A stretch of DNA of 64,000 nucleotides from Hyphomicrobium sp. (GTDB taxonomy: Bacteria > Pseudomonadota > Alphaproteobacteria > Rhizobiales > Hyphomicrobiaceae), in assembly GCF_020852195.1 (NCBI RefSeq), contig NZ_JADZBI010000188.1:1-64000 (forward strand), given 5' to 3'. Below, in pieces: positions 1 to 64,000 of the stretch. The first letter of the stretch is position 1, and each line of letters starts with the position of its first letter. The position numbers and the translations under genes were made by a program. The notes under the pieces are model-generated. The model saw only the letters and a list, made by a program, of their open reading frames with translations. It had not been told where the DNA came from and made no database searches.

Positions 1-1052
1 GACTTGCCGTTGCCGTTGGCGCCGAGCAGCGCGATGCGGTCGTCCTGATCTATGCGCAGGTCGAGGCCGGTCAGGATGGGATGCGTTGGGTCATATCCGG
101 AGGCAGCCTTCTCGATGCGGATCAGCGGGCTCGCGAGCGGCTTATCGGGGCTTGGCAGCGCGAAGGGGGCCACGCGGTCCTCCACCTGGTCGGCGATGGG
201 CTGCATCTTGGCCAGGTACTTGACGCGGCTCTGCGCCTGCTTGGCCTTGGTTGCCTTGGCCTTGAAGCGGTCGATGAAGGCCTGGATGCGCCGGCGCTCG
301 TCGTCCTGCTTCTTCTTGAGCTTGAGCTCAAGGCGCTGCCTGGCGCGGCGTGTCTCCTCGAAGTCGTCGTAGCCGCCCGTGTAGAGCGTGAGCTTGCCGC
401 GGTCGAGGTGCAGGATGGCGCCCGCCGCGCGGTTCAGGAGGTCGCGGTCGTGGCTCACGATCAGGACCGTGTGAGGATAGCTCTTGAGGTAGCTTTCGAG
501 CCAGAGCGTGCCCTCGAGGTCGAGGTAGTTGGTCGGCTCGTCGAGGAGCAGGATATCGGGCTCGAGAAAGAGCACGGCGCCGAGCGCGACGCGCATGCGC
601 CAGCCGCCCGAGAAGGCGCGGCAGGGGCGCTGCTGGGCCTCCTCGTCGAAGCCGAGGCCCGCGAGGATGCTTGCGGCGCGCGCCGGAGCGGCGTGGGCAC
701 GCATGTCGGCGAGGCGGATCTGGATCTCGGCGATGCGGTGCGGGTCGGTCGCCGTCTCGGCCTCGGCGAGCAGGTCCGCGCGCTCGGTGTCGGTCGAGAG
801 CACCCATTCGATCAGGCTTTCCTCGCCACCGGGTGCCTCCTGCGCGATGCGGCCGATGCGGGCGCCGCGCGGCACCGTGATGCTCCCCTGGTCGGCGTGG
901 AGGTCGCCGGCGATCAGCTTCAGAAGCGTCGACTTGCCGGCGCCGTTGCGGCCGACGAGGCCGACCTTGTGCCCTTCGGGGATGGCGGCGGTCGCGTCCT
1001 CGAGGATCGGCCTGCCTTCGATGCGGTAGGTGAGGTCGTTGATGTGCAACAT
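1..1052 (-). CDS. ABC-F family ATP-binding protein, C-terminus cut by the window edge
   Basis: Minus-strand reading from ATG at 1052 (no stop inside the window, so missing from the ORF track): MLHINDLTYRIEGRPILEDATAAIPEGHKVGLVGRNGAGKSTLLKLIAGDL...FSGGWRMRVALGAVLFLEPDILLLDEPTNYLDLEGTLWLESYL...IVSHDRDLLN...; Walker A, signature and Walker B motifs, then a second NBD starting (LLGANGNGKS). Confidence 0.93.
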   Translation of the reverse strand, partial: MLHINDLTYRIEGRPILEDATAAIPEGHKVGLVGRNGAGKSTLLKLIAGDLHADQGSITVPRGARIGRIAQEAPGGEESLIEWVLSTDTERADLLAEAETATDPHRIAEIQIRLADMRAHAAPARAASILAGLGFDEEAQQRPCRAFSGGWRMRVALGAVLFLEPDILLLDEPTNYLDLEGTLWLESYLKSYPHTVLIVSHDRDLLNRAAGAILHLDRGKLTLYTGGYDDFEETRRARQRLELKLKKKQDDERRRIQAFIDRFKAKATKAKQAQSRVKYLAKMQPIADQVEDRVAPFALPSPDKPLASPLIRIEKAASGYDPTHPILTGLDLRIDQDDRIALLGANGNGK

Positions 1053-1111
1053 GGCTCGCAGGCGAATAGCCGCTCGGGCTCAGCTTGTCACGCGGGCGGT
1101 GAAGCAAGTGG

Positions 1112-1230
1112 CCCTGGGTCCCGGCTCTGCGCGGCTTCGCCGCTTGGCTGGGATGACACGCTGAGAGCTGTGCGCCGTTGTCATCCCGGCCGAGCGCAGG
1201 CGTAGCCTGCGGGAGAGCCGGACCCAGGGG
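1112..1230. repeat. REP-like palindromic element, family A copy 1
   Basis: CCCTGGGTCCCGGCTCTGCGC ... AGAGCCGGACCCAGGG arms, with inner GGCTGGGATGACA / TGTCATCCCGGCC; similar units at 18324 and 39528. Confidence 0.75.
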
Positions 1231-1243
1231 CGATACGGGTGCG

Positions 1244-2695
1244 TTAGCCGGAGATGACGGGCTTCAGGGTCTCGAACAGCAGGCGCTCCTGCGTGTTGGG
1301 GTCCTGGATGGCGAGGTGGGCCGTGAACCAGTCCTTCAGCATGTTGCAGACGCGCGCGCGAGGCGCCTGGGCCAGCGCCTTGGGGTTGGCGAAGAGCTGC
1401 ATGTCCGCCTGGGTCCAGCCGAGGCGGCCCAGCTCGCCGGCGAGGACGTCGTAGTCTGTCTTCACCGGTGCGGCGTGCTCGGAGGGCTGCTTACGGCCCT
1501 CGACGATGGCGCTGACGATGGCCACCACCTGGGCCTCGATCTCCGCGCTCTTGGCCGGGTCGTCGAGGCGCGCGACGATGGTCGGGCTACTCTCGCCCTT
1601 GGAGATGAAATCGTAGCAGCCGTCGCCGCTTTCCTGGGACAGCTGGTTCAAGTTGGCGAGAAAGGCGGCCGCCAGCTCCTTGTGGCGGACGGTCGAGGCG
1701 GCGAGCGCGTGCTTGGCATTCTCGCGACGCAGGGCGACAAGCTCCTCGATGAGATAACGCGTGATCTCCGGCTGCTCCTTGCGCGCGGCGGAGAGGCGCG
1801 CAACCTCGGCAACCCGCGCCTGATACCAGTCGGGGAACTCCTGCTTGACGGCCACCCACATGGTCCGGTTCTGCAGCTTGCGGTCGATCTCATCGGTCGT
1901 CGGCACGGCTGGGGCGGCCGCGGCCGGAGCCGCGGGGGATGGCTCTCCGGACGGCACGAGGTTGGCCGTCGTGGTTCCCGTCTGCACCGGAGCGCCGCTC
2001 TGCGTCTGGATGAAGCTCAGGATCTGGTCGGTGTACTGGCTGCTGAGCCAGAAGCCGGCGCCGGCCATCGCAACGAGGCCGGTTGCCACGAGGGCAAGCC
2101 TGCGGCCGCGCGAGGGAGCCGGCGGCGCGGGGTCGCGCAGCGGCGCGGTCATCTCGGAGGGCTTGCGGCTGTCGGTGGTGGCGCGCAGCGCAGGCGAGGG
2201 GCCGGCTGTCGGACCTGGTCCCGGTCCGGGTCCTGGTCCGGGCCTAGCTCCGCCAGCGGGAAAAGGGCCGGCCGTGCGCAGCGGCGGGTTGCCGAGCGGG
2301 CGCGTAGCCATCTGATCGGGACGCGTCGTCTCGCCCTGGGGTCGCCAGCTCTCCTGCCGCGACGGTCCCGGCGTATACGGAGCATGCGACTGGGGCGCGG
2401 GCGCGTTGGAGGCGGTCGCCTGCGGCGCGGCGGCTGGCTTCGGGGCTGCAGATGCGGGTGCCGTGGCGGCTGGCGGCGACGGCTCCTGTGCAGGAGAGGG
2501 TGCCGGCGCCGGCGCGATCTCCGGGACAACGGAGGCGGCGACGCGCCAGTCGGTGAAGCCCTGGCGCCAAACGAGGTCGGTCGGTTTCAGATGGGCGAGC
2601 TCGACGATCTTCTTGAGCTCGAGGTCCGACACGGGGCCGTGCTGTTTACCGTCCCGGGCGATGAACCACTGAATGTCTGTCTCTGAACCGCTCAT
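1244..2695 (-). CDS. GYF_2 (DUF4339) domain protein with Pro/Ala/Gly-rich linker and one predicted TM helix
   Basis: N-terminus IQWFIARDGKQHGPVSDLELKKIVELAHLKPTDLVWRQGFTDWRVA matches the GYF_2 pattern; PGPGPGPGPGP tract; TM-like LALVATGLVAMAGAGFWL. Confidence 0.8.
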   Translation of the reverse strand: MSGSETDIQWFIARDGKQHGPVSDLELKKIVELAHLKPTDLVWRQGFTDWRVAASVVPEIAPAPAPSPAQEPSPPAATAPASAAPKPAAAPQATASNAPAPQSHAPYTPGPSRQESWRPQGETTRPDQMATRPLGNPPLRTAGPFPAGGARPGPGPGPGPGPTAGPSPALRATTDSRKPSEMTAPLRDPAPPAPSRGRRLALVATGLVAMAGAGFWLSSQYTDQILSFIQTQSGAPVQTGTTTANLVPSGEPSPAAPAAAAPAVPTTDEIDRKLQNRTMWVAVKQEFPDWYQARVAEVARLSAARKEQPEITRYLIEELVALRRENAKHALAASTVRHKELAAAFLANLNQLSQESGDGCYDFISKGESSPTIVARLDDPAKSAEIEAQVVAIVSAIVEGRKQPSEHAAPVKTDYDVLAGELGRLGWTQADMQLFANPKALAQAPRARVCNMLKDWFTAHLAIQDPNTQERLLFETLKPVISG

Positions 2696-3070
2696 ACCCG
2701 CTCATACCATGAAGTGAGAAAGCCGGTCCAAGTCTTCACTTTGCCTTGAACCGCTTGTCGCAAGACGATCCCCCTTGGTCGTGTCCCCATTCCCCGGTCC
2801 GCGCTCGTCGCGGATCCCCATCCACAGAATGCCTTTGCGGCCCGGTGAAAATGCTTCGTTGGTCATGGACACCGGGCAGGGTGCCATGCAATTTGCGCAC
2901 TTCGAGGTCTGATCAACATTGAATCCGGGCTTTTACAGGGCATTTCTTGCAGTTTGCGGGCCAGACCCGAGGGCTGCGTTAAGGCGCCGCCTTCTGGCGT
3001 GCCCGTGAGCGGCCTATAAGGCGCTCCGCCGCCGGCAAATTCCAAGGAAACGGGGAACCAAGAGAGCAAT

Positions 3071-3496
3071 ATGATGGCCATAGAGCGCACATTCTCAATC
3101 ATCAAACCGGATGCGACGAAGCGCAATCTCACGGGCGAGATCAACGCCGTGATCGAGAAGGCTGGGCTGCGCATCGTCGCGCAGAAGCGCGTCAAATGGA
3201 CCAAAGCGCAGGCTCAGGAGTTCTACGCCGAGCACAAGGAGCGGCCGTTCTTCAAGGAGCTGGTCTCCTTCATGACGTCGGAGCCGATCGTGCTGCAGGT
3301 GCTCGAGGGCGAGGACGCGGTGATCAAGTATCGCGAGATCATGGGCGCGACGGACCCGTCGGAAGCCAAGCGCGGGACCATCCGCAAGAGGTTCGCGCTC
3401 TCCAAGGGCGAGAACTCGGTGCACGGCTCGGACAGCTCGAAGTCGGCTGCCCGCGAGATCAAGCTCAACTTCACGGCCAAGGAGATCGTCGGCTGA
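3071..3496 (+). CDS. ndk: Nucleoside diphosphate kinase
   Basis: [32 protein letters not shown]...; active-site ENSVHGSDS; full-length 141 aa. Confidence 0.97.
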
Positions 3497-3523
3497 GGCT
3501 GCGCACGGTCACACCACGAAAGC

Positions 3524-3550
3524 AAACGGGCCCCGCTGGGGCCCGTTTTT
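3524..3550. terminator. Intrinsic terminator between convergent ndk and P450 genes
   Basis: AAACGGGCCCCGCTGGGGCCCGTTTTT hairpin plus T-run. Confidence 0.85.
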
Positions 3551-3578
3551 GTATGATCAGGATTTCTGACGGCGTAGA

Positions 3579-4943
3579 TCAGCTGAGCTCCTGGACGCGG
3601 AAGAGCAGGCCGCCTCGCGGCGTCAGCGTCACGGTCGCGTTGATACCCGGCGGCTCGAGGCCCACGTACTCGGGGCGGAAGCGGCGCAGGAGGATCGACA
3701 GTGCCAGCGTGTTCTCCACCTGGCTCATGGCGCCGCCAATGCAGGAGCGCTTGCCGGCCCCGAACGGGATGTAGCTGTACTTCACCTGCTTGTGCGACTT
3801 GTCCATCCAGCGCTCGGGCATGAACGCCTCCGGGTCCTTCCAGAACTTCGGATTGTGGTGGGCACCGTAGCCGAACAGCACGATGCGGTCGCCAGGCTGG
3901 ATCTCCTTGCCGGCGATGACGTCGGGCTGGGTAGCGACGCGGATCAGGCTCCACACCGGAGGGTAGAGGCGCATGGTCTCCTGGATGACGGAGCGGGTGT
4001 ACTGCAGCGCCGAGTAGTCGGCCGCCGTCGGCTCGCGGTCGCCGCACACGGTCTCGCCCTCGCGGCGGATGCGCTCGGCGGCCTCGGGATGCGTGGCGGT
4101 CAGGTACATAGCCCAGGCCAGCGTCAGCGCCGTGGTCTCGGTGCCGGCCCAGAGATACTGCTTGATCTCGTCGATGGCCTGCTGCTGGTCGAATTCCGGA
4201 ATCTTCGGGTCCGCGACCGCGGACTCGATCATCTTCAACAGCGTCTTCTCGCGCTCCTCGCGCGGGTCCGCCGCGAACACGGCGGGCGGCACGCTCCACC
4301 ACGCCTCGACGGCCTTGGCGGTATCCTCTTCGCCGACCTCGAACAGGGCGTCGGCCTGGCGCTTCAGCCGGATGTCCTTATGGTTCGACACGTCCGTATA
4401 GGTCTTCACGCACTTGAACACGAAGTGCGGATTGAACGGCATGTCGCGGTCGAAGAGCGCCTTGCAGATCATGTCCGCGGCCAGCGTCCAGGTCTGCTCG
4501 ACCATCTCGAAGGTCTCGCCGCTCCTGGCCAGCTCGCCCCAGTTGGCCATCTTGGTCTTGATGGCCTCGATGAAGTAGGGGATGTAGTCGCCGAACGCGC
4601 CCGGATGGAACGCCGGCTGCTGCGGCATGCGGATCTTCTGCCAGAGCGCGCCGTCGTGCGTGATCATGGACTTGCCGAAGATCGGCTTCAGCCCGTCGAA
4701 ATACTTGATGTAGTTGTCGACCTTGGTCACGAGCACGTGCTTGAAGTACTCGGGCTCCGTGACCAGCACGACGCGCTGGTTGGCCATGTTGACGGGAATC
4801 ACCGGCCCGTAGCGCTCCGCCATTTGCATGAGCAGGCGCATCGGGTTGTCCGGGTCCTTGAGCAGCGGCGAAAGGTTGAACCAGATGCTGCTCTCGTCGC
4901 CGAGGCCGAGGTTGGAATGTTGCTCAGTCGATTCTGCGGTCAT
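3579..4943 (-). CDS. Cytochrome P450
   Basis: I-helix WAGTETTALTLAW, ETMR motif, PERW, heme loop FGAGKRSCIGG; 454 aa. Confidence 0.95.
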   Translation of the reverse strand: MTAESTEQHSNLGLGDESSIWFNLSPLLKDPDNPMRLLMQMAERYGPVIPVNMANQRVVLVTEPEYFKHVLVTKVDNYIKYFDGLKPIFGKSMITHDGALWQKIRMPQQPAFHPGAFGDYIPYFIEAIKTKMANWGELARSGETFEMVEQTWTLAADMICKALFDRDMPFNPHFVFKCVKTYTDVSNHKDIRLKRQADALFEVGEEDTAKAVEAWWSVPPAVFAADPREEREKTLLKMIESAVADPKIPEFDQQQAIDEIKQYLWAGTETTALTLAWAMYLTATHPEAAERIRREGETVCGDREPTAADYSALQYTRSVIQETMRLYPPVWSLIRVATQPDVIAGKEIQPGDRIVLFGYGAHHNPKFWKDPEAFMPERWMDKSHKQVKYSYIPFGAGKRSCIGGAMSQVENTLALSILLRRFRPEYVGLEPPGINATVTLTPRGGLLFRVQELS

Positions 4944-5288
4944 GCAATAGTGTCTCCGGGGTGATCCGGTTAGGCCTACCGGTCCCGATTCATACGGAAT
5001 GCCGTGCGAAGGCGATCTCGGCGGGCCCGTGAATACGTGTACGAGGGCGCTTCACTCGGCTACGGGCGCCTCTCCGGCGCGCCGCTTCTTTCATGAGCGG
5101 GCTCTTGCCGGTATGCCGCCCTACGTTCTGTGACTTACTCTAGCACGCGGGCACCGAGACCTTGGTGTTCCGGCGGTTACTGTTGGCGAGGTTTGAATAA
5201 CGCAGTCTACGGCCTCGATTTTTCGACTGTCCATGCGGCAGCGTCGCTCAGCGACGTTTAGAGTCAACCAATCGCTGCCCCGGGAAGT

Positions 5289-5987
5289 TCAGTACCCGGC
5301 ACGCGGGGGCCAGGGCGAGAAGAGCGCTTGCTCTTGGTTAACCCCAGCATTCTCAACAAGTTGCACGCTTACCACGTCCCCGGTCCACGCGGCTTGATCG
5401 CGCGCAACCCGGGCCAGGGCCGTGGGATAGAGCTTATGCTCAGCCGCGAGCACCCGATCGGCCAGCGTTTCCGGCGTGTCGTCCGGCAGCACGGGCACGG
5501 CCGCCTGGGCGATGATGGGGCCGCCGTCCATCTCGGGGGTGACGAAGTGGACTGTGCAACCTGAAATCCTGACGCCGGCGGCGAGTGCCTGCTCGTGCGT
5601 GTGCAGTCCCTTGAATGCGGGCAGCAGCGAGGGGTGGATGTTGATCATGCGGCCCTGCCAGCGCTCGACGAAGGGTGCGGTCATGAGGCGGAGGAATCCC
5701 GCAAGGGCGACCAAGTCTATGCGGGAGAGCTCGAGAACGCTCTGGAGCTGGCCTTCGAAGTGCTCGCGGCTTTCGTAGAGCTTGTGGTTGAGGGCGAGTG
5801 TCGCCAGCCCCTGTGCCTTGGCCCAGGCGAGACCCGGAGCCTCGGGACGGTTCGAGACCACGAGCGCGATCTCGGCCGGATAATCCGGCGCGCGCGCGGC
5901 CTCGACAAGCGCCTGCATGTTGGAGCCGCGGCCAGAGATGAGGACGGCGACGCGCTTCTTTCGAGCTTGGATCATGGCGCGGTGCAT
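5289..5987 (-). CDS. purN: Phosphoribosylglycinamide formyltransferase (start could be 5975)
   Basis: KKRVAVLISGRGSNMQALVEAA...; INIHPSLLPAFKGLHTHEQAL; VHFVTPEMDGGPIIAQAAVPV. Confidence 0.96.
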   Translation of the reverse strand: MHRAMIQARKKRVAVLISGRGSNMQALVEAARAPDYPAEIALVVSNRPEAPGLAWAKAQGLATLALNHKLYESREHFEGQLQSVLELSRIDLVALAGFLRLMTAPFVERWQGRMINIHPSLLPAFKGLHTHEQALAAGVRISGCTVHFVTPEMDGGPIIAQAAVPVLPDDTPETLADRVLAAEHKLYPTALARVARDQAAWTGDVVSVQLVENAGVNQEQALFSPWPPRAGY

Positions 5988-6376
5988 AGCATGGCGCGAG
6001 GCGGCGTTGCACGCGATCGTTGAAATGCGAGCCCGACGCCTTGCGGTGCCGGCTGCTTCCTTGCTGCAGGCTTTTTGAGGTGCGTCTGCGCGCGCCGCTT
6101 TGCCCGTGTGTTGGGCAGCTCAAGGCACGCGACGCGAGTCTTTGTTGTTGTCAAAGGTCTTGTCGGGGCGGCGCATGTTGCCGCCGAGGAGTCCGCATTC
6201 GCGACCTTTACGATGGGGAACGCCCGCCGTTTTCATCTGCTGTTCAGGTCGTGGCGCAAATCCTGCTTATCACCAGAGCTGCGTAAGGCGCTTCAGGCCG
6301 GCGAAGCCATAGCGCGATCGTTCTTACCTTGGAGAAGCACCTACACCGCATTGCCCTTTCGAAGGCGGGAGAAGCA

Positions 6377-7948
6377 ATGAAGCGTCGCACGTTCTTGACC
6401 TCCGGGCTTTCCGCGCTTGCGCTGATGCGGGCTCCAGAGACGGTGCGCGCGGCCGTTCCGTTCTCGGGCCCCGATCAGGCGTCGTCATCCGGCAATCAGA
6501 CCGCCGCACGCGTGCGGGAACTTGCACGCGAGCTTTCGCGGCGCCGGTTCGCGGCGCCGGCCGAGCGTGCTCCCGGTGCGCTTCAGGACCTCGACTATGA
6601 CCAATATCGCGAGTTGCGGTTCCGCTCGGAGAAGGCGCTCTGGCACAACGAGGACCTGGGCTTCGAGATTCAGCTCTTTCCGGCGGCCTACATCTTCCGC
6701 TCGCCGGTTTCGATCTTCCTGGTCGAGCGCGGGCGCAGCCGGCGGCTCAAGCCCAACGCGTCGTTCTTCGACTTCGGTCCGTACAAGGGACGGATTCCGC
6801 GCGGGGCCCAGATCGATTTCTCGGGCTTCCGCATCCATGCGCCGATCAACAGGCGCGACCACCACGACGAGTTCCTGGTGTTCCAGGGCGCCAGCTACTT
6901 CCGTGGGCTCGGCAAGGACCATCGCTATGGTCTGTCGGCGCGCGGACTTGCGCTTCATACAGCGGGCGCGGAGGCGGAGGAGTTTCCGTTCTTCCGGAGC
7001 TTCTGGATCGAGCGTCCCGACACGCCACAGTCCATAACGGTGCATGCGCTGCTCGACAGTCCGTCCGTCACCGGCGCCTACACGTTCGTGATCCGGCCCG
7101 GCCGCGAGACACTCATGGACATCACGTCCGTGCTCTTTCCCCGGCGTGATCTCACCAACGTCGGCATCGCGCCCTTGACCAGCATGTTCCTCAAGGCGGC
7201 GCACGATCCGCACGGTCCGCTCGATTTCCGTCCCTCGGTGCACGATTCGGACGGGCTCGCGGTCTGGAACGGGCGCGATGAGCGGCTGTGGCGTCCGCTG
7301 CTTAGCCCGTCCACGTTCCAGGTGAGCGCGTTCGTCGACCACAATCCGCGCGGATTCGGCCTCATCCAGCGCGAGCGGCGCTTCGACGACTACCAAGACC
7401 TCGAGGCCTTCTCCGAGCTTCGGCCGAGCGCATGGGTCACTCCGGGAGAAGGCTGGGGCGCGGGCTCGGTCGAGCTGGTCGAGATCCCGACCGATGTCGA
7501 GTACGAGGACAATATCGTCGCCTACTGGCGCCCCGACGCGCCGCTGCGCGCGGGCGGCAGCTACAGCTTCTCCTATCGGCTCGCATGGTGCGACGACGTG
7601 CCTGCCTCGAGCCGCATGCGTGTTCGCGACACCCGCGTCGGCGCGGGCTCGGGTCCGGGCGCGATCCGTTTCGTCGTCGACTTCGCGGACAACCGCGCGC
7701 TGGAGCGGCTCGCCGACAGTGCCACGATCCTGCGCGATGCGTCGCCGACAGCGTTCTTCGAGGCGGACCTCACGGCCAGTGCCGGGACGTTGCGCGGGCC
7801 GTACGTCCAGCCCAATCCGCATCTGCCCGGCACGCGTGTCGTGTTCGAGCTCGATCCCGGACAGGAGCGCGTTGTCGAGATGCGGCTCGCGCTCAGCGCA
7901 CAAGGAGAGCCGATGTCCGAGACCTGGCTCTACCGCTGGTGTGCCTGA
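6377..7948 (+). CDS. Periplasmic glucan biosynthesis protein, MdoG/OpgG-OpgD family, probable Tat signal
   Basis: MKRRTFLTSGLSALALM (twin-arginine) followed by the OpgG fold sequence: LAHNEDLGFEIQLFPAAYIFRSPVSIFLVE-type region, FRGLGKDHRYGLSARGLALHTA, PTDVEYEDNIVAYWRPDAPL. Confidence 0.9.
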   Translation: MKRRTFLTSGLSALALMRAPETVRAAVPFSGPDQASSSGNQTAARVRELARELSRRRFAAPAERAPGALQDLDYDQYRELRFRSEKALWHNEDLGFEIQLFPAAYIFRSPVSIFLVERGRSRRLKPNASFFDFGPYKGRIPRGAQIDFSGFRIHAPINRRDHHDEFLVFQGASYFRGLGKDHRYGLSARGLALHTAGAEAEEFPFFRSFWIERPDTPQSITVHALLDSPSVTGAYTFVIRPGRETLMDITSVLFPRRDLTNVGIAPLTSMFLKAAHDPHGPLDFRPSVHDSDGLAVWNGRDERLWRPLLSPSTFQVSAFVDHNPRGFGLIQRERRFDDYQDLEAFSELRPSAWVTPGEGWGAGSVELVEIPTDVEYEDNIVAYWRPDAPLRAGGSYSFSYRLAWCDDVPASSRMRVRDTRVGAGSGPGAIRFVVDFADNRALERLADSATILRDASPTAFFEADLTASAGTLRGPYVQPNPHLPGTRVVFELDPGQERVVEMRLALSAQGEPMSETWLYRWCA

Positions 7949-7960
7949 CGAGGGAGGACG

Positions 7961-9091
7961 CTACGCTCCGAACTTCAGCGCGCCTTCGTAGGTCACTGCC
8001 CAAGCGTCGCCCTTGCCTTTGGCGGAGCTGCGCTCGCCGGATGGTGGCGTGATCTCGCCGATGACGACCGGGGCTTCGCCCCACTCCTGCAGAAGGCGCA
8101 CGAGGCCGTCGGCGCCGTCCCTGGCGACGACGGCGACCATGCCGATGCCGCAGTTGAAGGTGCGCAGCATCTCGGCGTCAGGCAGGCGGCCGACCTTTGC
8201 GAGCCAGTCGAACACGGGCTGCGCGCGCCAGCTCGTGAGGTCGACGGTGGCGGCGACGGTCGGCGGCAGCACCCGCGGCAGGTTCTCCGACAGACCGCCG
8301 CCCGTGATGTGGGCGAGCGCCTTGATCGGCCCGTCGGTGGCGCCGCCGGCTGCTTCCAGCGCCGCCAGCACCGGCTTCACGTAGATGCGGGTCGGCGTCA
8401 GCAGGGCCTCGGCGAGCGTCGTCTCGGGCGCGAAGGGGGCCGGCGCGTCCCAGCCCAGCTTCTCCTCGGCGGCGAGGCGCCGCACGAGCGAATAGCCGTT
8501 GGAATGCACGCCGGAGGACGGGAGCCCGATAATGAGATCGCCGATTGTGACGTCCGGGCGCGGCAGGATCTCGCCGCGCTCGACGGCGCCGACCGCAAAG
8601 CCCGCAAGGTCGTAGTCGGCGCCCTGATAGTGGCCCGGCATCTCGGCCGTCTCGCCGCCGATCAGGGCGCAGCCGGCCTGCCGGCAGCCCTCGCCTATCC
8701 CTGAGACGACGGCGGTGGCGGTCGCCACATCAAGCTTGCCGACGGCAAAATAGTCGAGGAAGAACAGCGGCTCGGCGCCCTGCACGACGAGGTCGTTGAC
8801 GCACATGGCGACAAGGTCGATGCCGATGGTCGCGTGGCGGCCGGTGTCGATGGCGATGCGGAGCTTGGTGCCCACGCCGTCGTTGGCGGCGACGAGCACC
8901 GGGTCGCGGAAGCCGGCGCGCTTCAGATCGAAAAGGCCGCCGAAGCCGCCGAGGTCGGCGTCGGCGCCTGCGCGCTGCGTCGACCGCGCGACGCCCTTGA
9001 TCGCCTCGACGAGCGCGTTTCCGGCGTCTATGTCTACGCCGGACTCACGATAGGTGATGGGCTTGGCTGAACCGTCCGCTTTCTGGCTCAT
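7961..9091 (-). CDS. purM: Phosphoribosylformylglycinamidine cyclo-ligase
   Basis: [32 protein letters not shown]...[13 protein letters not shown]...[11 protein letters not shown]...[16 protein letters not shown]; the ORF-track start at 9787 is a read-through. Confidence 0.96.
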
Positions 9092-9217
9092 AGGTCCTCG
9101 GAGCTGCCGGCGCAGGTTGGGGTCGATCCTACTTTCGCCCGAATGTGCACCGGAGATGGGGCCTCCTACCAGCTCGAACGCGGGTCGGCAACGGACAAGG
9201 GCGTGGCCCGGTATGAA

Positions 9218-10339
9218 ATGCGCTGGAAGGTGAACTTGACCGCTCGACCCCTCATTCTGCCGCTCGTGCTCGCCGGGGTGCTGGCTCTGTCTGGTGTCGC
9301 CGTGGCTGCCGGCGGCAAGGTCTATACGGTTGCCAACTATCCGGTGGAGGCGACCGCGAAGGACGCGGTGGCGGCCAAGGAGAAGGCCCACGCCGACGGC
9401 CAGCAGGCGGCGCTCGGTGCGCTGCTCAAGCGCCTCGTGCCGGTGACGGCCTACAACCGCCTCGATCACCTGAAGTCGGTGCGGGCCGCCAACTTCATCG
9501 ACGGTGTGGCCGTGCGCTCGGAGACCAACTCGCGCACGCAGTACATCGCGAGCCTCGATTTTTCGTTCCAGCCCGACGCCGTGCGCGATCTTCTCCATCG
9601 CGAGGGGGTGCCGTTCGTGGAGGAGCAGGCGCCGCGCATGGTTCTGGTGCCGGTGACGGCGGAAGGTGCAGAGGGCGCCGTCCGCTACAGTGCGGCAAGC
9701 GGACCGTGGGCGCAGGTCTGGAAGGGCCTCGACCTCGACAACACGCTGACGCCGCTCAGGATCGAGCCGCTGCTGCCCGTCATCCACCAGGACGCCGTCG
9801 TCGCCGCGCTCAACGGTGATGATGCCGTGGAGCGGATCCTGACCGGCGAATACAAGGCCGATTTCGTGCTACTCGCCGTCGCGGAGGTCGACAAAGCGGG
9901 CGGGACGCTCAACGTCACGCTGGCCGGCATCGATCCTGCCGGCCTCGTCTCGTGGCGGCGCGCCTACCGGATCGCGGACGGCGACGTTGGATACGCGATG
10001 GAGCTTGCCGCCGTCGTCACGCAGGGTGTGCTCGAGGGCCGCTGGAAGGTCGCCAAGGCCGAGGAGGGCCAGGGCGGTGGCGGCGGGTTCGCCGGCGGAG
10101 GAGGCGAGGTGCACCGCGCCGTCGAGTTCTCGAGCCTCGGGGAATGGAACGATCTGCGCGGCCAGATCCTGGACATGCCGGGGATCGACGACGTGCGCAT
10201 CGGTGCCGTGTCGGCGCGCTCGGCGGAGGTCTCGGTGCGCTATCCCGGCGGCGCGCAGGGGCTCGCGGCGGCCTTTGCCCAGCGGGGGCTCGTGCTGAGC
10301 GATGGCGGAGGGTTCTGGACCCTGCGCTCGGGCTACTAA
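9218..10339 (+). CDS. DUF2066 domain-containing protein
   Basis: Signal/TM-like N-terminus then [40 protein letters not shown]; positioned between purM and a CDP-alcohol phosphatidyltransferase. Confidence 0.8.
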
Positions 10340-10449
10340 CCATACGGGCGCTTGCAGCCACAAAAAACTGTTCTAGATCAAAGCCCCACGTCCGGGTTTC
10401 GCCGTAAAATGATCTATTCGCCGCCAAACGGGCCGGGATACACTGCACT

Positions 10450-11013
10450 ATGGTCGTTTTTCGCGTTTCGGGCCCCCCGCACTTGAATATCCCGAACCTC
10501 ATCACGCTCGGACGGGTCATTCTGGTGCCCGTCGTGTTCTGGCTCCTCGTCTCGGGGCAGACTCAGCTTGCCTTCTTCGCGTTCGTGCTGGCCGGTATCT
10601 CGGACGCTGTGGACGGGTTCATCGCCAAGCGTTTCGGGCTTTCCACTGAGCTCGGCGCCTACCTCGACCCGCTGGCCGACAAGCTGCTCATCGTCTCCAT
10701 CTTCGTGGCGCTCGGCGTCATGGGCGCGCTGCCTTCGTGGCTCGTGATCGCGGTGGTCTCGCGCGATATCCTGATCGTGCTCGGCGTCATGCTCTCCTGG
10801 CTGCTCGACCAGCCGGTGCGCATCCGGCCGCTCATCGTCAGCAAGGCCAATACGCTGGCGCAGATCGTGCTCGCGGCGACCGTGCTCGCCGACGACGGAT
10901 TCAAGCTCGGCCTCGAGGGCCTGCGCATCGCCCTGGTGTGGATTGTGGGCGTGCTCACCATTGCCTCGCTTGCGGCGTATCTGCGCGCTTGGCTTCGCCA
11001 CATGTCTGGGTAA
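10450..11013 (+). CDS. CDP-alcohol phosphatidyltransferase family protein
   Basis: NIPNLITLGRVILVPVVFW; DAVDGFIAKRFGLSTELGAYLDPLADK signature. Confidence 0.9.
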   Translation: MVVFRVSGPPHLNIPNLITLGRVILVPVVFWLLVSGQTQLAFFAFVLAGISDAVDGFIAKRFGLSTELGAYLDPLADKLLIVSIFVALGVMGALPSWLVIAVVSRDILIVLGVMLSWLLDQPVRIRPLIVSKANTLAQIVLAATVLADDGFKLGLEGLRIALVWIVGVLTIASLAAYLRAWLRHMSG

Positions 11014-11066
11014 AAGTCCCCGCTGGCGGCGGCATCTGGGCCGCCGTCGGCCGATCGGAGACGAGG

Positions 11067-12161
11067 ATGCGCGCGGAGCGGCAGGTATTGTTCTGGGTGA
11101 CGGCGGCCGCGCTGCTCATCCTCACAATCGCGGTTCTCAAGGAGATCCTGCTGCCCTTCATTGCCGGAATCGCCATCGCCTATTTTCTGAGCCCGCTTGC
11201 GGACCGCCTCGTGGCGCTGGGCCTCAACCGCATTGTTGCCTCGCTTCTGATCGTGGCGACGCTGGCGGTGCTCGTCATCGCGGGGCTGGTGCTGGTGGTA
11301 CCCGTGATCCTCACGCAGGCGCAGGATCTCGCGGCGGCGCTGCCGGGCGAAATCGCGCGCATCCGCGAGGTGGTCGAGACCTGGGCGCGGGAGCGACTCG
11401 GTCCCGGCTTCAGCAACGGGCTCAACGGGCAGATCGACAAGGCCTCCGACGCCTTGACGCAGAACTGGGCGAGCCTCGCCGGCTGGGCTGCGACCTCGAT
11501 CTGGAGCCGGAGCCTTGCCATCGTGAACTTCCTGGCGCTGCTGCTCGTGACGCCGCTCGTCGTCTTCTATCTGCTGATCGATTGGCACCCGATGCTGGAA
11601 AAGGTCGACGGATGGCTGCCAAGGGGACATGCAGCCTCGATCCGCACGCTCGCGTCCGACATGAACGATGCGGTCGCCGCCTTCGTGCGCGGCCAGGGCA
11701 CGGTGTGCCTCATTCTCGGCGCCTACTATGCCGTGGCGCTGTCGCTTATCGGGCTCAACTACGGGCTTTTGATCGGCCTCGCGACGGGGCTCATGGCGTT
11801 TGTGCCGTTCGTCGGCTGGGCGCTGGGCTTCATCACCGCGACCGCCGTGGCCGTGATCCAGTTCTGGCCGGAGATGGTGCCGATCCTGCTCGTGATCGGG
11901 GTGTTCCTGGCTGCCCAGGCGATCGATGCCGGCTTTCTCAGTCCGACCATCGTGGGATCGAAGATCGGGCTGCATCCGGTGTGGCTCATCTTCGCGCTGT
12001 TCGTGTTCAGCTACCTGTTCGGAATCGTGGGGACGCTGGTCGCGGTGCCGCTTGCCGCGGCGCTCGGCGTCGTGATCCGCTTCGCGCTCGACGTCTATCT
12101 CAAGAGCCCGGTGTACCAGGGTGCGCCTTCCGCCGTGACCTCGCCCGGGACGCAGCCATGA
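11067..12161 (+). CDS. AI-2E family transporter / PerM-like permease
   Basis: ILLPFIAGIAIAYFLSPLADRL...PLVVFYLLIDWHPML...GLLIGLATGLMAFVPFVGWALGF; multiple TM segments. Confidence 0.9.
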   Translation: MRAERQVLFWVTAAALLILTIAVLKEILLPFIAGIAIAYFLSPLADRLVALGLNRIVASLLIVATLAVLVIAGLVLVVPVILTQAQDLAAALPGEIARIREVVETWARERLGPGFSNGLNGQIDKASDALTQNWASLAGWAATSIWSRSLAIVNFLALLLVTPLVVFYLLIDWHPMLEKVDGWLPRGHAASIRTLASDMNDAVAAFVRGQGTVCLILGAYYAVALSLIGLNYGLLIGLATGLMAFVPFVGWALGFITATAVAVIQFWPEMVPILLVIGVFLAAQAIDAGFLSPTIVGSKIGLHPVWLIFALFVFSYLFGIVGTLVAVPLAAALGVVIRFALDVYLKSPVYQGAPSAVTSPGTQP

Positions 12162-12892
12162 CGCTTCGTACCAAAGCCGAGCCCGAGCAACTCGTCCTCT
12201 CGCTGTCGCATCGTCAGGCGCAGGAGGCGGAGGACTTCCTGGTCAGCCGCTCCAACGCGGCGGCGGTGGAGCTTGTCGACGGATGGCCGGACTGGCCGCA
12301 TCCGGCCGCGCTGGTCGTCGGACCGGCCGGCTCCGGCAAGAGCCACCTCGCCAACGTGTGGCGGCTCCGCTCAGGCGCCGAGCTTGTTGCGGCGGCCAAG
12401 CTCGACGAGACGGCCGTCGGCGTATTCGAGGCGCGGCGTGCGCTCGTGGTGGAGGATATCGACAGAGGCGTCGGCAGCGAGCAGGTGCTGTTCCACCTCC
12501 TCAACCTCGCGCGCGAGACGCGGGGCTCGATCCTGCTCACGTCGCGGGCGGCGCCCGGCGAGATCGAGATCGCGTTGCCGGATCTCAGGTCGCGGCTCCG
12601 CGCCATTCCGCCGGTCAGGATCGAGACACCGGACGAAGCGCTCATGCGCTCCGTGCTGGTGAAGCTGTTCTCGGACCGGCAGCTCGCGGTCGAGCCGCAC
12701 GTGGTGAGCTACCTCGCGCTGCACATGGACCGGTCGATGGACATGGCGCTCGGCGTGGTGGCGGCATGCGACCGGCTTTCGCTCGCCATGCAGCGCAAGG
12801 TGACGCGCGCGGTGGCCGCCGCTGCGCTCGCCAGCGTGGCTGAGAACGGGGACGACGATCCGCCGGATGTGAACGACGGGGACGCAGGCTAA
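12158..12892 (+). CDS. hdaA: DnaA-like regulatory inactivator HdaA-like ATPase
   Basis: EPEQLVLSLSHRQAQEAEDFLVSRSNAAAVELVDGWPDWPHPAALVVGPAGSGKSHLANVW; RRALVVEDIDRG; lacks a DnaA DNA-binding domain. Confidence 0.85.
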   Translation: MTLRTKAEPEQLVLSLSHRQAQEAEDFLVSRSNAAAVELVDGWPDWPHPAALVVGPAGSGKSHLANVWRLRSGAELVAAAKLDETAVGVFEARRALVVEDIDRGVGSEQVLFHLLNLARETRGSILLTSRAAPGEIEIALPDLRSRLRAIPPVRIETPDEALMRSVLVKLFSDRQLAVEPHVVSYLALHMDRSMDMALGVVAACDRLSLAMQRKVTRAVAAAALASVAENGDDDPPDVNDGDAG

Positions 12893-12958
12893 ACTGTCAC
12901 AATGATGTTGCAATAAAGACGGCCATTCATGGAACGGACCGATTTCAGGACAAACGAC

Positions 12959-15148
12959 ATGGCCTCGGCAAAAGGTAAGCTCAAGACGGACGTGCGCGCG
13001 GCCCCCGTGACGCCCGTGCCCGATGGACCCGAGCGCTTCTACAACCGCGAGCTCTCCTGGCTGCAGTTCAATCGGCGTGTGCTCGAGGAGGCGCAGAACA
13101 AGCAGCATCCGGTGCTGGAGCGGCTGCGGTTCCTCTCGATCTCGGCGTCGAACCTCGACGAGTTCTACATGGTGCGCGCGGCCGGCATCTACGGCCAGAT
13201 CGCGGCCGGCGTCACGACGCCGTCGCAGGACGGGTTCACGCCCAAGCAGCAGCTCGCCGAGATCAACCGTTTCGCTGCCAAGCTGGTGGCCGAGAAGCAG
13301 ACCTGCTGGAACGAGATCAAGGCCGACATGGCTGCGGCCGGCATCGAGATTGTCGATCCGGACAAGCTCACCAAGCCGGAGAAGACCTGGCTCGGGCAGA
13401 TGTTCATGAGCCACGTGTTCCCGATCCTGACGCCGATCGCCGTCGATCCGGCGCACCCGTTCCCGTTCATCCCCAACCTCGGCCTGACCATGGTCGTGTG
13501 GATGCAGAGGAAGAGCGACGCCAAGGCCATGAGCGGGCTCATTCCCATTCCGGCCCAGCTCGAGCGCTTCATCCGGCTGCGCGGGGACGACGCGGCCAAG
13601 AACGGCGTGCTGCGCTTTATTCAGCTCGAGGGGCTGATCGGCCTCTTCATCTCGGAGCTGTTTCCGGGCTTCGACGTCAAGAGCCAGGGCGCGTTCCGGG
13701 TGCTGCGCGACAGCGACGTCGAGCTGCAGGAGGAAGCCGAGGATCTGGTGCGCTCGTTCGAGACGCTCTTGAAGCGCCGGCGCCGCGGCCACGTGATCCG
13801 GCTCGAGCTCGATGCCCGCATGCCCGACCGACTGCAGAAATTTGTGATCGACGAGCTCGAGGTGGGCGAGGAGTCGGTGTTCCTCAAGGAAGGGCTGCTC
13901 GGCCTCGCAGACACGGCGCAGCTCATCGTCGCCGACCGGCCGGACCTCGTGTTCAAGGTCTACAATCCACGTTTCCCGGAGCGTATCCGCGAGTTCAACG
14001 GTGATTGCTTCGCAGCCATCAGCAAGAAGGACATCATCGTCCACCATCCCTACGAGAGCTTCGATGTGGTGGTGCAGTTCCTGCGCCAGGCGGTGGCGGA
14101 CCCGAACGTCATGGCCATCAAGTGGACGCTCTACCGCACCGGGCGCGACAGCCCGATCGTGCAGGCGCTCAAGGAGGCGGTGGAGGCCGGAAAGTCGGTG
14201 ACGGCCGTCGTGGAGCTGAAGGCCCGCTTCGACGAGGCGGCCAACATCCGCTGGGCGCGCGACCTCGAAAAGGTCGGCGTGCACGTCGTCTACGGGTTCA
14301 TCGAGCTCAAGACGCACGCCAAGCTCGGCCAGATCGTGCGGCGCGAGGGCTCCGACCTCGTCACCTACTGCCACATCGGCACCGGCAACTATCACGTGCA
14401 GACGGCGCGCATCTATACGGATCTCTCGCTGTTCACGACGGATCCCTCCATTGCGCGCGACGTGACGCGGATCCTGAACTTCGTCACCGGATACGGCGAG
14501 CCGGCCGAGCTCGAGAGCATGGCCGCGAGCCCGCACGGCATTCGCCGGCGCATCCTCGACCACATCCAGCGTGAGATCGCACACGTGAAGGCCGGTCGTC
14601 CCGGCGCCATCTGGATGAAGATGAACTCGCTAGTTGATGGGCAGATCATCGACGCGCTCTACGAGGCCAGTCAGGCCGGCGTCGAGGTCGACCTCGTGGT
14701 GCGCGGCGTGTGCTGCTTGAGGCCCGGCGTTCCGGGGCTATCGGAGAACATTCGCGTCAAGAGCATCATCGGGCGTTTCCTCGAGCACGCGCGCATCTAC
14801 TGCTTCGGCGAGGGGGAGGGTCTGCCGTCGCCGAAGGCCGCCGTGTACATCAGCTCCGCCGACATGATGCCCCGCAACCTCGACCGGCGCGTGGAGGCGA
14901 TGGTGCCGATCAAGAACGCCACCGTTCAAGAGCAGGTGCTCGACCAGATCATGGTGGCGAACCTCAAGGACAACCAGCAGAGCTGGGAGATCAAAGGGGA
15001 CGGGTCGTCGTCGCGCATCGCGCCCGCCGCCGGCGAGGCGCCGTTCAACGCGCACAGCTACTTCATGACTAACCCGTCGCTCTCGGGACGCGGCCAGGCG
15101 CTCAAGGAACATTTTCCGCCGCGGTTCGACTTCGTGCAGAAAGACTAG
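12959..15148 (+). CDS. ppk: Polyphosphate kinase 1 (start may be 12929)
   Basis: [56 protein letters not shown]; catalytic-domain motifs. Confidence 0.97.
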
Positions 15149-15240
15149 GCCGTGTGGACAGTTGTCCGGCCACAGGGCTTGTTGCATCATTCCAAGCACG
15201 TTGCTTCGTCGCACGAGGATCCTGCTGGCATAGCGATCGT

Positions 15241-15349
15241 GGAAACTTGCGTGGATCCCGACCTACGTCGGGATGACGTCTGTTGTGTGGGTGCCGCCTG
15301 CCCCCTCACAACGTCATCCCGACGTAGGTCGGGATCCACGCAAGTTTCC
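15241..15349. repeat. Perfect 39-bp inverted repeat, REP-like family B pair
   Basis: GGAAACTTGCGTGGATCCCGACCTACGTCGGGATGACGT (15241-15279) and its exact reverse complement (15311-15349); each arm is also a hairpin. Confidence 0.95.
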
Positions 15350-15697
15350 GCTTGCCCAACGTCGGATGCCGGACACTGAACCTATCCCGGACGGGCTTGT
15401 GACCTGGCAATCCCAAGTGTCCATGCGGCCTAGAGCGTGCGATTACACAGCTCGCTGTCAGGGCGGTCGCGTAAAAAAAGAATCGGTAAATCAGTGGTTT
15501 GTTTGTGCGGTTCCGATCCGAGGCCGGTTCGGTGCCTGCCCGCAACTGATAGCGGATTTCTTGATAGTCGCACTAGACCCGGGCCTTGCCAGACCCTATC
15601 AGGGTGTCGCGCGGATTGCGCCCTAAATGCATGATTCAGAGCGTGATTCACCTTTCCTTGTTTCCCAGCGGAAACGCGCATTTCCAGGCAGGTCGCG

Positions 15698-17233
15698 GTG
15701 AGCTTGACGCAGGTGTTCGGCGGGCGCGCTAAAGCAACGGAGCTTGAGCCCCTCGGCGTGATCGACATCGGGTCCAACTCGGTGCGGCTCGTCGTGTACG
15801 AGGGCGCGGTCAGGGCCGCGCTGCCGATCTTCAACGAGAAGGTGCTGGCCGGCCTCGGCAAGGCGGTTGCCTCGACGGGCCACCTCGGCGAGGAGAGCGT
15901 CGAGCGGGCGCTCGAGGCGTTGCGCCGCTTCCGGGCCATTGCACGCATCCTCAAGGTCAAGAACCTACGCGTGCTGGCGACGGCGGCGGTGCGCGAGGCC
16001 GAGGACGGGCGGGGCTTCATCCAGAGGGCCGAGAAGGTGGTCGGCACCCGCATCGAGGTGCTCTCCGGCGCCAAGGAGGCCCAACTCGCCGCCTACGGGA
16101 TCCGGATGGGGTTCATGGGTGCGGACGGTCTGGCGGGCGATCTCGGCGGCGGCAGCCTCGAGCTGATCGACATCTACAAGGACCGCCTCAACGACGCGGC
16201 CACACTGCCGCTCGGCGGGCTGCGTCTCATCGACCAGACGGGCAACAAGATCGACCGTGCGCTGCCGGTCGTTGACGACGCGGTGGCGCAGGTCAACTGG
16301 CTCACCAACGGGCGGGGGCGTCCATTCTACGCTGTGGGCGGTACATGGCGCGCGCTCGCGAAGCTGCATATGGAGCAGACCAACTACCCGCTGCGCGTCA
16401 TGCACGGCTACGTGATCCCGACGCGGGAGGCGATCGAGTTCTGCCAGTTCGTGCGACGGGCCAAGAAGATCTCGGCGTTGCCGGGCATGGACGACGTGGC
16501 GCGCGCGCGGCGCGATGTGGTGCCCTACGGCGCGCTCGTGCTCGAGCGCGTGCTCGAGGCGCTGGCGCCGTCCGAGGTCGTGTTCTCGGTTTTCGGCATC
16601 CGCGAGGGGCTGCTGTTCAGCCTGATGCCGCCCCATGAGCAGGCGAAAGACCCCCTGCTCTGCTTCTGCGAGGACTACGCGCGCCAGCGATCGCGGTCCG
16701 TCGTTCATGCGCGGGAATTGTGCACGTGGACGGACGCCCTGTTCGATGGAAACGGACCCAAGGAGACGGACGAGGAACGACGCCTCAGGTATGCCGCCTG
16801 TCTGCTCTCGGATATCGGCTGGCGGGCTCACCCCGACTACCGCGGGGAGCAGAGCCTTAACGTCGTCGCGCATGCCGGGCTGTCCGGGATCGACCATCCC
16901 GGGCGCATTTTTCTCGCGCTTGCGGTCTACTATCGCCATGCGGGCGCCGACGACGGGAAGGGCGACGATTTCTCGGCCCGCCTCAAGCTCGTGGTCAGCA
17001 AGCGGGCGCAGAAGCGGGCCCGCATTATCGGCGCGGCCATCCGCGCGGCCCATATGCTCTCGATCGGCATGCCGGGGGTCATCGACGAGACGCGGCTTTC
17101 CTACGAGGGGACCAAGCTCGTGCTCAGCATTCCCAGAGCCTACGTGGCCCTCGACGGGGAGCGGCTCAGACGGCGTTTCGGGATGCTCGCGGAGCTGCTT
17201 GCGCGCGAGGCGGAAATCCGACTGGCGACCTGA
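15698..17233 (+). CDS. ppx: Ppx/GppA exopolyphosphatase
   Basis: LGVIDIGSNSVRLVVYEGAVRAALPIFNEKVLAGLGK; DLGGGSLELIDI; downstream of ppk. Confidence 0.95.
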   Translation: MSLTQVFGGRAKATELEPLGVIDIGSNSVRLVVYEGAVRAALPIFNEKVLAGLGKAVASTGHLGEESVERALEALRRFRAIARILKVKNLRVLATAAVREAEDGRGFIQRAEKVVGTRIEVLSGAKEAQLAAYGIRMGFMGADGLAGDLGGGSLELIDIYKDRLNDAATLPLGGLRLIDQTGNKIDRALPVVDDAVAQVNWLTNGRGRPFYAVGGTWRALAKLHMEQTNYPLRVMHGYVIPTREAIEFCQFVRRAKKISALPGMDDVARARRDVVPYGALVLERVLEALAPSEVVFSVFGIREGLLFSLMPPHEQAKDPLLCFCEDYARQRSRSVVHARELCTWTDALFDGNGPKETDEERRLRYAACLLSDIGWRAHPDYRGEQSLNVVAHAGLSGIDHPGRIFLALAVYYRHAGADDGKGDDFSARLKLVVSKRAQKRARIIGAAIRAAHMLSIGMPGVIDETRLSYEGTKLVLSIPRAYVALDGERLRRRFGMLAELLAREAEIRLAT

Positions 17234-17402
17234 GGCGTATGAGCACGGGCGCTATTCTTTGATCTGGCATCGGCCTTGCGATATCCCGTATCTATCGAGG
17301 CCGTGGCAGATCGCCGACTGTCCGGACGACGATTGCCGCCTTCCATGTCCTGTCATCGCTCTCGCGTGATCATGCCCATGCCCTCCAGGATGCCGTCCCG
17401 CC

Positions 17403-18299
17403 ATGGCCGATGACCCTTATGAAATCCTTGGCGTGCCGCATAGCGCGACGGACGACCAGATCAGGAAAGCCTATCTCAAGCTCGTCAAGGAGCTGCATCC
17501 CGACGTCAATCCGTCGAAGACGGCGGAGGAGCGATTCAAGAAGGTGACAGCCGCCCACGACATTATCGGCGATCCGGAGCGCCGGCGGCAGTACGACACC
17601 GGCGAGATCGACGCCTCGGGCGAGCCGCGCCGTCCCACCTGGCGCACGCAGGGGGCAGGCGCCGGTGCAGGTGCGCGGGGACGCAGCGGGCCGATCTTCG
17701 AGGACTTCGGTGACATGTTCTCGGACATCTTCTCGGGTGCCGGGCGTGGTGGAGGGCGGGGCGGATTCTCCATGCGTGGGCGCGACGTGCGCTACACGCT
17801 CGACGTGGACTTCATCGAGGCCGTGCAGGGCGCCAAGAAGCGGGTGACGCTGACCGACAACGGCGTGCTCGATCTCACCGTGCCCGAGGGCGTTGCCGAC
17901 GGGCAGGTGCTGCGCCTGCGCGGGCGTGGCGAGCCCGGCGTTGCGGGCGGGGAGTCGGGCGATGCGCTGGTCGAGATCCGCGTGCGGGCGCACCGCGAGT
18001 TCCGCCGCGAGGGCGACGACATCCTGGTCGAGGTGCCGATCACGATCGACGAGGCGGTGCTCGGCGGCAAGGTCGAGGTGCCGACAGTCGGAGGCCGGGT
18101 GCAGCTCACCATCCCCAAAGGCACGAGCTCTGGGCAGGTGCTGCGGCTCAAGGGCAAGGGCGTGCGCAACGCCACGACCGGAGCGACCGGCGACGAGCTG
18201 GTGACGGTCCGAATCGTGCTGCCGGAGACGATCGACGACACCCTCTCCTACTTCCTTTCGGAGTGGCGCCAGAAGCACCGCTACGACCCGCGGAAGTAG
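17403..18299 (+). CDS. DnaJ C-terminal / CbpA-like J-domain protein
   Basis: DPYEILGVPHSATDDQIRKAYLKLVKELHPDVNPSKTAEERFKKVTAAHDII (J-domain with HPD); C-terminal DnaJ substrate domains, no Zn finger. Confidence 0.92.
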   Translation: MADDPYEILGVPHSATDDQIRKAYLKLVKELHPDVNPSKTAEERFKKVTAAHDIIGDPERRRQYDTGEIDASGEPRRPTWRTQGAGAGAGARGRSGPIFEDFGDMFSDIFSGAGRGGGRGGFSMRGRDVRYTLDVDFIEAVQGAKKRVTLTDNGVLDLTVPEGVADGQVLRLRGRGEPGVAGGESGDALVEIRVRAHREFRREGDDILVEVPITIDEAVLGGKVEVPTVGGRVQLTIPKGTSSGQVLRLKGKGVRNATTGATGDELVTVRIVLPETIDDTLSYFLSEWRQKHRYDPRK

Positions 18300-18323
18300 G
18301 GCGGCCGCACGAAGCTTGTCCCC

Positions 18324-18444
18324 CTGTCGTCCCGGCCGAGCGCAGGCGTAAGCAGGAGCGTGTTGGGAGATGTTTCTATCCGTGGCCCTCTGGGTCCCGG
18401 CTCTGCGCGGCGCCGCTTCGCGACGCCACTCGGCCGGGATGACA
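18324..18444. repeat. REP-like palindromic element, family A copy 2
   Basis: CTGTCGTCCCGGCCGAGCGCAGGCG ... CTGGGTCCCGGCTCTGCGC ... CTCGGCCGGGATGACAG. Confidence 0.75.
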
Positions 18445-18466
18445 GTGGAGGGCGCCGGGTCTCGGC

Positions 18467-19624
18467 TCAGCGGTCGCCGGGGTTGATGGCGAGGACCTCG
18501 CCTTTGGAGAGCGTGAGGGCCAGCTCGCCACGCTTCAGTTTCAACGCATCCTCGCCGAAGAGCTGGCGCCGCCAGCCCTTGAGCGCGGGGACGTCCGGCT
18601 CGGCCTCGCTCGCGATGCGCTCAAGGTCGTCGGCGTCGGCGATCAGGCGCGGCGCCACGCGGTGGCGGGCGGCCGACGCCTTCAGAAGCACTTTCAGAAG
18701 CTCGATGGTCGCGGTTGCCTCCGCGGACATGGGCTGGTTGTGCGGCAGCGCCGGCAGTGACTTCGGGTCACGCTCGAGCCCGCGCTGGACGGCCTCGATG
18801 ATCTCCTTGGCGCGCTGCGAGCGGGCGAACCCATCGCTCAAGGTGCGGAGCTCCGAGAGCTTCTCGGGCGTCGTCGGCTGCTGGTTGGCGATGTCGTAGA
18901 GCGCCTCGTCCCGCAGGATGCGCCCGCGCGGCACGTCCTGACCCTGCGCCAGGCGCTCGCGCCAGGCGGCCAGCTCGATCAGGACGGCGAGCGCCTTGCG
19001 GTTCTTGACGCGCATCTTGAGGCGCTGCCAAGCGTTCTCGGGATGACTCTCATACGTGGCTGGCGCCGTCAGCTCCGCCATCTCCTCGTCGAGCCAGGAT
19101 TCGCGGTTTGTGATCTCGAGCTCCGCCTTGAGGTGCGTATAGATGTCCCGCAGGTGGGTGACGTCGCCGATGGCGTAGGTGAGCTGCTTGTCGGAGAGCG
19201 GCCGGCGGCTCCAGTCGGTGAAGCGGGAGCTCTTGTCGAGATCCCGACCAGTGACCTTCTTGACCAGATTGACGTAGCTCACGCTCTCGCCGAAGCCGCA
19301 GACCATGGCCGCGATCTGAGTGTCGAACACGGGCGCCGGGCTGAGGCCCGCCTCGGAGTAGACGATCTCGATGTCCTGGCGCGCGGCGTGGAAGACCTTC
19401 ACCACGCGGCGGTCCGCCATCAGGGCGTAGAAGGGCTTGAGGTCGATGCCGGCCGCCAGCGGGTCGACGATCACCTCCTCCTTGGGCCCTGCGAGCTGGA
19501 TCAGGCACAGGTCCGGCCAGAAGGTCTGCTCGCGCATAAACTCGGTGTCGACGGCGACGTATTCGCCGGCGGCAAGCCTGGAGCAGGTGTCTGAGAGGGC
19601 TGAGGTCGAGGTGATAACGCGCAT
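18467..19624 (-). CDS. rnd: Ribonuclease D
   Basis: ATG at 19624: MRVITSTSALSDTCSRLAAGEYVAVDTEFMREQTFWPDLCLIQLAG; VKVFHAARQDIEI; HRDC-type C-terminal region. Confidence 0.95.
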   Translation of the reverse strand: MRVITSTSALSDTCSRLAAGEYVAVDTEFMREQTFWPDLCLIQLAGPKEEVIVDPLAAGIDLKPFYALMADRRVVKVFHAARQDIEIVYSEAGLSPAPVFDTQIAAMVCGFGESVSYVNLVKKVTGRDLDKSSRFTDWSRRPLSDKQLTYAIGDVTHLRDIYTHLKAELEITNRESWLDEEMAELTAPATYESHPENAWQRLKMRVKNRKALAVLIELAAWRERLAQGQDVPRGRILRDEALYDIANQQPTTPEKLSELRTLSDGFARSQRAKEIIEAVQRGLERDPKSLPALPHNQPMSAEATATIELLKVLLKASAARHRVAPRLIADADDLERIASEAEPDVPALKGWRRQLFGEDALKLKRGELALTLSKGEVLAINPGDR

Positions 19625-20074
19625 TGCGGGACGTATATAGACGGCTGAGGCGGCTATCGCCAGCTCCTTAGCTCCTTGGCCAGGCCGGGCATTTTCCTGG
19701 GCTCGCCGCCCTGCGCGGGCGCCGTGCCGGCCAGGAGGCTCTGCCGCGGTCGCGGTCTGCCCGCCGGCGCCGGCCTGTGCCCTCATCCCAATAAAATATT
19801 CGTCGAAAGTGTAAATTCCGGTGGGCCGACGTCTAGTCAAGAAATCGCGCGTGATGTATAAATTTTCCCGGGTGCGGGTCGATTTCGAGTGCCGGCGATA
19901 AGCGGGTGAGGCAAGTCGGAATTTGACGCCGATTTCGGCGTCATTCCGGAATTTATTCGCTGTCGGTCGATTTCGCGAAGCTCCTCGGATGCGTGATGGT
20001 CAATGCCGCTTTCGTGCATGGCGGTGACCTCAAGTTCAGTGTTGCGGCCTCTTCGCGTGGCGTAGGAGTTTGGT

Positions 20075-20608
20075 GTGCAAGAGCTCGGCAGGCATCGGCC
20101 CGTCAGTGGCCGGCCCTCTGCGATTCAGCGCTATCTCTTTGAAGGGCAAGCCCTGGAGAGGGTGCCCAGCGGTGCTTCGGTTCAGCTTATCGCCCGCGAT
20201 ACGTTCGTCGCCGAGACGGCCGTGAAGATCGATCAGATGGGACTTGAGATGAAGTCCCTCAACCGCGAACTCGAACTTATAAAAAGCGACATTGCGGAGC
20301 TTCGCGACGAGGCGTCCCGTAGCTACCGCTTCTCCGAATTTCTCGACCGTGAGCATAAAACGCGGGCTACAAAGCTCGATGAGCTTTCGCGTAGATTTGA
20401 TTATTTGAAATCCCGATTTGATACGATCGACGGAAATTCAAAAGGCGATTATCACGCTTTTCAGACTTTCGAGGCCGTCAGCCGGCGCTTGACCGAGCTT
20501 GGCGTGCTCGAGCGCGAGTTCCGGGATGTCTCCTGGAAGCTGAAGCTCAGCGTCGGCCTGTTCGCTCTGTCGCTGCTCGTCTGGCTCGCGGTGCTGACGA
20601 CCGGTTGA
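20075..20608 (+). CDS. Hypothetical coiled-coil protein with C-terminal TM anchor
   Basis: LEMKSLNRELELIKSDIAELRDEASRS...KLDELSRRFDYLKSRFD heptads; C-terminal LKLSVGLFALSLLVWLAVLTTG. Confidence 0.6.
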   Translation: MQELGRHRPVSGRPSAIQRYLFEGQALERVPSGASVQLIARDTFVAETAVKIDQMGLEMKSLNRELELIKSDIAELRDEASRSYRFSEFLDREHKTRATKLDELSRRFDYLKSRFDTIDGNSKGDYHAFQTFEAVSRRLTELGVLEREFRDVSWKLKLSVGLFALSLLVWLAVLTTG

Positions 20609-20806
20609 CCGGACCGGATGGGCCATTGAGGCAGGTTGCGTGAGATTTCCCCGGGGCGCCGGGAAGGCCGTCGCGCCTCCCGCCTTTGCCTCTTTCTCCG
20701 TCGTTCACAGCCGGGCCAGCCGGGCCTCCCCAAAGCCTTGACTTTGGGGGGGCGTCATGCGCTTTTCCGCCACTTCGAACCGGTTCTCAGGCGGATCTCA
20801 AGGCAC

Positions 20807-22669
20807 ATGGCAGCGCGTAAGAAAGCGGCGGCGGGCGAGAGCACGGCGGATGCGGGCGGCGGCAAGCCGCATCGCTACCGGTCGCATACGTGTGGGGCGC
20901 TCAGGAGCTCCGACATCGGTGCCACGGCGCGGCTTTCGGGCTGGGTGCACCGCGTGCGCGACCACGGCGGCGTGCTGTTCATCGACTTGCGCGACCACTA
21001 CGGGCTGACGCAGGTGGTAGCCGATCCGGACAGCCCCGCCTTCAAGGCGGCGGAGGCCGTGCGATCGGAATGGGTGATCCGCGTGGACGGCCTCGTGCGT
21101 GAGCGTCCCGCGGGCACGGCGAACCCGGAGCTGCCGACCGGCGAGGTCGAGGTCTATGCAACCGAGATCGAGACGCTCTCCGAGGCCAAGGAGCTGCCGG
21201 TCCCCGTGTTCGGCGAGCCCGACTACCCGGAGGACCTGCGGCTCACCTACCGTTTCCTGGATCTGAGGCGCGAGACTCTGCACGCCATCATCATGAAGCG
21301 CCTCGCCATCACGCGCTCGATCCGCGGGCGCATGCACGAAGCGGGCTTCAACGAGTTTCCGACGCCGATCCTGACTGCCTCGTCGCCCGAGGGCGCGCGT
21401 GACTTCCTGGTGCCGTCCCGCATTCATGCCGGCAAGTTCTACGCCCTGCCGCAGGCGCCGCAGCAGTACAAGCAACTCCTCATGGTCTCGGGCTTCGATC
21501 GCTACTTCCAGATCGCGCCCTGCTTCCGCGACGAGGATCCGCGCGCCGACCGGCTGCCCGGCGAGTTCTACCAGCTCGACGTCGAGATGAGCTTCGTCGA
21601 GCAGGAGGACATCTTCCAGACCATGGAGCCGATCCTCACCGATCTGTTTGAGGAGTTCGCAGACGGCAAGCGTGTCGACCGCGGCTGGGCGCGCATTCCC
21701 TACGACACGGCGATACAGAAGTACGGCACCGACAAGCCGGACCTGCGCAATCCGATCGAGATGCAGGACGTGACCGAGCATTTCCGCGGCTCGGGCTTCA
21801 AGGTGTTCGCCGGCATGATCGAGAAGGATCCGAAGGTCCGCGTGTGGGCGATCCCCGCGACGGGCGGCGGCAGCCGCGCCTTCTGCGATCGCATGAACGT
21901 GTGGGCGCAGAAAGAAGGCCAGCCGGGGCTCGGCTATATCTTCTGGCGCGAGGAGGAGGGTGCGGCCGGCGCCGGTCCGGTGGCGAAGAACATCGGCGCG
22001 GAGCGCGCAGGCGCCATCCAGGCGCAGCTCGGGCTCAAGACGGGCGATGCCTGCTTCTTCACGGCAGGCGATCCGGCGCGCTTCTACAAGTTTGCGGGGC
22101 TCGCCCGCGACGATATCGGCCGCGAGCTCAAGCTCGTCGACGAGGGCCGCTTCGCGTTTGCGTGGATCGTCGACTTCCCATTCTACGAGTGGAACGAGGA
22201 CGAGAAGAAGATCGACTTCTCGCACAACCCCTTCTCCATGCCGAAGGGCGGGCGCGAGGCGCTGGAGGCGGCCGAGCGGGATGGGCGCGAGGCGCTGCTC
22301 GCGCTCAAGGCCAACCAGTACGATGTCGTCTGCAACGGCTACGAGATTGCGTCTGGATCCGTGCGCAACCATAGCCCGGAGACGATGGTCAAGGCGTTCG
22401 AGATCACGGGGCTGGGGCGCGCCGAGGTCGAGGCGCGCTTCGGCGGTCTTGACCGTGCCTTCCAGTATGGTGCGCCGCCGCATGGTGGCATGGCGGCGGG
22501 CATCGAGCGCATGGTGATGCTGCTCACCGGCTGCACGACCGTGCGCGACGTCGCGCTTTTCCCGATGAACCAGCAGGCGAACGACTTGCTCATGGGCGCG
22601 CCGTCAGAAGTGTCGCCGAAGCAGCTCCGCGAGCTTTCCATCCGCGTGGTTGCGCCGGAGAAGAAGTAG
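20807..22669 (+). CDS. aspS: Aspartyl-tRNA synthetase
   Basis: [88 protein letters not shown]. Confidence 0.97.
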
Positions 22670-22782
22670 GTCCTTTAGGATTCTTGCGGTCTCTGGTTGC
22701 ACTGCGGCTCCGGCCGGCGAATAGATGCAGCAGCGGTCCCTTCTCCGTGCTATGGTTACAAAAAGGGTCCGAGGGCCAACAG

Positions 22783-23082
22783 ATGAGAATTCTGCTTATT
22801 GCGATCGGGTTGTGCGTGGCTGCGACTGCTGCGAGCGCGCAGTGGGGCCAGGGCGGGTGTCGCGGCTCCGGCATGTCGTGCGGCAAGCTGAATTATTATT
22901 GCAGTCTGGGTAGTCAGACTCCGTACTCGGTCCGCAAGTATTGCGGGCCGCGCAAGTGGCGACAACAGCGTGGCTACGGTGGCGGTAGGCTTTCGGACCG
23001 AGAGCTGCGCTACTACTGCAGCCTAGGAGATCAGACTCCGTATTCCATGCGCGACGATTGCGTCCGCGCGGGGTACTGGTGA
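22783..23082 (+). CDS. Small secreted Cys-rich protein with duplicated motif
   Basis: Signal peptide MRILLIAIGLCVAATAASA; duplicated YYCSLGxQTPYSxRxxC units. Confidence 0.65.
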   Translation: MRILLIAIGLCVAATAASAQWGQGGCRGSGMSCGKLNYYCSLGSQTPYSVRKYCGPRKWRQQRGYGGGRLSDRELRYYCSLGDQTPYSMRDDCVRAGYW

Positions 23083-23104
23083 GCGCGTCGCGCGCGGATC
23101 AAGG

Positions 23105-23746
23105 CTAGCGTCCGCCCAGGCCGAGGCCGTCAAGGTAGATCAGGACGGCAGCTTCCAGAAGCTCCTCCGCCTGCATCGGGATCGGACGGCGTGCGCGGTC
23201 GCCGCGGGCGAAGAGCGCCGCGATCCCATGTGAAAGCGACCAGATGTGCAACGCCATCATCAAGGGCGGCGGTCGGCGGTCCTTGGGCAGCGTGGCGATC
23301 AGCGCTTCGCAAGCCTCACGTAGCACGCCGAACGCGCGGTCGCCTTCGGCGCGGACCTCCGGGTAATCCGAGAGCGAGAGGCCGGATTCGAACATGGCCG
23401 AGAAGTACGCCGGCTCTTTGCTGGCGAAGCCGAGATAGGCTGCCCCAAGGCGGTTAAAGGCTTCGCGCGGGTTCGGGCGGCCGCCGTCCCATGCGCGTGT
23501 CAGCGCCTGTGTGAATGTCTCGAAGCCGCGCTTCGCCACGTCGGCGAGCAGGGCATCGCGGTCGCGGAAGTGGCGGTAGGGTGCCGCCGGGGAAACGCCC
23601 GCGGCGCGGGCGGCCTCGGCAAAGGTGAAGCCGGCCGGACCCTTCTCGCGGATCAGGTCGAGCGCGGCCGCAATCAGAGCCTCGCGCAAGTTGCCATGGT
23701 GATAGCCACGACGCTCGCCGGGGCCGCGGTCCTTGTGCCAAGTCAT
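23105..23746 (-). CDS. TetR/AcrR family transcriptional regulator
   Basis: LREALIAAALDLIREKGPAGFTFAEAARAAGVSPAAPYRHFRDRDALLADVAKRGF; WHG-like C-terminal region. Confidence 0.93.
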   Translation of the reverse strand: MTWHKDRGPGERRGYHHGNLREALIAAALDLIREKGPAGFTFAEAARAAGVSPAAPYRHFRDRDALLADVAKRGFETFTQALTRAWDGGRPNPREAFNRLGAAYLGFASKEPAYFSAMFESGLSLSDYPEVRAEGDRAFGVLREACEALIATLPKDRRPPPLMMALHIWSLSHGIAALFARGDRARRPIPMQAEELLEAAVLIYLDGLGLGGR

Positions 23747-23820
23747 GCGGGAGGTTGTAGCCTATTTGCCGTCGACGGGCAGCAGGCAGCGAGCACGGGC
23801 GGTCCGTAAGGAGGGAAAAG

Positions 23821-24270
23821 GTGACGGTGATCTATGTCGATGCCGATGCCTGCCCGGTCAAGGAGGAGGCCTTGCGGGTGGCCGACCGGCACGGCCTGGC
23901 CATCGTCTACGTCTCGAATTCCTGGATGCGCCTGCCGGAAGGCGCGAACGTGCAGCGTGTCGTCGTGACGGATGGACCGGATGCGGCGGACGACTGGATC
24001 GCGGAGCGAATCGTCAAGGGCGACATTGCCGTGACGGCGGACATTCCTCTTGCGGCGCGCTGCCTCAAGGCCGGTGCGCAGGTCATCGGCCCGACCGGCA
24101 AGCCGTTTACGGACGCGAGCATCGGCATGGCGCTCGCCATGCGCGATTTATCTCGGCATCTTCGCGAGACGGGCGAAAGCCGCGGGTTCAACGCGTCCTT
24201 TGCGCGACAGGACCGCTCGCGGTTTCTCGAAGCGCTGGAGCTCGCCGTGCAGAGGGCAAAGCGCGCGTAA
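23821..24270 (+). CDS. YaiI/YqxD (DUF188) family protein
   Basis: VIYVDADACPVKEEALRVADRHGL...VTADIPLAARCLKAGAQVIGPTGKPFT. Confidence 0.92.
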   Translation: MTVIYVDADACPVKEEALRVADRHGLAIVYVSNSWMRLPEGANVQRVVVTDGPDAADDWIAERIVKGDIAVTADIPLAARCLKAGAQVIGPTGKPFTDASIGMALAMRDLSRHLRETGESRGFNASFARQDRSRFLEALELAVQRAKRA

Positions 24271-24275
24271 GCAGG

Positions 24276-25940
24276 TCAGCGCTTGACGGCGCGCAGCTCC
24301 TCGGCAATGCGGGCCGACTGGGACGGCCAGCTCGCCGCGAGCCAGTCGTCGGTGCCGAACAGCCAGTACCAGAACCGGTTGCGACGGTAGTACCGCTCGA
24401 CCGTGACCTTGTGCATCTTGTCGACGGTCGCCGACAGCGCCTCGAGCATCTCGATCGGCTTGCCTGCTGCCTTCTCGAGAATGTCGATGCGGGCGGCCAG
24501 CGATGCGAACGCGTTGGCTGCACCCTGCGCCTCGCTGTCGAGGGTGGTCGCGAGCGCGTGGTGGTCGGAGTGGACCCGCGACAGACCGTCGTGCACCTCG
24601 CTCAGATCCTGCGTGATGTTCTCCGCGAGGGTCGCGAAGCCTTCCTGGTTGCGCTCGGCGATCCGCTCAAGGAGCTCGCGCAACTCCGCGCGCTCCTGCG
24701 AGGCACGCGCCGCATGGGTGGCAAGTGCCTCCTCCAAGGCGCCAAGGCGGCGGTGCGTCTCCGCGAGGCCGTCGGTCTGCGCGGCGTGCTGGGCGTCGCG
24801 CGTCACGGTCAATGCATTCAGATGCTCGATGATCGGGCTTGATACCGATGCCGAGATCTCGCCGGGCTGACGCTCGATGGCCGCCGCCAGGGCCTGGACG
24901 CTACCGGACAGTGTCCGCTCCGCTGCCTCGACGGTTTCGAGGCGGCGCAGGAGAGGGCCGATATCGGTTGCGGGCTTCTCGGCCAGGGACTCGACGGCGG
25001 CGCGTGTCACCGAGATCTCGGCTTGCAGCGCGCGCTCGAGCAGTCCGAGGCGATCCTGCAGCGCTCCGAGGTCTCCATTGGGCGCTCGGGAGTGGAAGGC
25101 CTGCTCCAGGCTTTGGAGGCGATCCCCGAATACGGCCTGGATCTTCTCCTGCGTGATGCCGCCGAGGCGTGAGGTGTCTTCGCGCTGTGCCATGAGCTCT
25201 CGCTGCAGATCTTGCAGCACTCCCGATAAGAATTTGCGTTCGTTTGCCAGTTCGATGGTGAGGGTGCGGAGCGACTGCTCGATGGCGTCGATCCGCGCGT
25301 GCTGGTTGGCGGTCGCGACGTCTGCGGTGGAGACGCGCGGGGGGTAGGATGCGGCCGGGCCGTTGCGGTAGCGCTCGCGGTAGGCCTCGACGTCAAGAGT
25401 GGATTCGGCCGGCCGGGCCGTTGGCGGAAAGAGCCGGAGGAGCGGCGAGAACTCCGTCGCGCCCTCGAGCAGGACATGGACCAGGTCGGCGACGCCGGCC
25501 GGCGCCTGGCGGCGATAGGCAAGGGCCGCGGCCAGCCGCAGGATCTCCTCCACGGCTTCCGCGCGCCGCGGGTTCGTCTTGCCGCTGCCGTGCGCGGCGG
25601 GAATCTCCGTCGCGATGGCGGTCGCGGCCTCGCGGCGCAGGCCGGCCGTGCGCACGCCGCGGGCTTCGAGCAAGTCCGCCGCCTCGTCGATGCGGGTCAA
25701 GGCGTAGATCAGGTGCTCCACGCGCACCTCGGTGGCGCGGTGGGCGGAGGCCACGTCGTAGGCATGGTTGCAGCAGTCGAGCAGCGCATCGTCGACCCAG
25801 ATGGGCGCGCCGCGCGCCGCGCTCGCCGTCGCACGGGCTCTTGCCGACGCCACGAACGGATCCGCGGGCTGGGAGATGGCGAGGTCGCCCGGAGTTGCCT
25901 GAGGCGTTCTCAGGTCCAGATCGTCGCCACGGTAACCCAT
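24276..25940 (-). CDS. Clp-R-like N-domain coiled-coil protein without AAA+ module
   Basis: DDALLDCCNHAYDVASAHRATEVRVEHLIYALTRIDEAADLLEARGVRTAGLRREAATAIA resembles a Clp N repeat; long Q/E/L-rich coiled-coil; C-term YYRRNRFWYWLFGTDDWLAASW. Confidence 0.6.
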   Translation of the reverse strand: MGYRGDDLDLRTPQATPGDLAISQPADPFVASARARATASAARGAPIWVDDALLDCCNHAYDVASAHRATEVRVEHLIYALTRIDEAADLLEARGVRTAGLRREAATAIATEIPAAHGSGKTNPRRAEAVEEILRLAAALAYRRQAPAGVADLVHVLLEGATEFSPLLRLFPPTARPAESTLDVEAYRERYRNGPAASYPPRVSTADVATANQHARIDAIEQSLRTLTIELANERKFLSGVLQDLQRELMAQREDTSRLGGITQEKIQAVFGDRLQSLEQAFHSRAPNGDLGALQDRLGLLERALQAEISVTRAAVESLAEKPATDIGPLLRRLETVEAAERTLSGSVQALAAAIERQPGEISASVSSPIIEHLNALTVTRDAQHAAQTDGLAETHRRLGALEEALATHAARASQERAELRELLERIAERNQEGFATLAENITQDLSEVHDGLSRVHSDHHALATTLDSEAQGAANAFASLAARIDILEKAAGKPIEMLEALSATVDKMHKVTVERYYRRNRFWYWLFGTDDWLAASWPSQSARIAEELRAVKR

Positions 25941-26190
25941 CCCCTACTCCCCTCACGCGACGCGGCTTTCGTCCCGTGCCCGCCGTTCCCCCGGCTGGTC
26001 CGCAGCCTCACCGCTCCCGTCGGTCAGCCGCAATGTTTCCGCGCAGAAAAACCATACCCTCTAACGTTACCGGGCGCGAGAGGCGGCGTCACAGGCCGGA
26101 GAATTTGGTAAACATTGCGATGGATCGGATTCGCCTCGGAATTTGCTTCGGGACCGGGTCCGTTCGATCCTTGCTGCCGGCTGAGCCAGG

Positions 26191-26691
26191 ATGTTGGCCT
26201 CGGGCGCTGCCATGACGACGTCAGAATCGCGCGTAAAAATCGAACCCTGCCAAAGGGAAAGACCTGTGACCGTGCTCGTCAACCGATGCTCGCGACAAGG
26301 GGCGCCGCGCCTTTCCGGCGCCGCGATGGCGCTCGCCGTTGCGGTCTTTTTGAGCGCTGTCGCCGGCGAGGCGCGGGCGGCGCCGGGTGATGCCAAGCCC
26401 TACGACGATAAGCTCATGCGGCTCGCCGAGATCCTTGGTGCGGTGCACTATCTGCGGGAGCTGTGCAGTGCCAACGACGGACAGCTCTGGCGTGAGAAGA
26501 TGAAAGAGCTCATCGACACGGAAGGCGGCACGGCCATTCGGCGCGCGCGGCTGACGCGCAGCTTCAATCAAGGCTACCGCAGCTATCGGCGCACCTACGT
26601 CACGTGCACGCCGACGGCACAATCGTCCATCGAGCGCTTTCTCGCCGAGGGGATTCAGATCGGAGATGGCCTGGTCAACCGATCGCCCTGA
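26191..26691 (+). CDS. TIGR02301-like family protein (start uncertain, possibly 26212 region)
   Basis: PYDDKLMRLAEILGAVHYLRELCSANDGQLWREKMKELIDTEGGTAIRRARLTRSFNQGYRSYRRTYVTCTPTA. Confidence 0.75.
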   Translation: MLASGAAMTTSESRVKIEPCQRERPVTVLVNRCSRQGAPRLSGAAMALAVAVFLSAVAGEARAAPGDAKPYDDKLMRLAEILGAVHYLRELCSANDGQLWREKMKELIDTEGGTAIRRARLTRSFNQGYRSYRRTYVTCTPTAQSSIERFLAEGIQIGDGLVNRSP

Positions 26692-26900
26692 AACTCAAAC
26701 TGAATCGCAATCGCGCCCGGCACACCTGCCGATCGTCGGTGAACTGTCGAATGAAGCAGAAGTAGCGTGCAGTTTACTGTGAATTGCTGCAGCATCTAGT
26801 CGCGTGAACTGCCCGTGATAGGTGTAGTTTCGCAAGATAGAGAATCGTGGGCGCGGGGGTTCGCCGCCGATCTCGTATTGGCTTTGGGGGAAGGACCGCG

Positions 26901-27149
26901 ATGGAAGCTCATTTCGATTTGAACACGTCCGAAGATCTCAGTTTTCGGGCGTTGAGTCTTATACTTGCCGCCTGGGACGAGGGGACCGAGAGTGGCGTTG
27001 CGCCGGAGCAGATGGCCTATGCGGCCTTGTTCACGGCCTTGACGGATCTGGTGTCGCTCTACGGCGAGGATGCCGTGAAGAAGCTCGCAGGCGGGCTTGA
27101 GCGGCGGATCGACATGGGCGAGTTCACGCTCGATCGCAACGTCCAATAG
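26901..27149 (+). CDS. Small acidic hypothetical protein
   Basis: MEAHFDLNTSEDLSFRALSLILAAWDEGTESGVAPEQMAYAALFTALTDLVSLYGEDAVKKLAGGLERRIDMGEFTLDRNVQ; protein-like composition. Confidence 0.6.
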   Translation: MEAHFDLNTSEDLSFRALSLILAAWDEGTESGVAPEQMAYAALFTALTDLVSLYGEDAVKKLAGGLERRIDMGEFTLDRNVQ

Positions 27150-27270
27150 GGATCGGTGTCCGCCGCGAGGCGGCGTGCTAAACAGATGGCGGAGCTGCCG
27201 TGCGGGCTGCTCCGCCGTTGGTGTCTCAGGGGTGCGTCGGCGTCTCGGATGGGCTCGCGGCCGTGCCTGC

Positions 27271-27939
27271 TCAGGTCAGCGTCTTCAGCATCACCTCACC
27301 GACGAGCAAAGCGCCGAAGCCGATCAGCAGCACGCCCGCAACGCGGTTCGTGTAGGCCAGATGCCGCGTGCTGAAGCGATGGCGCAGGCGGCCAATCAGG
27401 TGCGACAAGCCGAGCCACCACAGGAAGCTGCCGGCCATGATCGAGGCCACCATGGTCAGCGCGTCGATGTGGCTGTCCACCTCGACGAACGTGCTCACGC
27501 CGCCGAAAATGGCGAACAGGCCGAGCACGGCGCCCGGATTGGTGATGGTCAGGAGGAAGGTCTTGGGAATATCCCAGGCGTAGTCGCGCAAGGAGGCTGC
27601 GCCTTCCATCTCGGTCTGCACGCTGCCAAGGCGCGGGGGCGCCACGTAGAGCCTGATGCCGAAGGCGATCAGCGCCAGCCCGCCCACGATCTGGATGGCC
27701 TGGCGATGGTATTCGATGGCGCCCGAGATGGCGCCGACGCCGAGACTCGCGAACAGTGCGATGAGGCCGTCGCCCAGCGTGGCGCCGATGCCGGCAGCAA
27801 GGCCGCCCCAGAAGCCGCGCTCGATGGCGCGCTGGATGCACAGCACGTTGACGGGGCCGACCGGAGCCGCGACAAGAACCCCGATCAGAATTCCCACTGG
27901 GATGATGAGGAGGTTGGGGACTAGCTGCATGCGCGCCAC
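27271..27939 (-). CDS. LysE family translocator
   Basis: IPVGILIGVLVAAPVGPVNVLCIQRAIERGFWGGLAAGIGATLGDGLIALFASLG; 6 TM-like segments. Confidence 0.9.
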   Translation of the reverse strand: MARMQLVPNLLIIPVGILIGVLVAAPVGPVNVLCIQRAIERGFWGGLAAGIGATLGDGLIALFASLGVGAISGAIEYHRQAIQIVGGLALIAFGIRLYVAPPRLGSVQTEMEGAASLRDYAWDIPKTFLLTITNPGAVLGLFAIFGGVSTFVEVDSHIDALTMVASIMAGSFLWWLGLSHLIGRLRHRFSTRHLAYTNRVAGVLLIGFGALLVGEVMLKTLT

Positions 27940-28125
27940 CGCAGCGACCGCGCTCTGTCGAGTTCCGGCATTGCACCTCGAGTGGGACCCGGCCGTGCCG
28001 GGTCAAAGGAAGGACCAGTAAGCCTCATGGGTTACGAGCAGAGAGCGCTCCACTTCGCTCCCGATGGGAAGCTCGGCGCTTGCGGTGCCCGTCCCGCGGC
28101 TCAGAAACGTGTCTCCACAAATGAA

Positions 28126-28734
28126 ATGCGACGGCCGATCAGGGATCGCCGCCCGTGTGCTGCTCTATTGGTAACGGCGGCGTTTTGCCTTGTCCATGGC
28201 GATTGCCTGCGGGCTCCGGCGCTGGCCGGGGATAAGGAGACGGCGGTTGCTGCAAAGGCCGCGCCGAGGGAAAGGGCGTTTCACGGTACGTTGCCGCAAA
28301 GCGTCATCGACATGCGCGAGCAGATCCTCGCCGCCGTTCATGCGGGCGACGTGGCGGAGCTCAAGGACGCCATCGAGTGGAACGAGATCCCCCCGGACTT
28401 CGGTGCCGCCGCCCGTGACGATCCGATTGCATATTGGAAACAGAGTTCCGCCGACGGCGAGGGGCGCGAGGTGCTCGCCGTGCTCGCCAATCTGCTGGCG
28501 CTGCCCCCGGCGCGTCTCGCCATCGGCAAGGACCCCGAGAACGCGCTCGTCTACGTCTGGCCGTATCTCGCCGAGCTGCCGCTCGACGGCCTGACACCGG
28601 CGGAGGAGGTGGATCTCCATCGCATTATGCCCGCGGCGGCGGCCAAGGAGGCAAAGGCCGCGAAGAAGTGGACGTGGTGGCGGATCGCCATCGGCGCCGA
28701 CGGAACCTGGCATACGTTTCGCAAATACGACTGA
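28126..28734 (+). CDS. Hypothetical exported protein
   Basis: Signal-like N-terminus; FHGTLPQSVIDMREQILAAVHAGDVAELKDAIEWNEIPPDFG...YVWPYLAELPLDGLTPAEEVDLHRIMP...WTWWRIAIGADGTWHTFRKYD. Confidence 0.7.
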   Translation: MRRPIRDRRPCAALLVTAAFCLVHGDCLRAPALAGDKETAVAAKAAPRERAFHGTLPQSVIDMREQILAAVHAGDVAELKDAIEWNEIPPDFGAAARDDPIAYWKQSSADGEGREVLAVLANLLALPPARLAIGKDPENALVYVWPYLAELPLDGLTPAEEVDLHRIMPAAAAKEAKAAKKWTWWRIAIGADGTWHTFRKYD

Positions 28735-28935
28735 TCGACAGGTGCCGGACGCTATGCCGCGGGTTTTCGAGGGGCGGGGTTCGCTGCCATATTCGATGGA
28801 TATTTATGTCCATTGTTATCAATGGATTCCGGCCGGCGGGTGTACGGGGCTGGAAGCTTCGTTATAGTGCGCCTATGTCGTCAGGGGCCGCCGACAGCCG
28901 GCGATCTCGAGGTTGCGGTTTCAGAGGTGCGTAGC

Positions 28936-29790
28936 ATGTTGGGTTTTCGACTTTCCGCCCTGCTCTTGGGGGCGGGTTTCGTGGCTTTCGGTGTCGGAAC
29001 GCCGGCGTCGGCGCAGGGCATCGGCCAGTACGGATTGTGGGGCGAGCCTCCCGAGCGTAGCAGCAGAGGCGTGCAACCTTCGTTCCTCGGCGCAGCGCCG
29101 GCGGTGGCCGGCAAGTCCGTGGCACTCGCCTCGGGTGGGGCACGGCCGTCGATCTCGGCGCGTGCGCCGCAGACCATCGCTTTCCAGAATGGATTTCAGC
29201 CGGGCTCGATCGTGATCGATACCGCGGGGCGCAAGCTCTACTACACGCTGTCGCGCAGCAGCGCCTACGTCTATCCGATCGCAGTCGGCAAGCAGGGCTT
29301 CGCGTGGACCGGTGTCGAGCGCGTGTCGCGCATCGAGGACTGGCCGGACTGGATCCCGCCGGCCGAGATGCGCCAGCGCATGCCGAAGCTGCCGGTCCGC
29401 ATGACGGGCGGACTCAGGAACCCGCTTGGCGCCAAGGCGATCTATCTCGGTAACACGCTCTACCGCATCCACGGCACGAACGATTCGAAGTCGATCGGGT
29501 CGGCGTCGTCGTCGGGCTGCTTCCGCATGCACAACGAGCATGTCGTGCACTTGGCGAAGCACGTCGATGCGGGGACGGTCGTGTACGTCATGCGTCGCCT
29601 GCCGAAGTCCGGCACCGTTATGCCGCCGGGCGGCTACCAGGAGGTGAAGACGCCGCCGCCGGCCGAGGCCGCGCCTGCCGCGGAGGCGCCTGCGGCCGCG
29701 CAGGCCCAACCGGCCGAGCCGCAGGCTCCGGAAGCCGCACCGCCGGTTGAGGTCCCGCCCGCGGAGCAGCCGGCCGATCAGGGGATCTAG
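28936..29790 (+). CDS. L,D-transpeptidase (YkuD domain) with Pro/Ala-rich tail
   Basis: MLGFRLSALLLGAGFVAFGVGTPASAQ signal; GSIVIDTAGRKLYYTLS...YRIHGTNDSKSIGSASSSGCFRMHNEHVV active-site region. Confidence 0.94.
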   Translation: MLGFRLSALLLGAGFVAFGVGTPASAQGIGQYGLWGEPPERSSRGVQPSFLGAAPAVAGKSVALASGGARPSISARAPQTIAFQNGFQPGSIVIDTAGRKLYYTLSRSSAYVYPIAVGKQGFAWTGVERVSRIEDWPDWIPPAEMRQRMPKLPVRMTGGLRNPLGAKAIYLGNTLYRIHGTNDSKSIGSASSSGCFRMHNEHVVHLAKHVDAGTVVYVMRRLPKSGTVMPPGGYQEVKTPPPAEAAPAAEAPAAAQAQPAEPQAPEAAPPVEVPPAEQPADQGI

Positions 29791-30064
29791 GCCCGTCTCG
29801 CCTTCGCCCCGAAGGGCGGAAGAGGGACGTTGTGCCCTGCGACGTTTGGGGCAATCCCGGGGGCGTTCCTCGGGTGCCCCGCCTCGCGTATAGACGGGCT
29901 GCGCCGCTAGGCGCCCGTGGACGGGCGCAGCAATCCGGTGGTGCCTGGGCGCCAACTGCAATAAAGTGCGATTCTGACCACCACGCGGGTCGATGTCCCG
30001 CGGGTTAAGACGCGCACACCGCTTATCGCAACTGGGCGCTTATCGGACAAACGAGGTCAGACCA

Positions 30065-31585
30065 ATGAGCAACGCCATCTCTCTCGAGCTTCTGGCCTTC
30101 AACCTGAAGCTCCTCGGACGCCAGCGCCGCAAGAACCTCTTGATCAGCGCCGGGCGGCCCGAAGACAAGAAGCGCATGCTGCCCGCCATCCGGCGCATTC
30201 TCACGCTCGACGTCGAGCTCTATGCGACGCCGGGTACGTACCGCTTTTTCAAGGAGCACGGCATCGGCAGCACCGAGATCCACAAGATCACGGACGGGCG
30301 CTCGCCCAACATCCTCTCTTTCCTCAAGGCCAACCGCTTCGATCTCGTCATCAACGTGCTGACGGGCGACGAGGACTACGACGAAAGCTCGGACGCCAGA
30401 CTCATCCGCAAGCTCTCGATCGAGAACGGCATCCCGCTGATCACCGACGCCGACGTCGGCATCGCCACGCTCGAGCAGATCATCATCGACGCCGAGCGCG
30501 GCACTTACCGCTACCGTCTCGCCGACGACAGCGAGCCGTGGAACCTGCGCCTGCGCTTCCTCGCGGCGGCCGAGCGTCTCGGCGGTCTTGCCAACCATCA
30601 TGCGCACTTCGACAAGGCCTACCTCATCACGCACGAGAACCTGCGCTTGAGCCAGGTCGACATGCAGAAGAAGTGGGAGCTCTATCGCTACCTCAAGGAG
30701 AACTACACGCACGACGATCTCGTCGAGCGCATCAGCCGCGGCCTCGAGGCCATGATCCAGCAGGGGGTGACCTACTGCCGGACGATGGTGGATGCCGACA
30801 GCACCGTGGGGCTGCTGCCTATCAAGGCGGCGCTGGAGGTCAAGAAGCGCTACGCGGACCGCATCCAGTTCGAGGTCGGCGTGCAGCCGCTGCAGGGCGT
30901 GCTCGATCCCGCGTCCTTCACCCAGTATGCGGAAGCGTGCGAGTTGGCCGACTACTGCGGAGGGCTTCCCTCGCGCGACCGGCCGACGCCCGAGAAGCAT
31001 CTCGACGTCGTCCTGTCGCTGGCCAAGAAGCTCGGCAAGCCGGTCGACGTGCACATCGACCAGGAGAACAATCCGCTCGAGGACGAGACCGAGCTCCTGG
31101 CCGAGAAGACCATCGAGCACGGGATGCAGGGACGCGTGTTCGGCGTGCACGCCATCTCGCTCTCGGCCAAGGAGGATCGCGAGCAGGACCGGATCATCGA
31201 GAAGGTCAAGCAGGCGGACCTCGGCATCATCATCTGCCCGTCGGCGGCGCTCAGCATGAAGCAATTGCCGATGACGGCGCCGCTGCACAACTCCATCGCC
31301 CCGTTCGTCAAGCTCAGAGATGCTGGCGTGCGCACCTACCTCGGCGTTGACAATGTGCATGACCTCTTCATGCCGATGGTGGACGGCGACATCTGGACCG
31401 AGTGCCGGATGCTGATGGAGACGACCCGCTTCTACGACATCGACGCCGTGGCCGAGTGGGCCTGCCAGAAGCCGATCCAGGCCAAGGTGCAGCCGGCGGC
31501 GGCCGTTACCCCGATCGCGGCGGCACGGGCCGGCGAGAAGGAGCCGGCAAAGAAGCGCGCGGCAGGCGGGCGGCGCGGGCGTTGA
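30065..31585 (+). CDS. MGS-like domain fused to cytosine-deaminase-like amidohydrolase
   Basis: N-term KNLLISAGRPEDKKRMLPAIRRILTLDVELYATPGTYRFFKEHG...DGRSPNILSFLKANRFDLVINVLTGDEDYDESSDARLIRKLSIENGIPLITDADVGIATLEQII (MGS-like); C-term NHHAHFDKAYL, VHIDQENN, VHAISLS, DNVHDLFMPM (amidohydrolase metal/active-site motifs). Confidence 0.8.
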   Translation: MSNAISLELLAFNLKLLGRQRRKNLLISAGRPEDKKRMLPAIRRILTLDVELYATPGTYRFFKEHGIGSTEIHKITDGRSPNILSFLKANRFDLVINVLTGDEDYDESSDARLIRKLSIENGIPLITDADVGIATLEQIIIDAERGTYRYRLADDSEPWNLRLRFLAAAERLGGLANHHAHFDKAYLITHENLRLSQVDMQKKWELYRYLKENYTHDDLVERISRGLEAMIQQGVTYCRTMVDADSTVGLLPIKAALEVKKRYADRIQFEVGVQPLQGVLDPASFTQYAEACELADYCGGLPSRDRPTPEKHLDVVLSLAKKLGKPVDVHIDQENNPLEDETELLAEKTIEHGMQGRVFGVHAISLSAKEDREQDRIIEKVKQADLGIIICPSAALSMKQLPMTAPLHNSIAPFVKLRDAGVRTYLGVDNVHDLFMPMVDGDIWTECRMLMETTRFYDIDAVAEWACQKPIQAKVQPAAAVTPIAAARAGEKEPAKKRAAGGRRGR

Positions 31586-31698
31586 CGCCCGCTTCCGGTA
31601 TGTTGGAGGCTGCGTTCCGCCGATGGTAGCGCCGCTGGTTCAATCGCTCTTGATCCAATGCGGGCGGCGTGCTCGTTGAAGCTTGCGTGGGTGCCGGC

Positions 31699-31731
31699 CG
31701 TCCATGCGAAGCATGGCTCCGCCATGACGCT
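31699..31731 (+). repeat. Palindromic repeat family C, copy 1
   Basis: CCGTCCATGCGAAGCATGGCTCCGCCATGACGC, near-identical to the reverse complement of 46010-46040. Confidence 0.65.
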
Positions 31732-31772
31732 GGCATGACGGAGCCTTGGGCTAACCGAGTTACTCCAGCCTC

Positions 31773-31807
31773 AACGTCATCCCGGCGCACGCCGGGATCC
31801 ACGCAAG
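31773..31807 (-). repeat. REP-like palindromic element, family B single unit
   Basis: AACGTCATCCCGGCGCACGCCGGGATCCACGCAAG. Confidence 0.75.
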
Positions 31808-31860
31808 GTTGCCAAGGGCGGGCCGGCAGTGGTTCGCGAGACGTGCGTTTCTGGAAGGCC

Positions 31861-32769
31861 ATGGGAATGTCCTCCGCGGTGGTGCAAGTAGCGGTGCTCG
31901 AGGATCGCGGCGTGGTCTCGGTCACCGGCCCGGATGCCGAGAAGCTGCTTGCGGGCCTCATTACCAACGACATGACGCTGCTCGCGGATGCGCCGGCGCT
32001 CTATGCGGCGTTGCTCACGCCCCAAGGCAAGATTCTGTTCGACTTCCTTGTCGTGAAGACCGAGGGCGGCTTCCTGCTCGATACGGTGCGCGACAAGGCC
32101 GGTGAGCTCGTCAAGCGGATCTCCATGTACAAGCTGCGCGCCGACGTGCAGATCCGCGACGTGTCTGCGGATTTCGTTGTCGCCGCGGCATGGGGCGAGG
32201 CGCCTCTTTCGCCGGGTGGGGCAGCGGGCGCGCATGTGTTCGCCGATCCACGCCTCCCCGCGCTAGGCGACAGAATCGTCGCTGAGGCGCGATCCGCCGA
32301 CGCCGCGCTCGCGGCGATCGGGGGAAACTCCGTATCGTCTGCGGCCTATCACGCGCACCGGATCGTGCTCGGCGTACCGGAGGGCGGACGCGATTTCGCG
32401 TACGGCGATACCTTCCCGCACGAGGCGCTGCTCGATCAGCTCCACGGCGTGTCGTTCACGAAGGGCTGCTTCGTTGGACAGGAGGTCGTGTCGCGGATGC
32501 AGCATCGCACCTCGGTGCGCAAGCGTGTGGTGCCGGTGCTCGCCGATCAGGCGCTGCCGGCCGGTCCGCTGCCGGTGCTCGCCGGAAAGGCGGAGATCGG
32601 GCGGCTTGGTTCGGTGGCCGGCGCGCGGGGGCTTGCGCTGCTCAGGCTGGACCGGGTGGCGGAGGCGCGCCGCGATGGCATCGCTCTTGTGGCGGGTGGC
32701 GTGGCGCTCCGCGTCGAGCTCCCGGCGTTCGCGACATTCAAGATCGGGGCGCCGCATGAAATCGCGTGA
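31861..32769 (+). CDS. ygfZ: Folate-binding protein YgfZ (GcvT-like)
   Basis: VVSVTGPDAEKLLAGLITNDM...ALLTPQGKILFDFLVVK...KGCFVGQEVVSRMQHRTSVRKRVVPV. Confidence 0.93.
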   Translation: MGMSSAVVQVAVLEDRGVVSVTGPDAEKLLAGLITNDMTLLADAPALYAALLTPQGKILFDFLVVKTEGGFLLDTVRDKAGELVKRISMYKLRADVQIRDVSADFVVAAAWGEAPLSPGGAAGAHVFADPRLPALGDRIVAEARSADAALAAIGGNSVSSAAYHAHRIVLGVPEGGRDFAYGDTFPHEALLDQLHGVSFTKGCFVGQEVVSRMQHRTSVRKRVVPVLADQALPAGPLPVLAGKAEIGRLGSVAGARGLALLRLDRVAEARRDGIALVAGGVALRVELPAFATFKIGAPHEIA

Positions 32770-33373
32770 GACGGCCAAGCTCGTGCGCTGCCCATGGGCG
32801 GGGATCGAGGATCCGCTCTACGCGCGCTATCACGACGAGGAATGGGGCGTGCCGCACGCCGACGAGCACCGGCTGTTCGAGAAGCTCGTGCTCGAGGGCT
32901 TTCAGGCCGGGCTGTCGTGGATCACGATCCTGCGCAAACGGGAGGCGTTCAGGCGCGCGTTCCATCGCTTTGATCCGGCGCGGATCGCGCGCTATACCGA
33001 ACGCGACGTGGCGCGGCTGATGGCGGACGAGGGCATCGTGCGCAACCGCATGAAGGTCGAGGCGACGATCGACAACGCGAAGGCGTATCTGAAGCTCAGG
33101 AAGACGCGGACGCTGGCCTCATTCCTGTGGGAGCAGGCGGGCGGTGAGGCGGCGCCGAACCGGCATGAGGCGTTCGGTGACGTGCCCGCCTCGACGGAGG
33201 CCTCGCAGCGGCTTTCGAAGGCGCTCAAGATGGCGGGCTTCCGGTTCGTCGGGCCGACCACGGTCTACGCCTTCATGCAGGCGACTGGCATGGTCAATGA
33301 TCACCTCGTCGGCTGCCCGCGTCATGCGGTGTGCGCCAAGCTGCAGCGCGCGTTCGTGCCACCGTCGATCTGA
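32756..33373 (+). CDS. tag: DNA-3-methyladenine glycosylase I
   Basis: RCPWAGIEDPLYARYHDEEWGVPHADEHRLFEKLVLEGFQAGLSWITILRKREAFR...GPTTVYAFMQATGMVNDHLVGCPRH. Confidence 0.96.
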   Translation: MKSRETAKLVRCPWAGIEDPLYARYHDEEWGVPHADEHRLFEKLVLEGFQAGLSWITILRKREAFRRAFHRFDPARIARYTERDVARLMADEGIVRNRMKVEATIDNAKAYLKLRKTRTLASFLWEQAGGEAAPNRHEAFGDVPASTEASQRLSKALKMAGFRFVGPTTVYAFMQATGMVNDHLVGCPRHAVCAKLQRAFVPPSI

Positions 33374-34038
33374 TGACCATGGGCACCTCCGAAACCAATC
33401 CCAGGCGGACAGCGTCACCGCGCAGTGATGACGTCTCGCGCGCTCCGCGCGCGTGGCAACGCATGCTTTCGGGGCGGAGGCTCGACCTTCTCGATCCGTC
33501 GCCGGCCGACATCGAGATCGAGGACATCGCGCATGGGCTGGCTCGGGTGGCGCGGTGGAACGGCCAAACGCAAGGCGCGCATGCTTTCTCCGTTGCGCAA
33601 CACTCGCTTTTGGTGGAGGAAATTGCCGCCGTTTTAAATCCTGGTTGGAATACCAAGTTACGGCTTGCCGCCCTTTTGCACGACGCTCCCGAATATGTGA
33701 TTGGAGATTTGATCAGTCCGTTTAAAACGGCCATCGGGCTAGATTACAAGGCGTTCGAACTCAAGCTGCTCGAAGCCATTCATGTGCGGTTCGAGCTACC
33801 GGCGCAGTTGCCGGAAACGATCGGTGTGGAGATCAAGCGCGCCGACCGAGTCGCTGCGTTCTACGAAGCGACTGGGCTTGCGGGCTTTTCCCGCGAGGAA
33901 GCCCTCATTTTTTTTGGAGAGCCGGAAGAAACGAATTTGACTCTTACGCAACGCCTTCTCGCGCTCTCGCCGATGCCTGCGGCTGATGCGCAGCGGCTCT
34001 TTCTCGAACGTTTCGTGGCCCTCACGAACGCACGTTGA
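33373..34038 (+). CDS. HD-domain phosphohydrolase (YfbR-like)
   Basis: DIEIEDIAHGLARVARWNGQTQGAHAFSVAQHSLLVEEI...LRLAALLHDAPEYVIGDLISPFK; H...HD...D motif. Confidence 0.88.
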   Translation: MTMGTSETNPRRTASPRSDDVSRAPRAWQRMLSGRRLDLLDPSPADIEIEDIAHGLARVARWNGQTQGAHAFSVAQHSLLVEEIAAVLNPGWNTKLRLAALLHDAPEYVIGDLISPFKTAIGLDYKAFELKLLEAIHVRFELPAQLPETIGVEIKRADRVAAFYEATGLAGFSREEALIFFGEPEETNLTLTQRLLALSPMPAADAQRLFLERFVALTNAR

Positions 34039-34165
34039 CGCGCGCTTGCAGCGTTTGATTGATCATTCGATTTTTATTCCATCTTGCGCGAAGAATATCT
34101 TGCTCGACCGGTTCCGAAAATCGCCATGATCCGTGTTTAGCCGGCACAATATAGGAGCTTGTGCC

Positions 34166-35218
34166 ATGGTCGCAGATATGAACTTCAAGCGTCGGGTTCA
34201 CGAAAGAGATCCCGAAGCAGAGACGTCTCACGTGGCCGCCTCGCGCAGCGAGCCCGCCAGCGTGGAGATCGGGCTCAACGCGGCCATCGTCGCCGTGATC
34301 GACGACGAGCCGGTGGTGCTCGTGATCCGCGGCGAGCGCGAGGCCGTCGACGGGCTGCCGTTTGGCCCCTTCTCTCCGGTCGCGCATCGGACGCTCGAGA
34401 GCGGCCTGCGCACCTGGGTCGAGGAGCAGACCGGGCTCGGCCTCGGCTATGTCGAGCAGCTCTACACATTCGGAGACCGGGGACGTCACGCCGAGCCGGG
34501 CGATGCCGCGCCGCACGTGGTCTCGATCGGCTACCTCGCGCTCACCGAGACGGGCCACGCGCGCGACCTGCAGCACGGCTCGTGGCGGAGCTGGTACCAG
34601 TATTTCCCGTGGGAGGACTGGCGGAAGGGCAAGCCCGAAATTCTCGCGGCCGAGATCGAGCCGCGCCTCAGGCAGTGGGCGCAGAGCCCCAGCTCGCGCT
34701 CGGCACCCGTGCGTCCGGTGCCAAGAGAAGACCGCATCCGTATCTGCTTCGGCCTCGACGGCGGCGCATGGGACGAGGAGAAGGTCCTCGATCGTTTCGA
34801 GCTGCTTTACGAGGCCGGCCTCGTCGAGGAGGCACGCCGGGACGGGCGGGAGGCTGCATCGGCGTGGGGAAGCGCCTTGCCGCGGCTTGGCGCGCCGATG
34901 CAGTTTGACCACCGGCGCATTCTCGCGACCGCCATCGGTCGCGTGCGCGCGAAGATCAAGTATCGGCCGGTGATCTTCGAGCTGATGCCGGACGACTTCA
35001 CGCTGTTCGAGCTGCAGAAGACGGTGGAGGCGATCCTCGGGCCGCATCTGCACAAGCAGAACTTCCGTCGCCTCGTCGAGAGCGCGGGGCTGGTCGAGCC
35101 CACGGGCGAGGTCAAGACGCAGACTGGCGGACGGCCGGCGAAGCTGTTCCGGTTCCGCCGCGAGGTGGTGCTCGAGCGGCCGGCGCCGGGCGTGCGCGTC
35201 AAAGCCGTTCGTGTTTGA
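34166..35218 (+). CDS. nrtR: NrtR family Nudix-related transcriptional regulator of NAD biosynthesis
   Basis: N-terminal Nudix-like domain with degenerate Nudix box (LESGLRTWVEEQTGLG), C-terminal winged-helix region (FELMPDDFTLFELQKTVEAILGPHLHKQNFRRLVESAGLVEPTGEVKTQTGGRPAKLFRFRREV); adjacent to nadABC. Confidence 0.88.
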   Translation: MVADMNFKRRVHERDPEAETSHVAASRSEPASVEIGLNAAIVAVIDDEPVVLVIRGEREAVDGLPFGPFSPVAHRTLESGLRTWVEEQTGLGLGYVEQLYTFGDRGRHAEPGDAAPHVVSIGYLALTETGHARDLQHGSWRSWYQYFPWEDWRKGKPEILAAEIEPRLRQWAQSPSSRSAPVRPVPREDRIRICFGLDGGAWDEEKVLDRFELLYEAGLVEEARRDGREAASAWGSALPRLGAPMQFDHRRILATAIGRVRAKIKYRPVIFELMPDDFTLFELQKTVEAILGPHLHKQNFRRLVESAGLVEPTGEVKTQTGGRPAKLFRFRREVVLERPAPGVRVKAVRV

Positions 35219-35323
35219 ATTGTCCGCGAACGGTGCGCGGGGCCTTTGCAGCGGAGCTGCAATTTATTTCGGCATTGGCCTGGAAAATCGTGCGCGCCTC
35301 AACTAGATTTGTTTCAGGCGTTC

Positions 35324-35342
35324 TATGCTCCGCTAGAGCATA
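35324..35342. promoter_or_regulatory. Predicted NrtR-type operator 1
   Basis: TATGCTC-CGCTA-GAGCATA perfect inverted repeat, 7-bp arms and 5-bp spacer. Confidence 0.6.
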
Positions 35343-35413
35343 ATAAGGGGAACCATAGAGGTCCAAGAGCGTAGGAGTGACTGGCCTAAGGCGGCCGGTA
35401 TTTTTCAGGGCCC

Positions 35414-35438
35414 TCATATACTCAAGTCGAGTATATGA
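35414..35438. promoter_or_regulatory. Predicted NrtR-type operator 2
   Basis: TCATATACTC-AAGTC-GAGTATATGA perfect 10-bp-arm inverted repeat, ends 17 nt before the nadA ATG. Confidence 0.75.
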
Positions 35439-35455
35439 TAGCTTGGAGGTGAAAA

Positions 35456-36547
35456 ATGGCGCTTCGTTCAGCCCATTCGGCGCTTGCGCTTTCCCAGCCC
35501 CAGCCGGCGGCTGCCTGCGCGCCGCGTGCGCGTACGGTAGATCCCGTCACGCCGCCGCTGGCGTTCACGCCGGCGCTCAAGCGGGAGATGGCGCCGCTCT
35601 ACGAGCGCGTGAAGCATGTGGTGACGCCGATGGAGTGGGTACACTACGCGCCCCTCGTCAAGGCGATCAACGAGCTCAAGGCGAAGCGCAATGCCGTTAT
35701 CCTGGCGCACAACTACATGACGCCGGAGATCTTCCATGGCGTGGGCGATTTCCGCGGCGATAGCCTGCAGCTCGCCAAGGAGGCGGCGCGGGTCGAGGCG
35801 CAGGTCATCGTGCAGGCCGGCGTGCACTTCATGGCCGAGACCTCGAAGCTCCTCTCCCCCGACAAGACGGTGTTGATCCCGGATCCGCTCGCGGGCTGCT
35901 CGCTTGCATCCTCGATCACGCCCGAGGACGTGCGCGCATTGCGCGCCGCCTATCCCGGCGTGCCGATCGTCACCTACGTCAACACCAGCGCGGCGGTGAA
36001 GGCCGAGTGCGATATCTGCTGCACGTCTTCGAACGCGGTGAAGATCGTCGAGAGCCTGGGCGTGCCGCGTGTGCTGCTGATCCCGGATCAGTACCTCGCC
36101 AAGTACGTGCAGACCAAGACGAAGGTCGAGATCATCGCCTGGAAGGGGGCGTGCGAGGTGCACGAGCGCTTCACGGGCGAAGAGATGGAGACCATGCGTG
36201 CGGCCGAGCCCGGCCTCAAGATCATCGCGCATCCCGAGTGCCCGCCGGACGTCATCCAGGCGTCGGACTTCACGGGCTCGACGGCGGCCATGATCGACTG
36301 GGTGAAGACCAAGCGGCCGGCCAAGGTCATGCTCGTCACCGAGTGCTCGATGGCATCGAACGTCGCCGCCGAGGCGCCGGACGTCGAGTTCATCCGGCCG
36401 TGCAACCTGTGCCCGCACATGAAGCGCATCAGCCTCGAGAAGATCTACGAGGCGCTGCTCTACAACCGCTACGAGGTGACGGTCGATCCGACCGTCGCGG
36501 CCAAGGCGCGCCGCGCCGTCGAGCACATGGTCGAGGCGTCGGCCTGA
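35456..36547 (+). CDS. nadA: Quinolinate synthase NadA
   Basis: [32 protein letters not shown]...[21 protein letters not shown]...[19 protein letters not shown]. Confidence 0.97.
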
Positions 36548-36629
36548 CGCATGAGAGGCGCGCGGACGTGAGCGCCCGCGCGTTCCTTTTTTGGGTGCTT
36601 CCATCGGAAGCAGTTGGGGAGGTCCGCTG

Positions 36630-38300
36630 ATGGACTTCGATAGCACCCGTCTCGCCCGGGGCTTCGCCGATCCTGCCGACGTGCTCGGATCCGGCGACAT
36701 CGTGATTATCGGCGCCGGGCTCGCCGGTCTGTTCACGGCCCTGCGGCTCGCGCCGCTGCCGGTCACGGTGGTGGCGGCGGCTCCGCTCGGCGAAGGCTCC
36801 TCAAGCGTATGGGCCCAGGGCGGCATCGCGGCCGCCGTGGGCGAGGGCGATGCGCCGGAGCAGCACGCGGCCGACACCATCGCCGCGGGCGGCGGCATCG
36901 TCGATGCGCACGTTGCGGAGGTCGTCGCGTCGGAAGCGCCGGCGCGCATCGCCGATCTCCTGCGCTACGGAGTGCCGTTCGACCGTGACCTCGCCGGGCA
37001 TTTCGTGCTCTCGCGCGAGGCGGCCCATTCCAAGCCGCGCGTCGTGCGCGTATCGGGCGACCGCGCCGGCGCTGCCATCATGCAGTCCCTGATCGCGGCG
37101 GTGAAGCAGACGCCATCCATCCGCGTGCTTGACGGCTACGAGGCGCTGGATCTCATTCTTGAGGCGGGATCGGGCGGCAGCGACCGCGTCTCCGGCGTGC
37201 GGCTCGTGCGCACCGAGGCGAAGGGGACCGGAACGTTCGACTTCATGCCGGCGAGCGCCGTCGTGCTGGCCACGGGCGGCGCGGGCGCGCTCTACTCCGT
37301 CACCACCAATCCGATCTATGCGCGTGGCGAGGCGATCGCGTTTGCCGCGCGCGCGGGCGCGCTGATCGCGGACGCGGAGTTCGTGCAGTTCCATCCGACG
37401 GCCATCGACGCCGGGATCGATCCGGCGCCGCTTGCGTCGGAGGCGTTGCGCGGCGAGGGCGCGACGCTGATCAACGGCGCCGGCGCGCGCTTTATGCTTG
37501 CGCTCGATGAACGGGGCGAGCTTGCGGCCCGCGACATCGTCGCGCGCGGCGTGTTCGCGGAGATCGCGGCGGGGCGCGGCGCGTTCCTCGATTGCCGCGA
37601 TGCGATCGGCGCCGCCTTTCCGCAGGCGTTTCCGACCGTCTATGCGCATTGCCGCGCGGCGGGCATCGATCCCGTCACGCAGCCGATTCCGGTGGCGCCG
37701 GCCGCGCACTACCACATGGGTGGCGTGGCGACCGACCTCTTCGGACGCACGTCGCTCGAGGGGCTGTGGGCCGTGGGCGAGGTGGCCTCGACCGGGCTGC
37801 ACGGGGCCAACCGGCTGGCGTCCAACTCGCTGCTCGAAGCCGTGGTGCTTGGCGCGCGCGCGGCCGACGACATCGGCCGCCTGGTCACGAGCGAGATGGC
37901 ACATCCCACTGCCCGGACCTACCGCACGGGGCCGGAGCGGCCCATCGATGCCGCGCGGCGCGCGAGCCTCGTCGGCCGTCTCAGGCAGACGATGAGCGTG
38001 CACGTGGGCGTGGTGCGCAGCGGCGCCGGGCTCGTACAGGCGCTCACGTTTTTGCGCGAGATCGGCGAGGAGGCGGGCTGCGACCGCATGGTCGTCAACA
38101 TGGCGCTGGCGGCGGAGATCATCACCGGGTCGGCGCTCCTGCGCACGGAAAGCCGCGGCGCGCACTACCGCTCGGACTTTCCGGAGCCCGAGGCCGCGCT
38201 CCAGCATCGCAGCGCTGTCACGCTGCGTGAGATCCGCGCCATCGGCACGCGCAGCCGCAAGTCCGCGGCGCCCCGCTGTTGCGAGGAGCTTTCCACGTGA
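36630..38300 (+). CDS. nadB: L-aspartate oxidase
   Basis: DIVIIGAGLAGLFTALRL; SSVWAQGGIAAAVGEGDAPEQHAADTIAAGGGI; HYHMGGVATDLFGRTSLEGLWAVGEVASTGLHGANRLASNSLLE. Confidence 0.97.
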   Translation: MDFDSTRLARGFADPADVLGSGDIVIIGAGLAGLFTALRLAPLPVTVVAAAPLGEGSSSVWAQGGIAAAVGEGDAPEQHAADTIAAGGGIVDAHVAEVVASEAPARIADLLRYGVPFDRDLAGHFVLSREAAHSKPRVVRVSGDRAGAAIMQSLIAAVKQTPSIRVLDGYEALDLILEAGSGGSDRVSGVRLVRTEAKGTGTFDFMPASAVVLATGGAGALYSVTTNPIYARGEAIAFAARAGALIADAEFVQFHPTAIDAGIDPAPLASEALRGEGATLINGAGARFMLALDERGELAARDIVARGVFAEIAAGRGAFLDCRDAIGAAFPQAFPTVYAHCRAAGIDPVTQPIPVAPAAHYHMGGVATDLFGRTSLEGLWAVGEVASTGLHGANRLASNSLLEAVVLGARAADDIGRLVTSEMAHPTARTYRTGPERPIDAARRASLVGRLRQTMSVHVGVVRSGAGLVQALTFLREIGEEAGCDRMVVNMALAAEIITGSALLRTESRGAHYRSDFPEPEAALQHRSAVTLREIRAIGTRSRKSAAPRCCEELST

Positions 38301-39163
38301 CGGAAGCGACGTTCGACGGCGGCCTGCCGCGCATCGTGATCGCGCGCGCGGTCGAGCAGGCGCTGGCCGAGGATCTCGGGACGCGCGGCGATATCACGAC
38401 CGATGCCACGGTTCCTTTCGATGCAACGGCCGAGGCGACGTTCGGTGCGCGCCTCGCCGGCGTGATCGCGGGGCTCGCAGTTGCGGAGGCGGCGTTCCAG
38501 GCAGTCGATCCGCGTGTGGGGTTCGAGGCGCTGGTGCGCGACGGCGATCAGGTTGCGACCGCCGCCGCGGTGGCGCGTGCGCGTGGGCCGGCGCGGGCGT
38601 TGCTCACAGGCGAGCGAGTGGCGCTCAACTTCCTCTGCCACATGAGCGGCATCGCCACGCTGACGCGGCGCTATGTCGATGCGGTCTCCGGAACGCGCGC
38701 GCGCATCGTCGATACGCGCAAGACGACGCCGGGGCTGCGTGCGTTCGAGAAGTATGCCGTGCGCGCCGGCGGCGGGGCCAATCACCGCTCGGGCCTCCAC
38801 GACGCCATCCTGATCAAGGACAACCATATCGTGGCGGCGGGCGGTGTTGCGCCGGCCATCGCCGCGGCGCGGGCGCATGCCGGGCATATGGTCAAGATCG
38901 AGGTCGAGGTGGGCAATCTCGATGAGCTTGCCGCGGCGCTCGCGTATCCGATCGATGCCGTTCTGCTCGACAATATGGATGTGACGGTGCTGCGACAAGC
39001 GGTGGCGATGGTCGCTGGCCGTGTGCTGACCGAGGCTTCCGGCGGCGTCACGCTCGAGACGGTGCGCGCGATCGCCGAGGCTGGGGTCGACCTCATTTCG
39101 GTCGGCGCGCTCACGCATTCGGCGCCGATCCTGGACCTGGGTCTCGATTTCACCGGCCCGTGA
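38297..39163 (+). CDS. nadC: Nicotinate-nucleotide pyrophosphorylase (start may be 38279)
   Basis: LAEDLGTRGDITTDATVP; RIVDTRKTTPGLRAFEKYAVRAGGGANHRSGLHDAILIKDNH. Confidence 0.97.
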   Translation: MTEATFDGGLPRIVIARAVEQALAEDLGTRGDITTDATVPFDATAEATFGARLAGVIAGLAVAEAAFQAVDPRVGFEALVRDGDQVATAAAVARARGPARALLTGERVALNFLCHMSGIATLTRRYVDAVSGTRARIVDTRKTTPGLRAFEKYAVRAGGGANHRSGLHDAILIKDNHIVAAGGVAPAIAAARAHAGHMVKIEVEVGNLDELAAALAYPIDAVLLDNMDVTVLRQAVAMVAGRVLTEASGGVTLETVRAIAEAGVDLISVGALTHSAPILDLGLDFTGP

Positions 39164-39261
39164 CCGGGTCATGGGTCATAACAAGCTTGATTTTGCCGCA
39201 GTTGCCCGACATGTCTCGCAGCGGAGCCGGGCGCGGGAAAACGGTGAAGGATGGCATCCGT

Positions 39262-39492
39262 ATGATCACGGGAATCGTAATCTGGGGTCTGGCGGCGATG
39301 GTGGCCGCCGCGCTGGCCGGATTCGTTGCCGGTTGGAAGAACCGCGACTACTCGTTTTGGATGGCGTGGAGCTTCCTCTTTCCTCCGGCGCTGTTCTGGC
39401 TCGTTCTGATGCCGAAGAAGCAGGGACCCCGCCCGCGCCGTCCGAGCCTCGATGAGCTCGACCGCATGGAGAACCGCGACCTGCCGCACTGA
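39262..39492 (+). CDS. Small membrane protein, hypothetical
   Basis: MITGIVIWGLAAMVAAALAGFVAGWKNRDYSFWMAWSFLFPPALFWLVLMPKKQGPRPRR; two TM-like segments. Confidence 0.6.
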   Translation: MITGIVIWGLAAMVAAALAGFVAGWKNRDYSFWMAWSFLFPPALFWLVLMPKKQGPRPRRPSLDELDRMENRDLPH

Positions 39493-39527
39493 CGCCAGTC
39501 GACATCGTGTCTTCGACGCATTTTGCG

Positions 39528-39637
39528 CTGGGTCCCGGCTCTGCGCTCCGGCTTGCTCCTCCGCTTGGCCGGGATGACAGTTGGCGTCGTGCGTACCCGT
39601 GTCATCCCGGCCGAGCATAGCGAGAGCCGGGACCCAG
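39528..39637. repeat. REP-like palindromic element, family A copy 3
   Basis: CTGGGTCCCGGCTCT...GGCCGGGATGACAG ... TGTCATCCCGGCC...AGAGCCGGGACCCAG. Confidence 0.85.
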
Positions 39638-39660
39638 GGCGTGTCTGACGACGTCGCGGC

Positions 39661-42366
<2,706 letters not shown>

Positions 42367-42526
42367 CGGCAAAGTGCGCCTCTCTCTGGAAAAATATCGC
42401 TCGCAGAACGCCGGGCCCAAGCCGGCGGCGGGACTGTCGCACAGGCGCGCCCGTGCGCCAACACTACCTTTGACTGCGCCCGCTCGATACCGCACTCTCG
42501 GCGCCTCTTCGTTAAGCAGGGCTCTC

Positions 42527-43930
42527 ATGACGGATCACGTTTCCAAGGTTCTCGAGCGGCTGGACCGCAATTTCGATGCGGGCCTCGATCGGCTTTTCTC
42601 GCTCTTGCGAATCGAAAGCGTTTCGACGGATCCCGCATACAAGTCCGAGTGCCGGAAGGCCGCCGACTGGTGTGCAGCGCAACTTACGGCGGCCGGCATC
42701 CCCGCGTCCGTGAGACAGACGACGGGACACCCCATCGTCGTCGGCCATGATCGCAAGAAGGTCGGCAAGGGTACGCCGCACGTCCTCTTCTACGGGCACT
42801 ACGATGTGCAACCGCCGGATCCACTGGAGCTCTGGAGCAAGCCGCCGTTCGAGCCGCGCATCGCGACCGACAAGGCCAACGGCAAGATTATCGTGGCGCG
42901 CGGGGCCGAGGATAACAAAGGCCAGCTCATGACCTTCCTCGAGGCGGCGCGGGCCTGGACCGAGGTGGCGGGCGAGCTTCCGGTCGCGGTCACGGCCATG
43001 ATCGAAGGCGAGGAGGAGTGCGGGTCGCCGTCGCTGCCGGGGTTCCTCAAGACGAGCGGGAAGGAGATCACGGCCGACCTGGCGCTCGTGTGCGACACCG
43101 GCCAGTGGGACAGGGACACGCCGGCCATCACGACGATGCTGCGCGGGCTCGCGGGTGTCGAGGTGATCGTCAAGGGGCCATCGCGGGACCTGCATTCGGG
43201 GATCTATGGCGGGCCGGCCATGAACCCGATCCGCGCGCTGGTCGGCGTGCTCGGCAAGATGCACGACGGCAAGGGCCGCATCCGCATTCCCGGCTTCTAC
43301 GACGGCGTCGAGAAGCCGACGAAAGCACAGCTCAAGCAGTGGCAGGCGCTCGGGCTCGATTCCAAACAACTGCTCGGGCCGGTCGGGCTCTCGGAGCCGG
43401 CCGGGGAAGCGTCGGCGTCGCTGATCGAGCAGCTCTGGTCGAGGCCGACGATCGAGTTCAACGGCATCACGGGCGGCTATCAGGGTGTCGGAGCCAAGAC
43501 CGTCATTCCGGCGCAGGCCTCGGTCAAGATCACCTGCCGCCTGGTGTCGGGACAGGACCCGCAGCACGTGCTCGCAGCCGTGCGCCGGTTCGTCACCGAC
43601 AACCTGCCCGTGGACTGCAAGGCGGAGTTCATCGGCGGGCACGGCAGCGCGGCCATCGGCTTCGACACGTCGGCGCCGGCCGTGCGTGCGGCCGCGGCGG
43701 CGCTCGAAGAGGAGTGGGGCGCCAAGACGGTGCTGATGGGCTGCGGCGCGTCGATCCCGATCGTGACCTCGTTCAAGCAGGCGCTCGGCATGGACAGCCT
43801 GCTGATCGGATTCGGAGTCGACGACGACCGCATCCATTCTCCGAACGAGAAATACAACCTGAAGAGCTTCAAGAAGGGTGCGCGCAGCTGGGTGCGCATC
43901 CTCGACGCGCTGGCGCGGCAGGCGGCCTGA
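42527..43930 (+). CDS. M20 family dipeptidase/metallopeptidase
   Basis: [56 protein letters not shown]; dimerisation domain and C-terminal metal ligands. Confidence 0.94.
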
Positions 43931-43934
43931 AGCG

Positions 43935-44678
43935 ATGCGTGTGCCGCCGAACCTGACACTGCCGGGCCTTCTCGCGCTCATCGCGTTGGCCGCCGTGCTG
44001 CTCTACCTCGAGCGTGATGGCGGAGGGGGCTCGCCCGCGCCTCGATCCGCGACATCCCCGCAAACGACGGCGCTGCGCCCGGACGCCGCGTCCGGCGCCT
44101 TCGACTATTACTCGCTCGTGCTGTCGTGGAGCCCGACCCATTGCGAGAGCCCGGAGGGGCAGGACGACCACGCGCAGTGCGCTCCGCGCAACGGGCGGCG
44201 CTATGCTTTCATCCTGCATGGGCTCTGGCCGCAGTACGAGCGCGGCTATCCGGAAGACTGCCCCGCGAAGACGACCTGGGTGCCGCAGCCGGTGATCGAC
44301 GACATGCTCGACGTCATGCCGAGCAGGGGACTGATCATCCACGAGTACCGCAAGCACGGCACCTGCTCCGGCCTTTCGCCCGAAGCCTACTACCGCACGG
44401 CGCGGCGACTCTACGACAGCCTCACCATCCCGCAGCGGTTCCGCAATCCGACGGCGGCGCAATTCCTCGATCCCGACGATGCGGTGGACGCGTTCGTGGC
44501 CGCCAACCCGCAGCTCAAGCCCGACATGGTGGCTGTCGCGTGCCGCGGGCCGGGAAGCCGCCTGCGCGAGGTGCGCATCTGCTTCTCGAAAGCCGGCGTC
44601 CCCCGATCCTGCGGGGTGAACGAGGACCAGGGGAAGCTCTGCCGCAGTGCACGCATGCATGTGCCGCCCGTGCGCTGA
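43935..44678 (+). CDS. Ribonuclease T2 family protein
   Basis: YYSLVLSWSPTHC; ILHGLWPQYERGYPEDC (CAS I); IIHEYRKHGTCSGL (CAS II); N-terminal signal/TM. Confidence 0.93.
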   Translation: MRVPPNLTLPGLLALIALAAVLLYLERDGGGGSPAPRSATSPQTTALRPDAASGAFDYYSLVLSWSPTHCESPEGQDDHAQCAPRNGRRYAFILHGLWPQYERGYPEDCPAKTTWVPQPVIDDMLDVMPSRGLIIHEYRKHGTCSGLSPEAYYRTARRLYDSLTIPQRFRNPTAAQFLDPDDAVDAFVAANPQLKPDMVAVACRGPGSRLREVRICFSKAGVPRSCGVNEDQGKLCRSARMHVPPVR

Positions 44679-44752
44679 AATGGACTGCGTTCAGTCTGCT
44701 TTCGCAGCCTGTGGATAACTTCGCTCGCGTCCCGCCATCGCCACATTGAAGC

Positions 44753-45334
44753 TTGCCGCTCGGTGCGTGGAACAGCAAGCTTCGAGTCGTGCTGCGTTTG
44801 GTTTTCGCGATGCGGGCTCGACGCATGCAGGGACTTGCAAACCAACGCGGCTTGGCGCCGCTCTTCAACGACGGACCGGTCGCCCTGCGGGACGGCAGAG
44901 GCGCTCGCTTCGCGAAGGGGCCGCCGCAACGCGCTGCAACGGGCCGTCAGCGGCTGCGTGCCACGCGGGAGATGCTGGACGGCATCGGCGGTCTCGGCTG
45001 GAGCGTGATGGGATTCGTGGGAGGTGCCGTCGTTTGGCATTTCATCGGCTTCTGGGGCTTCGTGTCGGAGGTTGTGCTCGCCGGCGGTTCGACCGTCGCG
45101 GAGCGGCCTGCGATTCACGCTTCCGCGCCGAAAGCACCGCCCCATTGGGTGCAGGTCGCGGAGGCGTCTGCTCCGCCGTGTACGGTGCTGTCACTCGATC
45201 GTCGCACCGGCGTCACGTCGGCGCGTTCCTGCGAGGCCGAGCATGGACCTTTGCCAGCGGATTCGTTCCAGGGGCGCGAGGATCGGATAAGCGCGGTGGG
45301 CCGCGACGGCAGGATACGGTCGGCCCAGGATTGA
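44753..45334 (+). CDS. Hypothetical protein with one TM-like segment (start uncertain)
   Basis: MLDGIGGLGWSVMGFVGGAVVWHFIGFWGFVSEVVLAGG then Cys-containing basic C-terminus. Confidence 0.45.
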   Translation: MPLGAWNSKLRVVLRLVFAMRARRMQGLANQRGLAPLFNDGPVALRDGRGARFAKGPPQRAATGRQRLRATREMLDGIGGLGWSVMGFVGGAVVWHFIGFWGFVSEVVLAGGSTVAERPAIHASAPKAPPHWVQVAEASAPPCTVLSLDRRTGVTSARSCEAEHGPLPADSFQGREDRISAVGRDGRIRSAQD

Positions 45335-45555
45335 GGCACGGATTCCGAGCCGCAGGATCCGATGTGACGGATTTTCGTGCAGGTGTGGCAAACGCTCCAA
45401 GGGCCTTTGCAAACAATGAACTCGCTCTGCGAGTGAATGTGATGCGTGAAGTCCGGAGCGCCTTTTGCCCGAAAGCTGCCCTCAAGGGCCGATACCAGCG
45501 CGCGGTCTTGGCTTAAGGGTTTGGGCCATTGTTTGTTTGAGTGGAGTCGTCGACC

Positions 45556-45942
45556 ATGAATTTCGCTGCCGGACAGAGCTGGACCTATCGTGTGGCGCGG
45601 GGCTTCGAAGCATCGCGGCTGCTGATCGGTGCCGTCGCGACGTTCGACGGTGACCGCAACATCATCTGCTGTGCCGCGATCCATGCGCCGCGGCGCCATG
45701 CGGACGGCCATCTCGACATGATCACCGTGCCGTTCATTCCGATGACGGATGCGGCCTTCTGCGCCAGCGTGATCGCGCTCGACGAGAGTGCGGCGGAGCT
45801 GCCGGAGGGCTTCGTCGAGAAGTTCACGGAGTGGTCCAACGATTCCAGGGGCCTTACTGCGTTCACGGTGCCGTTCGACGGGTTCCTCGACCACATGATC
45901 ACCGATCAGCTCGCGGAGCTCGCCGGGTTGTCGGCGGCGTAA
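45556..45942 (+). CDS. Hypothetical protein
   Basis: MNFAAGQSWTYRVARGFEASRLLIGAVATFDGDRNIICCAAIHAPRRHADGHLDMITVPFIPMTDAAFCASVIAL...; protein-like composition. Confidence 0.65.
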   Translation: MNFAAGQSWTYRVARGFEASRLLIGAVATFDGDRNIICCAAIHAPRRHADGHLDMITVPFIPMTDAAFCASVIALDESAAELPEGFVEKFTEWSNDSRGLTAFTVPFDGFLDHMITDQLAELAGLSAA

Positions 45943-46000
45943 AGATCCTGCCCGATTCAGATCGAAATATCCCCCGCACCCGATTTTCAATCGCGTCCGA

Positions 46001-46046
46001 CCTCTCCCCGTCATGGCGGAGCCATGCTGCGCATGGACGGGAGAGG
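46001..46046. repeat. Palindromic repeat family C, copy 2, between convergent genes
   Basis: CCTCTCCCCGTCATGGCGGAGCCATGCTGCGCATGGACGGGAGAGG. Confidence 0.65.
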
Positions 46047-46070
46047 TAAAGATCGCGCCAGCCGGCGGGG

Positions 46071-46829
46071 TCAGCCGGTCTTGCGCAAGCGCTCGGGACG
46101 CCAGGAGGCAGGGGCGAGCGCAATATAGCCGAGACCGAGCGTCGGCGTGTCGATGCCGTCGAGCTTCGTCGGGTCCAGGCTCCAGCGCCCGGCGAGGCGC
46201 AGCACGTGCTCCTCGGTGGGATAGAGGATGATTTCGCCGCCCGCGTCGCCCTTGCGGCCACGCACGCCGCGGAAATCGAACAGTTTCAGTCCGAGGGCGC
46301 GCTCCTCCCTGGTGGTCCGGCCCCGGTTCCACACCACGCCGGAGTCCGTGATGGCGAAGGCGCGCACGACACGGCCTTCGAGCAGGCGCGCCCAGGCGAA
46401 GACGTCGATCGGCGGATAGGCGAAGAAGTACTGCACCTCGACGAAGCGCTGGCCAAGGCGATCGAGAAGGGCCAGGCCCTTGTCGACGAAAGCACGGCCG
46501 ACCGGATAGGGCAGCGCCAGGCCAACGACGAACGTCCATCCGTTGACGGGCGGAGAGACGAAGACGTGATCGTTGCCCAGGTGGTCGTCGTAGACGGCGC
46601 CGATCCCGGATTGCCAATTGCAGGGCTCGGCCGCGACAAGGCCCAGCTCATCGAGCACCGCCTCCGTGTCGCGGCTGCGCACGGCGAGCCAGGCCATCTT
46701 GTAGCCGAAGCCCGCCGGCGGATCCGGCATCTGCCCGTAAGTGACGCGTCCCTCAGCCATGCGCGGCGCAAGGACATAGGCCGCGACCGCGACCGTCAGA
46801 GCGACCATGATGGCAATCGTCAGAATCAC
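46071..46829 (-). CDS. Hypothetical membrane-anchored protein
   Basis: N-terminal TM MILTIAIMVALTVAVAAYVLAPRM; VTYGQMPDPPAGFGYKMAWLAVRSRDTEAVLDELGLVAAEPCNWQSGIGAVY; WARLLEGRVVRAFAITDSGVVWNRG. Confidence 0.7.
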   Translation of the reverse strand: MILTIAIMVALTVAVAAYVLAPRMAEGRVTYGQMPDPPAGFGYKMAWLAVRSRDTEAVLDELGLVAAEPCNWQSGIGAVYDDHLGNDHVFVSPPVNGWTFVVGLALPYPVGRAFVDKGLALLDRLGQRFVEVQYFFAYPPIDVFAWARLLEGRVVRAFAITDSGVVWNRGRTTREERALGLKLFDFRGVRGRKGDAGGEIILYPTEEHVLRLAGRWSLDPTKLDGIDTPTLGLGYIALAPASWRPERLRKTG

Positions 46830-47274
46830 GGCATGCCCGATTTTCCACCTCTCCGTTTTCTAGAGTGCCGGCAGCCCGCGGATCAAGCGCGGGCCGGCGA
46901 GAGCTGGGGAAAATCGGGGGCGGGGGGGGCTTGGAATCAAACGAGGCCAGCCTGCTTTCCTCCGCCGGCCGCGGGGGCGCCGAGGGCATGGGCAAGCTGG
47001 CCTCTCTTACCGCCGCTGCCGACCCTGGGGTCAGATATGGCGGCCGCAAGACGGACGCGCGATGACGAGGGCGATGCGCGTCCCTCTTCTGGCCCTCTCG
47101 AGCGAGCTGTCTCGAGCGCGACAGCCCGCGCCCCAATGTGGGAGAGGGGCGAGAGGATCAGTCCGAGGTGAACCGGGCAGACCCTAGCGTCGCCAGGTGA
47201 CAGCCGAATGAACACTGTGCGACGGCCGCGTAGCAGAATGTCAGCGTCGTCCAGTGCAAGAAAACGACCGGCAA

Positions 47275-47302
47275 GAAAAAGACCGGGCCTTGCGACCCGG
47301 TC
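47275..47302 (-). terminator. Intrinsic terminator downstream of TorF copy 1
   Basis: Minus strand GACCGGGTCGCAAGGCCCGGTCTTTTT. Confidence 0.85.
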
Positions 47303-47334
47303 CCGACAAGACCCCATGCAGGAGGCTCGAATCT

Positions 47335-48177
47335 TCAGGGCAGCGTCACCTTGGCGGTGAAAACGAAGCGCTCGTCGCAGAGGCCCTCGGCCACGCAGGC
47401 GCCGGCGCCTGGCGTCACGACGTCGATGTCGGTGTCCCAGTAGCGGAAGTCGAAGGTGAACTTCTCGACCGCCAGCGAGAGGCCGGCATTCCAATACTGG
47501 TACTTATCCTTGTTGCCGCCGCCGGCGGTGAAGCCTTCGTCGCTATCGCCGTACACGGTGCCCCAGGCGCCGGAGAGCGACGGGCTGAAGATGCCGACCT
47601 GGGGAAGCGCATAGGACGCGGCGCTCTCGACCGTGAACACCTCGCCGGTCTCAAGGCCATAATCGGGCGACCAATAGAGCGTGGTGCCGCTGGTCAAGCC
47701 CTTGATCCAGGGCGATTCCATGCTGTAGCCGGCTTTCAGCTCGACATAGTTCAGCTCGGCGCCGGTGTCGTCGGCGCCCGGGTAGGCGTAGTAGATGACG
47801 CCGAAGTCGAAGGTAATGGGTCCCCAGAAGGGGCCTGGGCCCAGGGTCGGCTTGATGCCGGCGTAGAGATCGACCTCCGCGTCCGCCGGAGGCGCGTCGT
47901 CGAAGTCGACGTTGGTGGCCCAGATGCCGGCGTAGAAGATGCCGTAGGTGAGGTCGATGGAGCCCTGTGCGGCGGGGTTCTCATCGGTCTGCGAGATGCC
48001 GCGGAAGATGTAGTCGCTGGTGCCGCCGAGGGTGACGGAGAGGTCGAGCTTGCGGCCCTCCGGCGGCGGCGCGTCCTTGACGCTGCCGCCATAGCCGTCG
48101 GCAAGGGCTGCGCCCGAAAATGCCATCAACGCGGAGCCAACGAGCAGTGCACGCACCGGCTGCTTCAGTCGCGACAT
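47335..48177 (-). CDS. TorF family putative porin (Gcw_chp / TIGR02001-like), copy 1
   Basis: Signal peptide; GGTSDYIFRGISQTDENPAAQGSIDLTYGIFYAGIWATNVDF...EKFTFDFRYWDTDID...CDERFVFTAKVTLP. Confidence 0.88.
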   Translation of the reverse strand: MSRLKQPVRALLVGSALMAFSGAALADGYGGSVKDAPPPEGRKLDLSVTLGGTSDYIFRGISQTDENPAAQGSIDLTYGIFYAGIWATNVDFDDAPPADAEVDLYAGIKPTLGPGPFWGPITFDFGVIYYAYPGADDTGAELNYVELKAGYSMESPWIKGLTSGTTLYWSPDYGLETGEVFTVESAASYALPQVGIFSPSLSGAWGTVYGDSDEGFTAGGGNKDKYQYWNAGLSLAVEKFTFDFRYWDTDIDVVTPGAGACVAEGLCDERFVFTAKVTLP

Positions 48178-48352
48178 GGACAACGGACCCCCACCAGCGT
48201 TCGGCCCGCACTCCTCCTGGAAGGGCGGGCAGCTCCCGATAGAGCAAAGCGCAGAGGGGTTAAGCAAACAAGAGCAAAGACCTGCCGTCTTAAATCTCGT
48301 GCGGCGTTTGTGTCTCGGGCGCCACGCGCCTGGGGATATACTGTCGAAAACG

Positions 48353-48378
48353 AAAACGGGACCCGTGAGGGTCCCGTT
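48353..48378 (-). terminator. Intrinsic terminator downstream of TorF copy 2
   Basis: Minus strand AACGGGACCCTCACGGGTCCCGTTTTCGTTTT. Confidence 0.8.
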
Positions 48379-48406
48379 CCGTGAGGCTAGTTTATCGCCC
48401 TGCCGA

Positions 48407-49147
48407 TTAAGGCAGCGTCACGCTGGCGGTGAAGACGAAGCGCTCGTCGGCGAGAGGATTGTTGTCGAGGTCCGTATCCCAGTAGCGGAAGTCGAAGGTG
48501 AACTTCTCGACGGCCAGCGCCACACCGGCGTTCCAGTAGCTGTAGTTGTCTACGCCAATGTCCCACTGGTCGGGATTGTCGGATTCGGTGTAGCCGACGC
48601 CGCCGCTGATGGTCGGCGTGAAGATGCCGAGAGCGGGCAGCTCGTAAGCGGCCGTGCCTTCGATCGTGTAGATCGCGTCCGAGTTCGACTGGTCCGGAAC
48701 GTACCAGAAGACCGGCGTCAGGGTCAGGTTCTTGACCGGCGAGAACTCGAGACCAGCCTTCAGCTCGATCAGGTCAAAGTCGCTCGGGCCCAGAGAGGGG
48801 ACAACGCTCTTGTCCTCCGCCCAGGGATAGAAGTAGTACACGAGGCCGAAGTCGAAGGTCACGGGACCCAGCTTCGGCGTGATGCCGGTGATGAGGTTCA
48901 ACTCGGCCGGGCCGTAAGGATCGGCAACCACAGAGCCCCAGAGGCTGCCGTACCAGATGCCGTACGTCAGGTCGATCGACGCCTGGAACGCCGGATCCTC
49001 GTCGTTCGTCGAGATGCCACGGAACACATAGTCACTCGTGCCGGTGCCCGTCACCGACCACTCGAGGCTCTCAGCATTCGCTGCGCCAGCCAGGGTCGTG
49101 AGCGCGATGCCTGCTGCGCCGACCATCTTGGTGAATTTTGCTGTCAT
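48407..49147 (-). CDS. TorF family putative porin, copy 2
   Basis: Signal peptide MTAKFTKMVGAAGIALTTLAGAANA; TGTSDYVFRGISTNDEDPAFQASIDLTYGIWYGSLWG...EKFTFDFRYWDTDLDNNPLADERFVFTASVTLP. Confidence 0.88.
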   Translation of the reverse strand: MTAKFTKMVGAAGIALTTLAGAANAESLEWSVTGTGTSDYVFRGISTNDEDPAFQASIDLTYGIWYGSLWGSVVADPYGPAELNLITGITPKLGPVTFDFGLVYYFYPWAEDKSVVPSLGPSDFDLIELKAGLEFSPVKNLTLTPVFWYVPDQSNSDAIYTIEGTAAYELPALGIFTPTISGGVGYTESDNPDQWDIGVDNYSYWNAGVALAVEKFTFDFRYWDTDLDNNPLADERFVFTASVTLP

Positions 49148-49629
49148 CGTACCTCTAACCCCCCTAGTCCCACACCTTAGAATTTCGGTGCGCCTCGCTG
49201 CATTCCTTGGTCCAGGGCGCCCTTGAGAATGGGCACGACCCGCAACCAACCGTCCGATTGTTCGGCGCGTCTTGACTAAGAAGAACCGGATCGTGCGCCC
49301 AAGCACAAGCGCTATGACAGACAAATCAACTACTCCGGTCCCAAGTGTCTCATCCGAGCAACTTTGCGCGCGATCTGGCCACGACTTGCTCAAAATTGGT
49401 TCACTTGGGAGGCATCTGTTGACAGATCGTGAATAGAAATGGAGCTAATCTTGCCTAAAAATTAGTCAGGCGCGCGGTGGCCTGGAGCGCGATGTATGTC
49501 GGTTGTCGATTCAATTGCGTGTCGGGTGGCCCAAAGCGGTCCTTCAGACTCTAAAATGGAATCAATGCCGGGTTCGGTGAGGTCCGTCATGCCGGCGAGG
49601 CGCTAGCCTAGCTCTCTATACGTAACAAG

Positions 49630-49653
49630 AACGGGGCCTGTTCCGGCCCCGTT
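49630..49653 (-). terminator. Hairpin, probable terminator downstream of TorF copy 3 (weak T-run)
   Basis: AACGGGGCC-TGTTCC-GGCCCCGTT. Confidence 0.65.
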
Positions 49654-49688
49654 CCATTTAATCCTTGCTAGATTTCGGCTTCCCTTGA

Positions 49689-50453
49689 TCAGGGGAAGGC
49701 AACCTTTGCCGTGAAGACGAAGCGCTCGTCGGAGAGGTTCGAACCGCTCGGCGTCAGGGTGTCGACATCCGAATCCCAGTAGCGGAAGTCGAACGCGAAC
49801 TTGTCGTACCCGAGGGTCAAACCGGCGTTCCAGTAAGACATTTCGGCGTCGGTATCGACGTTCTCGACGTAACCGTAAGTACCGCTGATCGACGGTTCGA
49901 AAACGAAGACCTTCGGAAGGGTATAGGAGAGGCTGGTCTCAGACACCCAATACTCGCCGGCGTCGCCCTGGGCTTCGGGGCTCCAGTAGAAGGTCTGAGA
50001 GCCGCTCAGGCTCGGCAGGATCTCGCCGCTGACGCCGGCCTTGAGCTCAAATACCTCCACATCGCCCGTTGCCGGCTCTGCGGCGCCCGGATAGGTGTAG
50101 TAGAGGACGCCGAAATCGAAGGTTGCGGCACCGAGTGTCGGCTTGATGCCGGCGTAGTAGTCGATCTCGAGGTTGCCGAAGACGAAATCCTCATCGACCG
50201 ACGAACCCCAAGCACCGGCATACAAAATGCCGTACGTGAAGTCGATGCCGGCTTGGAGAGCCGGATCGTTGTCCGACTGCGAAACGCCGCGGAAGACGTA
50301 GTCGCTGGTGATGGCGGCGTTGACCGACCACTCGAAGGTGCGACCGGCGTCGTCCTTCAGGCTGAGACCGCCGGCGGAAGCGGGTGCCGCCAGCATGAGT
50401 AGCGCGGCGCTCGCAGCGCCGAGTGTCTTCGCGAATGTTGGTGTCATCGACAT
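49689..50453 (-). CDS. TorF family putative porin, copy 3
   Basis: Signal peptide; ITSDYVFRGVSQSDNDPALQAGIDFTYGILYAGAWGSSVDEDF...DKFAFDFRYWDSDVD...SDERFVFTAKVAFP. Confidence 0.88.
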   Translation of the reverse strand: MSMTPTFAKTLGAASAALLMLAAPASAGGLSLKDDAGRTFEWSVNAAITSDYVFRGVSQSDNDPALQAGIDFTYGILYAGAWGSSVDEDFVFGNLEIDYYAGIKPTLGAATFDFGVLYYTYPGAAEPATGDVEVFELKAGVSGEILPSLSGSQTFYWSPEAQGDAGEYWVSETSLSYTLPKVFVFEPSISGTYGYVENVDTDAEMSYWNAGLTLGYDKFAFDFRYWDSDVDTLTPSGSNLSDERFVFTAKVAFP

Positions 50454-50873
50454 GTACCCTTAACCCCCGATCTAGATCCCACACGAAAGAAGTTTCATGC
50501 CCCCGACAGCTCCGTGTGCGATCGGCCCAGATCGGGCGCTGTCCGGAAGTGTCGCTTGGTGGTGCAGTGCAACTCGGCTGTCATAAAGCTCCAAAATCGT
50601 CGGCAACAACAAGTGTTATGTCCGTCGCGCCACGCGCTCGACCAAGGCATGTCGCGCGGCTGCAACTTGCGGCCATAACTGGCTATTTCTTGCCCAGCTT
50701 TCGCTCTTTCCACAGGCATCAGATGTCGGAGCCTGCGCAATAAAAGGACACCTGCTGCCCGATCCGCAGGCGTATTCTTCAAGTGCCAGAGCTCGAAGGT
50801 GCGGCGCCTCCCCGCTTTTCCATGTGGCGGCGGTTTCGCTATTGAAACGTCCATCGCGAACAGGACCACGCTC

Positions 50874-51626
50874 ATGTCATCCGCCGGCGCCTCCGCACCG
50901 ACCGTCCTCATCACAGGCGCTGCGCGTCGCATCGGGCGGGCGATCGCGCTCGATCTGGCGCGGGCTGGCTGGCAGGTCTGCGTGCACTACCGCCGGTCGG
51001 CCGAGGAGGCGGAAGAGCTCGTCGGCGAGATTCGGGCGCTGGGCGGGGTGGGCGCGGCGGTGGCAGCGGACCTCGGGTCGGAGGCGGATATAGAGGGGCT
51101 CATTCCGCTGGTGCGCGAAGCGCTCGGCGCGCCCGTCTGTCTGATCAACAACGCCTCGGAGTTCCTCGTCGACACGATCGAGACCGTGACGCCCGGCACC
51201 TGGGACACCCACCTCGACATCAATCTCAAGGCGCCGGTGTTCCTGGCCCGGTCCCTGTTCCTCAACCTGCCGGAGGGGGCGCAGGGCAACGTCATCAACA
51301 TCATCGACCAGCGGGTGTGGAAGCTCACTCCGGACTTCTTCTCCTATACGATCTCGAAAGCCGGCCTCTGGACCGCCACCCGGACGCTGGCGCAGGCGCT
51401 GGCGCCGAGGGTACGCGTCAACGCCATCGGACCGGGACCGGTGCTCAAGAGCATTCACCAGACGGATGCGGACTTCGCGCGCGAGGCGGAGTCGACGCTG
51501 CTGGGGCACGGCCCGAGCCCGCAGGAGATCGCGGCGGCGGTGCTGTTCATCCTCGCCTCGCCCTCGCTCACCGGACAAATGATCGCGCTGGACGGTGGGC
51601 AGCATCTGACGTGGGGGGAGGCGTAA
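50874..51626 (+). CDS. SDR family oxidoreductase (FolM/pteridine-reductase-like)
   Basis: VLITGAARRIGRAIALDLARAGW; LINNASEFLVDT; FFSYTISKAGLW; C-terminal TGQMIALDGGQHLTW. Confidence 0.92.
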   Translation: MSSAGASAPTVLITGAARRIGRAIALDLARAGWQVCVHYRRSAEEAEELVGEIRALGGVGAAVAADLGSEADIEGLIPLVREALGAPVCLINNASEFLVDTIETVTPGTWDTHLDINLKAPVFLARSLFLNLPEGAQGNVINIIDQRVWKLTPDFFSYTISKAGLWTATRTLAQALAPRVRVNAIGPGPVLKSIHQTDADFAREAESTLLGHGPSPQEIAAAVLFILASPSLTGQMIALDGGQHLTWGEA

Positions 51627-51917
51627 GCGCGGAAAGGGGCTTGAAAAGGCAGGCTGCGGACCGACCGGCGCCACAATTCCTCCCTTCCATCCCCCCACTG
51701 GCGCCCCAAACTTGGGCGACGGGTAAGGTTCCGGGGTGGGTCGGCGGTTCGGGTGTAAACCAGGTCTTAAGCTTAAGGGTCTAGGAACCATTGTTCGGAC
51801 CGTTGGGCGCCAACCCACGATGAGAATTCGATTTCGAGCGTGAGCCCGCGTCTTTGATCGCTCGCCGTCAAAGGCGGTTCAGGCTACTGGCGCCGCGTAG
51901 AAAAACTGGGGTGTCCC

Positions 51918-53225
51918 ATGACCTGCCGATCTAGGTCTTCTCGTTCCGGCGTTGCCGTTCTGGCTTCCTTCCTTCTTGCTCCTGCCGCGGCCCAAGCCGC
52001 CGAGCTTCCTCCGATCCGGAGCAGCGCCTCCAATCCGGTGGCCGACTGCGCCACGCCCGGGCGCCTCACGCACTATCTTCAGCAGCGCAACCCGAAGCTC
52101 GATCCCCGCTACGAGACGCTTGCTGCCGAGTACATGCGCCATGGCGAGGCACTTCAGGTGCGCTGGGACTACGCCTTCTTCCAGATGATCCTCGAGACCG
52201 GCTATCTCAACTACGGCGGCGACGTGAAGCCCGACCAGAACAATTTCGCCGGGCTCGGCGCCACGGGCAAAGGCGCACGGGGCGAGCGCTTCCCGGACAT
52301 CTCGACGGGCGTGCGCGCGCATATCGAGCATCTCGTGATGTACTCGGGCGATCGCGTCGAGAACCCGGTGGCCGAGCGGACCCGCAACATCCAGGAATGG
52401 GGTGTGCTCACGGACTGGCAGAAGGGGATCTCCGGGCCAATCACGTTCAGCCAGCTCGCGAAGAAGTGGGCGCCGGGCAGCCGGCGCTATGTGAGCGATA
52501 TCGAGACCATCGCGCAGCGGTTCTTCGATGGGCCCTGCAAGGAGCCGGATCCTTATCTCGACGTGATTGCCGCCCGGGGCGATGCGCCCTCAAAGACGCG
52601 GAGCGTCGAGGCAAAAGCGCCGGTCGCGTCGCAGAATACCACGGACGACGCCGTACGTGTGTCGCCTGGCACCGCCGACGGGCCGCCCATCGTGGAGGAC
52701 GTGCTGCCCTCCAAGGGCGCGGCTGCCGTGGCGGCTGCGGCCTCGGAGCCGAAGGCCAAGGCGCAGACGGCGTCGGTGACGCCGCCGGTCACGCTGCTCA
52801 ATCCGGCCCCGGCCGCAGATACCGTCGTGGAGCCCGCCGCCGCCAGCGAGGCCGAGGCCGCGGCCGCCGCGCAGTCGTCCGGGAAGGCGATCGAGGTCGC
52901 CGCGCTGCCGGGCGCTCTCAAGGGTGCCGGTGCGGCTGAGACCAAGCCCGAAGCGAAACCCGAGAAGAAGAAGCCGGAAAAGAAGGACGCGAGCGGCAAG
53001 TGCCGGGTCTGGACCGCCAGCTACGGCGGCTCCAAGGCCATCATCATCAAGGCCGTGTCCGACAAGACCATCAACTACACGGTGCTCGACGTGAACGAGG
53101 GGGCCGAGAAGCGCGAGGCCGACGCCTACATCAACGCCTACGCCAAGGGCGGGCAGTCGGTCGGCGAGTTCGCGAGCCAATCGCAGGCGCTCGAAAAAGC
53201 CTTCGAGCTCTGCCCCGAGGGCTGA
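51918..53225 (+). CDS. Glucosaminidase-like domain protein, paralogue 1
   Basis: VRWDYAFFQMILETGYLNYGGDVKPDQNNFAGLGATGKGARGERFPDISTGVRAHIEHLVMYSGD; Ala-rich linker; CRVWTASYGGSKAIIIKAVSDKTINYTVLDV...LCPEG C-terminal domain. Confidence 0.78.
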   Translation: MTCRSRSSRSGVAVLASFLLAPAAAQAAELPPIRSSASNPVADCATPGRLTHYLQQRNPKLDPRYETLAAEYMRHGEALQVRWDYAFFQMILETGYLNYGGDVKPDQNNFAGLGATGKGARGERFPDISTGVRAHIEHLVMYSGDRVENPVAERTRNIQEWGVLTDWQKGISGPITFSQLAKKWAPGSRRYVSDIETIAQRFFDGPCKEPDPYLDVIAARGDAPSKTRSVEAKAPVASQNTTDDAVRVSPGTADGPPIVEDVLPSKGAAAVAAAASEPKAKAQTASVTPPVTLLNPAPAADTVVEPAAASEAEAAAAAQSSGKAIEVAALPGALKGAGAAETKPEAKPEKKKPEKKDASGKCRVWTASYGGSKAIIIKAVSDKTINYTVLDVNEGAEKREADAYINAYAKGGQSVGEFASQSQALEKAFELCPEG

Positions 53226-53255
53226 TCGGACCTTATGGTGGTGGCGTTCCCTAGC

Positions 53256-54656
53256 ATGGCCGCTCGTTGCTTCCTTCCAGGGCGGCTCGCCGTTGCCGTT
53301 GCGGTGCTGGCCGCGACCGGCGCATCGCTGGCGCACGCGGCACCGACGCTGCCCGAGATCCGTCTCTCGCAACGCAACCCCGTGCCGGCGTGCGTGACGC
53401 CCGGGCGCCTGATGGCGTTCCTCAAGCAGCGCAACGGCAAGCTCGATCCACGCTTCCGCAACATCGCCTCGTTCTACAAGCAGCACGGCGAAGCCTGGGG
53501 TGTGCGTTGGGACTACGCCTTCTTCCAGATGGCGATCGAGACCAACTTCCTTACCTACCGCGCGCCCAGCGGGCGCATGGGGGACGTCGATCCCAAGCAG
53601 AACAATTTCGCCGGCATCGGCACCACCGGCGGCGGCGTGCCCGGCGACAGCTTCCCCGATGTCTCGACCGGAGTTCTCGGGCAGATCCAGCACCTCGTCG
53701 TCTACTCGGGCGAGATGATCCCCAACCCGGTGGCGCCGCGCACGCAGCTCAAGCAGGAGCACATCCTTGCCAAGTCGCGCGAGCTGAAGCGGCCGGTGCG
53801 GTTCTCGGATCTCGCACGGCGCTGGGCGGCCGATCCCAAGTATGCGGGCTCCATCGAATGGGTGGCGGAGCGTTTCCGCTCGGAGCATTGCAAGGGACGC
53901 GGTGCGCCGCAGAACAACGAGATGCTGCCGTGGCAGCAAAAGCCGGCGCGTGGCGCCGACGGCGGACGTGCCGCCGCGCCGGCGCCGAAAGGCGCACACG
54001 CGGATGCCAGCGCGCCAGTGCGCACGATCTGGAGTCGCGACCAGCAGAAGCGCACGCCGCCCAAGGCCGAGCCGCCGCCGGCCAAAGCAATGGCGGAGGC
54101 GGCGCGGATGCCCGAGCTGCCCGTTGCGCAGGTTGATGTTGCGCCGCCTGTTGCAGTCCATGCTCCTCAGCGCGAAGCGGTCCGCGAGGAGGAGCACGAG
54201 ACGCGTTTCGCACTGTTCACGCCGCCGGCAGGACTGGCCGATGCCGTGATCCCGGAGAGCGGGATGCTCGCATCTGATGCCCGCGTGCCTGTGCCGCCCA
54301 GCGAGCGCCCTGTCGCCGGACCGCCCGAGCCCCCGGTGGTGGCGGCCGGCTCCTCCGTCGGCGGGTTCGTCGTGGGAGGATCGAGCAAGCCGACCTTTCC
54401 TCCGCCGTCGGGGCTCGGCGTGAAGCCCAGCCGCTGCATGGTCGAGAGTGCGCGCTACGGCGGCGAGACGACGGTGCTGGTCAAGGCGTCTGAAGGTGCG
54501 GACGTGCACTACGTCGCGCTGTCCGTGCTCGACGGCTTCGAGGACAGCATGACGGCGAGCTTCATCTCCTCGCGCCCGGAAGGCGGCGAGGTGATCGGCG
54601 TCTTCCCCTCGCGCGACGCGGCGCTGGCCAAAGCGCGCACGCTCTGCCCGGATTGA
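53256..54656 (+). CDS. Glucosaminidase-like domain protein, paralogue 2
   Basis: VRWDYAFFQMAIETNFLTYRAPSGRMGDVDPKQNNFAGIGTTGGGVPGDSFPDVSTGVLGQIQHLVVYSGE; Pro-rich linker; CMVESARYGGETTVLVKASEGADVHYVALSV...LCPD. Confidence 0.78.
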   Translation: MAARCFLPGRLAVAVAVLAATGASLAHAAPTLPEIRLSQRNPVPACVTPGRLMAFLKQRNGKLDPRFRNIASFYKQHGEAWGVRWDYAFFQMAIETNFLTYRAPSGRMGDVDPKQNNFAGIGTTGGGVPGDSFPDVSTGVLGQIQHLVVYSGEMIPNPVAPRTQLKQEHILAKSRELKRPVRFSDLARRWAADPKYAGSIEWVAERFRSEHCKGRGAPQNNEMLPWQQKPARGADGGRAAAPAPKGAHADASAPVRTIWSRDQQKRTPPKAEPPPAKAMAEAARMPELPVAQVDVAPPVAVHAPQREAVREEEHETRFALFTPPAGLADAVIPESGMLASDARVPVPPSERPVAGPPEPPVVAAGSSVGGFVVGGSSKPTFPPPSGLGVKPSRCMVESARYGGETTVLVKASEGADVHYVALSVLDGFEDSMTASFISSRPEGGEVIGVFPSRDAALAKARTLCPD

Positions 54657-54681
54657 TCCTCCGCAAAGGCCGCGTGTATGT

Positions 54682-54720
54682 AAGCTTGCGTGGATCCCGG
54701 CCTGCGCCGGGATGACGTCA
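54682..54720 (+). repeat. REP-like palindromic element, family B single unit
   Basis: AAGCTTGCGTGGATCCCGGCCTGCGCCGGGATGACGTCA. Confidence 0.75.
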
Positions 54721-54850
54721 AGTTTGCAAAAAACCTTCATCATAAGCAGAGTCATGGGCGCGGAGGCGGTATCCACGACACGTGTCGATGTAGGTGTGCT
54801 CTCGAATGTGTCGCGTGCGCTGCGCTGTTTCTACCTAAGCCCGAACGAAT

Positions 54851-55813
54851 CTATGGCTCGGGGGCGAGGTACTTGAGGGCGGCGGAGGAGATGGCGCCGC
54901 CGACCACGCACGGAATGCCGGCGGCCACGACGCCGCCCGCCGCGGCGCCGACGCAGCCGAGCGCGAACACGGTCTGCCCCGCTTGGCCCCACCAGGCATA
55001 GTCGCGCGACTTCTGCGAGCCCTTGGTCTTCAGCTCCTCGATGGCGGCGACGGCATCCTTCCTGATCTTGCCGGTCTCGAAGGTCTCGGCGGCCTCGATC
55101 ACCTCGCGCAACGGCTTGCGCACGTCGGCCGGCTGCGTGTTCATCTCCTCGCTCAGGATGTCGAGCAACTCCTTTTCACGCGAGGCGTTGGTGGCCAGCG
55201 TCCACTTGGCCATGGAGCCGATGGTCAGCTTCTCAACGTCGTTCCTGTCGTTCGACATGGCGAGCGCGCCGACGATGCGCTGGATCGGCTCGCGGTAGCC
55301 GGTGGCGTAGTAGTAGCCCCACAGGGCGTCGATGACGTGGCCGCCGTCGTCGACGGGCAGCTCGGCCAGCGTCTTGCCGTCGCCGTACAGATACTTGCGG
55401 ATCAGGACCTGACGCGCCGGCATGCGCTCGACGAACTTCTGCAGCAGCTCTTTCCAGTCAGGTAGGCCCGAGTAGGCGATGGCGCGGATCAGCACCACCT
55501 GGTCCTCGGGCGGCATGGGAAACATGCGTGAGACGAGGAGCTCGGCGCGGTCCGGGTTGGCACCGAGGACGCCGCCGGTGAAACCGATGTAGACGCCCGC
55601 CGTGTCGAGGTCGCGGAACAGGCCGAGGTCGCCCATGGCATGCACGACCTCAGGCAACCGGTCGGGCTCGGGCGCGCGGCGGTAGTCGTTGATCCACTTG
55701 AGGACGTGTTCGGATTTCTCGAGCCGTAGCGGCGGCGCGCGCTTGGCCTTGTCCCCGGCCAGCGCCGGGGCCAGCGCCAGGGCTGCCGTGAGAAGTGCGA
55801 TCAGGATTCGCAT
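54851..55813 (-). CDS. Hypothetical exported protein with C-terminal hydrophobic Gly/Ala segment
   Basis: [66 protein letters not shown]...[43 protein letters not shown]. Confidence 0.75.
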
Positions 55814-55977
55814 GGCCGTCATCCTCCGGACGCGCCGGGATCGGTATCCATAGGTTGCGTGCAAGGTCTCCCGAGATCCAAGGGCCGCGATGTCCTGGGC
55901 GGTTTTGTGGCAAACGGCCCGGTCGGCTGGATCTCGGGCCGCTTGACGGGGCGCCTTCGGCCGCCAATGTTCCGGCC

Positions 55978-57993
55978 ATGCCCATCCCCGACGACAAGGC
56001 CGACGGCGGCCTCGCCCCCGCGCGGCCGAGCAAGCCCCGCGAGGCCAACGCCCCCGCGACAGGGCCGGACGTGATCGCCGGCTACCTCAAGACATTGACG
56101 ACCGGGCCCGGCGTCTACCGGATGCTCGATGCCGCGGGCGACGTGATCTACGTCGGCAAGGCGCGCAATCTCAAGGCGCGCGTGCAGAACTACACGCGGC
56201 TCGCCGGGCTGCCGAACCGCACGCTGCGCATGGTTCAGGCGACGGCTGCCATGGAGTTCGTCTCCGTGCGCACCGAAGCCGAGGCGCTGCTGCTCGAAGC
56301 CAACCTCATCAAGCGCTTCCGGCCGCGCTTCAACGTCACCCTGCGCGACGACAAGAGCTTCCCCTACATCTTGATCCGGCGCGACCAGGGGGCGCCGCAG
56401 ATCCTGAAGCACCGCGGCGCGCGGACGGTCAAGGGCGAGTACTTCGGGCCGTTCGCGTCGGCGGGCGCGGTCAACCGCACCATCAACCTGCTGGAGCGGG
56501 CGTTTCTGTTGCGCTCGTGCTCGGACAGCGTCTTCGAGAGCCGCACGCGGCCGTGCCTGCTCTACCAGATCAAGCGCTGCTCGGCGCCGTGCACGGGCGA
56601 GATCAGCCTCGAGGACTACGGACGGCTGGTCGACGAGGCGATCCGCTTCCTCAAGGGCGAGAGCCAGTCGGTGCGGGAAATGTACCAGCGGCTGATGGAG
56701 GAGGCGGCAGAGAGGCTCGAGTTCGAGCGGGCGGCGATGCTGCGCAACCGGCTCTGGGCGCTGGCGCACGTGCAGGCCGAGCAGGCGATCAACCCCGAAG
56801 GCGTGGAGGAAGCCGACGTGTTCGCCGCCTACCAGGAAGCCGGGCAGACCTGCATCCAGGTGTTCTTCTTCCGCGTCGGGCAGAACTGGGGCAACCGCGC
56901 CTACTACCCGAAGGCGGATCGCTCGCTGCCGGTCGAGGAAGTTCTGGATAGCTTCGTCGCGCAGTTCTACGACGACAAGCCGGTGCCGCGGCTGATCCTG
57001 CTCTCGCACGACATCGCCAACCGCGCGCTGCTCGAGGAAGCGCTCTGCATCAAGGCCGATCGGCGCGTGGAGATCCGTGTGCCGCAGCGGGGCGTGAAGT
57101 CGGGGCTGGTCGAGCATGCGCTCGCCAACGCGCGCGAGGCGCTGGGGCGCAAGCTCGCCGAGTCGTCGTCGCAGAGGGCGCTGCTCGCGGCGCTCGGGGA
57201 GCGCTTCGGTCTCAAGCATCCGCCGCAGCGCGTGGACGTGTTCGACAACAGCCATATCATGGGCACCAACGCGGTCGGGGGGATGATCGTCGCCGGCCCT
57301 GAGGGCTTCGCCAAGAGCGCCTATCGCAAGTTCAACATCCGCTCGGAGACGCTGACGCCCGGCGACGACTACGCGATGATGCGGGAGGTGCTCACGCGCC
57401 GCTTCCGCAGGCTTGCGGAGAACGAGGCCGGGGCGCCGACGGAGACGCCGGCCGAAGCGCTGTGGGAGCATGTGGCGGCCGAGGGATCTCAGCCGATCGA
57501 CGAGGAGGATGCGTCGCCGCTGGGTGGAGCGCTGCCCGAGCGGCCGGATCTGGTGCTGGTGGACGGTGGTGCGGGCCAGCTCACGGTGGCGCGCGAGGTG
57601 CTGGCGGAACTCGGTCTTGGCCACATCGCCGTGGTCGGAGTCGCGAAAGGGCCGGACCGCGACGCGGGGCGCGAGCACTTCCACGTGCCCGGCCGGGCGT
57701 CGTTCATGCTCGAGCCGCGCGATCCGGTGCTCTACTTCGTGCAGCGGCTCAGGGACGAGGCGCACCGCTTCGCCATCGGTACGCACAGGGCCAAGCGCGC
57801 GAAGGCGCTCGGGGCCAATCCGCTCGACGAGATCCCCGGCGTCGGACCGACGCGCAAGCGCGCCCTGCTCAAGCATTTCGGCTCGGCGAAGGCCGTGTCG
57901 CGGGCCGGCGTGGACGACCTCGTGGCCGTGGACGGCATTTCGGCCGAGATGGCGCGAAAGATTTACGATTTCTTTCACGAGCGCCGCGTCTGA
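55978..57993 (+). CDS. uvrC: Excinuclease ABC subunit C
   Basis: [77 protein letters not shown]-terminal HhH. Confidence 0.98.
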
Positions 57994-58160
57994 GGATGAC
58001 TCGTTGGATTCACGCCTTTTTCAGGATTTGCCCTCGTTGCGATGCATTTTCTGATCATTTGTCGCAGATATGGCCTTCCGCAAAGTGGTTTAGGCGGAGT
58101 TTCTCAAATCCTTTCTCAACCAATCGCCGGTCATATTCGAAGACGGTGATGCGGTGAGTT

Positions 58161-58177
58161 GACCTCCGCCGGAGGTC
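58161..58177. promoter_or_regulatory. Palindrome upstream of mtdB-like gene, possible operator
   Basis: GACCTCCG-C-CGGAGGTC. Confidence 0.35.
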
Positions 58178-58239
58178 TGTTTCGGCGCGGCCCGGGTGTG
58201 CGGGATAGTTGGCCCTGTTGAGGGCGTTGGGGGACTCTG

Positions 58240-59349
58240 TTGATGCGTGCAAGTGGAGATCTGACGGGCAGCGGCGCGCCGCATGCCGGCCGAATGAAGC
58301 GTGCGCGCTTGCCTGAAAAGCCCACGCAACGTGGTGCTAAATCCGCGGTCTCTGCTAAATCGAAAAAGACGCAAACCCGGAAGCAGGCCAAGGCGCGCGC
58401 GAAAGAGCCGGCGATCGGGTCCCTGCCGGTTCTCTATATGCTTTCGCCGCAGAAATTCATGAGCCCGTTCGATTGCAACATGGCCATCGATTCCGGTTAC
58501 AAAGTCGTGCTGCCGTACGACGGCGTCGCCGTCGGCGACGTCGGCGCACTGGTGCAGGATGCGATCTTCTCGCGCCCGCCCAAGGCCTGCACAGGCGTGT
58601 TCATCGGCGGCAAGGACATCACGCTGGCGCTCGACATGATGGCGGCCGCGCGCGCGGCCATGGTGCCGCCGTTCCAGGTCTCGGTGTTCGCCGACCCCGG
58701 CGGATCGTTCACCACGGCCGCGGCCATGGTTACCCTGGTCGAGCGTGCGCTCGAGCGCAATTTCGGGCGCGCTCTCAAGGGACTGCGCATCTCGGTGTTC
58801 GGTGCCATGGGAGTCGTTGGCTTCGCGTCGGCGGTGATCGCGGCGCTGGAGGGTGCGAAGGTGCGCGTCGTCGCCCACGACACGATCGAGCCGCTGATGG
58901 CCTTGGCCGCCTTCGCCAAGACGCGCTTCGGCGCGACGCTCGAACCCGTCGCCGGACAGGCGGAGGCGCTCAAGGCCAGAATTCTCGATGTCTCGGATGT
59001 CGCCGTAACGGCCGGGCCTGCTGGCGTGAACATCCTGCCGCGACGCCTTATCGCGCGTGCGCCGGGCCTCCTCGTGGCCGCGGATGTCAATGCGGTTGCC
59101 CCCTACGGCATCGAGGGCATGGAGCTTTTCATGGACGGTGCGCCGCTGCCCGGGTGCAGCACGCTCGGCGTCGGCGCTCTGGCCATCGGCGACGTCAAAT
59201 ACAAGACGCAGGCCGGGCTCTTCCGCCGCATGCTGACGGCGGCGCAGCCGCTCGATCTCGATTTCCGGGATGCCTTTACGCTCGCGCGGGAGATCGTCTC
59301 GGAGGGCCAGCGGCGGTCCGTAAAGGGTAAGGCGCGGGCTGCGGCCTGA
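58240..59349 (+). CDS. mtdB: Methylene-tetrahydromethanopterin dehydrogenase MtdB-like, with basic N-terminal extension (start uncertain)
   Basis: MLSPQKFMSPFDCNMAIDSGYKVVLPYDGVAVGDVGALVQDAIFSRPPKACTGVFIGGKDITLALDMMAAARAAMVPPFQVSVFADPGGSFTTAAAMV; Rossmann region ISVFGAMGVVG. Confidence 0.88.
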   Translation: MMRASGDLTGSGAPHAGRMKRARLPEKPTQRGAKSAVSAKSKKTQTRKQAKARAKEPAIGSLPVLYMLSPQKFMSPFDCNMAIDSGYKVVLPYDGVAVGDVGALVQDAIFSRPPKACTGVFIGGKDITLALDMMAAARAAMVPPFQVSVFADPGGSFTTAAAMVTLVERALERNFGRALKGLRISVFGAMGVVGFASAVIAALEGAKVRVVAHDTIEPLMALAAFAKTRFGATLEPVAGQAEALKARILDVSDVAVTAGPAGVNILPRRLIARAPGLLVAADVNAVAPYGIEGMELFMDGAPLPGCSTLGVGALAIGDVKYKTQAGLFRRMLTAAQPLDLDFRDAFTLAREIVSEGQRRSVKGKARAAA

Positions 59350-59369
59350 GGCTCGCTCCTACCCGCCCC

Positions 59370-59417
59370 AAAAACGAAAGAGCGGAGCAGGAGCATTGGC
59401 TCCAACTCCGCTCCGCT
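59370..59417 (-). terminator. Orphan minus-strand intrinsic terminator, possible sRNA 3' end
   Basis: Minus strand AGCGGAGCGGAGTTGGAGCCAATGCTCCTGCTCCGCTCTTTCGTTTTT; no credible minus-strand CDS upstream. Confidence 0.55.
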
Positions 59418-59682
59418 GACGCTCGAATCCCAGATACGCGGCTACACCTCGAGCGCTGCCGACACGCAGCCGACGACGCGATACATAGGTCGACTGCTTG
59501 ACGTTTCCGCGACGACAACGCGTCGTCCCGGCTTTTCTTCCTAATGCCCCATAATTTGCCTGTGGACAAGCTGGATTGGCCGCTTGTGATCACTAGTTGG
59601 GCAGCTCTCCTAATTTTTGCCTTTAGTCTCGGCCGGGTACCCCATTGACTGGCGTATGCGGCAATGGTGTTACCTAGGGTCC

Positions 59683-60273
59683 ATGGATCCACCCATCCCG
59701 ACCCGGCCTCATGCGATCAGCCTGCCGAACGTGCTCACGTACGCTCGGATCGCTGCCGTTCCTGCCCTCGTCGCATGTCTCATGCTGATCGAGGGCGAGG
59801 CGGGCCGCTGGGCCGCCTTCTGGCTGTTCGTCGTGGCGGCCATCACGGACTGGCTCGACGGCTATCTGGCGCGCCGCCTCGAGCAGCAGTCCACGCTCGG
59901 GCGCATGCTGGATCCGATCGCCGACAAGCTGATCGTCGGCGCGGCACTCATCATGCTGGTGCACGACCGGACCATCGACGGGGTGTCGATCTGGGCGGCC
60001 ATCGTCATCCTGTGCCGCGAGATCCTGGTGTCGGGGCTGCGCGAGTTCCTGGCCGAACTCAATGTGAAGGTGCACGTGACCGCGCTTGCGAAGTGGAAGA
60101 CCGCGCTGCAGATGGTGGCGCTCGCGTGCCTCATCGCGGGGCCGGCGGGCGACCGCATCGTGCCCGGCGTCTCCACGGCCGGGATCGCGCTGCTTTGGCT
60201 GGCGGCGGTGCTTACGCTTTGGACCGGGTATGATTATCTCAAGGCAGGCATACGCCACGCCATGGAAGGATGA
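59683..60273 (+). CDS. pgsA: CDP-diacylglycerol-glycerol-3-phosphate 3-phosphatidyltransferase
   Basis: SLPNVLTYARIAAVPALVACLM; DWLDGYLARRLEQQSTLGRMLDPIADK; followed by moaD/moaE. Confidence 0.95.
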   Translation: MDPPIPTRPHAISLPNVLTYARIAAVPALVACLMLIEGEAGRWAAFWLFVVAAITDWLDGYLARRLEQQSTLGRMLDPIADKLIVGAALIMLVHDRTIDGVSIWAAIVILCREILVSGLREFLAELNVKVHVTALAKWKTALQMVALACLIAGPAGDRIVPGVSTAGIALLWLAAVLTLWTGYDYLKAGIRHAMEG

Positions 60274-60293
60274 GAGCCGTGCCGAGTGAGACG

Positions 60294-60584
60294 ATGAGCG
60301 ACAGCCGTACCGACGCCGCGCAGGGGCAGACGCTGACCGTGCGCTATTTCGCGTGGGTGCGCGAGAAGGTGGGCTGCGCGGAGGAGGTGCTCGAGGTGCC
60401 CGTGGGCGTTGCCACCGTCGGCGACCTTGCGCTCTGGCTCGCCGCCCGCGGCCCCCAATATGCTGACGCGTTCCAGCGTCCCGGCGTGGTTCGGGCCGCG
60501 CTCGACAAGGTGCACGTGAAGCCGGCCGCCCCGATCCGGGGTGCGCAGGAGGTCGCGTTCTTTCCGCCGGTTACCGGCGGGTAG
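60294..60584 (+). CDS. moaD: Molybdopterin synthase sulfur carrier subunit (start may be 60270)
   Basis: LTVRYFAWVREKVGCAEEVLEVPVGVATVGDLALWLAARGP...VAFFPPVTGG (terminal GG). Confidence 0.94.
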   Translation: MSDSRTDAAQGQTLTVRYFAWVREKVGCAEEVLEVPVGVATVGDLALWLAARGPQYADAFQRPGVVRAALDKVHVKPAAPIRGAQEVAFFPPVTGG

Positions 60585-60594
60585 GAGGCGTTGC

Positions 60595-61065
60595 GTGGCG
60601 GCGCGGGTCCAGCGTGAAGCGTTCGATGTGACGGCCGAGGTCTCCGCCCTCACCGCCGGCCGGTCCGATATCGGAAGCGTCGTGACGTTCACGGGTCTCG
60701 TGCGCGGCGAGGCTGACGGGAGGGCACTCCGCTCGCTCACGCTTGAGCACTATCCGGACATGACGGAGGCCGAGCTTCTTCGCATCGACGCGGAGGCGCG
60801 GGACCGGTTCGGGCTTCTGGGCTCGCTCGTCGTTCACCGCTACGGCGAGTTTGAGCCCGGCGACGCAATCGTGCTCGTCGTCACGCTTTCCCGCCACCGG
60901 CACTCGGCCTTCGAGGCGGCCGAGTTCCTGATGGACTATCTCAAGTCCAGGGCGCCCTTCTGGAAGAAGGAAGCCTTTGCGGACGGCTCCGAGAGGTGGG
61001 TCGATGCGCGCGAGTCCGATGGTTCGGCGCTCGCCCGATGGACGGCATCGGCAACACAAAAGTAA
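60595..61065 (+). CDS. moaE: Molybdopterin synthase catalytic subunit (GTG start)
   Basis: VVTFTGLVRGEADGRALRSLTLEHYPDMTEAEL; VVHRYGEFEPGDAIVLVVTLSRHRHSAFEAAEFLMDYLKSRAPFWKKE. Confidence 0.96.
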   Translation: MAARVQREAFDVTAEVSALTAGRSDIGSVVTFTGLVRGEADGRALRSLTLEHYPDMTEAELLRIDAEARDRFGLLGSLVVHRYGEFEPGDAIVLVVTLSRHRHSAFEAAEFLMDYLKSRAPFWKKEAFADGSERWVDARESDGSALARWTASATQK

Positions 61066-61150
61066 CCGCAAGCAAGCAATTAGCGTAACTATGTAGCGTA
61101 TTGAAAGCGCTTGCGATTCATGTTTTATAAGTTGTTTACGGGGGACGGGA

Positions 61151-61167
61151 TTAGCAAACTATTAACC
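61151..61167. promoter_or_regulatory. Candidate CtrA-like box upstream of the amidase gene
   Basis: TTAG-CAAACTA-TTAACC, one mismatch to the TTAA-N7-TTAA pattern. Confidence 0.35.
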
Positions 61168-61279
61168 TTTAGCGTTCCATAACAATGCCCGATGGCGTCC
61201 TGCAAAACGCCATCATTAGCGGTTACCTAATGACCGTCCCGCCAAAGGACAGTGTTGCGTAGACGGGGGTCACACAACG

Positions 61280-62659
61280 ATGACGATTGGACGATTGCGG
61301 CGCGTCGCGCTGCAGCCTATCTGTGCGCTCTTCGCGGTCGCTTTTCCGCTTGTCGCTACGGCAGCGGACAGCGCCAAGACGCGATCTACAAAGAGCGCCT
61401 CGTCCCTTGAAAAGACCAAGAAATCCGTAAAGACCACGGGCTCGATCGGTGCGGCTGCAAAGGCCAAGGTCGCGGCTCAGTCCGTCCCCCAGGCGACCCT
61501 CGGCGGTGACGTCACCCACACCCGGTTCCTGATCGGCCTTCCCAAGGACGTCGAGTACCGCGTGTTCTCGCTTTCCAACCCGAACCGCGTGATCGTCGAC
61601 ATTGCCGAGACCACACTCCAGCTTCCCCCGCAGCCGGAGGAGAATATCGCGGTCGGGCTCGTGCGCTCGTTCCATGCCGGGCGATCCGGCCCCGGAAAGT
61701 CTCGCGTGGTGATCGAGGTCATCCGGCCGGTGGTCGTCGACGGCGCGCATATCCTCCCGTCGGAGGACGGAAAGGGGCACCGTCTGGCGCTCGACATCGT
61801 GCCGGTCAACCCGGCCACCGGGGCGGCCAAGAAGCCGCTCAAGACGGCGTCGCTGTCATCGCTCGGGGCGTTCGACGTGCAGCCGCCGCTGCCGATGCCG
61901 GCGCTGCGGCCGGAGGAGATGGCGGCCCGCGCCTTCAAGCCGATCATCGTCATCGATCCGGGGCACGGCGGACACGACTCGGGCGCGATGAAGAACGGGA
62001 TCGTCGAGAAGGACGTAGTACTGGCCTTCAGCAAGGTGCTGAAGGAGAAGCTCGAGAAGACCGGGCGCTACAAAGTGCTGATGACGCGCGACAAGGACGT
62101 GTTCGTCGAGCTCGACAAACGCAAGGACTATGCCGAGCAGCACAAGGCCAACCTGTTCATCGCCGTGCATGCTGACTACGCAGGAAAGAACTCCAAGGCG
62201 CGCGGTGCCACCATCTACTCGCTGCGCGAATCCGTCGCCAACGCGCTGCAGCGTTCCGCCAAGGGCCAGGCCTCGAGCGCCGTCCTTACGAAGGCGGAGG
62301 TCGAGACGATGAAGGAAGCGAGCCTCGGCACGGACATCTCGGCCGTGAAGAGCATCCTCGCCGATCTCGCAGGGCGCGAGGTGGAGGTGACGCAGGAGCG
62401 CACCAACGTCTTCACGCGCTCGGTGATCGAGTACATGGGGGCCAGCACGGAGCTGCGGGCCAAGCCGGACCAGCAGGCCGCGTTCCGGGTTTTGAAGACG
62501 GCGCAGTTCCCCTCGGTGCTGATCGAGCTCGCCTATGTCACCAACAAGCAGGACGCAGCGCTTCTGCAGTCCGACTCTTGGCGGGACAAGGTGTCGGACT
62601 CGATCATGACCGCGGTCGAGAACTACTTCGGCAACCAGATCGCCCGCCTGCCGATGTAG
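61280..62659 (+). CDS. N-acetylmuramoyl-L-alanine amidase with AMIN domain
   Basis: AMIN-like FLIGLPKDVEYRVFSLSNPNRVIVDIAETTLQ; amidase_3 IIVIDPGHGGHDSGAMKNGIVEKDVVLAFSKVLKEKLEKTGRYKVLMTRDKDVFVEL...SVLIELAYVTNKQDA. Confidence 0.95.
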   Translation: MTIGRLRRVALQPICALFAVAFPLVATAADSAKTRSTKSASSLEKTKKSVKTTGSIGAAAKAKVAAQSVPQATLGGDVTHTRFLIGLPKDVEYRVFSLSNPNRVIVDIAETTLQLPPQPEENIAVGLVRSFHAGRSGPGKSRVVIEVIRPVVVDGAHILPSEDGKGHRLALDIVPVNPATGAAKKPLKTASLSSLGAFDVQPPLPMPALRPEEMAARAFKPIIVIDPGHGGHDSGAMKNGIVEKDVVLAFSKVLKEKLEKTGRYKVLMTRDKDVFVELDKRKDYAEQHKANLFIAVHADYAGKNSKARGATIYSLRESVANALQRSAKGQASSAVLTKAEVETMKEASLGTDISAVKSILADLAGREVEVTQERTNVFTRSVIEYMGASTELRAKPDQQAAFRVLKTAQFPSVLIELAYVTNKQDAALLQSDSWRDKVSDSIMTAVENYFGNQIARLPM

Positions 62660-62697
62660 GCGGCTGCCTCAAGGCAAACGTAACCGCGAAAAACATG

Positions 62698-62732
62698 AAG
62701 GCCGGCCCCGCGTGGGACCGGCCCTTGCTTTT
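62698..62732 (+). terminator. Probable intrinsic terminator downstream of the amidase gene
   Basis: AAGGCCGGCCCCGCGTGGGACCGGCCCTTGCTTTT. Confidence 0.75.
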
Positions 62733-63358
62733 CGTGGCCGGCTTCCGGGTCGCACGCCCTGCCGGCTGAAGCTCATTCAGGATCTACTTGGAGGATGCGG
62801 AGGTTTAAGTCGCCACAGGAGTACGAATTTCCAGTCGATATCGTGCCGAAGCTCATTGGTATGAGCGGCGCTCCTAGGTCGGGACGCGTCGGTGGACCAC
62901 TGACGAAGGTGCTTCAGCATAGTGCACTCCATCTTCGAGTTGGTGCCGTGGCCGGAGTTCGAGCATTGAGGCCGACGACAGCCGCGACACACCTCTTGCT
63001 CCACCAGGGCTGGCAGAGAAAGACGACGACGGTGCTGACGGGGCTCGTGCGGACACGGCGGTCCTGGACGGACTTCCAAGGTGCAAAGCGCGCCCCGGGA
63101 ACGCTCCCTCTGGCAGCTCCGTCCGGGACTGCCACGCGTTCCGCTGGGCTTCGCGACCAGCCGATCGGTCGTATTGGCTCAGAGTTCTCAAGGACGCCTG
63201 TCCCAAGGCTCTGACGCATGCACCCTATGCAGACGCGTGAGCGGCCAAGGCCCACGTGTCTGGCGAGGCAAGTCTTCCCCCACGCATTCAGGCTAAGCGA
63301 TTCGCGCTAACCGAAGCTTGCGGCACTGCAAACTTCGGCCAGGCGTGGCCGCCATGAC

Positions 63359-63997
63359 TCAGTTCGTCTCGAGCTCGGCGGGCGGGGCTGCTTCGCCTTC
63401 GGTCTCGGACTCGCCGCCGCAGGTGCTGAACAGCGACGTGATGCAGGTCCAGGTCTTGCTGGCCGCGGTGCCGATGGCGCTGCCGGCGTTGCCAAGCTGC
63501 TCGCCCGCCTTCTTGGCCGTGCCGCCGATGGCCTCGCCGGCCTTCTTGAGACCTTGCTGGGAGGATTTGACGGTGTCGCCCGCCAGCTCCTCCATCGTGC
63601 GCGGCACCCTGGCGGGCTGCGTCTCCGGCGCGGGGGCGGGCTCGGCCGGCTTGGCCTCATGCGTCTCCACCGCCGCTGGGGCAGCCGGCGTATCGGATGG
63701 CGGAGCCGCAAGCGTCGGCAGCTCTCTCGGCTGCTCCACGACAGCGGTCAGGCCCGGACAGGGAAACGGTGCGCCCCTCGAGACGGCGCATCTCTCGTGT
63801 CCGCCTTTGGCGGCCATCTGCGAAATGCAGTAGAGAGAGACGCTCGAGTCCTTTCCGGGACCTTCCTCCGTGCCGCCGATCACGCAGCGGTACATCGCGG
63901 GTGGACCCTCGCACGTGACGCAATACTCAAGCGCGGCTGCGTTCGCGAACGACAGGACGAGCGAGGCGCCGGCGAGGACGGGTACGCGTTTCAACAT
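63359..63997 (-). CDS. Hypothetical exported protein: Cys-rich N-domain plus Ala/Gly/Lys-rich amphipathic tail
   Basis: Signal MLKRVPVLAGASLVLSFANAAA; YCVTCEGPPAMYRCVIGG...YCISQMAAKGGHERCAVSRGAPFPCPG; KSSQQGLKKAGEAIGGTAKKAGEQLGNAGSAIGTAASKTW. Confidence 0.65.
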   Translation of the reverse strand: MLKRVPVLAGASLVLSFANAAALEYCVTCEGPPAMYRCVIGGTEEGPGKDSSVSLYCISQMAAKGGHERCAVSRGAPFPCPGLTAVVEQPRELPTLAAPPSDTPAAPAAVETHEAKPAEPAPAPETQPARVPRTMEELAGDTVKSSQQGLKKAGEAIGGTAKKAGEQLGNAGSAIGTAASKTWTCITSLFSTCGGESETEGEAAPPAELETN

Positions 63998-64000
63998 CCT

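Follow-up and report, generated by a model that had tools for sequence, protein, structure and literature searches.

An MGS–amidohydrolase fusion of Hyphomicrobium and other bacteria as a predicted single-gene replacement of pyrB and pyrC

We describe a gene of Hyphomicrobium sp. that joins an MGS-like domain to an amidohydrolase-superfamily (AHS) domain and that has, in our judgement, quite likely spread horizontally and taken, as a single gene, the place of the pyrB–pyrC pair of de novo pyrimidine synthesis. This prediction follows from the mutual exclusion of the fusion and pyrC, the absence of PyrB, the retention of CarB and PyrD, and a pyrB–pyrC locus that is occupied or interrupted by the fusion gene. 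The AHS domain very probably carries out the dihydroorotase step, as pyrC exclusion, synteny and pathway context indicate; the MGS domain is a likely, less firmly supported, candidate for the transcarbamoylation that precedes it.

The window, that is, the whole stretch of 64,000 nucleotides analysed here, carries the fusion gene at 30065..31585 on the forward strand, as do all features of the window given below. Its translation, family assignment and conservation define 506 codons and a stop, with an ATG at 30065 and GAGG just 5' of it. The Pfam scan of the 506-aa protein returned above cut-off solely MGS (PF02142, aa 38-127, E=2e-15, 57.1 bits against a cut-off of 24.1) and Amidohydro_1 (PF01979, aa 174-461, E=4.6e-12), and aa 161-468 (30545..31468) match the NCBIfam equivalog family NF005365/PRK06886 with 445.1 bits against a cut-off of 340, a family still named 'hypothetical protein' in NCBIfam in June 2026. 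PDB sequence searches led from the N-terminal domain to CPS/CarB and from the C-terminal domain to AtzC/CodA. The AlphaFold model of the whole protein (pLDDT 76.6) retrieved CodA/AtzC in Foldseek (E=2e-16), and that of aa 1-160 (pLDDT 80.2) retrieved CarB, the MGS domain of CPS1, MgsA and PurH (best E=3e-7). The original prediction, made from the sequence alone, of an MGS-like domain joined to a CodA/AtzC-type amidohydrolase is therefore supported by Pfam, NCBIfam and PDB searches alike, and the structural comparison it proposed, with the CarB MGS domain and with CodA, gave the expected matches. The C-terminal tail (aa 473-506, 31481..31582), modelled at pLDDT 30-35, poorly conserved and unaligned between genera, is presumably disordered. 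The fusion is not a chance joining, because the frame keeps about 58-96% identity across genera and phyla; in an alignment of 23 diverse fusions, some 127 residues are invariant. A search of the open-access literature returned no paper that deals with this fusion or with the lack of a dihydroorotase in the bacteria concerned.

The full fusion was found in seven of the eight genomes of Hyphomicrobium, at 91-96% identity to the window copy, the eighth being G004, which is 88% complete. At 58-82% identity, the named scan also detected it in Rhodomicrobium, Bauldia MAGs and other alphaproteobacterial MAGs, as well as in Beggiatoaceae/Thioploca, Chromatiaceae, Planctomycetes, Myxococcales MAGs and a Terriglobia MAG, so that Myxococcota and Acidobacteriota are among the phyla that carry it. 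Confinement to a single clade had been put forward as a mark of novelty; the architecture is instead sparse yet present in at least four phyla. The tree of the AHS domain departs from that of the species, with, for example, a myxococcal MAG placed amid Alphaproteobacteria, which suggests that the fusion has spread by horizontal transfer.

In a family sample of 99 Hyphomicrobiaceae genomes, where pyrC was scored by TIGR00857 at E<=1e-20, the fusion occurred in eight (G000, G001, G002, G003, G005, G006, G007 and G020). None of these had pyrC, which was present in 90 of the 91 others; the single exception is G004, the incomplete congener mentioned above, with neither gene. The order sample (298 genomes) gave 0/7 fusion genomes with pyrC and 285/291 for the remainder, the two genes never occurring together; six genomes had neither, four of which are 61-76% complete. 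Fisher's test gave p ~5e-11 in each sample, a statistic that ignores kinship in samples that are phylogenetically clustered. Since this value is not corrected for phylogeny, repeated swaps between fusion and pyrC are the better argument: in genus g307, G580 has the fusion without pyrC and its congener G559 has pyrC, and in family f113, genus g256 shows the swap when set against g296, g310 and g319. Outside the order, pyrC exceeded the cut-off in no fusion genome other than G746. Class II pyrC was found in 0/27 fusion or standalone genomes, and the controls for the class I and class II searches scored 14/14 and 10/14, respectively. TIGR00857 also gave sub-cut-off matches of ~160-190 bits in three genomes (G744, G747 and G754). 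We take these matches to be dihydropyrimidinase-type proteins and not PyrC, an interpretation drawn from the DHO_dh-family match close by in G747 and G754.

PyrB (TIGR00670) was over cut-off in none of 33 fusion or AHS-only genomes, with controls at 14/14. Two sub-threshold transcarbamylases that were scanned are of the ornithine type (TIGR00658, 380-388 bits), and others, inspected by eye, have the ornithine-type motif and a gene position beside hslO; on these features, the transcarbamylases examined in fusion genomes are ArgF. The complete genome of G006 contains one transcarbamylase-family match in all. PyrD was detected in 30/30 genomes, and CarB is present in the fusion genomes. As PyrC and PyrB are absent, and CarB and PyrD kept, the gap spans the two successive reactions that lead from carbamoyl phosphate to dihydroorotate; the fusion offers two candidate domains. 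The link to CarB drawn by the original prediction was thus apt, and the evidence leads to pyrimidine metabolism. Separately, G438 from the order sample (99% complete) has neither pyrC (E<=1e-60) nor the fusion; it encodes PyrD and two MGS proteins, of CarB and PurH size, and may have replaced its dihydroorotase in yet another way or be an auxotroph.

Gene order in relatives L136 and L137, the latter from the same genus as the fusion-bearing G580, is pyrB-pyrC-plsY-dprA-topA. The MAG locus L032 reads fusion-plsY-dprA-topA, all on one strand, with the fusion in the place of pyrB-pyrC, and in another MAG (L057) the fusion is adjacent to and divergent from plsY-dprA-topA. In L034, from one large and possibly mixed Acidobacteriota MAG, a pyrR-pyrB-pyrC operon is interrupted by a segment that comprises the fusion plus three further genes. 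There, pyrB ends at aa 203, with most of the Asp-binding domain lost, and pyrC lacks its 5' end but is otherwise nearly whole; the genome yielded no other PyrB above the cut-off. The three genes carried along (L034:9447-12802) encode a 383-aa protein that by eye is TIR/SEFIR-like, a 377-aa membrane protein and a methyltransferase-like protein, none with a Pfam match over cut-off, and the segment may be a defence-like mobile element that replaces the genes it damages. In most other loci, the window included, the fusion stands alone among other genes. Downstream in the window and close to the fusion, a Nudix/NrtR-like regulator with nadA- and nadB-like genes behind it (34133-38300, ORF translations read by eye) appears to form an NAD synthesis cluster, with no functional link to the fusion seen. 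A palindromic stretch in the intergenic region that follows the fusion gene (31770-31801, CGTCATCCCGGCGCACGCCGGGATCC) resembles a dispersed repeat. When the neighbours at 34 loci were clustered all against all, no partner gene proved to be conserved beside the fusion, and the idea of an operon partner that provides the missing step was discarded on this basis.

According to the proposed replacement, the MGS domain would use its conserved phosphate pocket to bind carbamoyl phosphate, would carbamoylate aspartate (the PyrB step) and would hand carbamoyl-aspartate to the AHS domain, which would act as a metal-dependent dihydroorotase interconverting N-carbamoyl-L-aspartate and L-dihydroorotate. 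One protein would then lead from carbamoyl phosphate and aspartate to dihydroorotate. We lean, with some reserve, towards this complete version, in which a single polypeptide makes dihydroorotate and the MGS domain is a new carbamoyltransferase passing its intermediate to a dihydroorotase of the CodA branch.

The MGS-fold domain (aa 23-145, 30131..30499) is CarB-like in Pfam, in Foldseek and in its match to CarB 946-1058 in the PDB. K35 (30167..30169) aligns with CarB K954, the phosphate-binding turn T55-P-G57-T58 (30227..30238) with T974-H-G976-T977, K74 (30284..30286) with K993, and N97 with N1015. All CarB-type pocket residues (K, T-x-G-T, K and N) are accordingly present, and K35, T55, G57, T58, K74 and N97 are invariant across the 23 fusions. 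N97 opens the loop N97-x-LTG-xxx-YD-xxx-D110 (30353..30394), in which L99, T100, G101, Y105, D106 and D110 are also invariant; it is ~3 residues longer than its CarB counterpart, and aa 100-108 have a pLDDT below 50 in the full model and of 77 in the domain model. Catalytic methylglyoxal synthase (MgsA) is recognized by an HD-xx-K start and a GGD containing the catalytic Asp. Neither occurs in any of the 23 fusions, which have ISAG...K and no GGD, and the MGS motif pattern originally proposed therefore holds as CarB-like, though not as that of a catalytic methylglyoxal synthase. MGS pockets bind small phosphates, 2-phosphoglycolate among them (1egh and 1s8a in the Foldseek matches), and ligands of this type resemble carbamoyl phosphate. 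To our knowledge, the MGS fold has no transferase precedent, and the Pfam scan of the fusion detected no OTCace_N or OTCace domain above cut-off.

These observations bear on the strongest alternative, in which the AHS domain is a dihydroorotase only, the MGS domain is regulatory (UMP/IMP-type), and the PyrB step is provided by another protein or a promiscuous ArgF. It would produce the same exclusion with pyrC and suits MGS residues that match the nucleotide pocket of CarB. It also has a parallel in CAD, whose MGS domain directly precedes the dihydroorotase domain. Moreover, the MGS domain evolves faster than the AHS domain across the fusions, the same trend as in CarB. A regulatory domain would fit this lower conservation as well; the rate comparison, with CarB as the yardstick, did not tell a catalytic from a regulatory role. 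The AHS-only genomes described below count against the replacement reading. We nevertheless consider a dihydroorotase-only role rather unlikely, as PyrB is also gone from every fusion genome, the complete genome G006 offers a single transcarbamylase-family match, no partner gene travels with the fusion, and in L034 it is pyrB that was halved and pyrC that stayed nearly whole. The same absence of a travelling gene, loss of PyrB wherever the fusion is present and halved pyrB in L034, along with the phosphate pocket, are what point to transcarbamoylation by the MGS domain.

The AHS domain keeps the metal site of its relatives. HAHFDK (30599..30616) contributes the metal ligands H179 and H181 and includes K184, with H179, H181 and D183 invariant in fusions and standalone proteins; the original prediction had named this motif, which binds zinc, and its start is corrected here to aa 179. 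Alignment with CodA identifies a third metal ligand, H330 (CodA H214), in HIDQ (31052..31063), as well as the invariant H362 (31148..31150, CodA H246) and the invariant catalytic D429 (31349..31351, CodA D313). The universal retention of H179, H181, H330, H362 and D429 leads one to expect a metal hydrolase. Two other positions differ. Q333 replaces the catalytic CodA E217, so that the HxxE Glu is Gln (HIDQ or HVDQ) in all fusions, in the AHS-only proteins of Pasteurellaceae and in the paralogue L021, and the substrate-recognizing Q156 of CodA is Leu276, invariant in the fusions. Both changes argue against the deamination of an aromatic ring; the Glu-to-Gln change would fit cyclic amide chemistry, in which the proton shuttle of aromatic deamination is not needed. 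The original prediction, a deaminase or hydrolase gated by a nucleotide effector and directed at a nucleobase or a similar ring, could draw on cytosine deaminase and AtzC as the closest solved structures and on the CarB-like MGS pocket. Given the Gln found family-wide and the Leu found in all fusions, and since it leaves both the pyrC/pyrB exclusion and the occupied pyrB–pyrC locus unexplained, we rejected nucleobase deamination on active-site residues and genome context and regard this reading as highly improbable. The PyrC models add no canonical assignment: TIGR00857 (class I) is absent from the NCBIfam families reported for the fusion protein at E up to 1, TIGR00856 (class II) has no match in the window's own genome, and no dihydroorotase is among the matches listed in the PDB sequence and fold searches with the fusion.

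It is just as improbable that the fusion genomes are pyrimidine auxotrophs in which the fusion has an unrelated job and the exclusion is a coincidence of lineage, given three or more separate swaps within a single order, the further cases in several other phyla, the retention of CarB and PyrD, the fusion at the pyrB–pyrC locus, and the growth of Hyphomicrobium and Rhodomicrobium on mineral media. The phylogenetic clustering of the samples speaks for this reading, as does the occurrence of AHS-only proteins in Pasteurellaceae, the family of the pyrimidine auxotroph H. influenzae (PMC13328217).

This AHS-only form (L139-L143, in genomes G397, G431, G149, G050 and G345, whose assignment to Pasteurellaceae we infer) is ~327 aa long, ~36% identical to the fusion and bears the HVDQ signature. 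PyrB is over cut-off in none of the six AHS-only genomes, namely these five and G754, which has no MGS domain whatsoever. In the Pasteurellaceae genomes, PyrD is present and CarB is absent from three of the five; in G431, the AHS gene lies ~1.5 kb from pyrE. In AHS-only genomes, the AHS domain alone thus serves some purpose that lies outside the fusion reading, one idea for Pasteurellaceae being the salvage of carbamoyl-aspartate or dihydroorotate. Another MGS-less relative, L056 from a metagenome genome without any MGS domain, falls inside the fusion clade (99/98 with L055) and adjoins pyrD and a pyrF-pyrE fusion. The latter (L056:10186-11871) encodes the decarboxylase followed by the phosphoribosyltransferase, the PyrE part being recognized by similarity to PyrE of Pasteurellaceae. 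Finally, an AHS-only paralogue with HVDQ and ~34% identity (L021, G037:C11:11884-12858) occurs in a genome with canonical pyrC and is a third, unstudied branch of the AHS subfamily.

Few pathways of life are as conserved as the early part of pyrimidine synthesis, which, with ATCase and CAD, is also a textbook example of allosteric control. If the replacement is true, a non-homologous, one-gene substitute for pyrB–pyrC across phyla would constitute a new enzyme family, the MGS fold would gain a new chemistry, and apparent pyrB/pyrC gaps would be explained in many genomes that metabolic models would call auxotrophs. If the PyrC role alone holds, the AHS domain would still represent a new class of dihydroorotase beyond those known. 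The claim of a wholly new kind of enzyme rests on the MGS transferase activity that we infer.

Each part of the fusion has relatives among known systems. CodA and AtzC are closest to aa 161-468 in solved fold and sequence and share the HxH, His, His and Asp set; the fusion differs in having HxxQ for HxxE, Leu for Q156, an N-terminal MGS domain and a shorter AHS domain. The same region falls within NF005365/PRK06886, whose best-scoring members seen here are the Pasteurellaceae AHS-only proteins, each a 'hypothetical protein' without MGS. The allosteric C-terminal MGS domain of CarB shares the fold and the pocket formed by K954, T974, G976, T977, K993 and N1015, whereas the fusion has the longer LTG-xxx-YD-xxx-D loop and an attached amidohydrolase. 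CAD consists of a CPSase with its MGS domain, then a dihydroorotase and then an ATCase. It places MGS immediately before an amidohydrolase-superfamily domain, as the fusion does, a likeness of domain order only, as the fusion has no CPSase or ATCase domain and its AHS domain is not of the CAD dihydroorotase type. Known dihydroorotases carry an HxHxR carboxylate-binding motif; the AHS domain, in contrast to PyrC, has HxHxDK, belongs to the CodA/AtzC branch and does not match the PyrC models, and the MGS domain has no detectable homology to PyrB. With the pair PyrB and PyrC (TIGR00670, TIGR00857/TIGR00856), the fusion nevertheless shares its pathway position, after CarB and ahead of PyrD, and in L032 also the chromosomal site in front of plsY-dprA-topA.
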